From NCBI GenBank assembly GCA_020852255.1, contig JADZBD010000025.1, forward strand, positions 62,001-126,000: a stretch of DNA of 64,000 nucleotides, in the 5' to 3' direction. This DNA comes from Bacteroidia bacterium (GTDB lineage Bacteria; Bacteroidota; Bacteroidia; JADZBD01). Every line of letters begins with the position of its first letter. Within the stretch, counting starts at the first letter, position 1. Below are positions 1-64,000 of this stretch, piece by piece. The notes beneath the pieces were generated by a model. It had not been told where the DNA came from. It did no database searches and saw only the letters and a list, made by a program, of their open reading frames with translations. The translations under genes and the position numbers were made by a program.

Positions 1-1409
1 TTTCCCATACCGATGAATTCAGCCACCCTGCGGTTAGCCAGCAGCATGAAGTCCTCGATCAACTGGTTAGCATCTTTCATTTGTTTAAAGAATACACCCA
101 GGGGGTTCCCCTCCTCGTCCAGCTTGAATTTCACTTCCAGTTTTTCAAAACCTATGCTTCCCTTCTGAAAACGGTCCCTTCGCAGTTTTTTCGCCAGATC
201 ATCTAATAGCTTTAGCTCATCCGCCAGATCGCCGGTACCGTTCTCCAGCCGTTCCTGCGCTTCCTCGTACGTAAAACGCCGCCGCGAATGGATAATTGTC
301 TTACCGAACCACTCGCTTTTAATTCTGGCTTCACTGTCCAGTTCAAACACCGCGGCGAAGCAAAGTTTGTCTTCATCAGGGCGAAGGGAACACAGGTCGT
401 TGGATAATGCCTCCGGCAGCATGGGAACAGTACGATCCACCAGATAAACGGATGTTGCACGGGCGTAAGCCTCCTTCTCCAGCAGGGTATTCTCCTTCAT
501 GTAATGCGTAACATCCGCAATGTGAATGCCCACTTCCACGTTCCCGTTGGGAAGTTTTTTCAGGGAAAGCGCGTCATCAAAATCCTTCGCGTCAAACGGA
601 TCAATGGTAAAGGTGAGCACCTCGCGAAAATCTCTTCTCTTTTTAATTTCCTCCGGCGTAATCGTCCTCGGAATTTTTTCCGACTCCCTGATCACCGCTT
701 CATCAAACGAATACGGCAGGGCGAATTCTTCCAGAATAGCGTGAATCTCCGCATCCATTTCCCCGGCATTGCCAAGAATGCGGAGGACTTCTCCTATGGG
801 ATTATCCTCTTCCGGATACTCCAGAATTTTTACCACCACTTTCTGTTTGTCCGTTGCTCCTTTGAGCGAAGATTCAGGAATAAAAATATCTGCACCGAAT
901 TTCTGGTTGTCGGGTACCAGGAAACCAAACTTCCCTTTAACCTGCAGGGTTCCCACCACCTCGGATCGTCCGCGGGAAATTACCTCTTCCACTTCTCCTT
1001 CTGCCTTTCGTCCGCTTCGGCCTTTACTCACTTTCAGGCTGACAATATCTCCGTGAAGCGCTCCGTGCAGTTTGGATTCATGAACATAGATATCGTCTCC
1101 TTCTCCTTCGGTGGGAATAACATACGCTGATCCGGACATCAGCCGCTCTACACGTCCTGTTACCTGTTTGCCTTCAAACTTCCATCTGAATTTTCCCCGG
1201 TCGGTCTCCTCCGCCATTCCTTTTGTAACCAGATCTTCCAGAATATGCTGAACCAGCATTTTCTGTCCGTGCTCTGTAATGGCTAGAAACGATGATATCT
1301 GCTTATAATTCAGTGGCTTGCCCTTGCTGTATCGCAGCGCCTCGATCACCTCCTCAAACAGGTACTTTTTATTTCTTACTCCTTTCTTTCTTCTTATTTT
1401 TGAAGACAT
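1..1409 (-). CDS. rnr: Ribonuclease R, N-terminal about 469 residues (3' end of gene outside window)
   Basis: 3'-5' exoribonuclease of the RNB family that degrades structured RNA in the cytoplasm. Translation from the ATG at 1409 begins MSSKIRRKKG, followed by a winged-helix-like N-terminus, a cold-shock/OB region with the RNase R signature around VPTEGEGDDIYV, and the RNB catalytic core near residues 265-275 with the Asp cluster DPFDAKDFDDA, which supplies the Mg2+ ligands. The segment LIEDFMLLANRRVAEF at the window edge is also typical of the family. The reading frame is open to base 1, so the C-terminal RNB part and the S1 domain lie outside. It is divergent from the large secreted-protein gene, whose start is only 64 bp away. 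Identification is firm. Confidence 0.95.
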   Translation of the reverse strand, partial: MSSKIRRKKGVRNKKYLFEEVIEALRYSKGKPLNYKQISSFLAITEHGQKMLVQHILEDLVTKGMAEETDRGKFRWKFEGKQVTGRVERLMSGSAYVIPTEGEGDDIYVHESKLHGALHGDIVSLKVSKGRSGRKAEGEVEEVISRGRSEVVGTLQVKGKFGFLVPDNQKFGADIFIPESSLKGATDKQKVVVKILEYPEEDNPIGEVLRILGNAGEMDAEIHAILEEFALPYSFDEAVIRESEKIPRTITPEEIKKRRDFREVLTFTIDPFDAKDFDDALSLKKLPNGNVEVGIHIADVTHYMKENTLLEKEAYARATSVYLVDRTVPMLPEALSNDLCSLRPDEDKLCFAAVFELDSEARIKSEWFGKTIIHSRRRFTYEEAQERLENGTGDLADELKLLDDLAKKLRRDRFQKGSIGFEKLEVKFKLDEEGNPLGVFFKQMKDANQLIEDFMLLANRRVAEFIGMG

Positions 1410-1473
1410 GGGGATAAAGATAGGGATAAAAGACAGGGATTTCGGGAAAGGGATAATTGATAAAAGATCTGCT

Positions 1474-4400
1474 ATGATTAAAAATTTTGTTCTTCTGCTG
1501 GGACTGCTCGGCCTTACAGCCGCACTCCGGGCTCAAACCGCGGTGAATGCCGGAGCCGATCAGAATATCTGCGTTCCGAACTGTGCCAACCTGACCGCCA
1601 CCATCACACCGGCACTCGGCACCAACACCTACACCGTTGCGCAAATTCCGTACGCGCCGGATCCGTTCACCAACGGAACTGCGCTGGTGTGGCAAAGCAA
1701 TTCTGATGATGAAGTACACGGACCATACGCTATCGGATTCAATTTTTGTTTTTTCGGCGTAACACGTAACCAGTTTTATATTGGCACCAACGGGTGGGTG
1801 GGATTTTCAAACGGACCTACTGCTTATACCGCGGCTTCCGTTCCCAATACAGCCGCAACGGTTCCAAAAGATTGTATCATGGGGCCATGGCAGGACTGGT
1901 ATCCTGCGCCTTCGGGAGGAACCATTCGGTACCAGGTTTACGGAACAGCGCCTTTTCGCCGTCTGGTGGTATCCTGGAACAACTGCGCATTATATAACTG
2001 CACCTTCCTTACAGGAACATTCCAGATCACTTTATATGAAACAACGAACATTGTTGAAACGCATATACAGGCCAAGCCCGGACCCTGTGCCTGGGCCGGC
2101 GGAACGGCAGTGCATGGCATCCATAATTTTTTCGGAACCATTGCTTACACGGTACCCGGACGAAACAGCTCGCAATGGACGGCTTTTAACGATGCCTGGA
2201 GGTTTTCCCCCGCTGATCCTCCTGCCTATACTTTTCAGTGGCTTCAGGGCGTGACACCCATCTCGAACAATCTTTCCGTTACCGTTTGTCCTACTGTTAC
2301 TACAACATACACCGCACAGATCACCTATTCCTGTGATAACACGAGCTGGACCGATCAGGTGACGGTTACGGTGGGATCACTTTCGCCTACCGTTTCGGGT
2401 CCTGTCACAATATGCCAGAGTCAGTCTACCGGTTTAAGTGCCTCCGGCGGTGTTTCCTACGTATGGTCGCCCTCCTCTTCACTGAACAATTCCACCCTGG
2501 CCAATCCTACAGCCTCTCCTACTACCACCACTACCTATACCGTAGTAGTAACCGATGCGAACGGATGTACAGGCTCGGCCACGGTACTGGTAACAGTACT
2601 TCCTCCGCCCAATGCAAACGCCGGACCCGGCGGAAACATTTGTCCGGGTGGATCTGCCAACCTGAACGCCTCTGGAGGTACTTCCTATACCTGGACTCCT
2701 GCAGCTTCACTGAATAATTCAACGATTGCCAACCCGGTAGCTTCTCCCACTGTAACCACAACGTATACTGTGACCGTCTCAAACGGAAGTTGCTCTTCCA
2801 CGGCCACTGTCACGGTTACTGTATTCACACCACCTTCACCAACTGCTTCGGCAAACACCAATCCGATTTGTTCCGGATCCACCACACAACTTTCCGGAAC
2901 CGGCGGCGCTTCCTACAGCTGGACGCCGGCCTCCTCGCTCAATAATTCTACTATCAGTAATCCATTAGCATCGCCAACCGTAACCACCACTTACACACTC
3001 ACGGTAACCGATGCCAACGGATGTACCGGCACCACCACGGTTACTGTTACAGTGAATACAGCCAACGCTACCGCGTCGGCAACAAACAACACCATTTGTC
3101 CGGGAGGAAACACTTCGCTTAACGCCACCGGCGGAGGAACCTATGTGTGGACTCCCGCGGCTTCGCTGAATAATTCAACAATCGCTAATCCTACCGCAAC
3201 ACCCACCACCACCACCACTTATACAGTTACGGTAACGGCACCGAACGGCTGCACGGCAACGGCTACTACTACAATCAATGTGGTTCCCCCTCCAAATCTT
3301 TCCGCCACAGCTTCGCCCCCGGCGTTCTGTCTGGGAGGAAATTCACAACTCAACGCATCAGGAGGCGTAGGTTACAGCTGGACACCCACCAGCTCATTGA
3401 GTAATTCCACCATTGCCAACCCGGTAGCCACACCTACTACCACTACATCCTATACCGTTACCATCACTGACGCCAACGGATGTTCGGGAACCGTGGTTGT
3501 AACAGTTACTGTGAACCAGGCGCTGGCCACCGCCACCGCCACGCCGGCGGCCATCTGTTCCGGAAGCTCTACAACGCTGAATGTTGCGGGTAACGGAACT
3601 TCCTTCGCCTGGACTCCGTCTTCCTCGTTAAGTTCCTCCACGGTTGTTTCTCCCTCTGCTAATCCCACCACAACCACAACCTATACCGTGCTGGTCACAG
3701 ACGCCAACGGATGTACCGCCACATCCACCATTATGGTAACTGTGAACGCCCTCCCCAATGCCACTGCTTCTGCAACGAACAACAGTATTTGCCTTGGATC
3801 TAACACCACTCTTACCGGGGGCGGAGGAACATCCTATGCCTGGACACCGTCGGGTTCGCTAAGCGCCTCCACCGGGGCAAATCCCACCGCCACACCCACC
3901 GCCACCACTACGTACACAGTAACCGTCACCAACACGAACGGATGCACGGCCACTGCAACCGTGACCATCAATGTTAATCCCGCCTACACGCTCGCAGCCG
4001 GCGCTTCTACGGATCAAACCTGCGGTAATACGGATGGAACGGCCACCGCCGGAACTCCGAACGGAGGAAGTGCCCCGTTCACCTATTTGTGGAACAACGG
4101 ACAAACCGGGGCAACAGCAACCGGACTAACTAACGGAACCTATACGGTAGTGATCACGGATGCAAACGGATGTACGGCATCGCAAACGGTAACCGTAAAT
4201 CAAATCATTGGTGCCAATGCGAACGCCAGCGCAGTTCCTCCTTCCGGAATAAGCCCGCTGCCTGTAAATTTCAACAATACATCATCCGGTGCCACCAACT
4301 ACATCTGGAACTTTGGCGATGGCAGCCCGCTCTCTAATGCCCAAAACCCTTCTCACACCTATAATAGTCCGGGCACTTATACTGTAATGCTCATCGTTTA

Positions 4401-4734
4401 CAACAACAACCCTGCCTGTGCAGATACAATTTACCTGACAGTGGAAGTGGTACAGGAAATAAGTGTGATCATACCCAATGTGTTTACTCCCAATAACGAT
4501 AACAGCAACGATATTCTGACTGCCACTATTCAGGGACTAAAATCAGCTACCGTAGAAATTTATAATCGCTGGGGAAATCTGATTGATACCTGGGATCCGA
4601 TAACCGCGGGCTGGGACGGAAAGGCACCGAACGGACAATTGCTCTCCGACGGATGTTATTACTATGTGCTGAACGGAACAGGTATGGATGATCTGCCCTT
4701 TACAAAAACCGGCTGGTTTATGATTATGAAATAA
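1474..4734 (+). CDS. Large T9SS cargo protein: Ig-like repeats, SprB-like repeat, PKD and CHU_C C-terminal domain
   Basis: Exported surface or secreted protein of 1086 residues. The ATG at 1474 is chosen because it gives a signal peptide (MIKNFVLLLGLLGLTAALRAQ); the longer open frame back to 1318 only adds sequence overlapping rnr. Order: an N-terminal domain with paired cysteines (to about residue 300), seven Ig-like repeats of about 76 residues, a SprB-like repeat (DQTCGNTDGTATA...), a PKD domain with the WNFGDGSP core, and a C-terminal gliding-associated type B sorting domain (IPNVFTPNNDNSND ... IYNRWGNLI ... GWDGKAPNG). Proteins of this architecture leave the cell through the T9SS, often with a PorP/SprF partner, but none is adjacent here. 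An adhesin-like role is inferred from the repeats; the ligand is unknown. Confidence 0.9.
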   Translation: MIKNFVLLLGLLGLTAALRAQTAVNAGADQNICVPNCANLTATITPALGTNTYTVAQIPYAPDPFTNGTALVWQSNSDDEVHGPYAIGFNFCFFGVTRNQFYIGTNGWVGFSNGPTAYTAASVPNTAATVPKDCIMGPWQDWYPAPSGGTIRYQVYGTAPFRRLVVSWNNCALYNCTFLTGTFQITLYETTNIVETHIQAKPGPCAWAGGTAVHGIHNFFGTIAYTVPGRNSSQWTAFNDAWRFSPADPPAYTFQWLQGVTPISNNLSVTVCPTVTTTYTAQITYSCDNTSWTDQVTVTVGSLSPTVSGPVTICQSQSTGLSASGGVSYVWSPSSSLNNSTLANPTASPTTTTTYTVVVTDANGCTGSATVLVTVLPPPNANAGPGGNICPGGSANLNASGGTSYTWTPAASLNNSTIANPVASPTVTTTYTVTVSNGSCSSTATVTVTVFTPPSPTASANTNPICSGSTTQLSGTGGASYSWTPASSLNNSTISNPLASPTVTTTYTLTVTDANGCTGTTTVTVTVNTANATASATNNTICPGGNTSLNATGGGTYVWTPAASLNNSTIANPTATPTTTTTYTVTVTAPNGCTATATTTINVVPPPNLSATASPPAFCLGGNSQLNASGGVGYSWTPTSSLSNSTIANPVATPTTTTSYTVTITDANGCSGTVVVTVTVNQALATATATPAAICSGSSTTLNVAGNGTSFAWTPSSSLSSSTVVSPSANPTTTTTYTVLVTDANGCTATSTIMVTVNALPNATASATNNSICLGSNTTLTGGGGTSYAWTPSGSLSASTGANPTATPTATTTYTVTVTNTNGCTATATVTINVNPAYTLAAGASTDQTCGNTDGTATAGTPNGGSAPFTYLWNNGQTGATATGLTNGTYTVVITDANGCTASQTVTVNQIIGANANASAVPPSGISPLPVNFNNTSSGATNYIWNFGDGSPLSNAQNPSHTYNSPGTYTVMLIVYNNNPACADTIYLTVEVVQEISVIIPNVFTPNNDNSNDILTATIQGLKSATVEIYNRWGNLIDTWDPITAGWDGKAPNGQLLSDGCYYYVLNGTGMDDLPFTKTGWFMIMK
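2374..3978 (+). repeat. Seven tandem Ig-like coding repeats of about 229 bp
   Basis: Inside the CHU_C protein, 535 codons divide into seven units of about 76 residues. Each has the pattern C-x-G-x(n)-L-x-x-x-G-G-x-x-Y-x-W-T-P-x-x-S-L-x-x-S-T, then a Thr-rich TTTYTVTVTDANGC stretch and an alternating TVTVTV strand. A Cys near the start and one in the NGC motif recur and could pair within a unit. Bases are also repeated closely enough for recombination or copy-number change. Confidence 0.85.
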
Positions 4735-4740
4735 AGAAAT

Positions 4741-4769
4741 ACTCCGGAGAAATGCCGGAGTCTTTTCTT
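4741..4769. terminator. Bidirectional rho-independent terminator
   Basis: A 7-bp perfect stem ACTCCGG / CCGGAGT with a 7-base loop (4741-4761) is followed by CTTTTCTT on the plus strand. On the minus strand it is followed by the complement of AATAAAGAAAT, also U-rich. It lies between the convergent CHU_C gene and the small T9SS cargo gene. Confidence 0.75.
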
Positions 4770-5451
4770 ATTGCGCCTTTACCACGCGGAGGTGTTCTCT
4801 TTTCCCAGAATGATACCGCAACTCCAGAATGTATGTTCCGGGCGACCATTCCGGATCCAGATAAAGCGTAGCGCTGAACGGCGCTTCCAGTAACACTCTT
4901 CCATCTGCACTCAGGATCATTACATGCTCCGGTTTCTCCTTTCCTGGAGGAATGCGAATGGTGAGTGAATTAGAACAGGGCACAGGGTAGATGCGCTTGC
5001 TCTCTTCGTCTGTTTCAGCCACGCTGCTATATCCCAGAATATAAACCGGATAAGGGAGAGTGGATCCGTTGAGCCAGTTGGCATTCATCGCCTGGGGCCA
5101 GATCACTACAATATTTCCTCCGATGCGGTAATCATTGGGGGTGTACACTTCATTCAACACCAGAGGAAGGCTGTCGTTGGGGGGAATGACCACCGAAAAA
5201 GTATCAATCTGAACTGTATCCGCCCCGTTTCCGGAATCCACCGATGTATACAACCAAATTGTTCCCTGATAGGTAGAAGAAGAAGAAAAATTCTTTACCC
5301 ATACAAAATAGGTTGCCTGGTCGTTATAGTATGCGGTAGTTGGAATATTGGTGATCTGATTACTATCAGCAAAGCCGAGTGTAAACTGGGAATAAACAGG
5401 AGCCATTCCCAGAAGCACAAGAAAGGAGATCAGTGAATAAAGTCTTTTCAT
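4768..5451 (-). CDS. Small secreted protein with type A T9SS sorting domain
   Basis: 227 residues. A signal peptide (MKRLYSLISFLVLLGMAPVYSQ) is followed by a beta-rich region of about 120 residues that could be an Ig-like or CARDB-like fold (FVWVKNFSSSSTYQGTIWLY). A C-terminal Por-type sorting domain follows, with IYPVPCSNSLTIRIP, an ILSADGRVLLE turn and a final LRVVKAQ. The sorting domain marks it as T9SS cargo; the mature part of about 140 residues is too small for an obvious enzyme. It is convergent with the CHU_C gene across a shared terminator. No specific function is recognised. Confidence 0.8.
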   Translation of the reverse strand: MKRLYSLISFLVLLGMAPVYSQFTLGFADSNQITNIPTTAYYNDQATYFVWVKNFSSSSTYQGTIWLYTSVDSGNGADTVQIDTFSVVIPPNDSLPLVLNEVYTPNDYRIGGNIVVIWPQAMNANWLNGSTLPYPVYILGYSSVAETDEESKRIYPVPCSNSLTIRIPPGKEKPEHVMILSADGRVLLEAPFSATLYLDPEWSPGTYILELRYHSGKREHLRVVKAQ

Positions 5452-5518
5452 TATAAATGTGAATTACTGTTCAGACGTAAAATTACCGGAAGGGCAGCGC
5501 GCATTCAATTAATAGTTG

Positions 5519-5526
5519 TATCTTTC
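5519..5526 (+). promoter_or_regulatory. Bacteroidota -7 promoter element (TATCTTTC)
   Basis: Seven of eight bases match TAnnTTTG and it sits 22 bp before the ATG at 5549. Its position overlaps the upstream in-frame TTG (5516), which argues that the TTG is not the translation start. Confidence 0.45.
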
Positions 5527-5548
5527 TTACGCGTTCAAAAGCAAGACC

Positions 5549-7009
5549 ATGGATATACTCCAAAGTATCATAGGATCGCTAACTAAAGAAGAATCAAGAA
5601 GTTACAAAATTTTTATCCATCGTACGGGGGATTCAGGAGAGCGAATGGACGGGAAACTATTCGACCTGATCAAACAGCAATTCCCGGAGTACGATGAGGA
5701 AGTGATCATGAAAAAGCTCTACAAGGGCGAAGAAAAGAACTCTTTATACCGGTTAAAGAACAGGGTACTGGAAGACCTGATGAAAACCCTTTCGCTTTTA
5801 TATTTCAACGAAGAAGATACACGGTCGGTGCTGAATCAGATCTCACTGGCCATACATTTCAGGAAGCGGTCTATGTGGAAAGTGGCTTCCTATTTTTTAT
5901 CACGTGCCGAAAAGAAGGCGGTACAGCTGAGTAATTTTCAGTTGCTTGATTTGATTTATTCAGAGTTTATTCTTCTTTCGCACGAGACCATGCTTGTGAA
6001 TCCGGAGGAATACATCCGGAAGCGAAAAGACAATCAGGGACAAGTGGAGCAGGTACGCCAGATTGATGATATTCTGGCCGCGGTGATCTACCGTTTACAG
6101 ACCTCCCAAAATCTGGGCGGCACCGATACACGGATCCTGGAGCTTTTGCAAAAAACGGTGAATGATTTTGCCAGGGACAAAAACACCCGGCACAATCCGG
6201 TACTGCGACAAAAGATTTACGAAGCCGTGAGTAAGATTCTGCTGCAGAAAAACGATTTCCGTTCATTGGAAAAATACCTCCAGCGCACCTACATAGAATT
6301 TGTAGATGACCGGTTTTTTCAGAAAAGCAACCACGACACCAAGCTGCAGATGCTGACCTATATCGCGAACTGCCGCTTTAAGCTCGGACTTTACAAAGAG
6401 TCTCTGGAAACGGCGGAAGTGCTGCACGCGGCAATGAAAGAATACGATTCCGCATTGTACGAGAAATACCTGGCGTTTTATTACAATGTGCTGGTGATCA
6501 ATTATTCCCAGATACAGGTGCAGAAAGCCATTGCGGTACTCCACGAGGCGGGAGATCACCCGGTAATTAAGAAGCTGCCTATCTATGACGTCTTTATTCA
6601 CCTGAACCTCGCCGTCACCCATTTCGATATACGGGAATTCAAGCCCTCGCTGCGCTATCTGCTAAAACTCACCATGGGCGAGTCGTTCAGGTCGCTCGAC
6701 GCAGGCTTCAGGTACAAGGTGAGTATAGTGGAATTGATGATCCGGCTGGAAACAGGAGACACCGAATACGTTCTGCATAAAATAGGACAAATAAAAAAGG
6801 AGTTTCCAAAACAGTGGCGCGATCCGGCATTGCAAAGAGAGAAAGAAGTACTGGAGATCATTGCCGGGCTGGCGGAGACTCAAAGCCTGCGGTTTGACCA
6901 GGCCTTACGCAAAAACATCCGGTTCTTCTTAAAAAGAAATCCGGACGCCTCATCCGATATTATCCGTTACGATCACTGGTTGAGCCGTAAGATGGATCCT
7001 GCAAATTGA
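5549..7009 (+). CDS. Conserved hypothetical helical (TPR-like) protein
   Basis: 486 residues from the ATG at 5549 (MDILQSIIGSL); an in-frame TTG 33 bp upstream coincides with the promoter element and is rejected. No signal peptide or membrane segment, so probably cytoplasmic. The sequence is almost wholly helical with repeated amphipathic pairs (for example around CRFKLGLYKESLETAEVLHAA and YDVFIHLNLAVTHFDIREF), consistent with degenerate TPR units through residues 90-450. I do not recognise a catalytic motif. It stands alone before the ferritin gene, which has its own promoter, so the two are probably not functionally tied. A scaffold role is inference only. Confidence 0.75.
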   Translation: MDILQSIIGSLTKEESRSYKIFIHRTGDSGERMDGKLFDLIKQQFPEYDEEVIMKKLYKGEEKNSLYRLKNRVLEDLMKTLSLLYFNEEDTRSVLNQISLAIHFRKRSMWKVASYFLSRAEKKAVQLSNFQLLDLIYSEFILLSHETMLVNPEEYIRKRKDNQGQVEQVRQIDDILAAVIYRLQTSQNLGGTDTRILELLQKTVNDFARDKNTRHNPVLRQKIYEAVSKILLQKNDFRSLEKYLQRTYIEFVDDRFFQKSNHDTKLQMLTYIANCRFKLGLYKESLETAEVLHAAMKEYDSALYEKYLAFYYNVLVINYSQIQVQKAIAVLHEAGDHPVIKKLPIYDVFIHLNLAVTHFDIREFKPSLRYLLKLTMGESFRSLDAGFRYKVSIVELMIRLETGDTEYVLHKIGQIKKEFPKQWRDPALQREKEVLEIIAGLAETQSLRFDQALRKNIRFFLKRNPDASSDIIRYDHWLSRKMDPAN

Positions 7010-7010
7010 T

Positions 7011-7018
7011 TAACTTTG
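7011..7018 (+). promoter_or_regulatory. Bacteroidota -7 promoter element (TAACTTTG) for ferritin
   Basis: Perfect TAnnTTTG match beginning 2 bp after the previous stop codon and ending 19 bp before the ferritin ATG at 7038. No clear -33 TTTG at the usual spacing was seen. Confidence 0.6.
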
Positions 7019-7037
7019 TACCAGAAAAAAAGACCCT

Positions 7038-7556
7038 ATGCTTGCAAAAAAAATTGAATCTGCGATAAACAAACAGATTCTTCTCGAAGGAGAGTCGTCG
7101 CACCTTTACATGTCAATGGCCTCCTGGGCCGAAACCCAGGGCATGAGCGGAGTGGCCGCCTTTCTGTATCACCATTCCGATGAGGAACGGATGCACATGC
7201 TCAAACTGATCAAGTACGTTAACGAAAGAGGCGGTTGTGCTGCTATTCCTGCACTGCGGGCTCCCTCGGGAAAGTTCAAGTCGGTAGCCAAAGTATTCGA
7301 AGATATTTTGCAGCACGAAATCCATGTCTCTTCCGAGATCAATAACCTGGTAGAGGAATGCCTGAAAGCAAGGGATTACACTACTCACAACTTTCTGCAA
7401 TGGTATGTTTCCGAGCAGATAGAGGAAGAAGCGCTGGCCCGAAATGTGCTGGATAAGCTCAAGCTGATTGGCGGAGAGAAAGGCGGTCTGTATCTGTTCG
7501 ACCGCGACATGGAGGCGCTCACCGGTACACTTGGGAAAGGCGAGGCAGGAGCCTGA
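7038..7556 (+). CDS. ftnA: Bacterial non-haem ferritin
   Basis: Iron-storage ferritin, 172 residues, the normal family length. It oxidises Fe(II) at a di-iron centre and stores ferric mineral inside a 24-subunit shell in the cytoplasm. The ferroxidase ligands are visible: E17, E50 and H53 (SDEERMH), E94 (QHEIH), and E126, Q127 and E130 in the hallmark FLQWYVSEQIEEE. Tyr24 is also in place. It has its own promoter-like element and is followed after 18 bp by the M28 peptidase gene, which may be co-transcribed. No Fur-box-like palindrome was recognised upstream. Confidence 0.96.
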   Translation: MLAKKIESAINKQILLEGESSHLYMSMASWAETQGMSGVAAFLYHHSDEERMHMLKLIKYVNERGGCAAIPALRAPSGKFKSVAKVFEDILQHEIHVSSEINNLVEECLKARDYTTHNFLQWYVSEQIEEEALARNVLDKLKLIGGEKGGLYLFDRDMEALTGTLGKGEAGA

Positions 7557-7574
7557 ACCAGCCACTGAACGGTA

Positions 7575-8555
7575 TTGAGAAAGAAAACGAGGCATAGGGC
7601 GTTCATTTCGCTGGGGGTGCTCATTGTACTTCCTTCATTTTTAATCCTGCTGATCGGCAATCCGGTTCCCGGAAGTGCCAAACGGATACCTTTCGCCGGT
7701 GCCGATAGTCTGCGGCTAAAAAAAGATGTTGTTCATTTAAGCAGCCTGCCTTCACCCCGTTCATTCGGCCATGAAACAGGGCTGGATTCTGCCGCCGCTT
7801 ATATTGAGCAGGAATTACGGGTTGCCGGTTACACTCCGCGAGCCCAGGTTTACGACGTGAGTGGTAAAAAATATAAAAACATCATCGCGTATTACGGAGA
7901 TCCCTCTCACTCCCGCAAAGTAGTTGGCGCGCATTATGACGTTTGTGAAGATCAGCCCGGAGCAGATGATAACGCCAGTGGTAGCGCAGGATTACTTGAA
8001 CTGGCCCGCATGCTAAGGAAAGAGGGACCGGTTCTCTCCTATTGTGTTGAACTTGTCTTTTACACTCTGGAAGAACCGCCGCATTTCCGTACTGAAAAAA
8101 TGGGAAGTTACATACATGCAAAATCGCTGAGCGATTCGAATATCCGTGTCAAGGGCATGATCTGCCTGGAAATGATAGGGTACTTCAGTAAACAGAAGGG
8201 GTCGCAGGATTATCCGGCGGGAATACTAAAGCTCTTCTATCCCACCACCGGTAATTACATCGCCATTGTGGGAAAGCCGGGGCAGGGCCGCTTTTTACGA
8301 AAGATTAAAAAACAACTCCGTGGCGGCTGTGATCTTACGGTGAAAAGCATTTCCGCACCGTCGTTCATACCGGGCATTGATTTCTCCGATCATCTGAATT
8401 ACTGGCGATTCGGTTACAACGCAGTAATGATTACCGATACGGCATTCTACCGTAACAAAAATTACCATGAGAAAACCGACACCTGGCAAACATTAAACTA
8501 CGGTAAAATGTCGGAGGTTGTTAACGGAATATACCAGGCCGTGGTAGCGGCTTAA
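7575..8555 (+). CDS. M28-family zinc metallopeptidase, membrane-anchored or exported
   Basis: 326 residues starting at TTG 7575, the only start that keeps the N-terminal hydrophobic segment (FISLGVLIVLPSFLILLIG, residues 10-28). Basic residues before it suggest a membrane anchor or uncleaved signal. The co-catalytic zinc-site residues of family M28 are present: H120 and D122 (GAHYD), D131 (GADDNASG), E166/E167, E199 (CLEM) and a C-terminal His (NYHEKTD, H298). It is therefore likely an active aminopeptidase or a glutaminyl-cyclase-like relative in the periplasm. Its stop overlaps the stop of the convergent yebC gene by 4 bp. A second M28 gene (36814-37821) lies elsewhere in the window. Confidence 0.85.
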   Translation: MRKKTRHRAFISLGVLIVLPSFLILLIGNPVPGSAKRIPFAGADSLRLKKDVVHLSSLPSPRSFGHETGLDSAAAYIEQELRVAGYTPRAQVYDVSGKKYKNIIAYYGDPSHSRKVVGAHYDVCEDQPGADDNASGSAGLLELARMLRKEGPVLSYCVELVFYTLEEPPHFRTEKMGSYIHAKSLSDSNIRVKGMICLEMIGYFSKQKGSQDYPAGILKLFYPTTGNYIAIVGKPGQGRFLRKIKKQLRGGCDLTVKSISAPSFIPGIDFSDHLNYWRFGYNAVMITDTAFYRNKNYHEKTDTWQTLNYGKMSEVVNGIYQAVVAA

Positions 8556-9271
8556 TCCGTCTCCTTCATGTTATGATACACCACCTGCACGTCATCGTCT
8601 TCTTCAATCATTTCAATCAGGTGCATAACTTCCCTCGATTGTGAATCAGTCAGTTCCGTTGTGTTGGTCGGGAAACGCTGTTTGTCGGAGCTGATCACTT
8701 CCAGTTTTTTATCCTCCAGCGCTTTTTGCATGGCTCCGAAATCCGTGAATCCGCTGTAGATATAGATTCCATCTTCCGCCTCCGCAATTTCCTGCAATCC
8801 GCCATCAATCAATTCCAGTTCCAGTTCTTCCAGATTTACATTGGCCGGCCTGGCAATCTTGAAAACGCCCATGCGTTCAAATAGAAAATCCAGCGAGCCC
8901 GTTTTCCCCAGCGAGCCTCCTCCCCTGTTGAAATGCATGCGGATGTTGGCGACTGTGCGGGTGGGATTGTCGGTGGCAGTTTCAATAACTATCGCAATAC
9001 CATGAGGACCGTATCCTTCATAGGTTACTTCTTCAAAGTTAGAAGCGTCTTTGCTCTTCGCTCGTGCAATGGCTGAATCGATGTTCGACTTCGGCATGTT
9101 CAACGCTTTGGCGTTCTGAATCACCGCCCTGAGCCGCGGGTTGTGTTCCGGATCAGGCGTGCCCTGTTTGCAGGCAATGGCAATTTCCTTCCCGATACGC
9201 GTAAAGGCCTTGGCCATTTTCGCGTAGCGCGCGAACATCTTGTGCTTCCTCTTTTCGAAAATGCGTCCCAT
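8552..9271 (-). CDS. yebC: YebC/PmpR-family regulatory protein
   Basis: 239 residues, normal family length. The N-terminus MGRIFEKRKHKMFARYAKMAKAF, the KSNIDSAIARAK segment, the EEVTYEGYGPHGIA motif and the acidic EEDDDVQVVYHNM end are diagnostic of the family. Members were first described as DNA-binding regulators; some have more recently been tied to relieving ribosome stalling, so the exact role here is open. Monocistronic as far as can be seen, divergent from the lipoprotein gene at 9381. Confidence 0.92.
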   Translation of the reverse strand: MGRIFEKRKHKMFARYAKMAKAFTRIGKEIAIACKQGTPDPEHNPRLRAVIQNAKALNMPKSNIDSAIARAKSKDASNFEEVTYEGYGPHGIAIVIETATDNPTRTVANIRMHFNRGGGSLGKTGSLDFLFERMGVFKIARPANVNLEELELELIDGGLQEIAEAEDGIYIYSGFTDFGAMQKALEDKKLEVISSDKQRFPTNTTELTDSQSREVMHLIEMIEEDDDVQVVYHNMKETD

Positions 9272-9380
9272 ATGTTTTGTTTTAGTTACCCTTCAACCAT
9301 GCTTCTGCCGGCACTAAGCCTGCTGAACCTTCCGGGGATTAAAATTCTTCCCAAACCGTAAATTTACGTAATTTCGGTTG

Positions 9381-9941
9381 ATGCGGATACCGCTTTTCAT
9401 AGTGACAACGACGCTGTTTTTCGCCTGTTCTGCGCCGGAAGTTTCTACTCCCCCTACAGAAGATTCGGTTGTAAAAACAGACCGCCTTCCGATCCCTGAA
9501 AAAAAACCCGTTTATTCCCCGGACCTGAAAAGAGCCGTTCTTTTTGCACTTCAAAAGGGATATACGCTGCTCGATACGGACACATTCACCCTCATTCCCG
9601 AACAGGAGCATTTCAGCCTTGTACGCCCTGCGGATTATTTCGATTCTCAACAACAACTGTTCCTCCGGCAAAGCAGTTCGGCCCGCGTGCGGCTGAAAAA
9701 AAACGCCATGATTATACTTGAAGAACGAACCTTTTTGTCGTACGGCGACCTTGGTGCCGTTCAGGGAGCAATGTCGCGCAAACTGGAAGATCCGCGGCAG
9801 GAACGGTTTCTCCGGCGTCCGTTTACTTTCTGGCAGTATAAAACCGCCCTGTGTCATATCTTCACAGAAAGTGAAAATAACAGATCTGATATGGATGAAC
9901 TCTATACCGAATGGATAAGACTTCAAACGCCGGCAGAATGA
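9381..9941 (+). CDS. Small lipoprotein of unknown function
   Basis: 186 residues. The ATG at 9381 is preferred over an in-frame TTG one codon earlier. The N-terminus MRIPLFIVTTTLFFACS is a lipoprotein signal with Cys16 as the lipidated residue. The remainder is soluble and shows no family I can name; aromatic and basic residues cluster in the last 60 positions (RRPFTFWQYKTALCHIF). The stop codon overlaps the ATG of the TMTC-like gene in an ATGA arrangement, so the two are probably translationally coupled and may work together at the envelope. Confidence 0.75.
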   Translation: MRIPLFIVTTTLFFACSAPEVSTPPTEDSVVKTDRLPIPEKKPVYSPDLKRAVLFALQKGYTLLDTDTFTLIPEQEHFSLVRPADYFDSQQQLFLRQSSSARVRLKKNAMIILEERTFLSYGDLGAVQGAMSRKLEDPRQERFLRRPFTFWQYKTALCHIFTESENNRSDMDELYTEWIRLQTPAE

Positions 9942-11929
9942 AAAAGCAATCTGCCAGGGAGAAGCACCAACCTTCCGGTGCTTCATCCGCCCGGATGTCG
10001 CTCCTGAAATGGTTGCTGCCTGTTATGGCCGTTACTTTCCTTTGTTATACTTCATTGCTTTCCGATAAAAAGGAATTCACTAACTGGGACGATCCGGGCT
10101 ATGTGCTGGAGCAGCCCCTGGTAAAAGAATACAACGCGGATAAGCGGCGCATACTTTGGGATCCGTCCACCGATGTAATGCTGAATTACCACCCCATTAC
10201 GATGATGACCCTCGCCTGGAATTACAAACAGGGGTTTGACAAAAAAACCAACACGCTGGATGTAACACCTTTTGCGATTACCAACCTGATGATACACCTG
10301 GCAAACACCTTGCTTGTTTTCCTGTTTATCTGGTCGCTCACAGGAGGAAAATGGTGGGCTTCCGGGCTAACGGCGCTTCTTTTCGGAATCCATCCCATGC
10401 ATGTAGAAAGTGTAGCATGGATTTCTGAAAGAAAAGATGTGTTGTACTGTTTCTTCTTTTTACTCTCCTGTTTGGCATACCTGCGTTTTACAGAAGGCTC
10501 AAAATGGCTGTGGCTTGGCATCAGCTTTTTATTGTTCGCACTTTCCTGTCTCAGCAAAGCCATGGCGGTACCGCTCCCATTGGTTCTTATCCTCATTGAT
10601 GTTTTCCGGCAACGTCAGTTTAATTTCCGTGTGATCGCCGAGAAAATTCCTTTTCTCCTGCTGGCGCTTTGGTTTGGCTACAATGCGGTGCAGATTCAGG
10701 ACCGGGGGGCGCTTGCCGAATTTGAAGTGTTCACCCTCGGTCAGCGCATCATGTTCGCCTCCTACGGGTTTATCATGTATGTGGTCAAACTTTTTGCGCC
10801 TTTCGGGCTGAGTGCATTTTATCCGTATCCGGCTCTTGATGAACACGGAACCATTCCCGCCCTGTACTATCTCGCGCCGTTGCTCGCAAGCGCTCTTCTC
10901 ACGATTCCCCTCATCTACCTGCGAAAGAAAAACCCCGAATGGTTTCGCGTTGTTCTGCTTGGCTCTGGCTTTTATTCCCTGATGGTAGCCCTCGTCCTGC
11001 AGTTCATCAGTGTGGGGCAGGCCATAATGGCCGACCGCTATACTTATGTGCCGTACATAGGGCTTTTCTTTATTGCCGGCATGGGTTTTGAAAAGATTCT
11101 TGTTTCCCGGCGTCGTAATCTTGCGCTGGGTGCTGTTGCCGGATTTGCGCTGCTTTGCGGATGGCTAACGCACAGCAGAGTCCAGATATGGCACAACAGT
11201 GGGGTGTTATGGACAGATGTTATTGACCAATATCCTTTCCTGATTGAACAAGACGGGAATGTGGTGAAAGTAAAAAAGCGAGGATTTGAAACTGCCTATA
11301 AAAACCGCGGAAACTGGTATGCCGACCGTCAATTATACGACAGCGCTTTTGCCGATTACGATGTGCTGGCCCGTGCGGCAACCAAAGATGCCGGGGTGTG
11401 GAGTAATCTCGGTAATGTATATGCGCTAAAGGGAGATATTTCCAAGGCGCTGGATGCTTATTCAAAAGCCATTCAGTATAATCCCGGTAATCTTCAGACC
11501 TACCTCAACCGCGGCCTTACGTATTCCAACCTGGGAAGAAACGCGGAGGCTCTTGCCGACATGGAAAGCGCACTCAAGCTGTCTCCCGGTTCTGAACAGG
11601 CCTTCACACTGAAAGCGCGCAGTTTGTTGAATCTTGGTAAATATCCCGAAACCATCCGGCTTTGCGAACAACTGCTGTTGACGTTCCCTCAAAATGCGGA
11701 ACTCTACTTCTTTAAAGGTACTGCCCTGCTGAATGTATCAAAGCCTGCTGAAGGAATTACAGAAATCAACAAAGCCATTCAGTTAAATCCGGATAACGGA
11801 AGTTACCATTACAATCTGGCTTTTGGATATGTGGCAACCGGAAACAAAGAAGCCGCAAGAAATGCCGTTGCCCGTGCTGAAAAACTCGGTATTAAACCCG
11901 ATCCGGGATTTTTAGAAAAACTGAAATAG
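9938..11929 (+). CDS. TMTC-like polytopic membrane protein with C-terminal TPR repeats (putative glycosyltransferase)
   Basis: 663 residues from the ATG at 9938, which overlaps the preceding TGA. The N-terminal 400 residues contain about ten transmembrane helices. After the first helix comes TNWDDPGYV, resembling the acidic loop motif of GT-C glycosyltransferases, and later GIHPMHVESVAWISERKDVL, typical of the DUF1736/TMTC group (in animals, O-mannosyltransferases). Residues from about 455 on form at least five TPR units (VWSNLGNVYALKGDISKAL, LQTYLNRGLTYSNLGRNAEAL and others). The inferred role is transfer of a sugar from a lipid-linked donor to an exported substrate, with the TPR part binding that substrate; neither is shown by the sequence. 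Confidence 0.8.
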   Translation: MKKQSAREKHQPSGASSARMSLLKWLLPVMAVTFLCYTSLLSDKKEFTNWDDPGYVLEQPLVKEYNADKRRILWDPSTDVMLNYHPITMMTLAWNYKQGFDKKTNTLDVTPFAITNLMIHLANTLLVFLFIWSLTGGKWWASGLTALLFGIHPMHVESVAWISERKDVLYCFFFLLSCLAYLRFTEGSKWLWLGISFLLFALSCLSKAMAVPLPLVLILIDVFRQRQFNFRVIAEKIPFLLLALWFGYNAVQIQDRGALAEFEVFTLGQRIMFASYGFIMYVVKLFAPFGLSAFYPYPALDEHGTIPALYYLAPLLASALLTIPLIYLRKKNPEWFRVVLLGSGFYSLMVALVLQFISVGQAIMADRYTYVPYIGLFFIAGMGFEKILVSRRRNLALGAVAGFALLCGWLTHSRVQIWHNSGVLWTDVIDQYPFLIEQDGNVVKVKKRGFETAYKNRGNWYADRQLYDSAFADYDVLARAATKDAGVWSNLGNVYALKGDISKALDAYSKAIQYNPGNLQTYLNRGLTYSNLGRNAEALADMESALKLSPGSEQAFTLKARSLLNLGKYPETIRLCEQLLLTFPQNAELYFFKGTALLNVSKPAEGITEINKAIQLNPDNGSYHYNLAFGYVATGNKEAARNAVARAEKLGIKPDPGFLEKLK

Positions 11930-11955
11930 TAGGTAGTTGGCGGTGAGTGATAATT

Positions 11956-11975
11956 GTTGGCCGGCAATGGCTAAC
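11956..11975. terminator. Weak hairpin between convergent genes
   Basis: GTTGGCC / GGCTAAC can form a 7-bp stem with one G-T pair and a 6-base loop between the TMTC-like gene and the sprE stop codon. It is followed by TAATTCTTCTTC on the plus strand, a poor U-tract, so termination is only plausible. Confidence 0.35.
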
Positions 11976-14587
11976 TAATTCTTCTTCTTATAATTCTCTT
12001 CGAAGAAGGTGATGTATTCCAGTTTCTTCCGGCTCTTGAAAAGCCGCGCCCAATTGTCTGCCGAGATGACTGTTATTTTATAATCTTTTGGCTGAAGATC
12101 CTTGAATACTTTGAGGTCCCCGACGAGCATGGAATAATAATCCATTGCTTTTGACGCACTCTGAAAGCTCTTTACCAGTATGATCTGCGTTTCAAGATCC
12201 AGCAGGTTCGGGCTAACCCCCAGCGAGGCAAGTGAAAAGTATTCCGTATTGAAATTGGAAAGCTTTCCAGCCAGATCAGGTGCCTTTACCTTTTTATTCA
12301 TGATAAAGATGGCGCAAAAATGCTCTGCTGATGCATGGTAAATAAAATCCGGCTCAGCAGGCCGTGCGGTGTCTTTAGGTGCCACATTGGTTATACCCAC
12401 ACGTTCAATCGCGTCGAGCAGGTTCTGCGCTTTCTGCCGCACGGGATCCTTTGGATATTTTGCAATCACCCTCTGAAGTGCGTTTTTATAATCCTGTACA
12501 CTTCCGGTTCTTCCCACCGAATAGGCATTCAACAATGCGAACTTCGGCATAAATTCGCTTTTGGGATACAGCGAATCGGCCAGGTAGGCGTTACGGATTA
12601 CTTCCGCGTGCCGTCCGTTCACATAGTGATCATAGGTATCATTATAAAATTTCTCTACCTCCGACTTCTTCCCGGCATTTTCACTGGCATAATTAGGATT
12701 GGAAACCAGTTTACAGATTTCTGACTCCGCATATTTGGTACATATTTGTGACTTATACTTCTGCTGGGCACCGGTATTCTTCACGGTAAGTGCAATGCGG
12801 TAGAGCGAGTACCAGGAGGAAAGCTCATACTTGTTTCCGGGATAACGCTTGTTCAGTTCCTCGAAGGTGGAATTTGCTTTGGGAAGATCCTGAAGCTGTT
12901 CCTTGTAAATACCGCCCAGTGCATAATAGGCCTCTATAATTCTTTCGTTGGATTTCAGCTTCTGCTCTTCGCTAAAGGGAATATTTTTCAGGTAGAAATT
13001 CCTGGTTTTGTTATCGGCCAACTTCACGTCCTTTTTCACAGTATCCTGCTTGTTATTCAGCTCCGGATTCTCTACCAGAGAAGGGTCCGTCTCCTTTATG
13101 CTTCTTCTCCAGTCGTCTTCTCTTTCTCTGTTTCCCCACTTTTTCAAAAAGTCGGAAACTCCAAAGCTGAGTTGGGCGGGATTATAAAAATACCATGCGC
13201 CGGTTGTGGTGTTACCTGTCTGGTTCTGACTATTCGGATTCCACGGGGTATTGGATATATTATTCTGATTGTTGATTTTTTCCTCTTCCTTCTTCTTCTC
13301 TTCTTCTATAAGATCCGCAATGATTTTTTCTATCATTTTGGTCAGTTTTGCGGTGTCCATAGCGGAAAGCCGCAGCAGGCTGTCCTCGGTGGAAATAATC
13401 CGGATATTCTTAATAAGTGCGGTGAGCGATGTCTTTTTATTGTTGACCAGCGGATACTGGCGGTGATCCTTTGGCAGAAAACTTGCGCAGCTGTCGTAAT
13501 AAACCTGTGCGGGCACGTAATCCTGATGTGAGAAATAAATGTCGGCCAGCTTCAGGTACGACAGCCCTCTCTGCTTCGTGTTAACCATGCTGGCAGCGGC
13601 CGAAAGTTTCAGTTGCTCCATGCCCAGTGTGGTGTCACCGTCTTTCATGTTCAGCTCGGCCAGGGCATAATAAATCTGATCACGGTACTCTCTGTTTTTT
13701 TCGTCTTTCAGCATTTTAGTCAGGAGCTTCTTTACTTCCTTGCTGTCAGCGCCCGATGCTGTCATGGCCCTTTTGATACGCGCATTGAACAGCAATTCAT
13801 AAGGAGGACTCATCCTGGTACATTGCTCGTAGTAGTGCGAAGCTTTTTTGGGATTTCCGGTTTGCTCATACAACTGCCCGAGAATATAGGTGAACCGGGC
13901 CCGCTGTTTTTTCTTTTTCTCGGCCGGAATGGCCCGGATCAGGTATTCGATGGCCTTGGGATAATTCTCCATTTTCACATAATACTCCGCCCGAAGAATA
14001 TCGAACATTCCCTGGAACTTTTTAGGAAATCCTTTATCACTTTCCAGCAGGTCAATAATGCTTTGTGTGTTAATGACACTATTCTGCGCATTGTAGGTTT
14101 TGATGAGCCAGAGCAGGGCCTCGTAGCGCGAAGGGTTGTTCTTATATTGTCGTACCATGAACTCAAACACCTCTACGGCTGCGTAATAATCCCGCTTGTA
14201 AAAATGCCCCTGACCCAGTACAAGATAATTTTCATCGATCCAGCGGCAGTATTCCGTTCCCTTAATCAGCATGGAATGTTTGGCAATTACCAGAGATGTT
14301 TTGGTAATGGCCTTATCCCAGGAAGGAATGTTTGATTTGGCGGCCTTGTCGTCTGCATAACGGTAAAAAGGCAGGATCTTGTCATGATCATCAATGTGGG
14401 AACGGTCCAGTTTGTCTACTCCTTCCTTGATCGCCTCCCGGGCCCAGAAATAACCGTTATAATGAGCGGTCAGGTTATGGTACTGGCGGTTCACCCAACG
14501 GTTCTTTTTGGTGGAACAGGAGTTCACCAAAAAGAGAATAAAAAGGGCCGTAAATACGACCCGGGTGTATTTTATTGTCAGCCCCAT
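11975..14587 (-). CDS. sprE: Type IX secretion system TPR lipoprotein PorW/SprE
   Basis: 870 residues from the ATG at 14587; a GTG four codons upstream is less likely. The signal ends in VNSCSTKK, with Cys24 as lipidation site. The first 400 residues are TPR-like (HFYKRDYYAAVEVFEFMVRQYKN and similar units), then a charged Asn/Gln-rich linker (about 435-475), then further helical repeats. Length, the CSTKK start and the long TPR array match SprE of gliding flavobacteria and PorW of Porphyromonas, a periplasmic lipoprotein needed for T9SS function. It fits the window's several T9SS cargo proteins. Divergent from the LytM peptidase gene, with facing promoter elements between them. Confidence 0.8.
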   Translation of the reverse strand: MGLTIKYTRVVFTALFILFLVNSCSTKKNRWVNRQYHNLTAHYNGYFWAREAIKEGVDKLDRSHIDDHDKILPFYRYADDKAAKSNIPSWDKAITKTSLVIAKHSMLIKGTEYCRWIDENYLVLGQGHFYKRDYYAAVEVFEFMVRQYKNNPSRYEALLWLIKTYNAQNSVINTQSIIDLLESDKGFPKKFQGMFDILRAEYYVKMENYPKAIEYLIRAIPAEKKKKQRARFTYILGQLYEQTGNPKKASHYYEQCTRMSPPYELLFNARIKRAMTASGADSKEVKKLLTKMLKDEKNREYRDQIYYALAELNMKDGDTTLGMEQLKLSAAASMVNTKQRGLSYLKLADIYFSHQDYVPAQVYYDSCASFLPKDHRQYPLVNNKKTSLTALIKNIRIISTEDSLLRLSAMDTAKLTKMIEKIIADLIEEEKKKEEEKINNQNNISNTPWNPNSQNQTGNTTTGAWYFYNPAQLSFGVSDFLKKWGNREREDDWRRSIKETDPSLVENPELNNKQDTVKKDVKLADNKTRNFYLKNIPFSEEQKLKSNERIIEAYYALGGIYKEQLQDLPKANSTFEELNKRYPGNKYELSSWYSLYRIALTVKNTGAQQKYKSQICTKYAESEICKLVSNPNYASENAGKKSEVEKFYNDTYDHYVNGRHAEVIRNAYLADSLYPKSEFMPKFALLNAYSVGRTGSVQDYKNALQRVIAKYPKDPVRQKAQNLLDAIERVGITNVAPKDTARPAEPDFIYHASAEHFCAIFIMNKKVKAPDLAGKLSNFNTEYFSLASLGVSPNLLDLETQIILVKSFQSASKAMDYYSMLVGDLKVFKDLQPKDYKITVISADNWARLFKSRKKLEYITFFEENYKKKN

Positions 14588-14610
14588 AAAATCAGGCACT
14601 TACTATAACC

Positions 14611-14618
14611 CAAAGATG
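14611..14618 (-). promoter_or_regulatory. Probable -7 element for sprE (CATCTTTG on minus strand)
   Basis: Seven of eight match to TAnnTTTG on the minus strand, 23 bp before the sprE ATG at 14587. It lies back to back with the promoter-like element of the divergent LytM gene. Confidence 0.4.
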
Positions 14619-14639
14619 GGGAAAATATTTTATTTAGAC

Positions 14640-14647
14640 GATATTTG
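14640..14647 (+). promoter_or_regulatory. Probable -7 element for the LytM gene (GATATTTG)
   Basis: Seven of eight match to TAnnTTTG, 13 bp before the ATG at 14661, implying a very short leader. Confidence 0.4.
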
Positions 14648-14660
14648 CGGTTCTCTTTCC

Positions 14661-15533
14661 ATGGAAAAGAAAAAGACCAAGAAGAAACTCCGTGAGTGGG
14701 CCAGAAGCCGCTACCGGCTGGTTGTTATGAATGACAGCACGTTCGAGGAGAAGTTCTCCCTGAGGCTCACCCCGTTGGGCTTAATTATCCTCATTGGAGC
14801 CATCAGTATACTTATGACCACTCTGGTGATCAGTCTTGTTGCCTTCACCCCGCTGAGAGCATATATCCCCGGCTATGCAGAAGATGTTACCCTGAATGAA
14901 AAACTGATCCTGTTGCAGGAAAAGACCGATTCATTGTCTCTGGCGTCCAGGGAAAAGGACATTTACCTGAATAATATTCGTTTGGTTTTGAGGGGCGAAA
15001 TTCCGGCCGATACGATGATGAATCCAAAGGACACCATGATCAAATACACCGACCTTCGGGTAGTTCCGTCTGCAGAAGATTCTGCCCTGCGGAAACAGAT
15101 CGAGCAGGAAGACAAGTACTCGGTGACTGTCGGCGACGACCGTTCGAAGAACAGCATCGCCGGATTTTTCTTTTTCACCCCGGTGAAAGGCACGGTTACC
15201 GCTTCATTCAGTACGCCTGAATCGCATTTCGGAGTAGACGTTGCGGCTCCGGAGAACGAGGCAATAAAAGCCACCCTGGATGGCACGGTCATTTTTGCGG
15301 GATGGAGTAATGAAACCGGACATGTAATCCATATTCAACACAGCAATAATCTGGTTTCAATCTATAAGCACAATTCCAAGCTTTTAAAAAAGGCAGGACA
15401 ATATGTAAAAGCAGGAGAAGTAATTGCCATCATCGGCAACAGCGGGGAGTACACCAGCGGCACTCATCTGCATTTTGAGCTTTGGTATAATGGCAATGCC
15501 CTGGATCCACAGGATCATATGTTGTTCAAATGA
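14661..15533 (+). CDS. M23-family (LytM) peptidoglycan endopeptidase, membrane-anchored
   Basis: 290 residues. The ATG at 14661 is chosen because the upstream open frame overlaps the divergent sprE promoter. A basic cytoplasmic N-terminus is followed by one transmembrane helix (about 38-64), a short coiled-coil region (EKLILLQEKTDSLSLASREK) and a C-terminal LytM domain. The zinc ligands are intact: H and D in SHFGVDVA and the HxH of GTHLHFEL. It should cleave peptide crosslinks of peptidoglycan in the periplasm, in contrast to the degenerate paralogue at 27930. Its stop overlaps the dxr start (ATGA). Confidence 0.9.
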   Translation: MEKKKTKKKLREWARSRYRLVVMNDSTFEEKFSLRLTPLGLIILIGAISILMTTLVISLVAFTPLRAYIPGYAEDVTLNEKLILLQEKTDSLSLASREKDIYLNNIRLVLRGEIPADTMMNPKDTMIKYTDLRVVPSAEDSALRKQIEQEDKYSVTVGDDRSKNSIAGFFFFTPVKGTVTASFSTPESHFGVDVAAPENEAIKATLDGTVIFAGWSNETGHVIHIQHSNNLVSIYKHNSKLLKKAGQYVKAGEVIAIIGNSGEYTSGTHLHFELWYNGNALDPQDHMLFK

Positions 15534-16687
15534 GTGATTCTCCCAAACGCATAGCCATTCTCGGCTCCACCGGTTCCATCGGAACCCAGGCGCTTGAGGT
15601 GATCCGCGAACATCCGGAACACTTTTCGGCTGAAATACTGGCTGCCGGCAACAACGCCGACCTGTTAATCAAACAAGCGCTGGAATTTCAACCCAACATT
15701 GTTGTGATTGCCGGAGATGCAGCCTATAAAAAAGTGAAGGCTGCCCTCTCCTCTCACCCCATTAAAGTATACTCCGGAGAAAAGAGCATTGAAGAGGTAG
15801 TGGCTTTTGATTCGGTAGACATGGTACTGGCAGCCATCGTTGGATATGCCGGATTGTCCTCTACGCTCGCTGCTATAAAAGCCGGAAAGTCTGTTGCCCT
15901 CGCCAATAAAGAAACGCTGGTGGTGGCCGGCGGAATCATTACGGCTGAAGCAAAAGTTTCCGGCGCCGGAATCATTCCCGTTGATTCTGAGCACAGCGCC
16001 ATTTTTCAATGCCTGGCCGGAGAATGGAAAAATCCACTGGAGAAAATTATTCTTACCGCTTCCGGAGGTCCTTTCCGCGGAAAGAAAAAATCAGACCTTG
16101 AGAAAGTAACCGTGGCCGATGCCCTGAAGCATCCAAACTGGAATATGGGCAGCAAAATCACTATTGATTCTGCCTCCCTCATGAATAAAGGACTGGAAGT
16201 GATCGAGGCAAAATGGCTTTTCGGATTACGGCCGGAACAAATCGAGGTGCTGGTGCATCCGCAATCCATCATCCACAGCATGGTGCAGTTTCACGATGGA
16301 AGCATGAAGGCGCAAATGGGACTCCCGGACATGAAACTTCCCATACTGTACGCCTTCTCCTTTCCGCTACGCCTGCCATCGGCAACCCCGCGGTTAAATC
16401 TTAATCAGTTCCCCTCCCTCTCATTTGAGAATCCCGACAGCCTGACTTTCCCCTGCCTTGACCTCGCTTATGAAGCCATGCGCAAAGGCGGCAATGCCCC
16501 CTGTGTGCTCAATGCAGCAAATGAAATGGCCGTGCAGGCTTTCCTGTCGGAAAGAATTGGCTTTAACCGGATCCCGGAAATCATTTCGGAAACGTTGTAC
16601 GCTGTTTCCTATGTTCCGGAGCCTTCCTATGAAGATCTTATCCTGTCTGACAAGGAGGCCCGTAAACAAGCTTCCGCACACATTTAG
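15530..16687 (+). CDS. dxr: 1-deoxy-D-xylulose 5-phosphate reductoisomerase
   Basis: Second enzyme of the MEP isoprenoid pathway, converting DXP to MEP with NADPH. 385 residues, normal length. The N-terminus has the NADPH-binding RIAILGSTGSIGTQ; the catalytic/metal region reads VDSEHSAIFQC; substrate-binding motifs TASGGPFRG, NMGSKITIDSASLMNKGLE and VHPQSIIHSMV are all present. The start overlaps the stop of the LytM gene by 4 bp. No other MEP pathway gene is in the window. Confidence 0.97.
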   Translation: MSDSPKRIAILGSTGSIGTQALEVIREHPEHFSAEILAAGNNADLLIKQALEFQPNIVVIAGDAAYKKVKAALSSHPIKVYSGEKSIEEVVAFDSVDMVLAAIVGYAGLSSTLAAIKAGKSVALANKETLVVAGGIITAEAKVSGAGIIPVDSEHSAIFQCLAGEWKNPLEKIILTASGGPFRGKKKSDLEKVTVADALKHPNWNMGSKITIDSASLMNKGLEVIEAKWLFGLRPEQIEVLVHPQSIIHSMVQFHDGSMKAQMGLPDMKLPILYAFSFPLRLPSATPRLNLNQFPSLSFENPDSLTFPCLDLAYEAMRKGGNAPCVLNAANEMAVQAFLSERIGFNRIPEIISETLYAVSYVPEPSYEDLILSDKEARKQASAHI

Positions 16688-16696
16688 TCTTTTTTG

Positions 16697-16704
16697 TATC
16701 TTGG
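16697..16704 (+). promoter_or_regulatory. Probable -7 element (TATCTTGG)
   Basis: Seven of eight match to TAnnTTTG, 6 bp before the ATG at 16711, suggesting a nearly leaderless transcript for the phosphatase gene. Confidence 0.4.
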
Positions 16705-16710
16705 GGTTCC

Positions 16711-18726
16711 ATGCGGCTGATCCCCCTGTTCCTTTTTCTCGCCCTTAATTCTCATGCTTTAAATGTCATTGATTCCATCACAGGTGTGCGGATAGACAGC
16801 CTGAACCTCGCGCTTCAAAACGCCGGGTCGGACCGTGAACGGATGGATCTTCATAAAATGTTGCAGTACACCTGGTACAATTACAGCTACGACAGCGGTA
16901 TGGTACACTGCAAGAAAGGACTGGATCTTGCGGTGAAGCTCGGAAGCATAAAAACACAGGCATTTTTCCTGAGACGAATTGGTGTGTTTTATAACCAGAA
17001 ATACGACTACTCTTCAGCCCTGGAATACTATTTTAAAGCCCTGGACGCCTCAGAAAAAGCGGGAGTAAAAGAAGACCTCGGCTGGTGCCATAATAACATC
17101 GCCAACGTATATTCCAGTAAATATGAGATTTCGCACGTGGAAAGCGATCTGGACAAATCATTGGAACACATGACCGCCGCGGTAAATATCCTCAAAGAAA
17201 TGGAGTCGCGCGGGCCTTACGGAGCTGCGCTATCTAATCTGGGTAATAAACTGATGCAAAAAAAGGAATACGACCTGGCCATTCAGAAATTTAAAATAGC
17301 AGTAGAAATTTTTGAAACGATCAATGATGGCAACGGGAAGATGATGAATTATGAAAATCTCGGGAACGCGTATCTCTCAAAAGGAGAAATTAAAAACGAC
17401 TTTATTCTTTACTCCGAGGCCATGACCTGGTACGAAAAGGTGATCCGTGCCTCCGGCCCTAATGCTTCCGACGGCCGGTACGCGCGGGTTCTTGCACAGG
17501 TGTCGAGAATCTATATCCTGATGGGTTTTCATGAAAAGGCAAAGCAATATCTTGACAAGTCGCTTGAAATTTCCATGTCGCTGGACGACAAACATCTCCT
17601 GCGCGACGTCTACAGCAATTTTGTTCACTATTACGAACACAAAGGCGACTTTAAACAGGCCTTCTTGTTTCAGAACAAATTATTGTCCATTAAGGATTCG
17701 CTGATTTCAAGCGAAAGCATGCGCAGCATGAACCAGGCACAAGCTTTCTTTGATTCCGAAAAACTGAAGAAGCAGAATGAGATCCTCGAGAAGGATAAAA
17801 ACATTTCCAACCTGGAGCTCAAGAGAAAAAACCTGATCCTGTTCTCTACCATAGGAGGAATGATCCTCCTGGGGTTGATCGCCCTGCTTTTCATTAACCG
17901 GAGTCTCATTCGGAAAAGGGCCAACAAGCAGCTCAGCGAAGCCTTTAACACCATCACCATTCAAAATAAAAACATCACGGATTCAATCACATATGCCAAG
18001 CGCATACAGGATGCTTTTGTTACGAATGAAGAAAAATTACGGAGCATCGTTGCGGATTCCGCCGTACTCTATTTACCCTTGCACATTGTGAGTGGCGATT
18101 TTTGCTGGTCGGCCGAGGTAGACGGAAAAAAAGTGGTGGTGGTTGCGGATTGTACCGGACATGGTGTGCCCGGGGCATTCATGAGCATGATCGGTAACAC
18201 CGTATTAAAAGATACCGTGATCGGGAAAAAAATTCTCTCTCCGGCTCTGATTCTGCAATCGCTTCATGAAAGCGTGGTTTCTGCGTTGAATCAGAAAGGA
18301 GATGATCTTTCCTCCCAAGCCGATGGTATGGATGTGTCGGTATGCGTTGTTGATCCTAACAAGCAGGCGCTTCTGTTTGCCGGTGCAAACAATGGTCTGG
18401 TCTATGTTAACGGCGAAGGCGTTGAAAAGATAGACGGAGACGTATACTCGGTGGGAGGGATCTTTTCTTCCCGTACGGTAAGCTATACGGAGCACTCTAT
18501 TCCTTCAGGAGGGAAAACATTTTACCTTTTTACGGATGGCCTTGTAGATCAATTCGGAGGAAGGGAAGACAAAAAATTCTCATATGCCCGTCTGACACGA
18601 ATCATCGGCGAACAACGCGGCAGCTCCCCTGAATTTCAGCGCGACCGCATTAGGGAGGAATTTGAACAATGGATGGGTCAGGGAAGGCAAACGGACGATG
18701 TGTTATTGGTGGTTCTGAGGCCATAG
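16711..18726 (+). CDS. TPR-sensor SpoIIE/PP2C-type serine phosphatase, membrane-bound
   Basis: 671 residues. Signal sequence (MRLIPLFLFLALNSHA), a periplasmic TPR region to about residue 350 (for example WCHNNIANVYSSKYEI, ALSNLGNKLMQKKEYDLAI), a coiled coil, one transmembrane helix (about 371-390, ILFSTIGGMILLGLIALLFI) and a cytoplasmic SpoIIE domain. PP2C metal-binding motifs are present: SGDFCW, ADCTGHGVPGAFMSM, FTDGLVDQFGG and the final QTDDVLLVVL. Such proteins dephosphorylate anti-sigma-factor antagonists or similar targets, but no anti-sigma or STAS gene is adjacent, so the target is unknown. The TPR region is inferred to be the input module. Confidence 0.88.
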   Translation: MRLIPLFLFLALNSHALNVIDSITGVRIDSLNLALQNAGSDRERMDLHKMLQYTWYNYSYDSGMVHCKKGLDLAVKLGSIKTQAFFLRRIGVFYNQKYDYSSALEYYFKALDASEKAGVKEDLGWCHNNIANVYSSKYEISHVESDLDKSLEHMTAAVNILKEMESRGPYGAALSNLGNKLMQKKEYDLAIQKFKIAVEIFETINDGNGKMMNYENLGNAYLSKGEIKNDFILYSEAMTWYEKVIRASGPNASDGRYARVLAQVSRIYILMGFHEKAKQYLDKSLEISMSLDDKHLLRDVYSNFVHYYEHKGDFKQAFLFQNKLLSIKDSLISSESMRSMNQAQAFFDSEKLKKQNEILEKDKNISNLELKRKNLILFSTIGGMILLGLIALLFINRSLIRKRANKQLSEAFNTITIQNKNITDSITYAKRIQDAFVTNEEKLRSIVADSAVLYLPLHIVSGDFCWSAEVDGKKVVVVADCTGHGVPGAFMSMIGNTVLKDTVIGKKILSPALILQSLHESVVSALNQKGDDLSSQADGMDVSVCVVDPNKQALLFAGANNGLVYVNGEGVEKIDGDVYSVGGIFSSRTVSYTEHSIPSGGKTFYLFTDGLVDQFGGREDKKFSYARLTRIIGEQRGSSPEFQRDRIREEFEQWMGQGRQTDDVLLVVLRP

Positions 18727-18745
18727 TTTTTCCGCTTTGAATCCT

Positions 18746-18753
18746 TATCTTTG
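18746..18753 (+). promoter_or_regulatory. Bacteroidota -7 promoter element (TATCTTTG) for rseP
   Basis: Perfect TAnnTTTG match ending 9 bp before the ATG at 18763. It overlaps an in-frame TTG (18751) that could be miscalled as the start. Confidence 0.6.
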
Positions 18754-18762
18754 CCCTCCTTC

Positions 18763-20070
18763 ATGAGCCAGGCTTTACAACTTATTCTCATCCTTTCCCT
18801 GCTGATCGTGCTTCACGAGCTTGGACACTTTATTCCTGCCCGGCTCTTTAAAACCAGAATTGAAAAATTTTACCTCTTTTTTGATCCCTGGTTTTCCCTG
18901 TTTAAAATAAAACGCGGCGATACGGAATACGGGATCGGATGGCTGCCTCTGGGAGGATATGTCAAGATCTCCGGTATGATTGATGAGAGCATGGACAAAG
19001 AGCAGATGAAAAAACCTCCCGAGCCCTGGGAATTCCGCTCCAAACCGGCCTGGCAACGACTCATCATAATGGTGGGTGGTGTAGTCGTGAACCTCATTCT
19101 GGGTGTTGTGATCTATTCCATGGTGCTGTTCACCTGGGGAAAGGAAGTGCTTCCGCTTGAAAACGTGAAGTACGGTATTGCCGTGGACTCCTTAGCCATG
19201 GAAATCGGCCTGAAAGACGGCGACAGGATTTTATCCGTTGACGGAGTAAAACCGGAAGGTCTTCACCGGGTTCCGGTGGCCATTATTCTCGATAAAGCGT
19301 CCAGTATTGAAATTGAAAGAGACGGACAAAAACTCAGCCTTCCCATCACGGAAGAACACCTGAGCAAAATGATCCGCAACAACAAAGTTTCTCCTTTTAT
19401 CGAACCCCGCTTCCCTTCAGAAATTGATTCCCTTCTGCCTGGGCGTAACGCTGAAAAAGCCGGATTGAAGGTGGGCGACCGCGTGATAGCACTCAATGAT
19501 ACCGCCACTCCGTTTCAGCAGGATGTTTCCCGGTTTATCCGTTCTCACCTTGGCAAAAAGGTACTGTTTGCAGTTGTCAGGGGCGCAGACACGCTGCGGC
19601 TTCCTGTTCAGGTAAGCGCATCGGCCGACAGCCTTACGGGATTTCGTCCCAACATTGACAAGTACCTGCATTTTGTAAAAACAGAATTCGGCTTTTTTGA
19701 GTCTTTTGGAGCGGGCGTTTCGGAGGGCATGGATAAAATCCGTCTGCAGATTAAGCAGATTGGAGTATTGTTCACTGTTGATAAAGCCTACCAGAGTCTG
19801 GGCGGATTTTATTCCTTCGGGAAAGCGCTTGATCCCGGCTGGGACTGGAAGGTGTTTTGGTCCTTCGCCGCCTTCCTCAGCATTGTGCTTGCGTTCATGA
19901 ATATTCTTCCCATACCGGCACTGGACGGAGGGCATGTTATGTTCCTGCTTTATGAGCTCATCACCCGGAGAAAGCCTAACGAAAAAGTAATGGAATATTC
20001 CCAATACGCCGGAATGATTCTTCTGCTGCTGCTGATGGTATACGCCAACTCTGATTTCCTAAGACATTAA
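18763..20070 (+). CDS. rseP: RIP metalloprotease RseP (site-2 protease)
   Basis: 435 residues, integral membrane zinc protease that cuts transmembrane substrates such as anti-sigma factors. The active-site HExxH lies in the first helix (LHELGHF: H18, E19, H22) and the third ligand in the C-terminal [13 protein letters not shown] motif near residue 386. A periplasmic stretch between them carries PDZ-like units (for example [15 protein letters not shown] and [15 protein letters not shown]). Four membrane helices fit the family. The ATG at 18763 is chosen over an upstream TTG within the promoter. Five bases separate it from the aldehyde dehydrogenase gene. Downstream of the SpoIIE-type phosphatase, so both could belong to envelope signalling, an inference. 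Confidence 0.94.
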
Positions 20071-20074
20071 TTCC

Positions 20075-21613
20075 ATGATTGCTTCTACATCCATAATCAG
20101 TCCCGTTTTACAACAACTCGGATTGAAAGAAAATAACTACGGAGCTTCCACAGGGCTCAACCACTTTCAAACCAGGGGCGCCAAGATCGAAAGTTACTCT
20201 CCTGTTGACGGATCTTTAATCGGAACTGCCAATGCGGCCACGCCGGAAGACTATGAAAAGGTGATGCAAAAGGCGCAGGAGGCTTTCCTGGTATGGAGAC
20301 ACCTGCCTGCACCAAAACGCGGAGAGATCGTTCGCCAGATGGGAGAACAATTCCGTAAATACAAGAATGAATTGGGCGCACTGGTTTCCTACGAAATGGG
20401 GAAAAGCCTGCAGGAAGGAAAAGGGGAAGTGCAGGAAATGATAGATATCTGCGATTTTGCCGTGGGTTTGTCAAGACAACTCTATGGTTTAACCATGCAC
20501 TCCGAACGTCCCAATCACCGCATGTACGAACAGTGGCATCCGCTGGGTGTGGTGGGAATTATTTCCGCGTTTAATTTTCCGGTTGCCGTATGGAGCTGGA
20601 ACGCGGCCATTGCCTGGGTCTGCGGCGATGTATGCATCTGGAAACCCTCCTCCAAAACTCCTTTGTGCGCCATTGCCTGCCAAAATATCATCGCGGATGT
20701 GTTGAAGAACAATAATGTTCCTGAGGGCGTAAGCTGCCTCGTGTTGGGCAATGCCATGGGAGATCTCATGAACAATGACAAACGCGTTCCGCTGGTTTCC
20801 TTTACCGGATCAACCCGCATTGGTCGTCGTGTTTCGTCGCTCGTTGCGGAACGTTTTGGAAAAACCATTCTTGAGCTGGGAGGAAATAATGCCATCATTA
20901 TCACGGAAACCGCTGACCTTAAAATGGTGGTTCCCGGTGCAGTGTTCGGCGCAGTAGGAACGGCCGGTCAACGATGCACTTCCACGCGAAGACTGATCAT
21001 TCATGAAAGCATCTACGATAAGGTAATTGACGTGTTGAAGAAAGCATACGCTCAGATTCGCATCGGAGATCCGCTCAACGAAGAGAATCACATGGGCCCG
21101 CTCATTGACAAAAACGCCGTCAAGGATTACCTGAACGCCATTGAACATGCAATGAAAGAAGGAGGAAAAATAATCGTGGAAGGAGGCGTTGAAAAAAGTA
21201 TGGAAACAGGAACGTATGTAAAACCATGCATCATTGAAGCGAAGAACACGTTTAAGATTGTTCAGGAAGAAACCTTCGCTCCTATTTTGTATGTTATGAA
21301 ATACCAAACGCTGGATGAGGCGGTAGCTATGCAAAATGGCGTCCCTCAGGGATTGTCGTCCTCTATTTTCACCAACAACATGCGCGACATGGAAAGATTT
21401 CTTGGTCATGGTGGCAGTGATTGTGGTATTGCCAATGTGAACATCGGAACGTCCGGCGCGGAAATCGGCGGTGCGTTTGGCGGAGAAAAAGAAACGGGCG
21501 GCGGCCGCGAATCCGGCAGCGATGCCTGGAAAGCATATATGCGCCGGCAGACCAACACCATCAACTACGGAGCTCAGCTGCCCCTCGCTCAGGGCATACG
21601 GTTCGAAATATAA
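20075..21613 (+). CDS. ALDH7-type (antiquitin-like) aldehyde dehydrogenase, probable aminoadipate-semialdehyde dehydrogenase
   Basis: 512 residues. NAD(P)-dependent oxidation of an aldehyde to an acid. Catalytic residues are visible: Cys301 ([12 protein letters not shown]), Glu267 (ILELGGNN) and Asn167 ([14 protein letters not shown]). The [12 protein letters not shown] and [11 protein letters not shown] sequences are characteristic of the ALDH7/antiquitin branch, whose bacterial members oxidise alpha-aminoadipate semialdehyde (piperideine-6-carboxylate) in lysine catabolism. No lysine-degradation partner is next to it; the enoyl-CoA hydratase 14 bp downstream could be co-transcribed. The subfamily assignment is firmer than the substrate. 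Confidence 0.9.
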
Positions 21614-21627
21614 CCACCCACCAACGC

Positions 21628-22401
21628 ATGACCTACACCAACCTCCTCACCACTACCGAAAACGGGATCTTCACGCTTGTGATCAATCGTCCCGACAAAC
21701 TTAACGCTCTGAACAGGCAAACCGTGCAGGAGATCGGTGCGGCAATCAACAGGGCAATGGCCGACAAAAATGTTTATGGCATCATCCTCACCGGTTCCGG
21801 AACCAAAGCATTTGTGGCCGGAGCGGACATCTCCGAATTTGTGGGGCTGAGTCCGGAACAAGGCATGGCGATGGCACAAGCCGGTCAGGATGTATTCAAA
21901 AGCATTGAGAATTGTCCAAAACCGGTTATCGCGGCGGTGAACGGGTTTGCGCTCGGAGGAGGCTGTGAGCTGGCCATGGCTTGCCACGTTCGTATTGCAG
22001 CCGAAAATGCTGTCTTCGGCCAGCCGGAAGTGAAATTGGGATTGATACCGGGCTACGGCGGCACCCAGCGGCTCACGCAACTTGTCGGTAAAGGAAAATC
22101 AATGGAATACACCCTCTCCGCAGAAAATATCAAAGCCCCGGAAGCATTAGCCATGGGACTGGTGAATTATGTTGTTCCACAGGATCAGCTCCTCGCCAGG
22201 GCTATGGAGCTCATGCTCTCATTCAGGCGCTGGTCGCCCCATGCCCAGGCCGGTGTGATTGCCTCGGTAAATGCCTGTTTAACGAACGGCACAAACGGAT
22301 TTAATACCGAAGTCATTGAGTTCGGAAAGTGTTTCGGTACCGACGATTTCAAGGAAGGGGTCAATGCTTTCCTGGAAAAAAGGAAGCCGAAGTTCTCCTG
22401 A
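21628..22401 (+). CDS. Enoyl-CoA hydratase/isomerase (crotonase family)
   Basis: 257 residues from the ATG at 21628; the longer open frame overlaps the aldehyde dehydrogenase and is rejected. It hydrates trans-2-enoyl-CoA to 3-hydroxyacyl-CoA in fatty-acid or amino-acid breakdown. The two catalytic glutamates are present, E114 (GGGCELAMA) and E134 (FGQPEVKLG), with the CoA-binding AFVAGADISE loop and the GYGGTQRL motif. It is thus a genuine hydratase rather than a decarboxylase-like relative. Probably in one transcript with the preceding dehydrogenase. Confidence 0.93.
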   Translation: MTYTNLLTTTENGIFTLVINRPDKLNALNRQTVQEIGAAINRAMADKNVYGIILTGSGTKAFVAGADISEFVGLSPEQGMAMAQAGQDVFKSIENCPKPVIAAVNGFALGGGCELAMACHVRIAAENAVFGQPEVKLGLIPGYGGTQRLTQLVGKGKSMEYTLSAENIKAPEALAMGLVNYVVPQDQLLARAMELMLSFRRWSPHAQAGVIASVNACLTNGTNGFNTEVIEFGKCFGTDDFKEGVNAFLEKRKPKFS

Positions 22402-22411
22402 AAGGGTTCCC

Positions 22412-22419
22412 TATCTTTG
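22412..22419 (+). promoter_or_regulatory. Bacteroidota -7 promoter element (TATCTTTG)
   Basis: Perfect TAnnTTTG match just after the enoyl-CoA hydratase stop. Its last three bases form an in-frame TTG (22417), so the real start of the flippase is more likely the TTG at 22426. Confidence 0.55.
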
Positions 22420-22425
22420 CGGGAC

Positions 22426-23895
22426 TTGAGCGCCCTTCGCAAACTCTTATCCCAAACTGCCGTTTACGGACTCAGCACCATAGTGGGGCGGTTGCTGAAC
22501 TACCTTCTTGTTCCGCTTTATACCTACCAATTCTCCAATACCGCTGATTATGGAATGGTAGGTGAATTCTACGCCTACGTTTCTTTCCTGAACATCCTGC
22601 TCACCTATGGCATGGAAACGGCGCTGTTCAACTTTTCGCGGCAGGCCGATCTTCGCGAAAAAACCTATAGTACTGCGCTTCTGTCTCTTACATTTACTTC
22701 CTTTCTGGTGCTGCTTCCGGCCCTTTTCCTTTCCAGAGACATTGCAGCCTGGCTGGGATATCCGGGAAAAGGGGAGTTGGTTTCCGCTGTTGTTGTCATT
22801 CTGGTCACCGATGCGCTCTGCGCAATTCCGTTCGCCAAGCTAAGAGAGCAAAACCGCGCCGCACGTTTTGCCTTTCTTAAAACTTTCAATATCCTCATCA
22901 ACATTGCCATCAATGTGTTTTTTCTCTGGTTCTGTAAAAACCGGCACGCTGCCGGGCTGAGTTGGGGCGAATACTACAACCCCGACATCGGCATCGGCTA
23001 CGTTTTCATTGCCAATGCCGCGGCGAACCTGGTTACACTGGCATTGTTGCTTCCCTCCTACCTCAACGTACAACTGCGCATTGATTTTGTCTTGTGGAAA
23101 CGTATGATGGGATATGCCCTGCCTTTGGTTTTGGTAGGACTTGCGGGAATGGTGAACGAAACGCTTGACCGGGTGCTGATCAAGTACCTTGTCAAAACCG
23201 GCGATGCCATGGAGCAGGTCGGAATCTATAACGCCTGTTATAAGATTGCGATACTCATGACCATTTTCACACAAGCGTTCCGCTTTGCGGCCGAACCGTT
23301 CTTCTTCTCCCACGAAAAAGAAAAAGATTCCCGGAAGACCTATGCAGTGGTTATGACCTGGTTTGTGATCGTTTGTGCGATTCTGTTCCTCGGAACCTTG
23401 ATGAACCTGTCGTGGATACAATACTTTGTAGGAGTGCCTTACCGCTCGGGGCTGGGTGTAGTTCCCATTCTTCTTTTTGCCAACATTTGCCTTGGCATAT
23501 ATTTCAATCTGTCGATCTGGTACAAACTCACAGGAAAAACAACATTTGGGGCCGTCCTTACCCTTATCGGTGCCGCCATTACGCTGGGTATTAATATTGC
23601 CTTTATCCCAACGTTCGGATATATGGCCTCGGCCTGGGCAACCCTTGCATGTTACTCCTCTATGATGGTTCTTTCCTGGCTTATTGGGAATAAACACTAT
23701 CCTGTTGATTATGACCTCAAAAGAATACTCGGATACCTTGCCGTTTCCTTAGCTTTGTATGGCGTTGCCCGGGTGCTGCCGGATATGGGGACGGTGATTA
23801 ATTTAGCCGTGAATAATGCCCTGTTGCTGCTATTCATCGGGGGGGTGCTGAAATTTGAAAGAGAGAACATCAAGTCCTTGCTGAACAGAACATGA
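22426..23895 (+). CDS. Polysaccharide flippase-like membrane protein (MOP/Wzx superfamily)
   Basis: 489 residues, about 12-14 transmembrane helices. The beginning [32 protein letters not shown] is typical of Bacteroidota polysaccharide biosynthesis proteins of the MOP exporter superfamily, which move lipid-linked sugar precursors across the inner membrane. TTG 22426 is the preferred start because the earlier TTG lies in the promoter box. The stop overlaps the dut start (ATGA), and a sugar nucleotidyltransferase follows, which supports a role in surface glycan assembly. The substrate cannot be told. Confidence 0.88.
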
Positions 23896-24326
23896 AGATA
23901 AAGATCATTAATCGCTCAAAGCATCCTTTGCCTGCTTATGCCACTGCGGCCGCGGCCGGGATGGATCTTCGCGCCAATCTGGATGCCCCTGTTGCCATAA
24001 AGCCGCTGGAGCGTGCGTTGGTTCCCACGGGTCTTTATATGGAACTTCCGGTGGGAGCCGAAGCGCAGATCCGACCCCGGAGCGGATTGGCGGCCAAGCA
24101 TGGGATTTCTGTTTTGAACTCCCCGGGAACCATTGATGCGGATTATCGCGGAGAAGTGAAAGTGATCCTGGTAAATCTGAGCAACGAGCCATTCGTGATC
24201 AATGATGGTGAACGCATCGCACAAATGGTAATTGCCAAACACGAGCAGGCAGAATGGGTGGAAGTTGAAAAATTACAGGACAGCGAGCGAGGGGCCGGCG
24301 GTTTCGGCTCCACAGGAAAAATATAA
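23892..24326 (+). CDS. dut: dUTP diphosphatase
   Basis: 144 residues, trimeric all-beta dUTPase that hydrolyses dUTP to dUMP and keeps uracil out of DNA. All five conserved motifs are present: [27 protein letters not shown] with the catalytic Asp, GERIAQMVI, and the C-terminal [10 protein letters not shown] arm. The start overlaps the flippase stop by 4 bp and the next gene begins 2 bp after the stop, so it is embedded in a glycan-related operon, which is common for housekeeping genes in this phylum. Confidence 0.97.
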
Positions 24327-24328
24327 CT

Positions 24329-25336
24329 ATGAAAATCATAATACCGATGGCCGGCATGGGAAAGCGTATGCGGCCGCATACCCTGACTACGCCAAAGCCC
24401 CTCATTCCTATTGCCGGGAAACCCATGGTGCAGCGCATCGTGGAAGACATTATCTCTGTGTGTGATGAAAAGGTGGATGAAGTCGCTTATGTGGTGGGAA
24501 GGTTTGGAAAAGAAGCCGAAAACAACCTGATCATGGTGGCTGAAAAACTCGGAGCCAAAGGAAGCATCTGGTATCAGGATCAGCCTCTGGGAACCGCTCA
24601 TGCCATTCTTTGCGCCGAGGATTGCCTGACGGGGAAAGTGGTAGTGGCTTTCGCGGATACCCTGTTCCGAGCCGATTTTAAAATGGACTCTTCCAGTGAG
24701 GGAACCATCTGGGTGCAAAAAATCGCGGATCCGCGCCCATTTGGAGTGGTGAAACTGGATTCGGCCGGAACCATCACCGACTTTGTGGAAAAACCTCAGG
24801 AATTTGTTTCCGACCTTGCCATTATAGGGATCTATTATTTTCGCGACGGAGAGTACCTGAAGAAAGAGCTTCGGTACCTGCTGGACAATAATATCAAGGA
24901 AAAAGGCGAGTTTCAGCTGACCAATGCCCTGGAGAATATGAAGAAAAAGGGCACAAAGTTTGTCCCGGGCAAGGTAAGCGAGTGGCTGGACTGCGGGAAT
25001 AAAGATGCCACGATTTATACAAACTCCAGGATTCTCGAGTTTGTTCAGGACAAGGAACAACTGATTCATCCCAATGCGAATGTGAAGGGCACCATCATAC
25101 ACCCTCCCTGTTTTATCGGAAAAGGAGTCACAATCACCGGAGGCGAGATCGGACCGCACGTTTCGGTAGGAGAAAATACGAACATTGAAAATTCCGTTAT
25201 TAAGAACAGCATTGTTCAAACAAATTGTAAAATAAAGAACGCCCGGCTCGAAAATTCCATGTTGGGAAATTTTGTAGAATACAATGGCAGCAGTAAAAAC
25301 GCAAGTCTTGGGGACTACTCTACACACGGCGCTTAA
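24329..25336 (+). CDS. Sugar-1-phosphate nucleotidyltransferase
   Basis: 335 residues. N-terminal Rossmann-like NTP-transferase domain with IIPMAGMGKRMRPHTLTTPKPLIPIAGKPM cut across the signature GxGxR(x)nPK, and later FADTLF, GTIWVQKI and FGVVKLD segments. From about residue 250 a left-handed beta-helix-like hexapeptide region (HPNANVKGTIIHPPCFIG, GENTNIENSVIKNSIV) that may act as an acyltransferase-like or oligomerisation domain. The family activates glucose-1-P, mannose-1-P or N-acetylglucosamine-1-P; the sugar is not determined. The 3' end overlaps the next coding start by 53 bp in another frame. Confidence 0.9.
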   Translation: MKIIIPMAGMGKRMRPHTLTTPKPLIPIAGKPMVQRIVEDIISVCDEKVDEVAYVVGRFGKEAENNLIMVAEKLGAKGSIWYQDQPLGTAHAILCAEDCLTGKVVVAFADTLFRADFKMDSSSEGTIWVQKIADPRPFGVVKLDSAGTITDFVEKPQEFVSDLAIIGIYYFRDGEYLKKELRYLLDNNIKEKGEFQLTNALENMKKKGTKFVPGKVSEWLDCGNKDATIYTNSRILEFVQDKEQLIHPNANVKGTIIHPPCFIGKGVTITGGEIGPHVSVGENTNIENSVIKNSIVQTNCKIKNARLENSMLGNFVEYNGSSKNASLGDYSTHGA

Positions 25337-27062
25337 AATCTCTCTGCTGGCTGTGCTGATGCTGGGCGCGCTTCCGGCATGCAAAACTTCGTCTAAAACA
25401 GCCGGCGGAAATTCCGGCGGAAAGAAAAAGGAGCTTAGCCTTTATGACAAGCGAAAATTTGAGACCCTTTATTTTGACGGACTGAAGGAAAAAATGCTGG
25501 GAAATTATTCCGACGCCCTTGATAAGTTTGTGAAGTCGCTCGGGATAGATCCCTCCGCTTCAGCGCCTCACTATGAGATTGCGCTCGTTTTGCAATCACT
25601 CGGACGGAATGAAGAGGCGCTCGGCTACGCTAAAACGGCCGCCGGTCTTGATCCGTCTAATCCCTGGTATCTCATGCTCTATGCGGAGTGCGCGAAGGGG
25701 GCCGGTAATTCTGACCTGGCCGCTCAGATCCTTGAAAAAGGAATAAAAACCTTCCCGTCCCGTCAGGATTTCTATTTCCGTCTGGGAGAAATCTATTTGC
25801 TTTCCGGCAAATATGAAAAAGCCCTCACGGTATATAACAAACTGGAAGAGCGTACCGGGGTATACGAAGAACTCTCGGTTACCAAACAGAAAATCTGGCT
25901 TCGTCTCGGAAACGTAGAGAAGGCCGTTGCCGAAATCCGGAGGCTAAGCGAACAAAATCCAAACGAACCCCGATATGTTCTCATGATGGCCAATCTTCTG
26001 TCAAAAGCGAAAGATGAGCGGTGCATGGACTACTTCAACAAGGCGATTCAGATGAATCCTTCCAGCGGCATTCCTCATCTCTACCTGCACGATCATTATC
26101 TGCTGCAGGGAAAAGGGACGCAGGCATTTGAAGAACTTAAAACCGCTTTCAGAAGCGGAGATGTCAGCGTTGATTCCAAAACAAAGATCCTGCTGGAATA
26201 TTACGAACGGACCTCCCGCGACACGTCGCTGATGCGCCAGGCCGACACGCTGATGCGCATTGTTGAGGAGGTTAATCCTACAGATGCACGCACATTCACC
26301 GTAATCGGCGATTTCTATTACCGCGATAAAAAATATTCGCAGTCCTACGACGCCTTCATGAAAGCCCTTGCGCTGGATCGCTCCAAATACGCCATCTGGC
26401 ATCAGGTAATGATCCTGCAGTCGCAACTCGACCTTTATCCCGAAATGAAAAACACGGCCCTGGAGTGTGTGGAGCTTTTTCCCAATGAGCCCGCTCCCTA
26501 CCTTTTTATGGGAGTATCGCTGATTAAGGAAAACAACAGCAAAGAGGCCATCCTAAAGCTTAAAGCGGGAAAGGAGCTGGTGATTGAAGATCCGCCGATG
26601 ATGCTGCAGTTCTATTCCTACCTCGGGGAGGCGTATCATAAGGAACAGGACTATAAAAGTTCCGATCTGAGTTTTGACAAAGCGCTTTCGTACGACCCGC
26701 GCAACGCTACGGTGCTGAATAATTATGCCTATTACCTTTCGCTGCGGAACACCCAGCTGGAAAAAGCAGAGAAAATGTGCCTGCTGGCCATTGACATTGA
26801 GCCGGGGTCGGCCAGCTATCAGGACACGTACGCATGGGTGCTTTATAAGCAAGGAAAATATGCCGATGCAAAAATCTGGCTGGAGAAAGCCATGCTGAAC
26901 GGAGGCTCCTCCAATCCGAATATTTTGGAGCATTACGGAGATGTTCTGTTCCGGCTGGGAGACAAGGAAAAGGCCCTGCATTTCTGGGAATCGGCTAAAA
27001 AAGCAGGAAAAGGGTCTGATCTGCTGGAGAAAAAACTATTGGAGAAAAAACTGCTGGAATGA
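25284..27062 (+). CDS. TPR-repeat lipoprotein
   Basis: 592 residues. The ATG at 25284, inside the 3' end of the preceding gene, is kept because it alone gives a complete lipoprotein signal (ISLLAVLMLGALPAC, lipidated Cys33). About 13 TPR units follow (for example APHYEIALVLQSLGRNEEAL, DFYFRLGEIYLLSGKYEKAL, ATVLNNYAYYLSLRNTQLEKAE), the last including the NNYAY motif common in these arrays. Probably periplasmic-facing on the outer membrane, serving as a scaffold. The next gene starts with an ATGA overlap, giving an envelope operon with the DUF4292-like lipoprotein and the EnvC-like protein. Confidence 0.87.
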   Translation: MAAVKTQVLGTTLHTALKISLLAVLMLGALPACKTSSKTAGGNSGGKKKELSLYDKRKFETLYFDGLKEKMLGNYSDALDKFVKSLGIDPSASAPHYEIALVLQSLGRNEEALGYAKTAAGLDPSNPWYLMLYAECAKGAGNSDLAAQILEKGIKTFPSRQDFYFRLGEIYLLSGKYEKALTVYNKLEERTGVYEELSVTKQKIWLRLGNVEKAVAEIRRLSEQNPNEPRYVLMMANLLSKAKDERCMDYFNKAIQMNPSSGIPHLYLHDHYLLQGKGTQAFEELKTAFRSGDVSVDSKTKILLEYYERTSRDTSLMRQADTLMRIVEEVNPTDARTFTVIGDFYYRDKKYSQSYDAFMKALALDRSKYAIWHQVMILQSQLDLYPEMKNTALECVELFPNEPAPYLFMGVSLIKENNSKEAILKLKAGKELVIEDPPMMLQFYSYLGEAYHKEQDYKSSDLSFDKALSYDPRNATVLNNYAYYLSLRNTQLEKAEKMCLLAIDIEPGSASYQDTYAWVLYKQGKYADAKIWLEKAMLNGGSSNPNILEHYGDVLFRLGDKEKALHFWESAKKAGKGSDLLEKKLLEKKLLE

Positions 27063-27928
27063 AATGCGGGAGAATCATACTTTGGCCGGTTTTGCTTTGC
27101 GTAATCCTGTCGCTGATACCCGCCTGCAGGCACCGGAAAGAAACGGTAACGGCGCCGCCGCTTGATTCACTCGGCAAATGTCGTCTGGATTATAAATCGG
27201 CGAAAACGCTTACCGCTCTGTTGCAGCAAAATCAATTGCACTACACCTATTTCAGTGGAAAATTTGACGCCGAGCTTCTTGTGGACGGAAAGAAACAGGA
27301 ATTTACCGTGGTGCTCCGAATGAAAAAAGACAGCGTGATCTGGATGTCTATTATTGATCCTGTTCTGGGGGCCGTTGAAGCGGCACGGCTGCTTCTTACA
27401 CAGGATTCGATAAAAATGATGGACCGCATTCATAAGACCGCATTTGTGGGTACATATGACACCCTTTGTTCCCTCCTGCATACCGACATTGATTTTGAAA
27501 TTCTGCAAAGTATCATCACCGGAAATCACGTGGCTTTCTACGAAGAGGAGGAAAAACTTCGTCCCGGCATCGACCGGGTTCTTTGTCAATATATGCTTGG
27601 CACGGTACGAAAGAAAAAATTCCGCAAGGCCATGACGGGGCAAAAGGAGCTGAAAGAACCCGCACAGAACATCTGGATGAAAGACGGAACCTTCAAGGTG
27701 GTGCGTCTTTTCTTCACAGACATTGAGACCCAAAGGACATTTGACGCCAATTATGAGAACTTTCAGCAGGTAGATTCTGTGGCATTTCCCTATAAGATGA
27801 CATTTTTCATCAAGGCTCAGAAAAACCTTGAGATCCGTTTTGCGTACAAACGAGCCGGGCTGAACAAGGAAACCACCTTTCCATTTCTGATTCCGTCCGG
27901 ATATGAGGTTCATCGTAAAAAGCCCTGA
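27059..27928 (+). CDS. DUF4292-like lipoprotein
   Basis: 289 residues with a lipoprotein signal (LLCVILSLIPAC, Cys23). The mature part is predicted beta-rich (YFSGKFDAELLVDGKKQEFTVVLRMKKDSVIWMSIIDPVLG ... shortened here), resembling DUF4292 proteins, which have a LolA/LolB-like lipid-binding fold in structural classification. A role in lipid or lipoprotein handling at the outer membrane is therefore possible but inferred. Overlaps the preceding TPR lipoprotein stop by ATGA and precedes the EnvC-like gene by 1 bp. The three genes appear together in many Bacteroidota, as far as I recall. Confidence 0.8.
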   Translation: MKCGRIILWPVLLCVILSLIPACRHRKETVTAPPLDSLGKCRLDYKSAKTLTALLQQNQLHYTYFSGKFDAELLVDGKKQEFTVVLRMKKDSVIWMSIIDPVLGAVEAARLLLTQDSIKMMDRIHKTAFVGTYDTLCSLLHTDIDFEILQSIITGNHVAFYEEEEKLRPGIDRVLCQYMLGTVRKKKFRKAMTGQKELKEPAQNIWMKDGTFKVVRLFFTDIETQRTFDANYENFQQVDSVAFPYKMTFFIKAQKNLEIRFAYKRAGLNKETTFPFLIPSGYEVHRKKP

Positions 27929-27929
27929 A

Positions 27930-29189
27930 ATGAAAGCGCTCCTTCCCTCCCTCCTCCTCCTCCTGGCCGTTGCCCTGAGTCTCGGCCCTGAGCCCGTAGC
28001 CTTCGGGAGCGGAGGAAACGCCAGCAAGAAGAAAAAAGAACTGGAGGAGAAGAAAAAAAAATTACAGCAAGAGATCGAATACAAGAAAAAACTTCTGGAT
28101 GAGGTAAAGGGAAACAAAAGCCGGTCCATGCTTCTGCTGGCAATCATCAATAACAAAATGAAAGATCAGGAAGATCTTATTCAAACGCTGAATGCGGAGC
28201 TCAATGAATTGGGTGTGCTGATCGATCAGAAAAAAACGGAAATCCGGCACGCAGAAGACGATCTGGCCAGGCTGAAAGCCGAATACGCCCGCATGGTAAT
28301 TTCCGCCTACAAGGGCCGGAATGCCAACGATAAACTTCTTTTTCTTTTTGCTTCCGAAGATTTCGGACAGGCTTACAAACGGCTGAAGTATTTTGAAGTA
28401 TATACGCACCACCGGGCACTCCGGGCAAAAGAACTTGCCGGACAGCGAGATGCCCTTCGTGAGCGCATGCTTGAACTGGAAAATAAAAAATCTGAACAGC
28501 ATTCTCTGCTTGGCCAAAGCGAAGATGAAAAACGATCACTCGGGAAGCAGAAGGATGAAAAAGAAACCCTGATAGGCGATCTGAAGAAAAAAGAGAAAGA
28601 GCTTAAGGATGAGGTGAAGAAAAAGAAAGAGATGGCCGACAAGATCAAAAAACAGATCGACAAGCTGATTGAAGAAGAAATCCGGAAATATGCCACCCGG
28701 GAACCCGATCCCAAAGCCGACCCTAAAAAGAAAACACCAAAGATCAAACTGACGCCTGAAGAAGAGCTGGTGAATACCGGCTTTGAAGGTAACCGGGGAA
28801 AATTACCCTGGCCCGTAAAGGAAGGTGTTATTGTACAGCATTTCGGCACCTATTTACATCCCGAACTGAAGAATATTGAACTAAACAGCAATGGGGTGGA
28901 TATTACCACAAACAAAGGGGCGGGGGTGCGTGCTGTCTATGATGGCGAGGTGGTGGTGGCCGGTTCTCTCGGAGCGGTTGCCGGGAAGGTGGTAATTATC
29001 AAACACGGAGAATATTTCACTGTGTATCAGGGACTGGAGGAGTTGAATGTGAAAAAAGGTGATAAGGTAAAAACCAAGCAACAGATCGGGATAGTGATTA
29101 TTAACGATAACAATGAGTCAGAACTGCATTTTGAGATTTATCGCGGTAAATCACTGCAGGATCCGGAGCACTGGATCTCCCGCGCCTAG
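27930..29189 (+). CDS. EnvC-like coiled-coil protein with a degenerate LytM domain
   Basis: 419 residues from the ATG at 27930, 1 bp after the previous stop. Signal peptide (to about residue 26), long coiled coil of Lys/Glu-rich heptads (residues 30-260), then a LytM domain. The usual zinc ligands are damaged: HxGxD reads NSNGVD, and HLHFE reads ELHFE. It thus resembles EnvC/NlpD, catalytically inactive LytM proteins that activate cell-wall amidases during division. No amidase gene is adjacent. A periplasmic amidase activator is the best inference; the intact LytM paralogue is at 14661. Confidence 0.85.
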   Translation: MKALLPSLLLLLAVALSLGPEPVAFGSGGNASKKKKELEEKKKKLQQEIEYKKKLLDEVKGNKSRSMLLLAIINNKMKDQEDLIQTLNAELNELGVLIDQKKTEIRHAEDDLARLKAEYARMVISAYKGRNANDKLLFLFASEDFGQAYKRLKYFEVYTHHRALRAKELAGQRDALRERMLELENKKSEQHSLLGQSEDEKRSLGKQKDEKETLIGDLKKKEKELKDEVKKKKEMADKIKKQIDKLIEEEIRKYATREPDPKADPKKKTPKIKLTPEEELVNTGFEGNRGKLPWPVKEGVIVQHFGTYLHPELKNIELNSNGVDITTNKGAGVRAVYDGEVVVAGSLGAVAGKVVIIKHGEYFTVYQGLEELNVKKGDKVKTKQQIGIVIINDNNESELHFEIYRGKSLQDPEHWISRA

Positions 29190-29213
29190 GTCCTTTTGTC
29201 TCCTGTTTCTTCG

Positions 29214-29221
29214 TATATTTG
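29214..29221 (+). promoter_or_regulatory. Bacteroidota -7 promoter element (TATATTTG) for tatA
   Basis: Perfect TAnnTTTG match 18 bp before the tatA ATG, with a TTTG at 29195-29198 about 15 bp upstream, slightly short of the usual -33 spacing. Confidence 0.6.
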
Positions 29222-29239
29222 TAATATAATAATTCAACC

Positions 29240-29428
29240 ATGACGCAAGCCATCCTTCTCTGGTCTCTCGGCACTACGGAGATCATACTTATCGTAGCGG
29301 TGATTCTTCTGATGTTCGGAGGCAAGAAAATTCCCGAACTGATGCGCGGTCTCGGTCAGGGAGTTCGTGAATTCAAGGATGCTTCCAAAGGCGATAAGAA
29401 AGATAATTCGCCGGAGAAAAACAGCTGA
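29240..29428 (+). CDS. tatA: Twin-arginine translocase subunit TatA/TatE
   Basis: 62 residues. One N-terminal transmembrane helix ([26 protein letters not shown]), the FGGKKIPEL hinge and an amphipathic helix ([16 protein letters not shown]), the exact plan of TatA/E. It forms the translocation pore for folded proteins at the inner membrane. No tatC is nearby. The gatA start follows 16 bp after the stop, so the two are likely co-transcribed. Confidence 0.92.
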
Positions 29429-29444
29429 GTTCCTCCCGCTTATC

Positions 29445-30857
29445 GTGAATTACACTTCATATACGGAGATTCGTCCCGCCATTCTCTCCGGAAACATCTC
29501 CGTTACCCGGATCGTTGAACATTTTTTGGGTGAAATTAATTCACACCGGGGGTTGAACGCCTTTCTGGAGGTTTTTACAGATTCAGCCCTTGCCACATCC
29601 CGGAGACTGGACAGCGAACTCAAAGAGGGCAAAAGCGGCCGCCTGACCGGAATGGTCATCGCCATAAAAGACAATATCGCCTATGCAGGCCATCGCGTTT
29701 CCTGCGCTTCCCGTATCCTCGAAGGTTACGTTTCTCCCTATACAGCCACCGCCCTTCAACGCCTGATACAAGAGGGTGCAGTGGTCATCGGACGCACCAA
29801 CTGCGATGAGTTTGCAATGGGAAGCAGCAACGAAAATTCTGCATTCGGCCCGGTAAAAAACCCGCACGATGTTTCACGTGTCCCCGGAGGCTCTTCAGGA
29901 GGTTCCGCTGCTGCCGTTGCTGCCGGACTGTGTATGGTTGCGCTGGGGAGCGATACCGGAGGTTCCATCCGTCAGCCCGCTTCCTTCTGCGGTGTGGTGG
30001 GATATAAACCAACCTACGGACGGGTTTCCCGCTATGGTCTTCTCGCCTATGCTTCCTCGTTCGATCAGATCGGACCGTTGAGCCGTAACGTAAGCGACGC
30101 TGTGCTGGCTATGGAGATTATGGCCGGAAAAGATGAAATGGACGCCACCTCGCTTTCGCGCCCGTTCCATCTGAAAAAAGAAAAATACAACGGAGAAAAG
30201 GTGCGCGCAGCCTATCTGAAAGATTGCCTGGAGCACCCTGCCCTGGATCCGGAAGTGAAAAAAAACACGCTGGCTGTTATTGAGTCCCTGCGCAAAGCAG
30301 GACATACGGTGGAAGGGGTGGATTTCCCGTATATTGATTACCTGGTGCCTGCCTACTATGTTCTTACTACAGCGGAAGCCTCTTCTAATCTTTCCCGTTA
30401 CGACGGCGTTCATTTCGGATACCGAAGCCATGCGGCTACCGATCTTGAAAGCACCTACCGGCTTTCCCGCTCCGAAGGCTTCGGAGATGAGGTAAAGCGC
30501 CGCATCATGCTGGGAACTTTTGTGCTCAGCGCCGGATATTACGATGCGTATTATTCCAAAGCGCAAAAAGTAAGGCAGGTGTTACGGAAAAAAACCAACG
30601 ACATCTTCTCAAATTACCACCTCATCCTCTCTCCTACTACCCCCGGAGCTGCGTTCCGCCACGGCGAAATTTCTGATCCCATAAAAATGTACCTGGAAGA
30701 TATTTTTACCGTTCTGGCCAACGAATCAGGATGTCCTGCTATTTCACTTCCGCTCTGCACTCTTCCCGGCGGACTACCTGCAGGAACCCAGTTTATGGCT
30801 CCTCAGGGTAAGGATGAATGGCTTTTGACCTTCGCGGAACATCTTGTGCCTCTGTAA
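29445..30857 (+). CDS. gatA: Aspartyl/glutamyl-tRNA amidotransferase subunit A
   Basis: 470 residues from a GTG at 29445 (MNYTSYTEIRPAILSG); the longer frame overlaps tatA. Amidase-signature enzyme that supplies ammonia for making Gln-tRNA(Gln) or Asn-tRNA(Asn) by the indirect route, with GatB and GatC. The Lys-Ser-cis-Ser triad is in place at K75 (IAIKDNI), S150 (PGGSSGGS) and S174 (DTGGSIR), at the spacing known for GatA. gatB and gatC are not in the window. A rho-independent terminator follows. Confidence 0.94.
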   Translation: MNYTSYTEIRPAILSGNISVTRIVEHFLGEINSHRGLNAFLEVFTDSALATSRRLDSELKEGKSGRLTGMVIAIKDNIAYAGHRVSCASRILEGYVSPYTATALQRLIQEGAVVIGRTNCDEFAMGSSNENSAFGPVKNPHDVSRVPGGSSGGSAAAVAAGLCMVALGSDTGGSIRQPASFCGVVGYKPTYGRVSRYGLLAYASSFDQIGPLSRNVSDAVLAMEIMAGKDEMDATSLSRPFHLKKEKYNGEKVRAAYLKDCLEHPALDPEVKKNTLAVIESLRKAGHTVEGVDFPYIDYLVPAYYVLTTAEASSNLSRYDGVHFGYRSHAATDLESTYRLSRSEGFGDEVKRRIMLGTFVLSAGYYDAYYSKAQKVRQVLRKKTNDIFSNYHLILSPTTPGAAFRHGEISDPIKMYLEDIFTVLANESGCPAISLPLCTLPGGLPAGTQFMAPQGKDEWLLTFAEHLVPL

Positions 30858-30900
30858 GTCCCTCTTTTCCACATTGCTCTGTAGATAAGCCCCTGTTCCG

Positions 30901-30923
30901 GCGGGAATTCCCGCTTGTTTTTG
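30901..30923 (+). terminator. Rho-independent terminator after gatA
   Basis: A 14-bp perfect palindrome (GCGGGAATTCCCGC) followed by TTGTTTTTG lies 44 bp after the gatA stop. Confidence 0.6.
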
Positions 30924-30991
30924 TCCCTAAAATTGCGATATTTATCCCTCTTTCGGAGGAACCCTTCGAAGGTGGAAACGTTAAAAGGTGT

Positions 30992-32485
30992 ATGATCAGG
31001 CCGGGATCCATTCGCGAAATCGTTTTAGGTGCAGTTTTTTCACTGCTTTCTCTTCCCTGCTTATCTCAGTCTGCTCCGGGCTTTCAGGACGACCCAATCG
31101 CTGCCATGCTGGATTCGCTGGTACAGCTGAACATATTTGAAAAAACCGGAAAACCTCTTTCGGGCGCTGCCAAGTATAACTACGCTCCTGACAGTGTTCC
31201 ACGTTTCTCCGATGCGATCATCGCTCAGCGCCTGTCGAGACTCGATGCTACCAGTCCGTTTGATATGGTTTACAACGATCAGGTGAAGGGCTATATCGAA
31301 ATGTATGCCTACCGCAAACGTCAGTTGATGGCTAAGGTGCTGGGATTATCGGAGCTTTATTTCCCTTTGTTTGAAGAAACCCTGGATAAATACAACATGC
31401 CCCTGGAATTAAAATACCTCGCTGTGATTGAATCGGCGCTGAATCCCAATGCCAAATCCAGAGCGGGTGCAATGGGATTGTGGCAATTTATGTATGGTAC
31501 CGGAAAGCTATACGGGCTTAAGGTGACATCTTACCTGGATGAGCGCTGTGATCCGCGACTGGCAACGGAAGCTGCCTGCCAGTACCTGCAGTTTTTATAT
31601 GAAACCTTTGGCGACTGGCAAATGGCCCTGGCCGCTTACAATTGTGGCCCCGGAAACATCAACAAGGCCATCCGGCGTTCCGGAGGTAAGAAAACGTACT
31701 GGGAGGTCCGGCCCTATCTTCCGAAAGAAACGCAGGGCTATGTACCCTCCTTCATCGCCGTGACCTATGTTATGAATTATGCAGCTGAACACAACCTGTC
31801 GACCCTGTCTCCCAAAAAAGGCTTTTTCCAGATAGATACCGTTCACATCAAGCAAACGGTATCCTTCGCACAGGTAAGTGCGGTACTGGATATACCGGTA
31901 GAAGACCTGGTTTACCTTAATCCGGTATACAAGCGAAACCATATCCCCGTTCTGCCCGGTCAAACCATGGTGCTTACGCTTCCTGTTTCAAGAGTGGGAA
32001 GCTTCATCAATAACGAGAGCTCGATTTACAAATACATCAAGGAAGACTCTGTTCTGGCGGGCATGATCACAAAGGAGGTTCAGAAAACTCACACCGTTAA
32101 AAGCGGAGAAAAGATCAATTCCATTGCGAACCGCTACAAATGTACTGTAGCAGACATAATGACGTGGAACGGTCTTACCAGCTACAAACTCAAGCCCGGT
32201 CAGAAATTAACCATTTACGTTCCTGCAAAAGGAACTGCCCCCGCCCCTTCACCGGTTGTAAGCAATAAAAAGCCCATTGCTCCAAAAGATAAAACGGTAG
32301 CAGTGAATACTGCCCCCGGGGATGGCAAGTATAAATACCATATCATACGCAATGGAGACAACCTGTGGACCCTCGCACAGAAGTACGGCACAACCGTCGA
32401 AAACCTTAAACAGCTTAATGGTTTCGGGAAAAAGTACAGCCTTGTGCCCGGACAAAAAATCAAGATTGGTAGCGAGAAAGGATAA
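30992..32485 (+). CDS. MltD-like lytic murein transglycosylase with LysM domains
   Basis: 497 residues from the ATG at 30992; the open frame upstream reads through the terminator. Signal peptide (to about residue 26), an SLT (GH23) domain around 125-300 with the catalytic Glu147 (AVIESALNP), GLWQFM and the AAYNCGPGN motif, a LysM-like segment near 310-380, and two clear LysM domains (HTVKSGEKINSIANRY, HIIRNGDNLWTLAQKY) toward the C-terminus. It cleaves the glycan strand with 1,6-anhydro formation in the periplasm, using LysM modules to hold peptidoglycan. Fits with the envelope genes before it. Confidence 0.92.
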   Translation: MIRPGSIREIVLGAVFSLLSLPCLSQSAPGFQDDPIAAMLDSLVQLNIFEKTGKPLSGAAKYNYAPDSVPRFSDAIIAQRLSRLDATSPFDMVYNDQVKGYIEMYAYRKRQLMAKVLGLSELYFPLFEETLDKYNMPLELKYLAVIESALNPNAKSRAGAMGLWQFMYGTGKLYGLKVTSYLDERCDPRLATEAACQYLQFLYETFGDWQMALAAYNCGPGNINKAIRRSGGKKTYWEVRPYLPKETQGYVPSFIAVTYVMNYAAEHNLSTLSPKKGFFQIDTVHIKQTVSFAQVSAVLDIPVEDLVYLNPVYKRNHIPVLPGQTMVLTLPVSRVGSFINNESSIYKYIKEDSVLAGMITKEVQKTHTVKSGEKINSIANRYKCTVADIMTWNGLTSYKLKPGQKLTIYVPAKGTAPAPSPVVSNKKPIAPKDKTVAVNTAPGDGKYKYHIIRNGDNLWTLAQKYGTTVENLKQLNGFGKKYSLVPGQKIKIGSEKG

Positions 32486-32531
32486 ATACTCTGCGCGAAG
32501 GCAAGGCCGCCCTTTTTGTTCGTACTCCTAA

Positions 32532-33419
32532 CTACTTTTTGAGAATATAAATCTGCGATGACCAGGTGCCATCCCGTGTGCTTGCCTTCAGGTTTGAGAC
32601 AAGACCGTTCCACGTGGAACCAAGCAGGCTTCCCCTGCCGGTGTTTCGGTCGCTAAGCATACTTACGTAATAGCTATCGAATTTCATGGGCAGTGTTCCT
32701 GTTAAACGAAATCCTTCCGCTTCAAACAGCCTCTGGATATCCTCTCTCCTGAAGTGATAAAGGTGCCTTGGTAAATCGTAGGCTGCCCACTCCGACTTAT
32801 ACTTTTCCGCATCCCAAGAAGAGCGGTTAGGCACAGCAATAACAGCCACACCTCCTGCAGACAACAAAGAGTAGATCTGCCTCGCGCGCTCTTTAAGAGA
32901 ATGAACATGCTCCAGGACATGCCACATTGTTATTACATCGAATGAAGCCTTCTCCAGCGCATTAATCTGGCTCTCCTCCCCTACCACCAGCGAGTAATTC
33001 GTTTGGGCAAATGTTCTTGCCTTGAGGGAGGGCTCTATTCCGCTAACGACAAGTCCTGCAAGGGAACAGACGTTTAAGAATTCCCCGGTTCCGCAACCAA
33101 TATCCAGCAGGCGAATCTCTCGTTTTCCCGGATGCTGACCAACCACCAGAGCAAGCTTTCTCCTTAGTGTATAATCCCTCACCCGGCGATACAAAGCTCC
33201 CATCAGTCCCCTGGACTTTCCACTATGAGAAATATATTCCTCGCTCTCGTAATATCGCCCAATCTCGCCCGGTCCCGGCCTGGGATTAGTGAACCAAAAC
33301 CCGCAGCTCTCACATTCAGAGATAGTAAATGTTTCACGTGAAACAGTGTAATCCACGCAGGCCTGAACAGCCCTGAATCCGGGCTTTTCACATATTGGGC
33401 ATTGATGTAAAGTCTCCAT
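32532..33419 (-). CDS. SAM-dependent methyltransferase with N-terminal zinc-ribbon-like motif
   Basis: 295 residues. The N-terminus has two CxxC pairs (CPICEK and CESCGF), a likely zinc ribbon, followed by a class I methyltransferase domain with motif I LLDIGCGTGEFL and the HVLEHV post-motif typical of UbiG-like small-molecule methyltransferases. The acceptor is unknown; such proteins are common among surface-glycan and natural-product genes. Unusually, two parS palindromes lie within the coding region (encoding GSTWNG and TVSRET) and a third sits just upstream of its promoter. Downstream of convergent mltD. Confidence 0.85.
   Translation of the reverse strand: METLHQCPICEKPGFRAVQACVDYTVSRETFTISECESCGFWFTNPRPGPGEIGRYYESEEYISHSGKSRGLMGALYRRVRDYTLRRKLALVVGQHPGKREIRLLDIGCGTGEFLNVCSLAGLVVSGIEPSLKARTFAQTNYSLVVGEESQINALEKASFDVITMWHVLEHVHSLKERARQIYSLLSAGGVAVIAVPNRSSWDAEKYKSEWAAYDLPRHLYHFRREDIQRLFEAEGFRLTGTLPMKFDSYYVSMLSDRNTGRGSLLGSTWNGLVSNLKASTRDGTWSSQIYILKK
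32607..32620. promoter_or_regulatory. parS: parS-like site 1 (GTTCCACGTGGAAC)
   Basis: A 14-bp perfect palindrome, the core of the bacterial centromere consensus TGTTCCACGTGGAACA, lacking the outermost T/A pair. It lies inside the methyltransferase gene. It should be bound by ParB (not in this window). Confidence 0.75.
33330..33345. promoter_or_regulatory. parS: parS site 2 (TGTTTCACGTGAAACA)
   Basis: A 16-bp perfect palindrome identical to the classic Bacillus subtilis parS sequence, inside the 5' part of the methyltransferase gene. Chance occurrence of such a palindrome, together with two related ones within 0.9 kb, is very unlikely. Confidence 0.9.
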
Positions 33420-33428
33420 AAGTCAGTA

Positions 33429-33436
33429 TAAAATTA
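33429..33436 (-). promoter_or_regulatory. Probable -7 element for the methyltransferase (TAATTTTA)
   Basis: Seven of eight match to TAnnTTTG on the minus strand, 9 bp before the ATG at 33419. parS site 3 lies where a -33 element would be. Confidence 0.35.
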
Positions 33437-33451
33437 GAATAGCTCGCAGTA

Positions 33452-33467
33452 AGTTCCACGTGGAACT
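33452..33467. promoter_or_regulatory. parS: parS-like site 3 (AGTTCCACGTGGAACT)
   Basis: A 16-bp perfect palindrome with the parS core and A/T instead of T/A at the outer positions. It fills the gap between the mnmG stop (last base shared) and the methyltransferase promoter. Confidence 0.82.
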
Positions 33468-35356
33468 CACCTGCCGAGATAAACCATCAAAACAGAAATG
33501 TCGCTGGGGCTGACTCCGCTGATCCTTAGCGCCTGCCCAATGGTTCTGGGACGAATCTGTCCCAGCTTTTGCCTGGCCTCAGAACTCAGGGAATTCAATT
33601 TGTCATAATCAAAATCTGCAGAAATCTGGATTCCTTCCAGGCGCTTCAGCTTCTCTGCCTCGCTGCTTTCCTTGTCTATGTATCCTTCGTATTTCATCCG
33701 AATCTCGGCTGCCTCCACTACCAATTCCGCGCTAAGCATAATTTCTTCTACCAAAGGCATTCCCTGCTCTGCGAAATCTTTGATTCGCATGTCCGGTCTC
33801 GTAAGTAATCCAAACATTTTTGTTTTCTGCCGAATAGGCGCGCTACCCTTCGCCGTAAGCACAGCGTTTATCTGCTCAGGAGAAATGCTATCGCTTTTGA
33901 ATCGTTTAACCAACCCCTCTACTGCATCATACTTTTCCCTTTTGCACTTCACTCTATCTTCCCCAGCCAGCCCAATGCTTGCTGAAATCTCCGTTAGCCG
34001 CTCGTCTGCGTTATCCTGCCGTAAAAGAATTCTGTATTCTGCTCTGGATGTAAACATCCTGTAGGGCTCCTCTGTGCCCTTTGTAACCAAATCATCTATA
34101 AGCACTCCAATGTATGCTTCCGACCTCTTAAGCACAAAGGGCTCCTTTCCTCTGATTTTTAACACTGCGTTTATCCCAGCCGATAGTCCCTGGCATGCCG
34201 CTTCCTCGTATCCTGTTGTTCCGTTAACCTGGCCCGCGAAATACAACCCCTCAACAGCCTTTGATTCCAGGGTAGGGTAGAGCTGCTCAGGAGGGAAATA
34301 ATCATACTCAATAGCGTATCCGGGCCTAAAGAACCTTACATTCTCAAACCCGGGTACCTGCTGAAGGGCTCTGAATTGTACCTCCTCAGGAAGAGAGGTA
34401 GAGAATCCGTTCACATAAAACTCCTCGGTTTCCCATCCATCCGGTTCAACAAAAATCTGGTGACGCTCACGCTCCGCAAACCGGTTAATTTTGTCCTCTA
34501 TACTCGGACAATACCGCGGTCCTTGTCCCTGAATTCTTCCCGTGAACATCGGTGACCTTTCAAAGCCTGTCTTAAGAATATCATGCACCGCCGGATTAGT
34601 AAAAGTGATATGACAGGGTCGCTGTTTACGTCCACTCGGGTTAGCTGCAGAGAGTAGGGGAGATTGATGAGGTAAAAAAGAAAACGTTCCCGGATTTTCA
34701 TCTCCGGGTTGTAATTCCATTCTGGAAAAATCGAGCGAGCGTCCGTCAACTCTTGGAGGAGTGCCCGTCTTCATTCTACCGGATTTAATTCCGAGCGAGA
34801 CCATCTGCTCCGTTATCCCAACAGACGCTCCTTCGCCAACCCTTCCTCCTCCAAACTGCTTTTCTCCAATATGAATAATACCATTGAGAAAAGTGCCACC
34901 GGTAATGATCACTGCATTTGCATTTATCATTTCTCCAAGGCCGGTGCGAACTCCTTTCGCCGCACCATTTTCTACAATAACCGAAGTAACAATGTCCTGC
35001 CAGAAGTGAAGGGTTGGTATCCTCTCCAGTAGCCTTCTCCATTCATTGGTAAACATTTCCCGGTCGTTCTGGGTTCTCGGACTCCACATAGCCGGTCCCT
35101 TTGAACGGTTTAGCATTCTGAACTGAATGGCCGTTCGGTCGCTAATAATCCCTGAAAGTCCTCCAATAGCGTCTATCTCCCTGATTATCTGACCTTTAGC
35201 TATACCTCCCATTGCAGGGTTACAGCTCATCTGGGCCATTTTGGTCATGTCCATTGTAATGAGCAATGTGGCGCAGCCCATATTTGCGGCGGCGGCGGCG
35301 GCTTCACAGCCAGCATGCCCCGCCCCAACAACGATCAGGTCATAGGTTTTGAACAC
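33467..35356 (-). CDS. mnmG: tRNA uridine-5-carboxymethylaminomethyl modification enzyme MnmG (GidA)
   Basis: 629 residues, standard length. FAD-dependent partner of MnmE that modifies U34 in the anticodon of several tRNAs. Evidence: the FAD-binding VVGAGHAGCEAA at the N-terminus, the CNPAMGGIAKGQIIREIDA signature, GTFLNGIIHIG, TGTPPRVDGRSLD, the second signature GLYFAGQVNGTTGYEEAACQGL and the C-terminal GEDRVKCK to IRPRTIGQALRISGVSPSDI region. mnmG is often found near oriC and parS in bacteria, in keeping with the parS sites that follow it here. Has its own promoter. Confidence 0.97.
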   Translation of the reverse strand: MFKTYDLIVVGAGHAGCEAAAAAANMGCATLLITMDMTKMAQMSCNPAMGGIAKGQIIREIDAIGGLSGIISDRTAIQFRMLNRSKGPAMWSPRTQNDREMFTNEWRRLLERIPTLHFWQDIVTSVIVENGAAKGVRTGLGEMINANAVIITGGTFLNGIIHIGEKQFGGGRVGEGASVGITEQMVSLGIKSGRMKTGTPPRVDGRSLDFSRMELQPGDENPGTFSFLPHQSPLLSAANPSGRKQRPCHITFTNPAVHDILKTGFERSPMFTGRIQGQGPRYCPSIEDKINRFAERERHQIFVEPDGWETEEFYVNGFSTSLPEEVQFRALQQVPGFENVRFFRPGYAIEYDYFPPEQLYPTLESKAVEGLYFAGQVNGTTGYEEAACQGLSAGINAVLKIRGKEPFVLKRSEAYIGVLIDDLVTKGTEEPYRMFTSRAEYRILLRQDNADERLTEISASIGLAGEDRVKCKREKYDAVEGLVKRFKSDSISPEQINAVLTAKGSAPIRQKTKMFGLLTRPDMRIKDFAEQGMPLVEEIMLSAELVVEAAEIRMKYEGYIDKESSEAEKLKRLEGIQISADFDYDKLNSLSSEARQKLGQIRPRTIGQALRISGVSPSDISVLMVYLGR

Positions 35357-35375
35357 GTTATTAACAAAAGGGGCG

Positions 35376-35383
35376 CAAAGGTA
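35376..35383 (-). promoter_or_regulatory. Bacteroidota -7 promoter element (TACCTTTG) for mnmG
   Basis: Perfect TAnnTTTG match on the minus strand, 19 bp before the mnmG ATG at 35356. Confidence 0.6.
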
Positions 35384-35434
35384 ACTAAAAGCCGCGAAGC
35401 AGCTTGCGCACCGGCAGAGAGGATAAACTGTAAA

Positions 35435-36817
35435 TTATTTACCTCTTTGTTCTTTCCAGAGCTGGTTAAATGATTTCGGAGCCACTTCAGGCATCTCCCG
35501 GCGATCGCCCCAGGACTTTCTGAAGAATTGCCGCAGCATAAAGTTTTTAAGCTTTGCCCCGCCCTTTTCCATGACGGATCTCTTCATCATGGCTTTCTTC
35601 CAGAAGTACCAGGTCCAGTTCTCGGTTTTTCCCGTTGTTTTTTCAGCAACGGAGTCTCTCCGGTTAAGCAGGAGCAGATGGTGAATGTCGATTTTCACCG
35701 GGCACACCTCTGTACAACGGCCGCAAAGAGAAGAAGAATAGGAGAGGTGCTTAAAGTCGGACATTCCTCTCATGTGGGGCGTAATAACGCTTCCGATGGG
35801 GCCGCTGTAAGTGGTATTATAGGCATGACCACCCACTCCCTGATAAATCGGACAAGCGTTCAGGCAGGCGCCGCAGCGAATGCAATGCAGTCCTCTGCGC
35901 TGCTCGGGCTGTGCGAGCAGATTGGTACGTCCGTTATCCAACAGTATCACATACATTTCCTCAGGTCCGTCCTTTTCGCCCGGCTGGCGAGGTCCTGTGC
36001 AAATGGTATTATATACCGTAATATTCTGTCCCGTGCCGTGTGTAGCAAGCAGCGACCAGAAAAGGTCCAGGTCGTTGAGAGAGGGAATAAGCTTTTCAAT
36101 TCCAACAATTGCGATATGAATCTTCGGCCATGCAACCGACATCATGGCATTCCCCTCGTTTTCTGTAACTGCAACTGCTCCGATGTCCGCAATCAGGAAA
36201 TTTCCGCCGGTAACTCCCACTTCCGCTTTTACATATTTCTCTCTCAGCAATTTTCTCACATGAGATACAATGTCCTGCGGCTTCCAGTCGGGTGGTGTAC
36301 CCTGTTTTTCATGAAATGTTTTTGCCACGTCTTCTTTTGAAAGGTGCATGGCAGGAGTTACAATATGATACGGTGGTTCGTTGCGAAGCTGCTGGATATA
36401 TTCCCCAAGATCTGTTTCGAGTGATTCCATTCCGAATTTTTCCACATGGTGATTAAAGTGGACCTCTTCGGTGGTCATAGATTTGGATTTAACAACGCTT
36501 TTATATCCCAGCGCCTGCATGATCTTCACCACCTCCGACATGCACTCTTCCGCATCCTGGGCCCAAAGAACTTTTCCGCCCCGTTTTAAAAAATTTGCCT
36601 CGAATTCGATCAGGTATTTATCCAGGTGATCTATGACCCTGGTCTTGATTGCGGAAGCGCGTTGCCGGGCCAGCTCCAGCTGCTCATACTGTTTTTTCCC
36701 TTCCACCACCTTTTTGTCATACTGGGTAATGTTGAAGCGCAGCTTTCGCCGGTGTTCCGCATCAAACACCTTTTGCCCTGCGGCATCCAAAAAGGAGTCT
36801 ATAAATTCCCTGCTCAT
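35435..36817 (-). CDS. LutB-like iron-sulfur protein (LUD domain, lactate-utilisation type)
   Basis: 460 residues. An N-terminal LUD domain (to about residue 295, with the GVTGGNFLIADIGAVAVTENEGN signature region) is followed by a 2[4Fe-4S] ferredoxin segment with C312, C315, C318, C322 (CIRCGACLNACP) and C365, C368, C372 (CGRCTEVCPVKI). This matches LutB of L-lactate oxidation (LutABC). lutA and lutC homologues are not adjacent; instead the gene is coupled by a 4-bp overlap to an M28 peptidase gene. Electron transfer in lactate oxidation is known for the family, while the role here is inferred. Confidence 0.88.
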   Translation of the reverse strand: MSREFIDSFLDAAGQKVFDAEHRRKLRFNITQYDKKVVEGKKQYEQLELARQRASAIKTRVIDHLDKYLIEFEANFLKRGGKVLWAQDAEECMSEVVKIMQALGYKSVVKSKSMTTEEVHFNHHVEKFGMESLETDLGEYIQQLRNEPPYHIVTPAMHLSKEDVAKTFHEKQGTPPDWKPQDIVSHVRKLLREKYVKAEVGVTGGNFLIADIGAVAVTENEGNAMMSVAWPKIHIAIVGIEKLIPSLNDLDLFWSLLATHGTGQNITVYNTICTGPRQPGEKDGPEEMYVILLDNGRTNLLAQPEQRRGLHCIRCGACLNACPIYQGVGGHAYNTTYSGPIGSVITPHMRGMSDFKHLSYSSSLCGRCTEVCPVKIDIHHLLLLNRRDSVAEKTTGKTENWTWYFWKKAMMKRSVMEKGGAKLKNFMLRQFFRKSWGDRREMPEVAPKSFNQLWKEQRGK

Positions 36818-37821
36818 TTACTGCTTTTATTTCGCAGGATTGGTGCCGGATCGTTGGCAATCATCCATGCTGTGAAGAAAACAAGGCGGGCTCTTTTTTC
36901 CAGGAGCGGATAAATGATCTTATGCTCTTCGTCGCTTTCCCGGTGATAATCCTCGTGTACGCCGTTAAAATAAAAGATAACAGGAACCCCGTTCCTTGCA
37001 AAATTATAGTGATCGGAACGGTAATAAAATCGGTTTTTGTCTTCAATATCGTTGAAGGTATAGTCCAGGGTGAGGCGGGTATAAATATAGTTCGATTCTT
37101 CGTTCGTATTATGAACCTGGGTGCTGATCTTATCGGATCCAATCACATATACATAATTGCTGTCGGCAACATGTTTCTTGTCCACTCTGCCGATCATGTC
37201 GATATTCAGGTTACATACGGTTTTAGCCAGAGGGTATACCGGATGTTTTACATAATACTTTGAGCCGAGCAGTCCTTTTTCCTCTCCTGAAAAGCCGATA
37301 AAAACAATGCTTCTTCTCGGGCCATGGCCGTTCCGCTTTGCTTCAGCAAAAGCCTGTGCCAGTTCCAAAAGAGTAACGCTTCCTGATCCATCGTCGTCCG
37401 CACCGTTATACACAACCTTTAGCTTTTTCCCAAGATGATCATAATGCGCAGAGATCACAATAAACTCATTCTTCAGATCCGTGCCCTCAATAAAGGCGAT
37501 CACGTTTTCTGATTTAAGTTTTATTATTGTTTTTTGTGTTGTGTCTTTGTCCCGCGTGTTGATTTCATAAACCTGAAAATAAGAGGTATCTCCTGGCGGA
37601 AGCGCTCCGTTCTTTTTAAATTCGGAAGCCAGATATTTCGCCGCCTTTTTCTGTCCTTTCTTTCCGGATTCTCTTCCTTCGAATTTATCTCCTGCAAATA
37701 TCTGCAGGTGCTTTTTCAGATCTTTCCTGTCAATAAACTGTGCATAGCGCGCCGCCACAGAATCGTATTGTGACCACATAAAAGCCGGAAGGAAGAGTAT
37801 CGCCAGAAAAGCCTTCAGCAT
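36814..37821 (-). CDS. Secreted M28-family zinc aminopeptidase
   Basis: 335 residues. Signal peptide (MLKAFLAILFLPAFMWSQ), then a PA-less M28 catalytic domain. All zinc and catalytic residues are visible: H126 and D128 (SAHYDHLG), D142 (NGADDDGSG), E180/E181 (SGEEKGLLGS), D208 (LNIDMIG) and the C-terminal His of VHEDYHRESD. Likely an active exported aminopeptidase. It overlaps both neighbours (4 bp with the LutB-like gene, 7 bp with rpiB), so rpiB, this gene and lutB-like form one transcript despite unrelated roles. Confidence 0.9.
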   Translation of the reverse strand: MLKAFLAILFLPAFMWSQYDSVAARYAQFIDRKDLKKHLQIFAGDKFEGRESGKKGQKKAAKYLASEFKKNGALPPGDTSYFQVYEINTRDKDTTQKTIIKLKSENVIAFIEGTDLKNEFIVISAHYDHLGKKLKVVYNGADDDGSGSVTLLELAQAFAEAKRNGHGPRRSIVFIGFSGEEKGLLGSKYYVKHPVYPLAKTVCNLNIDMIGRVDKKHVADSNYVYVIGSDKISTQVHNTNEESNYIYTRLTLDYTFNDIEDKNRFYYRSDHYNFARNGVPVIFYFNGVHEDYHRESDEEHKIIYPLLEKRARLVFFTAWMIANDPAPILRNKSSK

Positions 37822-38255
37822 GACAGATCTATCTTTTCTACCCGTTGCTGATGTCGTCCGCCTTCGAAAACAGCATTCAGGAAAGCGTCAACGCACTTTT
37901 GTGCTTCCTCTTTTGAGATAAAGCGGGCGGGCAGTGAAAGAATATTTGCATTGTTGTGCTGCCGGGCAAGCGCCGCCACTTCTTCGTTCCAGCACAATGC
38001 TGCCCGTATTCCGGGGTGCTTATTGGCCGCCATGCTTATTCCGTTTCCGCTTCCGCAGATGAGAACACCGAATCCGGAACGGCCTTGCAGAATATCTTCT
38101 GCTACCTGGTGTGCATAGTCCGGATAATCTGTTCTTTCCGGAGAATAACATCCGCGGTCGCTGACGCTATGGCCGGATTTCTCCAGATAATGGCGTATCT
38201 CTTCTTTGAGATCAAATCCCGCGTGATCGGAACCTATTGATATGTTCAGGCCCAT
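37815..38255 (-). CDS. rpiB: Ribose-5-phosphate isomerase B
   Basis: 146 residues. Interconverts ribose-5-P and ribulose-5-P in the pentose phosphate pathway. RpiB/LacAB family motifs: GSDHAGFDLK with His11, DYPDYA, CGSGNGISMAANK with catalytic Cys67, and RQHNNANIL with His100. First gene of the leftward operon rpiB - M28 - lutB-like, with its own promoter close to the ATG. Confidence 0.95.
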   Translation of the reverse strand: MGLNISIGSDHAGFDLKEEIRHYLEKSGHSVSDRGCYSPERTDYPDYAHQVAEDILQGRSGFGVLICGSGNGISMAANKHPGIRAALCWNEEVAALARQHNNANILSLPARFISKEEAQKCVDAFLNAVFEGGRHQQRVEKIDLSC

Positions 38256-38264
38256 GTTTCCTCA

Positions 38265-38272
38265 CAAAAGTA
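38265..38272 (-). promoter_or_regulatory. Bacteroidota -7 promoter element (TACTTTTG) for rpiB
   Basis: Perfect TAnnTTTG match on the minus strand, 9 bp before the rpiB ATG, implying a nearly leaderless transcript. Confidence 0.55.
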
Positions 38273-38691
38273 TTGGAATTCAGGGAGAAAAAGAACTTTA
38301 AAGTCCGATCGGAAAGGAATAACAATTTTCCAACAATTCCTGTCTGTTTTCTGTTCATCTCTGTTACATTCTTCTGAAATCATTCTTGTGTATTGTTCAT
38401 AAAGCCATCCCCTGTGTATTTTTCCGGATTATCCTGCTTTCTTATTCCTCTTCTTTTGACATCTTCCCACATAAATATATGCTCTTATGAACCGTTTCAA
38501 AAGGCAGAATCCATCAACAGTTGAGTTTACTAACACGTGTTTATTACTTTCATTAAAATCTAACTATCAACACATTAAGAGAAATAACCTTGTTTAAAGC
38601 AAGTTGAAGTACTGTTAGAAGGCAAGAAACCAATAGCCTTTCTTTTAAAAAACTGACAATACTAACAGCCTAATAAAGAGAACATAATAAG
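38273..38691. other. AT-rich intergenic region between divergent rpiB and nadA
   Basis: No open frame of note. The region is clearly richer in A+T than its neighbours, especially after 38510. It holds a 10-bp palindrome AACACGTGTT near 38531-38542 and two copies of TGTGTATT (38388 and 38413). Sequences resembling DnaA boxes reach only 6-7 of 9 matches (for example CTATCAACA near 38563), so an origin is not shown. Together with the nearby parS sites it is the best place in this window to look for one. Confidence 0.5.
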
Positions 38692-38699
38692 TAACTTTA
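38692..38699 (+). promoter_or_regulatory. Probable -7 element for nadA (TAACTTTA)
   Basis: Seven of eight match to TAnnTTTG, 18 bp before the nadA ATG. The same octamer recurs before the following gene. Confidence 0.45.
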
Positions 38700-38717
38700 A
38701 AATATATTTTATTCTTT

Positions 38718-39713
38718 ATGTCTGTGAATGTTCATAACCTGATTAAGAAAGGATTTGTTGATGCAAAGACAGATACCTCGCTTGACCTTTTTGAGGAGAT
38801 TAGTAAACTTAAAAAACAGAAGAATGCGGTTATTCTGGCACATTATTACCAGGAACCGGATATTCAGGATATAGCAGATTATGTTGGCGACAGCTTGGGT
38901 CTTTCCGAACAGGCAGCCGCAACAAACGCGGATATTATTGTTTTCGCCGGCGTACACTTTATGGCCGAGACTGCAAAAATTCTGAGTCCCGGAAAAAAAG
39001 TATTACTTCCGGATTTAAATGCGGGTTGTTCACTGGCCGATGATTGTCCGGCGGATCAATTCGAGACTTTTATTAAAAAACATCCCGGACATGTGGTTAT
39101 TTCTTATGTGAATTGTTCTGCAGCAGTAAAAGCTTTGACAGATATCGTATGCACCTCCAGTAACGCATTACATATCGTTAAAAGCATTCCTCCCGAACAG
39201 GGAATTATTTTTGCTCCTGACAGGAATTTGGGAAGATACATAATGAAACAAACCGGAAGGAAAATGGTTTTGTGGGACGGATCCTGTATGGTTCACGAAT
39301 TATTTTCGTTGGAAAAGATTCAGGCGCTGAAAGCGGAACATCCCGGCGCTCGTTTTATTGCTCATCCGGAATGCGAAGAGGCGTTGCTAAATAGTGCGGA
39401 CTATGTGGGGTCTACATCGGGTCTTCTGGCTTACACAAAGAAAACACCCGCAAATGCATTTATCGTGGCTACTGAAGCAGGAATTCTGCATCAGATGCGT
39501 CTGGCCTCTCCCGATAAAACATTCATTGCCGCACCTCCCGGAAACACTTGTGCCTGTAATGATTGTCCGCACATGAAGCTGAATACCCTGGAAAAGGTTT
39601 ACAATTGCATGAATTACGAACTGCCGGAAATAACCCTTCCCGCAGAATTAATTGAAAAGGCTGCCAGACCAATACACCGGATGCTGGAACTATCTGAAAA
39701 GTTGGGCCTCTGA
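38718..39713 (+). CDS. nadA: Quinolinate synthase A
   Basis: 331 residues. Condenses iminoaspartate and DHAP to quinolinate in NAD biosynthesis using a [4Fe-4S] cluster. Cluster ligands at C104 ([10 protein letters not shown]), C190 (WDGSCMVH) and C283 (CNDCPHMK) have the usual spacing; the substrate-binding [19 protein letters not shown] and HPEC motifs are present. nadB and nadC are not adjacent. First gene of the rightward block. Confidence 0.96.
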
Positions 39714-39724
39714 TCAAAAAAACG

Positions 39725-39738
39725 TAACTTTAAGGAGG
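39725..39738 (+). promoter_or_regulatory. -7-like element TAACTTTA followed by a strong Shine-Dalgarno (AGGAGG)
   Basis: The AGGAGG at 39733-39738 is unusual in this window, where most starts lack one. It lies 2 bp from the ATG at 39741 but 11 bp from the ATG at 39750, which supports the latter as start if the SD is used. Confidence 0.45.
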
Positions 39739-39749
39739 GTATGTCTGTT

Positions 39750-41294
39750 ATGAGCAAAGTATTCATTGTTATTATTGGACTGTTTTTTTTTCACCCGTGT
39801 TTTTCACAGGGCGGAGGGGAAAACACAAACCCGAACGGTTACAATAAATTCTATTACGACAATGGAAAAATTTCCAGCGAAGGAACGCTGAAGAACGGCA
39901 AACCGGAAGGTTACTGGAAAACCTATTATCCGAACGGCAACCTGAAGACAGAGGGTAACCGGAAAGAGTTCAAGCTCGACAGCGTCTGGAAATTTTACGG
40001 CGAAGACGGGAAACTTCAAACGACCATTACGTACCGTGAGGACCGGAAGGAAGGAGTAAAAATTTCATTTGATCCGGAGGGACGAATGGTACTGGAAGAG
40101 AGATATGAAAAAAACCTGCGGCATGGTATATCTACAGCCTACTACCCGAACGGAAAAATTAAATCAACAGTCCCCTTCGATAAGGGAAAGGAGGAAGGAA
40201 CAGCCTTTGAATACGACGGAGATGGCAATGTAACACGCATGGTAGAATATACCTTCGGATTCATGAAGGATCAGCAGGTGGTGAACCGAAAGGACGGGGA
40301 GGGAAGGAAGACGGGGATGTGGAAAGAGTTTTATCCCGATTGGAAAATAAAGAACGAGGCAACCTACCTGGAAGGAAAAAAGAATGGGTATTACAAGGAA
40401 TTTGACACTAACGGACAGCTGCTGAATGTGTATAAATATTTTATGGATTCCCTCATCAAGGATGCGCCTGAGTTGGCAAAGCTGGATGTGAAAACTGAAT
40501 ACTACGAAGACGGGACCAAGAAATACGAGGGAACATTCAAAGATGGAAAGCCGGAAGGAATTCACAACCTGTTCAGTCCCGAGGGAGTGGTGATCAAAAC
40601 TAAAGTGTATACGGAAGGAATACTTTCAGGAGCGGGCATCATGGATGCTGCCGGTAACGAGCAAGGACCCTGGGAGGAGTTTCATGCCAATGGTCAGCTG
40701 AAGGGGAAGGGCGAGTATAAGGACGGAAAAAGAATAGGCGACTGGTCGTTTTATCACATCAATGGAAAACTGGAACAAAAAGGCAAGTACGACAAAAAGG
40801 GAAGAGCACAGGGAGTATGGAAATGGTATTATGAGGGCGGAAACCTTTTAAGGGAAGAGAATTACCTGGACGGACAACGAGAGGGCGCCATGACAGAGTA
40901 CAGCGACAGCGGAAGTGTAATTACCCGCGGTGATTTTCTGGAAGGCATGAAAGAAGGGAAATGGGAATATTGTATGGGCGACTATAAAGAATCCGGAGAA
41001 TACAAGGGAGGACAGATGTCGGGCGAATGGAACGCCTGGTTTATTTCTAATAAGCAATTGAAATGGAAGGTAAGCTTTGTAGACGGAAATCCGGACGGAA
41101 AATACAAGGAATATACCATCGGCGGCCAGCCGTTGAGAGAAGGAAAATACGTAATGGGAACGAAGGATGGAGACTGGAGATACTGGGGATACAATGAAGA
41201 AACCGGCGCCTTGGAATACATTCTGACCATCACATATAAGGACGGCAAAGAGACCAAATGGGACAACTTTCCTGTGAAACCGTTTACGGAGTAA
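39750..41294 (+). CDS. Exported MORN-type repeat protein (YwqK-like)
   Basis: 514 residues from the ATG at 39750, chosen for SD spacing and a compact signal peptide (MSKVFIVIIGLFFFHPCFSQ); ATG 39741 is the alternative. The mature protein is a run of about 18 beta-hairpin repeats of the MORN_2 type, with the core Y-x-x-G-x-x-x-x-E-G-x-x-x-x-G-x-x-x-G-x-W-x-x-Y, for example YYDNGKISSEGTLKNGKPEGYW and YYEGGNLLREENYLDGQREG. Related annotation as YwqK antitoxin is by repeat similarity only; there is no toxin gene here. Probably a periplasmic or surface repeat protein. Confidence 0.82.
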   Translation: MSKVFIVIIGLFFFHPCFSQGGGENTNPNGYNKFYYDNGKISSEGTLKNGKPEGYWKTYYPNGNLKTEGNRKEFKLDSVWKFYGEDGKLQTTITYREDRKEGVKISFDPEGRMVLEERYEKNLRHGISTAYYPNGKIKSTVPFDKGKEEGTAFEYDGDGNVTRMVEYTFGFMKDQQVVNRKDGEGRKTGMWKEFYPDWKIKNEATYLEGKKNGYYKEFDTNGQLLNVYKYFMDSLIKDAPELAKLDVKTEYYEDGTKKYEGTFKDGKPEGIHNLFSPEGVVIKTKVYTEGILSGAGIMDAAGNEQGPWEEFHANGQLKGKGEYKDGKRIGDWSFYHINGKLEQKGKYDKKGRAQGVWKWYYEGGNLLREENYLDGQREGAMTEYSDSGSVITRGDFLEGMKEGKWEYCMGDYKESGEYKGGQMSGEWNAWFISNKQLKWKVSFVDGNPDGKYKEYTIGGQPLREGKYVMGTKDGDWRYWGYNEETGALEYILTITYKDGKETKWDNFPVKPFTE

Positions 41295-41295
41295 A

Positions 41296-44262
41296 ATGTC
41301 GGTACATAAGGAACTATGGGACAATCTGCCGGTAGGAATCGCGGTTCTTGATGAAGATCGTGTTGCTTATGCCAACCACAAGGCACACGAAATACTGGGC
41401 ATTGATCCGGAATACCTTGAGTCAAAAGAGAAACATTCCATCTTCGACTTTATTCTTCCAGGCGACCAGGAAAAATTTTTGGAAACCTACCGCAGCATTT
41501 CTTCCCCGAACCAAAACGACCATATTTCAGACTGGCCGGTGACCATTCGGTCGGGCGCCCGGCGAATTCTTCAGGTAGCCGCTTCAAGGATTCACTTCGG
41601 AGAACATGCCGCCATCCAGATAGTATTCAGCGATGTGACCGATGTACGAAAAAATGAAGAGCGTTTAGGCGATATTATTAACAACATTGAAGAAGTAGTA
41701 TATCTGATCCGGGCGGAAGGCGGCAGGAGAGAGGTGGAGTTTATTTCGGAAAACGTGAACAAACTGATCGGAATCCCTGCTGAAGAATATAAAAGAAATA
41801 TCGCAATACTTAAAGATTACGTTCATCCGGAAGACCTTCCTGTGGTAGTGGAAGTGGCGCAACGACTGTATAATAACAAAACGGCCCAGGTTCAGACGTA
41901 CCGTTTTCGAAACAAAACAACCGGGGACTATGTTTGGCTGGAAGAAAGAGTATATCCCAAGCTGAATTCCAAAGGAGAGATGGTAGCCATTCTTGGAGTA
42001 ACCAGGGATGTTACGATCCGCACGCTGGTGGAAAAGCAGACACGGGAAAGCGAGCGCCGCTACAGGGAGTTGTTCGAAAACAGCGTAGCGGGGGTGTTCC
42101 GTACAACAGTGCAAGGAAAAATGCTGGATTGCAACCGCGCCTATCTGGATATTTTTGAATGTTCAAGAGAAGAACTGGCGCGGCGGGGAGTGGCATCTTT
42201 TTATTTCAGAGCCGAGGACCGTGAGGAATATGTACGAAAGCTTAGAAAGGATGGCACGGTAAGCAATTACCCGCTGCTGTTGAAGAAAACCAACGGAGAG
42301 GGAGTACATGTTTTGGTGAACGCAAAGGTGCTCCGGGAGCCGGTAGACGGCACAGAGGTCATCGAGGGCTCAGTAATTGATATTACGGCTTTTGAGAAAA
42401 CGGCCGAAGCACTGAGGGAGAGCGAGCGAACGCTTTCCACGCTGATGAACAATCTTCCGGGAATGGCCTACCGCTGTTTATATGATGAATACTGGACCAT
42501 GCTTTTTTTAAGCAACGGATGCAAGGAACTAACCGGCTACGACCCGGAAGATATCGTGGGAAATAAAGAGCGCACCTTCTCTTCGCTGGTTCATCCGGAA
42601 GACAAAGGGATTGGTGGCATCCAGATCCGGCAATCGGTCCGGGACAAAGGTTCGTTCGAAATAGAATACCGCATTATTCAGGCCGGCGGGGATGTAAGGT
42701 GGGTATGGGAAAAAGGGGAGGCGGTATACGGACCCGACGGCGAAGTGCTTTTCCTGGAAGGATTTATTGCCGATGTTACAGAACGGAAATTGTTTGAGCT
42801 TGCCCAGGAGGACAGCCGCCGGATGTATAAAAATCTGATCGAATCTTCGCCGGAAGGAATCTTTGTCCACGATCTTCAGGGAACCATCCTTTTCACAAAC
42901 CAACGCGCCCTTCAGCTTATGGGCGCCCGATCGTCCGATGAATTCATCGGCAAAAACGTACTCAACTTCTCATTGGAAGAGGATCTTGAAATACTGCGGA
43001 GACGGAAGATAACCCTCCTCCGGGGAGAAGATCATGGGTACCTCGAATCCCGCGTCCGTAACCACAAAGGAGACACCATCCGCATTGAGACTAAACCGAT
43101 TCTCATCGATTTTCAAGGAGAAAAGGCGGTGCTCATGTTTGTGAGAGACCCCGAGTATTATCGTCAGCTCGAAAAAGAGACCCTCCGGGCACAGTTCGCG
43201 GAGGAAACCAGCAGGCGGCTGCAGGAAGAAATTTCGGAAAGAAAAAATACAGAGCGCATGTTACGGGAAACCCAGAAATATTCCCGACTGCTTATCGACA
43301 GCTCCATTGACATGATTTGTGCCTCGGACCGCGAAGGTAAACTTACCGAGTTTAATGCGGCCGCACAGAAAACATTCGGCTATTCCGCAGACGAGGTGAT
43401 TGGCTGTCACGTTAGCCTGCTCTACGCCAACCCGGAAGACCGAAGCACCATTACCGAAGAGGGCCTGTATAAAAGCGGAACTTTTTCCGGAGAGGTGATG
43501 TACCGGAGAAAAAACGGAGAGATTTTTCACGCGTATCTTTCTGCTTCTGTGCTCAAGAACGACAAAGGAGAGATTATCGGAGCGATGGGCGTTTCCCGCG
43601 ATATCACGGAACGTAAACAAAACGAGAACCGGATCATCCAGTCTCTGCACGAAAAGGAAGTGTTGCTGAAAGAGGTGCACCACCGCGTAAAAAACAACCT
43701 CCAGGTTATTTCTTCAATCCTCAACCTGCAGTCGAGCTATGTAAAAGACAAAAACACCCTCATGATGCTCCGGGAAAGCCAGGACCGCATCAAATCAATG
43801 GCCTTTATTCATGAAAGTCTTTATCAAACCAAAGACTTTTCTAAGGTCAACTTCTCGGAGTATGTTGTAAATTTGTCGAAGAACCTGATGCGTTCGTACG
43901 ACCTTTCCGGGCGTAAGGTCGAGTTTGCAAGTCAGGTGGAAAACGTTCATTTGAATCTGGATCAGTCAATTCCTTGCGGCTTGATAATCAACGAGTTGGT
44001 TTCCAACGCACTGAAATATGCGTTCCGTAAAAAGAAAAAGGGTATTATTACCCTGAAAATCAGGGAGAAGGACGACAAGATCACGGTTGTTTTAGCCGAC
44101 GATGGCGACGGGATACCGGAAGGGTTTGATTATCGAAATACGGATTCGTTAGGACTGCAATTGGTGGTAACCCTGTCAGAGCAGCTTAACGGAACCATTA
44201 AATTGGATAGAAAAAACGGAACGAAATTTACAATCACGTTCCCAAGAATGATCAAAAAATAA
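41296..44262 (+). CDS. Six-PAS sensor histidine kinase (HisKA_2 type)
   Basis: 988 residues without transmembrane segments, so a cytoplasmic sensor. About six PAS/PAC units occupy residues 1-780 (for example GIAVLDEDRVAYANHKAHEILG, VEFISENVNKLIGIPAEEY, GVFRTTVQGKMLDCNRAYL, MICASDREGKLTEFNAAAQKTFGYSADEV). The HisKA_2 phosphoacceptor region has LKEVHHRVKNNLQ with probable His796, followed by a HATPase_c domain with NELVSNALKYAF, DDGDGIP and the NGTKFTITFP end. The response regulator gene begins 5 bp downstream. Input ligands are unknown; PAS units may bind haem, flavin or small molecules. Confidence 0.92.
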   Translation: MSVHKELWDNLPVGIAVLDEDRVAYANHKAHEILGIDPEYLESKEKHSIFDFILPGDQEKFLETYRSISSPNQNDHISDWPVTIRSGARRILQVAASRIHFGEHAAIQIVFSDVTDVRKNEERLGDIINNIEEVVYLIRAEGGRREVEFISENVNKLIGIPAEEYKRNIAILKDYVHPEDLPVVVEVAQRLYNNKTAQVQTYRFRNKTTGDYVWLEERVYPKLNSKGEMVAILGVTRDVTIRTLVEKQTRESERRYRELFENSVAGVFRTTVQGKMLDCNRAYLDIFECSREELARRGVASFYFRAEDREEYVRKLRKDGTVSNYPLLLKKTNGEGVHVLVNAKVLREPVDGTEVIEGSVIDITAFEKTAEALRESERTLSTLMNNLPGMAYRCLYDEYWTMLFLSNGCKELTGYDPEDIVGNKERTFSSLVHPEDKGIGGIQIRQSVRDKGSFEIEYRIIQAGGDVRWVWEKGEAVYGPDGEVLFLEGFIADVTERKLFELAQEDSRRMYKNLIESSPEGIFVHDLQGTILFTNQRALQLMGARSSDEFIGKNVLNFSLEEDLEILRRRKITLLRGEDHGYLESRVRNHKGDTIRIETKPILIDFQGEKAVLMFVRDPEYYRQLEKETLRAQFAEETSRRLQEEISERKNTERMLRETQKYSRLLIDSSIDMICASDREGKLTEFNAAAQKTFGYSADEVIGCHVSLLYANPEDRSTITEEGLYKSGTFSGEVMYRRKNGEIFHAYLSASVLKNDKGEIIGAMGVSRDITERKQNENRIIQSLHEKEVLLKEVHHRVKNNLQVISSILNLQSSYVKDKNTLMMLRESQDRIKSMAFIHESLYQTKDFSKVNFSEYVVNLSKNLMRSYDLSGRKVEFASQVENVHLNLDQSIPCGLIINELVSNALKYAFRKKKKGIITLKIREKDDKITVVLADDGDGIPEGFDYRNTDSLGLQLVVTLSEQLNGTIKLDRKNGTKFTITFPRMIKK

Positions 44263-44266
44263 AGGA

Positions 44267-45019
44267 ATGTCGAAAGTCAATATTCTGATCACCGAAGACG
44301 AGAGCATTGTGGCAAAGGATATTCAGCAGAGTCTGAAAAAGCTGGGCTACAACGTGGTGGGTATCTGCAATAACGGGGAGGACGCCATACGAAATGCGGA
44401 AGAGAAGAAGCCGGAGCTGGTTCTGATGGACATTATGCTGAAAGGGGAGATGAGCGGAATTGAAGCCGCCGATCAGATCCGTCAGCGGTTCAACATCCCC
44501 GTGATATTTCTGACTGCCTATGCCGACGAGAGTACGCTTGCCAAGGCAAAGGTAACCGAGCCCTACGGATATATCATCAAACCGTTCAAGGAAATTGATC
44601 TGCACACTTCCATTGAGATGGCGCTGTATAAACACCAGCGGGAAACAGACGTGAAGAAAGAACGTGATTTCCTCTACTCGCTCGTGGAAAACAAAGACTC
44701 AAAGGACATTCTGTTCGTAAAGTCGAGCAACAAACTCGTAAAGGTGAAAACTTCGGATATATATTATGTGGAAGCGCTGAAGGACTATGTGGTCATTCAT
44801 ACTGCCCACGCAAGATATACCATTCACTCTACGATGAAGGACATTGAAAAGAAAATGCCGTCGAACGAGTTTGTGCGCGTTCACAGATCTTACATTGTTC
44901 GTATTGATAAAATTGTGGCCATTGATCACAGCAATGTCATCCTTGAACACGAGAACAAGGAGATACCGATCGGCGGTTCCTATAAGGACGATCTGACTAA
45001 GCGTATCAACCAGGTCTGA
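44267..45019 (+). CDS. LytTR-family response regulator
   Basis: 250 residues. Receiver domain with acidic pocket E10/D11, phosphoacceptor Asp55 (LVLMDIML) and Lys105 (YIIKPF). C-terminal LytTR DNA-binding domain from about 150 (FVKSSNKLVKVKTSDIYYVEALKDYV ... VRVHRSYIVRID). LytTR proteins bind paired direct repeats about 21 bp apart. Encoded 5 bp after the six-PAS kinase, which is its obvious partner. Possible binding repeats upstream of exbB are listed separately. Confidence 0.93.
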   Translation: MSKVNILITEDESIVAKDIQQSLKKLGYNVVGICNNGEDAIRNAEEKKPELVLMDIMLKGEMSGIEAADQIRQRFNIPVIFLTAYADESTLAKAKVTEPYGYIIKPFKEIDLHTSIEMALYKHQRETDVKKERDFLYSLVENKDSKDILFVKSSNKLVKVKTSDIYYVEALKDYVVIHTAHARYTIHSTMKDIEKKMPSNEFVRVHRSYIVRIDKIVAIDHSNVILEHENKEIPIGGSYKDDLTKRINQV

Positions 45020-45042
45020 TCCTGGTCGTCAAAACTTTCCTC

Positions 45043-45504
45043 ATGTGTCAGCTTCCGCTGGTACGGTTTTTTTTCATCCTGCTGCTGACAGGCAGCCAGT
45101 TTCTTTTTGCGCAGAGTTGTCCTTCCTGGGGTAGCGGATACAAGCACAAAAGCGTGAGTGTGATTCAGAATCCCTTCGGCAGAGAACGAAAACCGGGCAA
45201 AACATTTCACGGAGACTATTTTACATCGAAAAGAAAAAAGAAGACAAGCCACCGAGAGCAAGACAGTTTCAAAAAAAAATCAAGAAAAAAGAGAAAGAGC
45301 TACGGTGAAAAAGCAAAGGGCAAAAAAGTGATTAAGTCTAAAAAGGAAAAACGGAAAGAGCGGCGTACGAAGAGAAAAGAAATGAAAAAGTCCCGGAAGG
45401 AGCTGAACTGGGAAAAGGACCCCCTTAGCGGGAAGCCGAAAAAGCAAAAGAAAAAAAGGAAGCGCAAACCCGAGGTGGGATTGTGGGACCAGAAGATGTA
45501 CTGA
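45043..45504 (+). CDS. Very basic, Lys/Arg-rich exported protein of unknown function
   Basis: 153 residues. A signal peptide (MCQLPLVRFFFILLLTGSQFLFAQ) precedes a mature part of about 130 residues dominated by Lys and Arg, especially after residue 64 (FTSKRKKKTSHREQDSFKKK), with a Pro/Lys tail and WDQKMY end. No fold or family is recognised. In-frame with good coding character and start 23 bp after the response regulator gene, it could be part of the same transcript. Binding to polyanions (DNA, LPS, polyphosphate) is possible by charge alone. Confidence 0.65.
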   Translation: MCQLPLVRFFFILLLTGSQFLFAQSCPSWGSGYKHKSVSVIQNPFGRERKPGKTFHGDYFTSKRKKKTSHREQDSFKKKSRKKRKSYGEKAKGKKVIKSKKEKRKERRTKRKEMKKSRKELNWEKDPLSGKPKKQKKKRKRKPEVGLWDQKMY

Positions 45505-45505
45505 T

Positions 45506-46540
45506 ATGAAGGGGTTTGTCACGGTAATCATATTGTTTTTTTTAACAGGAACAGCCACGGCCCAGTCGCCGGAAATAGAATTTGCCCTCAAACTTAGCCT
45601 CAAAGGAGACCATGCAGGGGCACGGGAAGCATTGCTGGATCTTCTTAAAAAAGAGCCGGCAAACCTTCGCGCTAAACTGGAACTTTCCAGAGAGCATTAT
45701 TACCTCAAAGAATGGGAGCCCTGCTTCCGCTTGTGCAGAGAGCTGCTGGACCAGAAGAAAGACACTGCCATACGCCGCCAGACGTACGTAGTGTATGGAA
45801 CCTGTCTGGATGCCTCCGGCGACCCAAAAGCCGCTGTAAAGGTCTTTAAAAAGGGCAGGGACGAGTTTCCTTCCTACTACCTAATCCCCTTTAATATGGG
45901 GGTTACGTATTATTCCATGGGAAAGAAGGAGAATGCCGCCGAGGCCCTGTATGCTTCCGCCCGCCTGAACCCCCACCATCCCGGTTCTGCTTTTTACCTG
46001 GCAGTGATCATGGACGAACAAAAGAACCGGATAGCCACCCTTTTAGCCTTGATGCGCTTTTTGATACTAGAGCAGGAGGGATCCCGGGCCCTGGCCGGGG
46101 TGGAACTGTTGGTGCGCAAAATGGAAGGCAACGTTTCAAAGGGTGACAATAACCAGATGAATATTACCGTGGAGCCGGGAAGCATGGACAAGAAAGCAGA
46201 AAACAATTTTTCAACGGTTGACCTCTTTCTTTCTTTGTCGGTGGCTACACTCTACGGGAAAGACACACAGCATACCCCGGCGGAAAAGCTGGCGAAGGAA
46301 ATTCAAGCCTTGTGCACAGCACTGGCCGCGAATGCGGAAGGACAAAAAGGATTTTTCTGGGAGTTCTATGCGCCCTTTTTCATTGCCATGGAAAAGAACG
46401 GCCACGCAGAAACACTGGCTTATGTTCTGCTGAGTTATTACACAGATCCCGGCGAAGACATTTCCGCCTGGGTGACGGAGCACCGAACCAAAGCGGACGC
46501 GTTTTTTGAATGGGAGAAAAATTATTTCTGGCCGCAGTGA
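45506..46540 (+). CDS. Exported TPR protein
   Basis: 344 residues. Signal peptide (VTVIILFFLTGTATAQ), then TPR units in the first half (AKLELSREHYYLKEWEPCFRL, VVYGTCLDASGDPKAAVKVF, PFNMGVTYYSMGKKENAAEAL, SAFYLAVIMDEQ) and a less repetitive helical C-terminal half. ATG is 1 bp after the stop of the basic protein. The 3' end overlaps the SixA-like start (GTGA), so the run from the kinase through ppx may be one long operon. Function not recognised. Confidence 0.8.
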   Translation: MKGFVTVIILFFLTGTATAQSPEIEFALKLSLKGDHAGAREALLDLLKKEPANLRAKLELSREHYYLKEWEPCFRLCRELLDQKKDTAIRRQTYVVYGTCLDASGDPKAAVKVFKKGRDEFPSYYLIPFNMGVTYYSMGKKENAAEALYASARLNPHHPGSAFYLAVIMDEQKNRIATLLALMRFLILEQEGSRALAGVELLVRKMEGNVSKGDNNQMNITVEPGSMDKKAENNFSTVDLFLSLSVATLYGKDTQHTPAEKLAKEIQALCTALAANAEGQKGFFWEFYAPFFIAMEKNGHAETLAYVLLSYYTDPGEDISAWVTEHRTKADAFFEWEKNYFWPQ

Positions 46541-47028
46541 AAACACTCATTCTGATCCGGCATGCTAAATCCGACTGGGGGAATGAGCTTCTCAGCGACC
46601 GCTACCGTCCGCTCAACGCACGCGGACATTCGGATGCGCCGGCTATGGCGGAAAGGTTACGGAACCTGGGAGTGAAACCCGACAAACTGATCTCAAGCCC
46701 GGCCCTGCGCGCAATGACCACTGCACTTTATTTTACGGAAGGATTTTCTTTGGATCCCGGCATTATTCAGATGAGCGCCGCACTATATGAAACCGGCGAG
46801 AAAGAATACCTGCGGGTGATCCGGGGAACGGAGGCGAATGTTAACACGTTGTTAATCTTTGCGCACAATCCGGTTATTACCACCCTGGCCAATCGCCTGG
46901 GCAATTTACGCACCGATAATGTTCCGACCTGCGGCGCAGCTGCTTTTCAGTTCAGGATCGGGCACTGGAGCGATGTTGAAAAGGGGGAACTCCTGTTTTA
47001 TGAGTTCCCGAAGAAAAGGCCCGAATAA
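46537..47028 (+). CDS. SixA-like histidine phosphatase
   Basis: 163 residues from a GTG at 46537 overlapping the upstream TGA; an ATG nine codons earlier (46510) is possible. Histidine phosphatase superfamily with the catalytic RHAKSDW motif and the second His in FAHNP. In E. coli the relative SixA dephosphorylates a His-phosphorylated domain. Here the gene lies between a two-component pair and ppk1; a phosphorelay target is possible but not shown. Confidence 0.87.
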   Translation: MKTLILIRHAKSDWGNELLSDRYRPLNARGHSDAPAMAERLRNLGVKPDKLISSPALRAMTTALYFTEGFSLDPGIIQMSAALYETGEKEYLRVIRGTEANVNTLLIFAHNPVITTLANRLGNLRTDNVPTCGAAAFQFRIGHWSDVEKGELLFYEFPKKRPE

Positions 47029-47032
47029 TCCT

Positions 47033-47040
47033 TAAATTCG
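47033..47040 (+). promoter_or_regulatory. Possible -7 element before ppk1 (TAAATTCG)
   Basis: Seven of eight match to TAnnTTTG ending 6 bp before the ppk1 ATG; it could allow ppk1-ppx to be expressed separately from the genes upstream. Confidence 0.3.
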
Positions 47041-47046
47041 GGCACC

Positions 47047-49107
47047 ATGCCTGCACATGTTTTTCTGATCAACCGGGAGGTTTCCTGGCTTTCCTTCAAC
47101 GAGAGGGTGCTTCAGGAAGCGGAGGATAACAGCGTGCCCTTGCTGGAGCGTTTTCGTTTTCTTGGAATTTATTCTAACAACCTGGATGAATTCTACCGCG
47201 TACGGGTGGCAGCCGTAAGGCGCATGATGAAACACGGAAAAAAGGGAGAGGAGTTTCTCGGAGAAAGTCCGGCCGCGCTCTACGACCGCATTCAGCAGAT
47301 TATCATCCGGCAACAAGCCCGTTTTGAAAGTACTTACAGAAAACTGCTCCGGGAACTGGAAAAGAGCGGAGCCCTGATCGTGAATGAAAAGCAGCTTAAC
47401 AGGGAGCAGAGCGAAGTGACCCGGCAGTACTTCCGTGAAAGTGTGATGCCGGCATTGTTTCCCATTATGGTTGACAGCGCTCCTCAGTTTCCGTACATGA
47501 AAGACCGGGCAATCTATCTCCTGGTCAGGATCGTCCGAAGAGAAAAGGAAAACAAGTACCGGTATGCGCTCATCGAAATCCCCTCTGCGCTGCCCCGGTT
47601 TTTTCGCCTGCCCGATGCGAAGGGGAAAAGATGCGTGATCCTGCTCGACGACGTGATCCGCCACTGCCTCAACGACGTGTTCCCATTTTTTGAATACGAT
47701 ACCATTGATGCCTTTACTATAAAAATGACCCGCGACGCCGAGCTGGAAACAGACAATGACATTTCGAAAGGGTTATTGGAAAAACTTTCTAAAAGCCTGA
47801 AAAAGCGGCGGAAAGGGTTCCCGGTCCGCTTCATCTTTGACGTGGAAATACCCAAGGATGCGCTCCAGTTCCTCCAACGGAAATTGCCGGTGCTCAAAGA
47901 CGAATACCTGGTTCCGGGAGGACGTTACCATAACTTCCGGGATTTTATAAAGTTTCCGGACCTCGGACTCGCCACCCTGAAATACAAAGAAGAGCCGCCG
48001 GCCCGGCACCCCGTGTTACGAAGAGAAAAAAGTTTTATCCGAGTATTGCGCAACCAGGATATTCTGCTGATGTATCCGTATCAATCGTTTAATCACACCA
48101 TTGACCTCCTGCGCGAAGCTTCCATGGACCCCAAGGTAACTGCGGTGAGCATTACGCTGTACAGGGCGGCGCGAAACTCTAACGTGGTGAATGCGCTTAT
48201 CAACGCGGCACGAAACGGTAAAAAAGTGAACGCTGTGGTGGAGCTGCAGGCCCGCTTTGATGAGGAGGCAAACATCTTCTGGTCGAATCAGCTGAAGGAG
48301 GAGGGAGTAAATGTGATTTACGGTGTGCCCGGGTTTAAAGTGCATTCCAAGCTGATCCTGATTCACAGGAAGGAGAAGGACAAGACCGCGAGGTACGCTC
48401 ATGTTGGAACCGGAAACTTTAATGAGGATACTTCAGGGGTCTACAGCGACTTTTCTTTGTTTACTGCAGACAAAAAGCTTGCAAAGGAAGTAGAGGAGGT
48501 TTTTCGTTTTTACTTCAATAATAATTACCGTCCGCAACTGGAGCAGCTTTTAGTAGCTCCGTTTAATCTCAGGAAAAGACTGATGCGCCTGATTGACGGG
48601 GAGATCAGTGAAGCAAGGGCAGGGAGAAGAGCGGAGATTTTTTTAAAAATGAACAGCCTGGTAGATAGTACGATGATCCGCAGGCTATATGAAGCAAGCC
48701 GCGCAGGGGTAAAGATCCGGCTGATCATTCGGGGAATTTGCTCGTTGGTAACAGGAACACTGCATCAGAGCGAAAACATTGAAGCCATCAGCATCGTAGA
48801 CCGTTACCTGGAACACGGAAGGGTTTTTATCTTTCATCAGGGTGGGAAGGAAAGGATATATCTGTCATCGGCCGACTGGATGACGCGAAATCTTGATTTC
48901 CGTTCAGAAGTGGCCATGCCGGTGCTCGATCCGCGAATCGCCAAAACAATAAAGCAGACAATGGAAATACAATGGTCCGACAATACCAAGGCGCGGATTC
49001 TGACTCCTATGCAGGAGAACACCTATGTGAAGGCGGGGGAAAAACCTTCGGTGCGCTCCCAGTCAGAAATCTATCAGTATCTTACCCGCTCAACACAATC
49101 GAAGTAA
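47047..49107 (+). CDS. ppk1: Polyphosphate kinase 1
   Basis: 686 residues, full length. Makes long-chain polyphosphate from ATP. Domains: N-terminal (FINREVSWLSFNERVLQEA variant), head, and C1/C2 phospholipase-D-like domains. The autophosphorylated His is at H433 (GFKVHSKLILI), with HVGTGNFNED near 452 and the later SSADWMTRNLDFRSE motif. ppx follows after 2 bp. Confidence 0.96.
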   Translation: MPAHVFLINREVSWLSFNERVLQEAEDNSVPLLERFRFLGIYSNNLDEFYRVRVAAVRRMMKHGKKGEEFLGESPAALYDRIQQIIIRQQARFESTYRKLLRELEKSGALIVNEKQLNREQSEVTRQYFRESVMPALFPIMVDSAPQFPYMKDRAIYLLVRIVRREKENKYRYALIEIPSALPRFFRLPDAKGKRCVILLDDVIRHCLNDVFPFFEYDTIDAFTIKMTRDAELETDNDISKGLLEKLSKSLKKRRKGFPVRFIFDVEIPKDALQFLQRKLPVLKDEYLVPGGRYHNFRDFIKFPDLGLATLKYKEEPPARHPVLRREKSFIRVLRNQDILLMYPYQSFNHTIDLLREASMDPKVTAVSITLYRAARNSNVVNALINAARNGKKVNAVVELQARFDEEANIFWSNQLKEEGVNVIYGVPGFKVHSKLILIHRKEKDKTARYAHVGTGNFNEDTSGVYSDFSLFTADKKLAKEVEEVFRFYFNNNYRPQLEQLLVAPFNLRKRLMRLIDGEISEARAGRRAEIFLKMNSLVDSTMIRRLYEASRAGVKIRLIIRGICSLVTGTLHQSENIEAISIVDRYLEHGRVFIFHQGGKERIYLSSADWMTRNLDFRSEVAMPVLDPRIAKTIKQTMEIQWSDNTKARILTPMQENTYVKAGEKPSVRSQSEIYQYLTRSTQSK

Positions 49108-49109
49108 GA

Positions 49110-50015
49110 ATGAAATTCGCCGCAATTGACATAGGATCCAATGCCACGCGGCTTTTATTTTGTAACGTAATTTCCCAAAACGGGAAATCCCCGGTTTTTA
49201 AAAAGGCGGAGCTGATTCGCGTACCCCTTCGCCTGGGAGAAGATTCCTTTATCCGGGGAAGAATCGGAAAAGATAAAGCGGATAAGCTGGTAACAGCGAT
49301 GCAGGCATTCAAATACCTGATTAAAGTATATGATGCCATAGACTACCGCGCCTGTGCTACTTCGGCTATGCGTGACGCCGAGAATCGCTGGGATATTGTG
49401 GACAGAATTCGCAAAGAGACCGGTATCCGGATAGAAATCATTGACGGCAAAACGGAAGCGGATATCATTTATGCCAACCACATAGAGAAGTACCTGGAAA
49501 ACGGACAGTCTTATCTCTATATTGATATTGGAGGGGGAAGCACGGAGATAACGCTGTTTTCCAACGGAAAAGTGGTCGCGTCTCAGTCGTTCAACGTGGG
49601 AACTATTCGCATGCTGCATGAGCAGATCGACAAGGAATACTGGGCCTATTTTAAAAAATGGGTGAGAGAGATTTGCGAAGGAAAAGGACCGGTAACGGCC
49701 ATCGGGTCGGGTGGAAACATTAACAAGCTCTTCAAAATGACACGTAAAAAGGAGAGCAAGCCGCTGCCTGTTTCAAGGATCAGAGAGGTGTGTGAAATGG
49801 TAGAATCGTACGCCTATGAAGACCGGGTGCGGGTGCTGGGACTGAATCCTGACCGTGCAGACGTGATCGTGCCGGCCTCAAAAATCCTGCTCAGCGTTTT
49901 GAAACAATCGCAGGCGGAAAAAATCATTGTTCCGCAGTTTGGTTTATCCGACGGCATTGTTCATCAGTTGTATGATAAATACCGCCAGAAGCAGGTGCAC
50001 CGCCTCGAAGCCTGA
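49110..50015 (+). CDS. ppx: Ppx/GppA-family exopolyphosphatase
   Basis: 301 residues from the ATG at 49110, 2 bp after the ppk1 stop; the longer frame overlaps ppk1. ASKHA-fold phosphohydrolase with P-loop motifs IDIGSNATRLL and IDIGGGSTEI and the AIGSGGNINKL segment. It corresponds to the short, two-domain form lacking the C-terminal HD domain of E. coli Ppx. It breaks down polyphosphate or pppGpp. Its stop abuts the stop of the next, convergent gene without a gap. Confidence 0.93.
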   Translation: MKFAAIDIGSNATRLLFCNVISQNGKSPVFKKAELIRVPLRLGEDSFIRGRIGKDKADKLVTAMQAFKYLIKVYDAIDYRACATSAMRDAENRWDIVDRIRKETGIRIEIIDGKTEADIIYANHIEKYLENGQSYLYIDIGGGSTEITLFSNGKVVASQSFNVGTIRMLHEQIDKEYWAYFKKWVREICEGKGPVTAIGSGGNINKLFKMTRKKESKPLPVSRIREVCEMVESYAYEDRVRVLGLNPDRADVIVPASKILLSVLKQSQAEKIIVPQFGLSDGIVHQLYDKYRQKQVHRLEA

Positions 50016-50029
50016 TTACTTTTTCAGGC
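50010..50029. terminator. Hairpin overlapping both stop codons of convergent genes
   Basis: GCCTGA / TCAGGC forms a 6-bp stem with an 8-base T-rich loop exactly across the junction of ppx and the minus-strand TPR gene (stops 50013-50015 and 50016-50018). No U-tract follows on either strand, so it is only a possible terminator. Confidence 0.35.
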
Positions 50030-51668
50030 AGTCCGGGGCAGCGGTTACGCCCTTAAACTCTGCACCGCTTTTCAGAAACTCCTGAACGCGTTTGAACTTC
50101 TCACTGCCGGTATTGAGTGCAATAATTTTTTCATAACAGCACTTGGCATAAGCGTATTCTTTGTTGGAGAGGTAGTACGATCCCAGGTAATCATAAGCTT
50201 CTTCCAGGTCTTTTTTGTTTTTTTCAACCTCTTCGGGCTTCACCAGCTCAATCACTTTGGTATAGAAGGGAAGGGCCAGCCCTTTCATCACTTTACCTGT
50301 ATCCTGTGCGGCGTTGCAGCGGCCTCTCCACACATATCCGAACGGAATCCCGCTTTGAAGGCGAATGTAGCCGGCGAACGCAGAATCTCCATATACGTAT
50401 TGTTTGGAGTAATACAGTGAGCGGCCCAGGTAGTAGTAGTCGTTCGCCACAATCTTCTTTCCGCAGAGGATTCGTTTTTGATACCACACTGCAGCGTCAG
50501 CGTGTTTTTTCATTTTGGCGTAAACGCCACCGATCTCGGCCGCCATATCACAGTTGTTGCTGTCAATCGCAAAGGCTTTCTTGAACATTTCAGCAGCCAG
50601 GGAATCTTTTCCTGACTTCTGGTAAAACTTTCCGTAATAATCATAATCTCTCGCGATAACCCGGTCCGGGGTCTGCTTGGCAAGGTACGTTTCCATGGTG
50701 GACATTCCGTTGGCCATATCACCAATTTCATAATAGCAGTATCCGATAAGCCGAAGCACTACCATATTGGACGGAACCTCTTTCTGTACTGCTTTAAGGA
50801 CATCCAGTGCCTCGGTATATTTTTTTGCGATGTAAAGAAAGATCCCATAGCGCACCCTGGCGGAAATACTGCCGGTGTTGAGCTCAAGGTATTTTTTGTA
50901 ATCCTCAAGTGCTTTTTCGATCTGGCCCATTTTGTTATAGGCTTCCGCACGCTCGCGGTACGCCGGGGCAAAATTGGGTTCAAGTGTTATGGCATCCGTA
51001 AAATATTTGGCGGCCTCCGAAGGATTATTCGCGCGCATGTACAGAATACCGCGACGAACAAGGGGCTTTGGCGAGGTTTTGTCTGCAGCCGCTGCCTTTT
51101 TGTACTCTTCAATGGCCGCACTGCCGTCTGTGGTGTTCTGCTCAAACAAAGCGTCGCCGTTCAGTACCAGGCTTTCCATGTTTTTAGGATTGATCGCCAG
51201 TGCCTTGTTAAGGTAGGAAAGCGCCTTGGGAACATCCTTTATCGGAGCATAAACATAGGCTTCGGCTATTTTCAGGTACGTATTTACCTGATGTAATTTT
51301 TGGGTTTTGTCATTTTCTACAATGGAAACTGCCTTGAAAAAATGGGTTCCGGCCTCTGCGGATTTTCCCTTGTACCAGAACACTTTTCCAATTCCGGCAT
51401 GATTGAGCGGAAAATTAGGGTTCACGGAAGCGCCTTTGTTGTAAAATAAAAGCGCCGAATCCAATTCCTCCTGGCGGAAGTAATTCTCTCCCAGATAAAA
51501 GTAGTTCTCACCGTTATTCGGCGCCTGTTGAATCAGCCGGACAAGGGTTGCTGCCGCTTTCTCGTATTGTTCATTGTCCGAAAGACGAATGGCGTCCTTA
51601 AGAGACTGTGCATGAAAAGGAACCACTGACCCGGTCAGGAGAACAGCAAGAAGGATCACTTTTTTCAT
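50016..51668 (-). CDS. Exported TPR protein next to the Ton/PstS-like genes
   Basis: 550 residues with a signal peptide (MKKVILLAVLLTGSVVPFHA). Ten or more TPR units (NNGENYFYLGENYFRQEELD, PNFPLNHAGIGKVFWYKGKS, APAYRERAEAYNKMGQIEKAL, VVLRLIGYCYYEIGDMANGM). Probably periplasmic. Begins 45 bp after the PstS-like gene in the same direction, with a possible promoter element (TATTTTCG, 51695-51702) between, so it may be the last gene of the exbB-exbD-exbD-tonB-pstS-like unit. Function not recognised; a scaffold for that complex is an inference. Confidence 0.82.
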   Translation of the reverse strand: MKKVILLAVLLTGSVVPFHAQSLKDAIRLSDNEQYEKAAATLVRLIQQAPNNGENYFYLGENYFRQEELDSALLFYNKGASVNPNFPLNHAGIGKVFWYKGKSAEAGTHFFKAVSIVENDKTQKLHQVNTYLKIAEAYVYAPIKDVPKALSYLNKALAINPKNMESLVLNGDALFEQNTTDGSAAIEEYKKAAAADKTSPKPLVRRGILYMRANNPSEAAKYFTDAITLEPNFAPAYRERAEAYNKMGQIEKALEDYKKYLELNTGSISARVRYGIFLYIAKKYTEALDVLKAVQKEVPSNMVVLRLIGYCYYEIGDMANGMSTMETYLAKQTPDRVIARDYDYYGKFYQKSGKDSLAAEMFKKAFAIDSNNCDMAAEIGGVYAKMKKHADAAVWYQKRILCGKKIVANDYYYLGRSLYYSKQYVYGDSAFAGYIRLQSGIPFGYVWRGRCNAAQDTGKVMKGLALPFYTKVIELVKPEEVEKNKKDLEEAYDYLGSYYLSNKEYAYAKCCYEKIIALNTGSEKFKRVQEFLKSGAEFKGVTAAPDCLKK

Positions 51669-51713
51669 ATAACTGTTTTTCAGTAAACGGAGAGCGAAAA
51701 TACAAAATCAGGG

Positions 51714-52661
51714 TTACTGTTTAACTTCCACAATCCGTAGCGGCATGGTGGCCGGTACTAGACCCGATTTCAGTATAATTCGCTGCCCTTTTTCACCTGC
51801 AATAAAGGCAGCAAACCCTGTGCCAAGGCCTGCACCTACCTCAACCTTAACAATATACACGTCTCGAATCAGGGGATATTGTCCCTGAGCCAGATAGGCC
51901 TGATACGGTTCAAAATACTCTTTAAACGGACCCGCGGAAATAGGCAGCACCCGCACCTTTTTCAGAAAGGAATTGGAAAGAGAGTCGTCGCGGTCACTGA
52001 GCCAGTTTACCCCTATAACCCCGATAGTGTTGGGATGTGCCGCTACATAATTGATGACCTCTTCATTGGATTTAACGGCAAAGCAGTTGCCGGGAAACTC
52101 GGCCCCCGCTTTCATCAGGGAATCTTTCATGTACCTGGCATTGCAGGAAAGTGCGTGATCAAAAACCATACGCAACGAATCTCTGTTCCCCATGGAATCC
52201 AGCTGGGCAAAGGTTTGCAACTCCCCGCTGAGTATCTGCCGGATCTGTGGCACGCTTAAACCGCGGAGTTTATTGTCGGGATGAACGATAAGGGCTACGC
52301 CGTCATATGCAATTTTGATATAGGTGGGATCCACCTTGCGCTGTTTCACCACCTGCTCTTCCTGTGCGGTTAGTTTACGCGAAAGAATGGCGAACCGTAT
52401 TGAGTCTTTCAGTAATAAGCCCACTAGCGAATCTTCGTGGGTATAGGTAAAATGTACATCTGCATCCACATACAACTGCTCAAAAGTCATTTCTTCCGCA
52501 TCCATGATAAGCCGGTAGGAATCATCGGCGCCCACGCGAACGCTGCCCGAGGTGGGCGTATCAGAATTATTCCTTTTTGTAGTGCCGGAACTGCAGCTGT
52601 GGATGAGCAATACAGCCAGCACAACGGTAAGGCACCAGAAGGTAACAGATCCGCGATTCAT
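51714..52661 (-). CDS. PstS-like phosphate-binding lipoprotein
   Basis: 315 residues. Lipoprotein signal ending in LLIHSCSS (Cys23). The mature part fits the PstS-like periplasmic binding fold (type II), for example IAYDGVALIVHPDNKL, LSVPQIRQILSGELQTFAQL, HPNTIGVIGVNWLSD and LGTGFAAFIAGEKGQRII. Classical phosphate loop residues were not verified. It is not accompanied by pstCAB permease genes but by tonB and exbBD, with only the 66-residue membrane-protein gene between it and tonB. So it is likely a Ton-associated binding protein rather than an ABC transporter part. Confidence 0.84.
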   Translation of the reverse strand: MNRGSVTFWCLTVVLAVLLIHSCSSGTTKRNNSDTPTSGSVRVGADDSYRLIMDAEEMTFEQLYVDADVHFTYTHEDSLVGLLLKDSIRFAILSRKLTAQEEQVVKQRKVDPTYIKIAYDGVALIVHPDNKLRGLSVPQIRQILSGELQTFAQLDSMGNRDSLRMVFDHALSCNARYMKDSLMKAGAEFPGNCFAVKSNEEVINYVAAHPNTIGVIGVNWLSDRDDSLSNSFLKKVRVLPISAGPFKEYFEPYQAYLAQGQYPLIRDVYIVKVEVGAGLGTGFAAFIAGEKGQRIILKSGLVPATMPLRIVEVKQ

Positions 52662-52858
52662 AGTTCCTTGTTTTGATTTTGTTCTTTACGATGTGCCCTG
52701 TATAACATGGAGGCGCGGAAAACAGCGTAGGCAAGAAACACACAGCCCCACAGCATTCGGTACTTGCTGATATGTTCCATTAACAGATCGGTGAAGATGA
52801 AAACGAACCCCGTTACGGTGTACAGCACGATCATGAACAGGGTGATTTGCTTTGACAT
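52658..52858 (-). CDS. Small two-helix membrane protein
   Basis: 66 residues with two predicted membrane helices (ITLFMIVLYTVTGFVFIF and YRMLWGCVFLAYAVFRASML) and a charged tail (RAHRKEQNQNKEL). Stop overlaps the PstS-like start (ATGA), and it follows tonB by 52 bp. The tight coupling supports a real gene. No family is recognised; it could link the Ton motor and the binding protein in the inner membrane. Confidence 0.7.
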   Translation of the reverse strand: MSKQITLFMIVLYTVTGFVFIFTDLLMEHISKYRMLWGCVFLAYAVFRASMLYRAHRKEQNQNKEL

Positions 52859-52910
52859 GTCGGGATATAATGCGCCCCGGAAGTGGTAACAACCGGGGCG
52901 CGAATGAAAC

Positions 52911-53756
52911 TTATTTCAGGTTAAAGGTAACCGGAATGAGGTAACGCACCTTAACCGGTTTACCGTTTTGTTTTCCGGCATTCCACTTGGGCATCTGCGA
53001 GATCACACGCTGCGACTCGGCACTCATGGCCGGACAGGCATTCACGCCTTTTTTTACCGCCACTTCAGAAATGGAACCATCTTTACCTACCACAAACTCA
53101 ACATATACTTTTCCGGAGATCTGGTTCTCTTTACACATCTGCGGGTAGTTTATGTTCTTCTGGAGGAACTTATACATTTCAGCTACGCCTCCCGGAAATT
53201 CCGGTTGCTCCTGAATGGCGGCCGTTTCGTATACCGTATTGTCTTCTGTTTCGGTTGGCGTTTCCACAATCGGCGGAGGTCCGTCATCACCTTCCTGGGT
53301 GATCGTTCCCACGTTCTCTGTTTTTACTTCTTCCTGTGTGGGAGGCGGTTCTTCGTCTTCCTGCTCAGAGGGTTCCGGAGGAACAAAACGAACCGAACTC
53401 ACAGGAGGAGGAGGAGGAGGAGGGGGGGGAGGAGGAGGGGTTTCCTTCTCTTCCATACTGGGCGGCTCGGTGAGCTCTACCATTTTATCGGTCAGTGGCA
53501 CTTCCACTACTTCTTCCGGCGTGAGCAAGGTAATGATAGTGGGAATGGAAAGAATGAGGGTGATCCCCAGCACAGTGGAGAGCAAAGCCAGCCCCATCAC
53601 ACGACCATACCCTCTTCGGATCTGAAACGCCCCGTAATCGGTGTGGCGCTGTTCAAAAACAAGGTTGTTGCGGGCCGCCTGGAGGACGTTGGTCCATCCT
53701 TTATCGTAAGACAAACCTACGATAATCAGCATGCCAATGATAAGAGTGATAATCAT
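52911..53756 (-). CDS. tonB: Energy transducer TonB
   Basis: 281 residues. The N-terminal region holds a transmembrane anchor preceded by a basic stretch (QRHTDYGAFQIRRGYGRVMGLALLSTVLGI), then a Pro-rich spacer with 12 consecutive prolines, and a C-terminal TonB domain with EFPGGVAEMYKFL, SGKVYVEFVVGKDGSI and the MPKWNAGKQNGKPV motif. It passes energy from ExbB/ExbD to outer-membrane receptors. The proline run is encoded by a GGA/GGG-repeat tract (about 53402-53440), a possible slippage hot spot. Confidence 0.93.
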   Translation of the reverse strand: MIITLIIGMLIIVGLSYDKGWTNVLQAARNNLVFEQRHTDYGAFQIRRGYGRVMGLALLSTVLGITLILSIPTIITLLTPEEVVEVPLTDKMVELTEPPSMEEKETPPPPPPPPPPPPVSSVRFVPPEPSEQEDEEPPPTQEEVKTENVGTITQEGDDGPPPIVETPTETEDNTVYETAAIQEQPEFPGGVAEMYKFLQKNINYPQMCKENQISGKVYVEFVVGKDGSISEVAVKKGVNACPAMSAESQRVISQMPKWNAGKQNGKPVKVRYLIPVTFNLK

Positions 53757-53769
53757 GGCGTTTCAGTTT

Positions 53770-54447
53770 TTATTTAACTCCCAGTTTAGTTAATACGTCC
53801 TTTTCAGAGTCGGAAATGTCAACGATCGCATACTTGCCGATCTGCGCAATACTCATCTCGTCCACCATATCAATCACATTTTTATAACTCGCTTTGGGGT
53901 CGGGCTTGATGATCACGGTTAGTGTAGCCTGATTTCCTTTGAGTTTCTCATCACCGGACTTGGCTTTATGTATTTCATTTTTCCGGAAATCATACAGCTT
54001 CTGAATGGAATCGTCGCTGATCTTTCCTTTCATGGCCTTTACTTCTTTTTCAATTTCCCTGAAAAGATCAATGATCCCTTTCTGTTTTTCGAATAATACC
54101 TTCCGGATGCCTTTGGTCTGGTCAAAGGAAGTCTCTACAACGGGCGTACTGCCGTCGGGGTTAAGAACACCTTCGTAGTAGAACATGCGGTCGTTGTCTG
54201 CGAGCATAATGGTGATCACATTCTTCACCTTTATGTGCGCCGTGTCGTCCTTGTCCTTGATGGGCATGGTTATCTCCATGGTAGTAGGCTTGGAGAAGGT
54301 AGCGGTCAGAACGAAGAAGGTCAGCAGCAGAAAACCCAGGTCCACCATGGGGGTCATGTCTATCCTCGTAGAGGATTTTTTTGCCCGCCGCTTCTGGTGT
54401 TTACCTCCGCCTCCGCCTCCGTCATCACCTGTTTGAACATCTGACAT
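53770..54447 (-). CDS. exbD: ExbD-family biopolymer transport protein (long form, copy 1)
   Basis: 225 residues. A basic Gly-rich N-terminus (DDGGGGGGKHQKRRAKKSS) leads to the single transmembrane helix with the conserved Asp of ExbD/TolR (MTPMVDLGFLLLTFF). The periplasmic part is longer than usual for ExbD, about 80 extra residues in the middle (roughly 80-165), before the standard C-terminal segment ATLTVIIKPDPKASYKNVIDMVDEM. Proton-channel subunit of the Ton motor with ExbB. Starts 8 bp after the other exbD. Confidence 0.9.
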   Translation of the reverse strand: MSDVQTGDDGGGGGGKHQKRRAKKSSTRIDMTPMVDLGFLLLTFFVLTATFSKPTTMEITMPIKDKDDTAHIKVKNVITIMLADNDRMFYYEGVLNPDGSTPVVETSFDQTKGIRKVLFEKQKGIIDLFREIEKEVKAMKGKISDDSIQKLYDFRKNEIHKAKSGDEKLKGNQATLTVIIKPDPKASYKNVIDMVDEMSIAQIGKYAIVDISDSEKDVLTKLGVK

Positions 54448-54455
54448 ATCCGTAA

Positions 54456-55124
54456 TTAATTAGTGGCCGGCCCTTCCAGGCTGGTCAGCAGGTTAAACTT
54501 ATGAATTCCGATCTCCTCCAGCTGGAATGTTCCGATCACCTCTTTCACCGCGATGTAGTCTGATCTTCCGTCGCCCTTGATGGCGCAGCGCAGACGGTTG
54601 TATTCTTTCGGTGCACTGAATCCCTGCTTCTGATAGAACTGGGCAGAAGCCAGGCGGGAGAAATTGATCCAGTCTTTAAGCTGATTAGTACTGGCTTTGG
54701 CAGAGTCAACGGGGATGCCCTTGTTGGATGCATAGATATTGCTGCGCTCCGTTTCAGAAGCATTGATAATATCTTTCATCTGCGTCATGGGTCCACCGAA
54801 GGACTGCATAAGTGAAAAGCGCTTGATCTCTTCTTCAGTAAATGTGATCTGGTATTTACTTCCCATCATCTGGAGCAACTCAGAACGGATTGCTTTATTA
54901 TCAATGTTGAAGAACACGCGGCCGACACTGTCAACGGTCACGGTCAGAACATCTTTATCCGGAACAGGAATGTTTTTCTGGGAAGAAGGTATAGTTACGA
55001 TCACGGGCTCTTCCGCACGGAACTGGGCGGTGAGCATGAAGAAGGTCACCAGCAGAAACGCAAGATCCACCATTGGCGTCATATCCAACTCGGGACTGTT
55101 CTTTGGCATTTTGATCTTTGGCAT
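54456..55124 (-). CDS. exbD: ExbD-family biopolymer transport protein (long form, copy 2)
   Basis: 222 residues. The membrane helix carries the conserved Asp (MTPMVDLAFLLVTFFMLT). As in the other copy, the periplasmic part has a long insertion (roughly 80-165, including FTEEEIKRFSLMQSFGGPM) before a C-terminal segment RCAIKGDGRSDYIAVKEVI. Two different ExbD proteins encoded together suggest a hetero-oligomeric ring with ExbB. Second gene of the operon exbB - exbD - exbD - tonB. Confidence 0.9.
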   Translation of the reverse strand: MPKIKMPKNSPELDMTPMVDLAFLLVTFFMLTAQFRAEEPVIVTIPSSQKNIPVPDKDVLTVTVDSVGRVFFNIDNKAIRSELLQMMGSKYQITFTEEEIKRFSLMQSFGGPMTQMKDIINASETERSNIYASNKGIPVDSAKASTNQLKDWINFSRLASAQFYQKQGFSAPKEYNRLRCAIKGDGRSDYIAVKEVIGTFQLEEIGIHKFNLLTSLEGPATN

Positions 55125-55180
55125 AGATCCCCTGCTTTTAGTATAGTGATGACATTTTCATTAAAATTCCATACTGCCGC

Positions 55181-55996
55181 TTAATTTTTTGCGGCAAAGG
55201 TTTGAGACACAGAGAATCCGGCTTCATCAATACCATAGGTGAGCGAGTCAATACGGTTGGTGAAATAGTTGTACATCACAATGGCGATCGCCGACCCGCC
55301 GATACCCAGCGCCGTATTAATAAGCGCCTCAGAGATACCGGTAGAAAGAGCTACTGTGTCAGGAGCACCGGCTTGTGCAAGAGCCTTAAAGGCCTTGATC
55401 ATACCGAGTACGGTTCCCAGCAGGGCCACCAGCGTGGAAATGGTGGCACAGGTGGAAAGAATAATCATATTCTTGGAGAGCATGGGAAGCTCCAGCGCAG
55501 TGGCCTCTTCCAGCTCCTTCTGAATGGCAGCCAGCTTTGCTTCTTTATCCATGGAGGAATCTTTGTCTACGGCCTTGTACTTCTCAAGTCCGGAACGGAG
55601 CACATTGGCCACAGAACCGCGCTGGCGGTCGCATTCTTCAATGGCGGCGTCAAACTGTCCGTTGGAAATGAGATTGCGTACGTTGCGGATGAAGCGCTCA
55701 ACGTTGCCGCGCCCTTTGGCTTTAAAAATGGTGAGAAAGCGCTCAACGGAGAAAGCAATGATGGTGAGCACAATGGTTATGAGAAGGGGAACAATAGGAC
55801 CTCCCTTGTAAACGAGTCCGTACCAGCTTCCGATACCTTCTTTGATGGGATGGCCTTTGTCGGGATCTCCTCCCTCAAAATTGTCCGGGCTACCCAGTAC
55901 AAACATGTAAAACCATACCGATAATCCGAACAGGACCGGAATAACGATGAATGGCAGGATGGACGACAGTGATCCTGATGATTTTTCGTTGCTCAT
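55181..55996 (-). CDS. exbB: ExbB/TolQ/MotA-family proton channel subunit
   Basis: 271 residues from the ATG at 55996 (MSNEKSSGSLS); an in-frame start 60 bp upstream would place translation close to the promoter element and is rejected. Three membrane helices fit ExbB: one after the N-terminus (FIVIPVLFGLSVWFYMFVLG), one near residue 90 (VPLLITIVLTIIAF) and two in the C-terminal half around ISTLVALLGTVLGMIKAFKAL, the conserved MotA/TolQ/ExbB motif. First gene of a leftward unit with two exbD genes, tonB, the small membrane protein and the PstS-like lipoprotein. Confidence 0.92.
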   Translation of the reverse strand: MSNEKSSGSLSSILPFIVIPVLFGLSVWFYMFVLGSPDNFEGGDPDKGHPIKEGIGSWYGLVYKGGPIVPLLITIVLTIIAFSVERFLTIFKAKGRGNVERFIRNVRNLISNGQFDAAIEECDRQRGSVANVLRSGLEKYKAVDKDSSMDKEAKLAAIQKELEEATALELPMLSKNMIILSTCATISTLVALLGTVLGMIKAFKALAQAGAPDTVALSTGISEALINTALGIGGSAIAIVMYNYFTNRIDSLTYGIDEAGFSVSQTFAAKN

Positions 55997-56053
55997 AATT
56001 AATTGGTTTTTAAGGATTAATGGATTCTGTAATTGACCTTTTTTTAGGGTCGC

Positions 56054-56061
56054 CAAACTTA
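56054..56061 (-). promoter_or_regulatory. Bacteroidota -7 promoter element (TAAGTTTG) for exbB
   Basis: Perfect TAnnTTTG match on the minus strand, about 57 bp before the exbB ATG. Confidence 0.55.
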
Positions 56062-56152
56062 CTAAATCTATTTAAGACGTGAAAATTAAGGAATTAGCGT
56101 GCGTTCGGTACAAAGTACGTGTCATTTTAACTATCCGTCAATCAGCATCTTA

Positions 56153-56201
56153 TAACTGGCAGAGAAAATCCCATAACTGGGTCTCAGACCTGTTTAACTG
56201 G
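56153..56201. repeat. Three TAACTGG repeats at exact 21-bp spacing
   Basis: TAACTGG starts at 56153, 56174 and 56195. On the minus strand, the direction of exbB, they read CCAGTTA, similar to the GTT-centred half-sites of LytTR regulators, which occur as direct repeats about 21 bp apart. The array lies about 90-150 bp upstream of the exbB -7 element, and the last copy overlaps the DedA stop codon. Confidence 0.5.
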
Positions 56202-56844
56202 ATGGGGGAGTATTTTTCTGACCGGCTCTTTCCTTCCGGTAGGTTCGGATCACCGGAATGATGGTGATGATGATGAGAAAGATGAGGATGTATTCCAGGT
56301 TTTCTCTAACGGCCGGCACATCTCCCAGCAGGTATCCGGTAATACCGATGCTGCCGATCCAGGCTACGGCACCACTGATATTATAAAACGTGAAGCGGGC
56401 GAAATTCACCCGGATCACTCCCGCAAGAATGGGTGCAAAGGTTCGAATGATGGGAAGAAACCGGCCGAGTATCAGCGCCTTTGCCCCGTGTCGCTGGTAA
56501 AAGCTGCGGGTAACTTCGAGGTATTTCTTTTTAAAAATCAGCGAGTCATCGCGTTTGAATAATGGTGGTCCTACCCGGTAACCGAACCAGTAGCCGGCAA
56601 TATTACCGATGATAGCCGCTGCCATCATACAGGGCAGGAGCACATAAATGGAAACACCAAGCAGTTCCGGCTGTGAAGCGCATAACAGGCCGGAGACGAA
56701 TACGAGGGAGTCGCCCGGAAGAAAAAATCCTACGAACAGTCCGGTTTCTGCGAAAATAACGAACAACAGGAGCACCAGCCCTCCCTTGTGAATAATGGTT
56801 TCAGGGTTGATCAGTTCTTTGAGAAACTCCCACGCTTCAAGCAT
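56194..56844 (-). CDS. DedA-family membrane protein (VTT domain)
   Basis: 216 residues from the ATG at 56844, overlapping the end of the symporter gene by 8 bp; a start 39 bp upstream is possible. Several membrane helices, with the ETGLFVGFFLPGDSLVFVSGLL segment and the family hallmark GRFLPIIRTFAPILAGV including the functional Arg residues. DedA proteins act in membrane homeostasis, some as lipid scramblases or flippases of undecaprenyl phosphate. Same transcript as the symporter gene. Confidence 0.9.
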   Translation of the reverse strand: MLEAWEFLKELINPETIIHKGGLVLLLFVIFAETGLFVGFFLPGDSLVFVSGLLCASQPELLGVSIYVLLPCMMAAAIIGNIAGYWFGYRVGPPLFKRDDSLIFKKKYLEVTRSFYQRHGAKALILGRFLPIIRTFAPILAGVIRVNFARFTFYNISGAVAWIGSIGITGYLLGDVPAVRENLEYILIFLIIITIIPVIRTYRKERAGQKNTPPSS

Positions 56845-58204
56845 CTTCAGGCGACTCTTTAAATTCTCCTTCCCATTTTGCAATTACTACAGTGGCCAGG
56901 CAGTTGCCAATCACGTTTACGGACGTTCGTGCCATATCCATCAATTCGTCAATGCCGAGTATAATGAAGATCGGCCAAACAGGAAGTCCGAAGGAAGCAG
57001 CGGTTCCCAGCAGAATCACCAGCGAAGCGCGCGGAACACCCGCCACTCCTTTACTGGTGATCATCAGGGTCAGCACCATAATGAGTTGTTCTTTCCACGA
57101 CATATCAATTCCGGCTACCTGTGCCACAAATACGGAGGCAAGAGAAAGATAAAGCGTGGTACCGTCGAGGTTAAAACTGTATCCTGTAGGCAAAACAAAA
57201 GCAACGATTTTTCTTGGAACACCAAATTTTTCCATGTTTTCCATGGCTTTAGGAAGGGCGGCTTCTGAGCTGGTGGTTGCAAATGCAATGGAAACAGGTT
57301 CGGCAATGGCGGAAATGAACCGCCGGAGCGGTATGCGAATGATAAGGGCTACCGGCAGTAATACAAATGCCAGAAAGAAGATGAGCGCTCCGTAAAGCGT
57401 GAACAAGAGCTGAAACAAGTTGACAAGTATTCCCAGTCCCATATGACTTACCGTGTATGCAATGGCAGCGCCTACGCCCACGGGCGCGAAATACATCACT
57501 ACTTTGGTAAACTTAAACATCACCTCTGCCAGACTCTCCGAGAAATCCAGCATGGGTTTTCGCTTTACTTCATTCACGAGCGCCAGTCCGATGGCAAACA
57601 GAACACTGAAAATGACAATCTGCAGCACTTGTCCTTCTGCTATCGACTTGGCAATGTTTTCTGGAAAAATGTGCAGGATCACCTCCTGGGTGGTTTGTTT
57701 CACCGCCACGAGTTCTTCCCGGTGCTCTGTTCCTTCAGGAATGGTTACGCCAACGCCGGCCTGCGTAAGATTGATGGCGGCAAGTCCGACAAAAAGAGCG
57801 AGCGTTGTAACAATTTCGAAATAGAGAATAGACTTGAGCCCCATTCGTCCGACCTGCTTCAGGTTGGAATGTCCCGCAATACCCACTACCAGCGTGGAAA
57901 AGATAAGCGGGGCAATAATGGTTTTGATTAGCTTCAAAAATATTTTACTGCACACCTGCAGATGGGTGGCAATGTCAGGAATATCGTGCCCCACTTCAAC
58001 GCCCAGAAACATGCTGTAGAGGATCCAGGCGGTCAGGGATTTTTGTTTAAATACAAAAAAACCGAACGTAAGCAGAACAATTAGCCGGAGAGGGACCAGC
58101 AATGCCGGGGGAAGTCCGAACCAGCCGTTTTCTTCTGCAAGCATAAGTACGCCGTAGACCGAAACGATCAATAGATAAATAATAGAAAGGCGTCCTTTAT
58201 TCAT
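56837..58204 (-). CDS. Dicarboxylate/amino acid:cation symporter (DAACS family)
   Basis: 455 residues, polytopic. Family motifs: TTSSEAALPKAMEN (the serine-rich re-entrant loop) and GYSFNLDGTTLYLSLASVFVAQ (NMDGT-like motif), then ASKGVAGVPRASLVILL-like sequence. Takes up C4-dicarboxylates or glutamate/aspartate with Na+ or H+. Substrate not determined. Coupled to the DedA gene; 28 bp from nuoN, in the same direction. Confidence 0.92.
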   Translation of the reverse strand: MNKGRLSIIYLLIVSVYGVLMLAEENGWFGLPPALLVPLRLIVLLTFGFFVFKQKSLTAWILYSMFLGVEVGHDIPDIATHLQVCSKIFLKLIKTIIAPLIFSTLVVGIAGHSNLKQVGRMGLKSILYFEIVTTLALFVGLAAINLTQAGVGVTIPEGTEHREELVAVKQTTQEVILHIFPENIAKSIAEGQVLQIVIFSVLFAIGLALVNEVKRKPMLDFSESLAEVMFKFTKVVMYFAPVGVGAAIAYTVSHMGLGILVNLFQLLFTLYGALIFFLAFVLLPVALIIRIPLRRFISAIAEPVSIAFATTSSEAALPKAMENMEKFGVPRKIVAFVLPTGYSFNLDGTTLYLSLASVFVAQVAGIDMSWKEQLIMVLTLMITSKGVAGVPRASLVILLGTAASFGLPVWPIFIILGIDELMDMARTSVNVIGNCLATVVIAKWEGEFKESPEDA

Positions 58205-58232
58205 GGCGATGCGCGCATGCGGGATATGAAAT

Positions 58233-59618
58233 CTATTTTACTATTTCTATCCCCAGCAACAGGTCAGGATATATACCCAGTGCAATAAGGAAGACCACAC
58301 ACACCAGCAGGATCATCCGGTGTGGTACGGAAAGCTGAACATCCTGCGAATCCGGCTCTCTGTAATACATGCAGATGATCAGGCGGAAATAGTAATACAC
58401 TCCCACCAGCGACCCGAGGATTCCCACCACTGCCAGCAGCACATGCCAGGGCATGCTGAGCTGAAGGAGGGAGGAGAGGATGCTGTACTTGGCAAAAAAG
58501 CCGGCTACCGGAGGAATTCCTGCAAGCGAGAGCATTCCCACCGTGAGGGAGAATGCCAGCAGCGGACTTTTCTTCGCAAGACCGTTGAACTGATCAAAGG
58601 TGTTGAATCCGGTGGCGATGAGCGCCGTGAACGCAATGAAAGAAGCAAGGGCGTAAGCTGCGGCGTAATAGAAAAGAGCGCCAACCGCATCTATATTCAT
58701 TGCGATGATGGCCATAACCATGAATCCGGCATGTGACACACCGGACCATGCGAGCATCCTTTTCACACTTTGCTGGTAAACAGCGGTTACATTTCCGATG
58801 ATCAGGGAGAGGGCGGAGAGCACCATTAACACATTCATCCAGGTGTCGTTCACCCCGGTCATGGAATAAGCCATCAGCCGGAAAAAAGCCGCAAAGGCAG
58901 CGGTTTTCACAATGGTGGCCATAAAAGCGGTAACCGGTGTGGGTGCTCCGGTATATACATCGGGAGCCCAGGTATGGAAAGGAGCGAGTGAGACCTTAAA
59001 GGAAAGTCCGGCTACAATCAGGAGTACACCGGCATAAAGGAAACCGGGATGTGGAACAGAGGTAGTGTGCAGTGCATTGCTGATTGTCTGGAGATCGAGA
59101 CTGCCGGTGGCGCCGTACAAAAAAGCCAATCCAAAAAGAAGGAAAGCGGAGGCGAAGGCTCCCATGAGAAAATACTTGAAGGCACTTTCGTTGGATTCCA
59201 GGGAATCTTTTTTACTGCCCGCCAGCACGTATACGGGAATGGAGAGAATTTCCACACCAAGGAAGAACATGGTGAGGTTGTTAAAGGAAACCAGAACAAC
59301 TGCGCCGGTGATTGCAAACAGGGTAAGTACGAAATGATCGGAAACGGAAGTTGCGGTCTGGATATATTGGTTAGACATCACGTACCATATGATGGCCATG
59401 AAACAGATAAGAATGGTAAATGCCGCTGCGTAATTGTCGAAGCGGATCATATTATTGAATATGGCAGGCAGCGAAGCATTGCCCCATCCGATCACGGAGG
59501 CCACGATAGTGGCAAGCATCCCCAGTACCACCAGGGGAAAAATAAGTGAACGCAGTTTTCCCAGTTCTGCAAGCAGGGCCAGCAAACCCACGGAAGAAAG
59601 AATGATGAGAGCGTTCAT
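58233..59618 (-). CDS. nuoN: NADH-quinone oxidoreductase subunit N
   Basis: 461 residues, about 14 transmembrane helices. Antiporter-like proton-pumping subunit of respiratory complex I. Evidence: YFLMGAFASAFLLFGLAFLYG, FKVSLAPFHTWAPDVYTGAPTPVTAFMA, and KRMLAWSGVSHAGFMVM with the conserved Lys and His in the ion path. Overlaps nuoM by 4 bp, as in normal nuo operons. Confidence 0.95.
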   Translation of the reverse strand: MNALIILSSVGLLALLAELGKLRSLIFPLVVLGMLATIVASVIGWGNASLPAIFNNMIRFDNYAAAFTILICFMAIIWYVMSNQYIQTATSVSDHFVLTLFAITGAVVLVSFNNLTMFFLGVEILSIPVYVLAGSKKDSLESNESAFKYFLMGAFASAFLLFGLAFLYGATGSLDLQTISNALHTTSVPHPGFLYAGVLLIVAGLSFKVSLAPFHTWAPDVYTGAPTPVTAFMATIVKTAAFAAFFRLMAYSMTGVNDTWMNVLMVLSALSLIIGNVTAVYQQSVKRMLAWSGVSHAGFMVMAIIAMNIDAVGALFYYAAAYALASFIAFTALIATGFNTFDQFNGLAKKSPLLAFSLTVGMLSLAGIPPVAGFFAKYSILSSLLQLSMPWHVLLAVVGILGSLVGVYYYFRLIICMYYREPDSQDVQLSVPHRMILLVCVVFLIALGIYPDLLLGIEIVK

Positions 59619-61072
59619 TTAGCGAATCCGGTGCTGTTCAACAATACTTCTACGGCCGGAGAGGCGATGTCCAGCAAGGGGGAGGGGAATACGCCGAAAA
59701 GTACAATTACCAGTGCCAATATGGTCAGGATCCATTTTTCGTTGCCGCCGATTTCGGAAAACGAAGAAGTAATGCCATTGGTTTCACCCAGCATGATTCC
59801 CTGGTAAGAGCGCAACATGTACACTGCGCCGAGTATCACGGTAAGGCCTGCGAAGATTGCCGTCCATAACCCGTACTGGAAAACGCCGGTGAGAAGCAGC
59901 ACTTCTCCCACAAAGCCGTTGGTGAGCGGGAGGGCTACGCTTCCCAGCATCACTATGAGGTAAAGCACAGCGAATGCAGGAGCTACGTTGCGGATGCCGC
60001 CGAGGTCGGAAATGGTTCTGGTTTTGGTGCGGGAGTCAATGATGTCGGAAATGAAAAACAATCCCACCACATTGATCCCGTGTGCTACCATTTGAATGAC
60101 CGCACCGGTGATTCCCTGCGTGGTCAGGGAGAAAGTTCCCGCTACAATGAGTCCAACGTGTGCGATGGAAGAATAGGCGATGAGGCGTTTAAGATCTGTT
60201 TGAACAATGGCAATGCAGGAGGCGTAAACGATACCGATTACAGAAAGCGTCATCACCAGCCCGCTCCATTCCTGTACTGCGCCGGGCACCACAGGCAAGA
60301 GCCAGCGTAAAAGACCATAGGTTCCCATTTTAAGCATTATTCCTGAGAGGAGCATGGTTCCCGGGGTGGGAGCAGAGGTGTAGGTATCGGGCTGCCATGT
60401 GTGAAAGGGGAAAATGGGGATCTTGATGGCGAAGGCGAGGAAGAAACACCAGAAGACAAATGTTTGTGCTCCGGAAGAGAGGGCATGGCCGGCGGCGTAA
60501 AGATCCCGGATGGCGAAGGAACCTTGTGTATGCCGGTAGAGATAAATAAGTCCGATCAGCATGAAGAGTGATCCGGCGAGTGTGTACACGAAAAATTTAA
60601 ATGTGATGCGCGCCCGGTCTTTTCCGCCCCAGAGCAGGCAGATGAACCAGATGGGGATGAGGGCAAGTTCCCAGAAGATGTAGAACAGAAAACCGTCCGT
60701 GGCAGTAAATACTCCCAGCAGGGCCATCTCCATGAAAAGAATAAGGGCGTAGAAGACGTTTGTGTTTTTGTAATCGTGCCTGAATGAGGTAAGGATGATG
60801 AAGGGCACAAGGGAAGTTGTGAGCAGCACAAGTAGTATAGAAATACCATCTGTGTTGAGGGCGATGTTTGCGCCGATGGAACGAATCCAGGGAAGATTAC
60901 AACCCAGCAGTCCGTTGGGATCCTGCGATTGAAAAACATAAAAGGCGGCAGCCGACAGGCAGAACACAAGCAGAGAAGAAACAAAGGCGAGCCGTTTGGC
61001 TTGTGCGGGCGGCGAGACCAAAAGAAGCAGTCCGCAAAGCAGTGGAAGAATGAGAAGCGCCAGCAATAGCAT
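59615..61072 (-). CDS. nuoM: NADH-quinone oxidoreductase subunit M
   Basis: 485 residues, polytopic. Second antiporter-like subunit of complex I. Evidence: FWELALIPIWFICLLWGG with the key Glu, AFAIKIPIFPFHTWQPDTYTSAPTPGTMLLSG, and LKRLIAYSSIAHVGL. In the usual order nuoL lies directly upstream, but here nothing resembling nuoL precedes it within the window. Whether nuoL is elsewhere or lost cannot be seen. Confidence 0.95.
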   Translation of the reverse strand: MLLLALLILPLLCGLLLLVSPPAQAKRLAFVSSLLVFCLSAAAFYVFQSQDPNGLLGCNLPWIRSIGANIALNTDGISILLVLLTTSLVPFIILTSFRHDYKNTNVFYALILFMEMALLGVFTATDGFLFYIFWELALIPIWFICLLWGGKDRARITFKFFVYTLAGSLFMLIGLIYLYRHTQGSFAIRDLYAAGHALSSGAQTFVFWCFFLAFAIKIPIFPFHTWQPDTYTSAPTPGTMLLSGIMLKMGTYGLLRWLLPVVPGAVQEWSGLVMTLSVIGIVYASCIAIVQTDLKRLIAYSSIAHVGLIVAGTFSLTTQGITGAVIQMVAHGINVVGLFFISDIIDSRTKTRTISDLGGIRNVAPAFAVLYLIVMLGSVALPLTNGFVGEVLLLTGVFQYGLWTAIFAGLTVILGAVYMLRSYQGIMLGETNGITSSFSEIGGNEKWILTILALVIVLFGVFPSPLLDIASPAVEVLLNSTGFAK

Positions 61073-61456
61073 AAGTGGCGTAAAAGTAAGGGATTAGATC
61101 ATAAAACCGAAGGCTCTGGATCTTCTTTTTAAGCTTGGGGATTTGGATGTACGGCCCGGGTAAGTACGGCCACAGAAAGTCGTCTACTAATCAACGTATT
61201 ATCTTGTTTTTCAAGGGGAAAGGTATCAGAATGGTGAGGGGGCCGGGCACTTGCAGCGGCAATCCGCAGTAACATACCTGCGGCCGGGAAGCAGACCTGC
61301 AAGCCCTCACGCTTCGGCAGGCAGGTTGTTGAAGGTTGCTACTCACCACAGGCTACTCGCCCAATAAAGCTGATTTGCTTGTGATTCAGGGGTATTATTT
61401 ATCAATGTTACCTCCAGTAATAAAACAGAAACGCACCTGGTTTGATCAGGATAACC
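61073..61456. other. Non-coding stretch between nuoM and the secreted-protein fragment
   Basis: No convincing gene, tRNA or terminator. The part 61235-61400 is GC-rich and contains GCAGGCAGG and GACCTGCAAGCCC runs; the rest is AT-richer. Expected nuoL sequence is absent. It looks like rearranged or decayed DNA. Confidence 0.4.
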
Positions 61457-61576
61457 GAGCAAGGCAGAGGGAAAGTAATAATTAACGGATCAGAGTTAAA
61501 TGCAGGTCTTTATTTGTATGGCCTTGTTGTGAACAATATCGAAGTTTGTGTTAAAAGGATGCTGTTAACAAAGTAG
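61457..61576 (+). pseudogene. 3' fragment of a secreted-protein gene (T9SS-type tail)
   Basis: A 39-codon frame ending in TAG reads EQGRGKVIINGSELNAGL then YLYGLVVNNIEVCVKRMLLTK. This matches the C-terminal end seen in many Bacteroidota exported proteins (G-x-V-x-I-x-x-S-x-L-x-A-G-x-Y-x-Y ... KRMxLTK), but an upstream stop at 61421 and the lack of any further domain show that only the tail is left. Confidence 0.5.
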
Positions 61577-61632
61577 CCTTTTCCGGACGTTATTAGAGTA
61601 ACAGGCTTTGTAGATTCGCCATTATAGAAAAG

Positions 61633-63165
61633 TTGGAGATTCAATATATTTCTTTTGTCGCGGGCGTGGCAGGGCTTTCTTTCCTGTTAGTAAGCGTTTG
61701 TTGTTTTCTGTTTGGATGGCAAAAGACAAGCCTTTATTTATTACTCTCATCGTTGATGCTACTTTTGACTGCTGCAATAAATTTAGATCCATTTCTAAAT
61801 GTTTGGGATGAGAGGTTCCATGCTTTGGTGGCAAAAAACCTACTTAGTCACCCCCTGAAACCTACTTTGTATGATAATCCTATCGTGCCAATGGCTTATG
61901 ACCGGTGGGACCGGTATTATATCTGGTTGCATAAAGAGCCATTGTTTTTGTGGCAAATCGCGTTGAGCTTTAAGATCTTTGGAATTAATGAGTTTGCGGT
62001 TCGGATTCCCAGTGCAGTGCTGGCCTTTTTTACGGGTATGGCAATCTTTAGAAGTGGAGTTATTATCGGAAATTTTAGAGTCGGGTACATAGGCTTGTTT
62101 CTCTTCGTAACCACGGGATTTATCTATCGCCTCGTTTCCGGAAGATTGACGCTGGAGCATAATGACATTGCATTCATGGGATATGTTTCTTTAAGCTATT
62201 GGTCGTTTTTGGAATATACCAATAGGAGGTCTTCAAAATGGATAATTCTTATTGGGCTATTCGCAGGTCTGGGGGTGTTGTGTAAGTGGTTGGTTGGTTT
62301 ATCTGTCTATTTAATGTGGTTTATTTACATCCTAAAAACAGACGGCGCTAAGATAAGGAACGCAGTGCCGAAATTAAAAGCATTTGGAATTTCTACGATT
62401 TTGATTTCTACGTGGCTTTTATACGCTTTCATTCATTACCCTGCCGAGTTGGCACGTTCTATGAAACACCATTCCGATCATCTATTCATAGCAGTGGATG
62501 GACACACCGGAACCTGGACATACCATTTTGAGCGCATCTATGAGCTGTTCAATTTAAGCTGGGGGCTGGTTGTTCTGTCTATAGTATGCGCATTTTATTT
62601 CATGAAGAATAATAATGTGTTTTGGCCCCTGTTGGCGGTAATAATTTCAGTTTACTTGCTGTTTACGGTGGCCGAAACTAAGATGCCCGCATTTACTATC
62701 ATATTGATTCTGCCCATCTATCTGCTTCTTTCCGTGACATTAGATAAATTGATTTCATTGTGGGACGGGGGGAGACAGAAGGTAGTCGCCACTATTGTGG
62801 GCTTCGGAATGTTAACCCTTGTGTTTAGTAGATTGGATATTTCAGCGGTACTTAAAGACTATGCGATTAACTCGGAAGGAAATTATTATTCTTGGAGTTT
62901 AATGCACAACCGAAAGATCTTTAAAGACCTAAGGTTGACGAACAATACAGTGTTGTTTAACGTAAAGGGCAGGCACTACATCGAGGCTATGTTCTATACG
63001 GACAAGCCGGCCTATAATTTTATTCCTTCTGAAGAACAGGTACAGAAGGTAATCGCCGAGGGACACTCTATTGCAATATTTGTTAATCCGGGAGACACCT
63101 TACCGGAATATATTATGAAGGCGAATCCGGTAATGCTTGAGAATAATTTGTTTTTATGTGAGTAG
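61633..63165 (+). CDS. GT39/ArnT-like membrane glycosyltransferase
   Basis: 510 residues from a TTG at 61633; no better start fits the first membrane helix (YISFVAGVAGLSFLLVSVCC). About 11-12 membrane helices. The acidic loop motif after the second helix (NVWDERFHALVAKNLL) is that of GT-C enzymes such as PMT and ArnT, followed by WLHKEPLFLWQIALSFKIFGINEFAVRIPSAVLAF, also typical. It probably moves a sugar from a lipid-linked donor; acceptor unknown. Base composition is AT-richer than its neighbours, with island-like flanks, suggesting recent arrival. Confidence 0.85.
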   Translation: MEIQYISFVAGVAGLSFLLVSVCCFLFGWQKTSLYLLLSSLMLLLTAAINLDPFLNVWDERFHALVAKNLLSHPLKPTLYDNPIVPMAYDRWDRYYIWLHKEPLFLWQIALSFKIFGINEFAVRIPSAVLAFFTGMAIFRSGVIIGNFRVGYIGLFLFVTTGFIYRLVSGRLTLEHNDIAFMGYVSLSYWSFLEYTNRRSSKWIILIGLFAGLGVLCKWLVGLSVYLMWFIYILKTDGAKIRNAVPKLKAFGISTILISTWLLYAFIHYPAELARSMKHHSDHLFIAVDGHTGTWTYHFERIYELFNLSWGLVVLSIVCAFYFMKNNNVFWPLLAVIISVYLLFTVAETKMPAFTIILILPIYLLLSVTLDKLISLWDGGRQKVVATIVGFGMLTLVFSRLDISAVLKDYAINSEGNYYSWSLMHNRKIFKDLRLTNNTVLFNVKGRHYIEAMFYTDKPAYNFIPSEEQVQKVIAEGHSIAIFVNPGDTLPEYIMKANPVMLENNLFLCE

Positions 63166-63305
63166 CCGTGTGCCTGACAACACTTGAAGATGGGTTTCCA
63201 GACCTAATGGCTCAAGGGGCAATTCGTCACCCTGAGAGGTTTCCCTCGCCAGGGGCTCGGGACAGGCTTCTCGCCTCTTTAGAAACAATTCAGGCTAACT
63301 TGCCT
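63166..63305. other. Short non-coding stretch
   Basis: No gene seen between the GT39-like gene and the miniature element. The sequence carries G/C-rich direct repeats (AGGTTTCCCTCGCC, AGGCTTCTCGCCTC) of unknown meaning and does not continue the interrupted gene on the other side of the element. Confidence 0.4.
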
Positions 63306-63420
63306 GGAAATTCCGCTTAAAATGACCCCCATATTCCGGGGCAAACTGACCCCTGCATTTTTTCAAGTTGATCATGGCTGTTCAAAGTGGAATGTAGGGG
63401 TCTATTTGAGCGGAATTTCC
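63306..63420. mobile_element. 115-bp IS21-like miniature element (no transposase)
   Basis: Ends form an imperfect 24-bp inverted repeat: GGAAATTCCGCTTAAAATGA... (63306-63329) against the complement of ...GAGCGGAATTTCC (63397-63420), differing at only a few positions. Repeated GACCCC blocks inside (near 63321 and 63347) resemble the multiple end repeats of IS21 elements in Bacteroidota. There is no istA/istB, so it is a solo-end or MITE-like derivative. A target-site duplication was not found. Confidence 0.6.
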
Positions 63421-63684
63421 TCCATACGCATTGCCAGTCCTGGCAGGCTGGTTGCCGCACCAATTATCCGGAATATGATTAGAAAACGACATTACTGGCA
63501 TGCATGTATCATAGAAGTCCGGAGTGCCAATCAATCTCCACTGATCTGCATTGTCTAAATAGGTATTGATGCAATCATTATTGATCTCAAAACCGCCATT
63601 ATAGACAAGGTTCTGTCCGGTAGCATTAAATGACAAACAGATGCCCAGAAGTATTTTTCCGAACATCTGTTTGAGATTGATCAT
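63382..63684 (-). pseudogene. Secreted-protein gene truncated by the IS21-like element
   Basis: The frame begins with a signal peptide (MFGKILLGICLSFNATGQ) and an N-terminal module NLVYNGGFEINNDC ... WCGNQPARTGNAYGG resembling the start of Bacteroidota exported proteins (NLVPNGSFE-type domains). After codon 88 the frame runs into the element and stops after 12 further codons. The missing part would be expected to hold the rest of the domain and a sorting tail, as in the gene just upstream. ATG lies 2 bp after that gene's stop. Confidence 0.7.
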
Positions 63685-63686
63685 CG

Positions 63687-64000
63687 CTATTTGATTACTA
63701 GAATCTTACCTGTAAATATTTTGCCGCTTTCGGCAGTTACACTATACAAATATACGCCATTTTGAAGCGTTGAGCAGTCTATACTCAGGCTCGATAATTC
63801 TGAGGATAAGACATAAGTACATACTACTTTTCCAGTTATATCAGTGATGCTAAGATCTGCATCTTTCATAACGGAATAGTTCAGTACCATCTTGCCATCA
63901 TTAGGATTAGGGAAGAGATCAAATTTCATTTTTGGAGCATTTTCGTCGAGACCTACCCATCCTATGTCGGTTACTGACACGTCGTCGATATAGTAATATG
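63687..64000 (-). CDS. C-terminal part of a T9SS cargo protein (5' end outside window)
   Basis: The minus frame is open to the window edge and reads YYYIDDVSVTDIGW, the usual end of a jelly-roll-like domain of exported Bacteroidota proteins, then a type A sorting domain (FDLFPNPNDGKMVLNYS, ITDITGKVV, QNGVYLYSVTAESGKIFTGKILVIK). It is therefore T9SS cargo. Its stop is 2 bp before the next gene's ATG, and the second gene has the N-terminal module that matches this one's C-terminal type, so the two are likely tandem paralogues. Confidence 0.82.
   Translation of the reverse strand, partial: YYYIDDVSVTDIGWVGLDENAPKMKFDLFPNPNDGKMVLNYSVMKDADLSITDITGKVVCTYVLSSELSSLSIDCSTLQNGVYLYSVTAESGKIFTGKILVIK

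Follow-up and report, generated by a model that had tools for sequence, protein, structure and literature searches.

Bacteroidota rely heavily on TonB-driven uptake. Among the described Ton systems, the closest to the locus analyzed here is TonB2 (TonBB) of Riemerella anatipestifer, whose motor genes, exbB-exbD-exbD-tonB2, are the same as those found in this work (PMC4446302, PMC10986502, PMC8383284). Fe3+ uptake is driven mainly by TonB2, which is also one of two systems that drive hemin uptake (PMC4446302); TonB2 serves the receptors RhuR and RhuB (PMC10986502), and its loss leads to lower iron content and lower transformation (PMC8383284), the mutants being viable with uptake defects (PMC4446302, PMC8383284). 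In Flavobacterium psychrophilum, according to work cited in PMC9331221, an exbD2 mutant grows poorly under iron limitation. The papers on R. anatipestifer TonB2 cover the motor only and do not treat as its parts the three proteins that are the subject of this work.

Two other described systems resemble the locus in part. The Tol-Pal genes (tolQ-tolR-tolA-tolB-pal-cpoB) form a similar row of motor, transducer, lipoprotein and TPR genes; tol-pal loci have been reported to be absent from Bacteroidetes (PMC12204202). The phosphate-binding protein PstS (TIGR02136, PF12849) has its fold and lipoprotein form in common with one of the proteins encoded here.

A TonB2-type motor and three adjoining genes

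The window, that is, the whole stretch of 64,000 nucleotides that was analyzed, comes from a Bacteroidia genome of 3.28 Mb that is 99.8% complete. Seven ORFs located on the same (-) strand at 50016-55996 encode ExbB, two ExbD proteins, TonB, a small membrane protein (SMP), a PstS-like lipoprotein (PBP) and a TPR protein (Table 1). The gaps between them, in the order from exbB to TPR, are 56, 8, 13, 52, -4 and 45 bp. All frames of the one-directional run described in an earlier note on this DNA were present, its short gaps or overlaps measured between -4 and 56 bp, and Pfam agreed with each name except SMP, which matched no Pfam family.

Table 1. Coordinates of the cluster genes and of the hairpin in the window
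Feature	Coordinates	Strand	Description
exbB	55181..55996	-	271 aa, MotA/TolQ/ExbB proton channel; Pfam MotA_ExbB PF01618 3.1e-28
exbD1	54456..55124	-	222 aa, long ExbD, membrane motif DMTPMVDLAF; PF02472 5.9e-19
exbD2	53770..54447	-	225 aa, long ExbD, membrane motif DMTPMVDLGF; PF02472 1.8e-18
tonB	52911..53756	-	281 aa, proline-rich spacer and TonB_C domain; PF03544 4.3e-16
Hairpin in the tonB/SMP gap	52862..52891	-	GCGCCCCGG-12 nt-CCGGGGCGC; coordinates approximate to 1-2 bases
SMP	52658..52858	-	66-aa membrane protein, two predicted helices; no Pfam family
PBP	51714..52661	-	lipoprotein (Cys23), PstS fold, rebuilt ligand site; PBP_like_2 PF12849 2.7e-29
TPR	50016..51668	-	550-aa TPR superhelix with signal peptide; many Pfam TPR models

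The motor proteins have the main features of their families. ExbB matches the proton-channel family, both ExbD proteins match theirs and carry the membrane-embedded Asp in the DMTPMVDL motif of the first helix, and TonB is composed of a membrane anchor, a Pro-rich spacer and the C-terminal domain. Both ExbD proteins are indeed long, as had been noticed earlier, when compared with the 149-aa open frame of the genome's other ExbD. The latter belongs to a second, compact motor, tonB-exbB-exbD (C2:157583-159050), and the genome also contains 15 Plug-domain matches.

In one of the relatives (L071) the gene order is leuS-exbB-exbD-exbD-tonB-SMP-PBP-TPR, matching the published R. anatipestifer TonB2 locus (PMC4446302), and another (L073) has the same arrangement from leuS to TPR, but with a single exbD called. 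We take this arrangement as the same locus as R. anatipestifer TonB2, although leuS, which adjoins the motor there, is not found beside the window locus. Judged by synteny, the motor is a known TonB2-type system and corresponds to TonB2 of R. anatipestifer. The earlier suggestion that the role of the assembly had not been worked out does not hold for the motor, while for SMP, PBP and TPR, unstudied in the literature searched, it stands. These seem to be three conserved proteins without a history of study: our literature search, in which subscription journals were mostly not covered, found no study of them as Ton-system parts. The motor half is not new.

Members of the SMP family contain the motif G-x(2)-L/I-x(2)-Y-G/A-x-Y/F-R, and the reading frames of SMP and PBP overlap in 94 of the 120 loci. 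Near-perfect palindromes (e.g., AGAAGAAATCGCTC-AAA-GAGCGATTTCTTCT) were observed in the first codons of SMP in L041, L042, L044, L045, L058 and L154; they encode a conserved KS-x-KxRFL stretch. The fold search with TPR returned generic TPR proteins with the exception of 3u4t, the solved C-terminal half of a homologue from Cytophaga hutchinsonii (Q11TI6, 32% identity). It is known as a structure alone, corresponds only to the C-terminal half of the window protein, and the literature search found no paper on its function.

Conservation of the cluster across Bacteroidota

To describe the distribution of the cluster, the PBP profile was run over 296 Bacteroidota genomes, matches of 200 bits or more being considered strong and of cluster type. 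About 75 of the 296 genomes, as counted from the listing, have such a PBP; the others have true PstS only, a more divergent type that often occurs in tandem, or none. Since many genomes of the phylum lack such a PBP, Ton function in Bacteroidota can do without the module.

The gene neighborhood was studied in 60 regions picked by the PBP match alone (single-sequence search). After removal of five pst operons, nine divergent PBPs and two regions with too little flank, 44 regions from 19 families remained. TPR was the next gene in 44/44 of them, SMP preceded PBP in 42/44, tonB was located upstream in 38/44 and the full motor in 34/44. Similar values were obtained for the 68 named loci with enough flank (TPR, 67; SMP, 68; tonB, 60; full motor, 60). 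The motor genes thus travel with SMP, PBP and TPR, and the suggestion of the earlier note that they form a conserved Bacteroidota assembly is borne out by gene order across the phylum. Because this order recurs across Bacteroidota, it cannot be ascribed to chance.

Changed gene orders were also revealed: (i) in one clade of a single origin (support 99) the order is SMP-PBP-TPR-exbB-exbD-exbD-tonB (L100, L105, L127, L132, L147); (ii) in L161 the motor lies on the strand opposite to SMP-PBP-TPR; (iii) in L035, L043 and L051 SMP-PBP-TPR are present with no motor in view. The changed orders still hold the parts together, and SMP-PBP-TPR remains a unit in loci with a displaced motor. Among 20 control regions with weaker PBP_like matches, 19 were pst-type loci with adjoining pst genes or porin, and none of these 19 contained a Ton motor.

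It should be added that the L100 record is titled Alphaproteobacteria bacterium INTA.CYC.164. It carries a cluster of the Bacteroidota type, falls among Bacteroidetes rows and is probably a mislabelled or contaminated MAG. A search of viral contigs with six short patterns revealed no relative. In L064, L066, L069, L079, L080 and L091 the PBPs are divergent and often occur in tandem; in most of these six loci the next genes encode a GGDEF protein and a permease of the FtsX/MacB type, and in L066 the PBPs are preceded by tonB and a gene for an SMP-like protein.

PBP has the PstS fold and an altered phosphate site

The structure model of PBP (pLDDT 91) has its best fold matches among solved phosphate-binding proteins, with a TM-score of 0.90 by target length to phosphate-bound 4gd5, and its fold is therefore that of PstS. 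The lipobox Cys is present in 130 of the 132 PBPs. At the same time, the protein scores 78.9 bits with the PstS family model TIGR02136, under the cut-off of 206.6, and lacks the PstS motifs GSDT, GGGSG and RE-x-x-SGT. In true PstS from this phylum the three phosphate loops carry the motifs KGSDT, GGGSG and S/G-R-E-x-x-S-G-T, whereas their counterparts in Bacteroidia-clade cluster PBPs are (V)DE(S/T), PE and FDN-x-x-SS. R95 and S172 are common to both groups, and three phosphate-site positions have become acidic in the Bacteroidia clade (S to D46, S to E76, R to D168).

We also compared the net charge over ten columns, which we take to be the phosphate site from the PstS family motifs and established knowledge of PstS, not from a residue-by-residue alignment with a ligand structure: it is -3 in 94 of the 132 cluster PBPs versus +1 in 21 of the 23 PstS, and is unchanged by the presence of one true PstS with a nearby TPR gene (L083_31) in the cluster set and of five PstC pieces without the site in the pstS set. 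In deeper lineages the phosphate motifs are also absent, with other residues in their place, so that an acidic pocket characterizes the Bacteroidia clade and not the whole group. In the tree, cluster PBPs split from the pst-linked proteins with support of 99 once L083_43, a PstC piece, is excluded.

No pstC, pstA or pstB gene adjoins PBP. The absence of pstCAB pointed out in the earlier note is thus confirmed for the locus; it does not extend to the genome, which has a complete pst operon with its own pstS on another contig (G000:C9), consisting of pstC-, pstA-, pstB-, phoU-like and porin-like genes named by sequence resemblance. Since this operon exists, we rejected the idea that PBP is an orphan PstS. 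By its sequence PBP is not a phosphate protein, contrary to its initial description as a phosphate-type binding protein, and the label 'phosphate-binding protein' attached to this gene in many genomes is probably wrong.

The cluster is converged upon by genes for a sixA-like phosphatase, ppk and ppx/gppA (46510-50015), a neighborhood that is not conserved in relatives. We considered a polyphosphate link and rejected ppk and ppx as a part of the system because no relative examined has them beside the cluster. Phosphate scavenging by a PstS-type protein powered by TonB, implied in the earlier note, could draw on these two genes and on the PstS fold, but given the lost motifs, the complete pst operon elsewhere and the lack of the ppk/ppx linkage in the relatives examined we regard it as highly improbable.

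The acidic changes, together with the retained R95 and S172, speak for another scheme, in which PBP is a periplasmic carrier that takes a non-phosphate ligand (e.g., a metal ion or a cationic nutrient) brought in by TonB-dependent receptors and passes it to an unlinked inner-membrane importer. The service of TonB2 to iron uptake in R. anatipestifer (PMC4446302) is consistent with it. However, genes for a permease or a receptor are not conserved next to PBP, deeper lineages of the same group differ at the acidic positions, and SMP and TPR are left unexplained; we consider such a carrier unlikely.

Expression of the cluster and possible roles of SMP, PBP and TPR

The hairpin in the tonB-SMP gap has a perfect 9-bp G+C stem (-23.6 kcal/mol, z -3.9). 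A perfect stem of at least 9 bp within 110 nt after tonB was found in 31 of 100 relatives with the full motor, a fraction that is not a probability, the relatives being non-independent; the same search after exbB, exbD1, exbD2 and PBP, four junctions of the same genomes, gave 1, 0, 3 and 0 of 100, and shuffles gave 0. Many of the stems after tonB are preceded by an A-run and followed by a T-run, like bidirectional terminators, and therefore the motor and the module may differ in expression level. In view of the hairpin a single transcript for the seven genes should not be assumed. It suggests separate expression of the motor and SMP-PBP-TPR, and could possibly be an attenuator or a processing site. 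Scans for sigma-70 promoters and terminators gave no more sites than in shuffles, the tonB-SMP hairpin being beyond the loop limit of the scan.

Taken together, the data are best explained by a TonB2-type Ton system (ExbB-ExbD-ExbD-TonB) with a dedicated envelope accessory module, SMP-PBP-TPR, that positions or gates TonB, an explanation to which we give an even chance. Gene linkage and sequence were observed directly, and from them we infer localization, contacts and function. SMP would reside in the inner membrane with ExbB/ExbD, PBP would probably be anchored at the outer membrane on its periplasmic side, and the TPR superhelix would serve as a periplasmic scaffold joining PBP to TonB or ExbD, so that the three together could hold TonB in position, or gate it, in the space between the two membranes. 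Rather than importing phosphate, the PBP fold may then serve to dock or sense a protein or a ligand other than phosphate. SMP, PBP and TPR would in that case be missing parts of the Bacteroidota Ton machine.

Several observations argue for an accessory module: the linkage in the 44 regions and its agreement with the 68 named loci, the cohesion of the parts in spite of changed order, the overlap of the SMP and PBP frames, the loss in cluster PBPs of phosphate motifs that PstS keeps, the pst-type controls without a Ton motor, and the identity of the L071 gene order to the published TonB2 locus. In addition, receptors in E. coli were not energized when the TonB2 complex was provided without SMP, PBP and TPR (PMC4446302), but this failure has simpler reasons, namely foreign receptors and a foreign host. 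Against the module stand the hairpin after tonB, the many Bacteroidota genomes without such a PBP, and the outer-membrane site of the lipoprotein, which we infer only; furthermore, no physical interaction, co-expression or mutants of SMP, PBP or TPR were found in the literature search.

The order of the kinds of parts (motor, transducer, lipoprotein, TPR) raises the question whether the cluster replaces Tol-Pal, with the motor, SMP, PBP and TPR doing the job of TolQRA-TolB-Pal-CpoB in linking motor and outer membrane during division. The reported lack of tol-pal loci in the phylum agrees with this, as does the window genome, in the whole of which the TolB N-terminal domain (PF04052) had no match. 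Nevertheless, no part of the cluster matches TolB or Pal: the Pal-type OmpA domain (PF00691), which binds peptidoglycan, is absent from PBP and from the other cluster proteins, and a CpoB trimerisation domain in TPR is not among the 18 Pfam matches. The likeness to Tol-Pal is one of layout only, and the defining homologies are lacking. Moreover, the known TonB2 phenotypes are uptake defects in viable mutants (PMC4446302, PMC8383284), many genomes have no PBP, and 19 OmpA-domain matches in the genome could provide the tether instead. A replacement of Tol-Pal is thus improbable. The same low credence applies to a related variant, in which SMP, PBP and TPR would form the periplasmic arm of a Bacteroidota trans-envelope machine that resembles Tol-Pal and is driven by Ton, the PstS fold having changed from a phosphate carrier into a mechanical or docking part.

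Finally, PBP might report periplasmic conditions and tune the motor or a sensor. In 11 deeper-lineage loci (L046, L059, L060, L061, L062, L067, L068, L084, L086, L089, L090) exbB is preceded on its own strand by genes for a histidine kinase and a response regulator of the sigma-54 type, and in divergent loci a GGDEF protein gene comes after the PBP gene. Yet adjacency does not equal function, and the window and most Bacteroidia have no linked regulator, which makes such ligand-sensing control about as improbable as the Tol-Pal schemes, if not slightly more so.

The nuo (NADH dehydrogenase) genes, found in the window at 58233-61072, recur on either side of the cluster, downstream in L041, L044, L053, L055, L056, L057, L063, L072, L107, L124 and L154 and upstream in L100, L131, L147, L148 and L153, and in L046, L062 and L092 the gene after TPR encodes an H+-pyrophosphatase. 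That proton pumps are located close to a motor driven by protons may be due to chance or to shared housekeeping.
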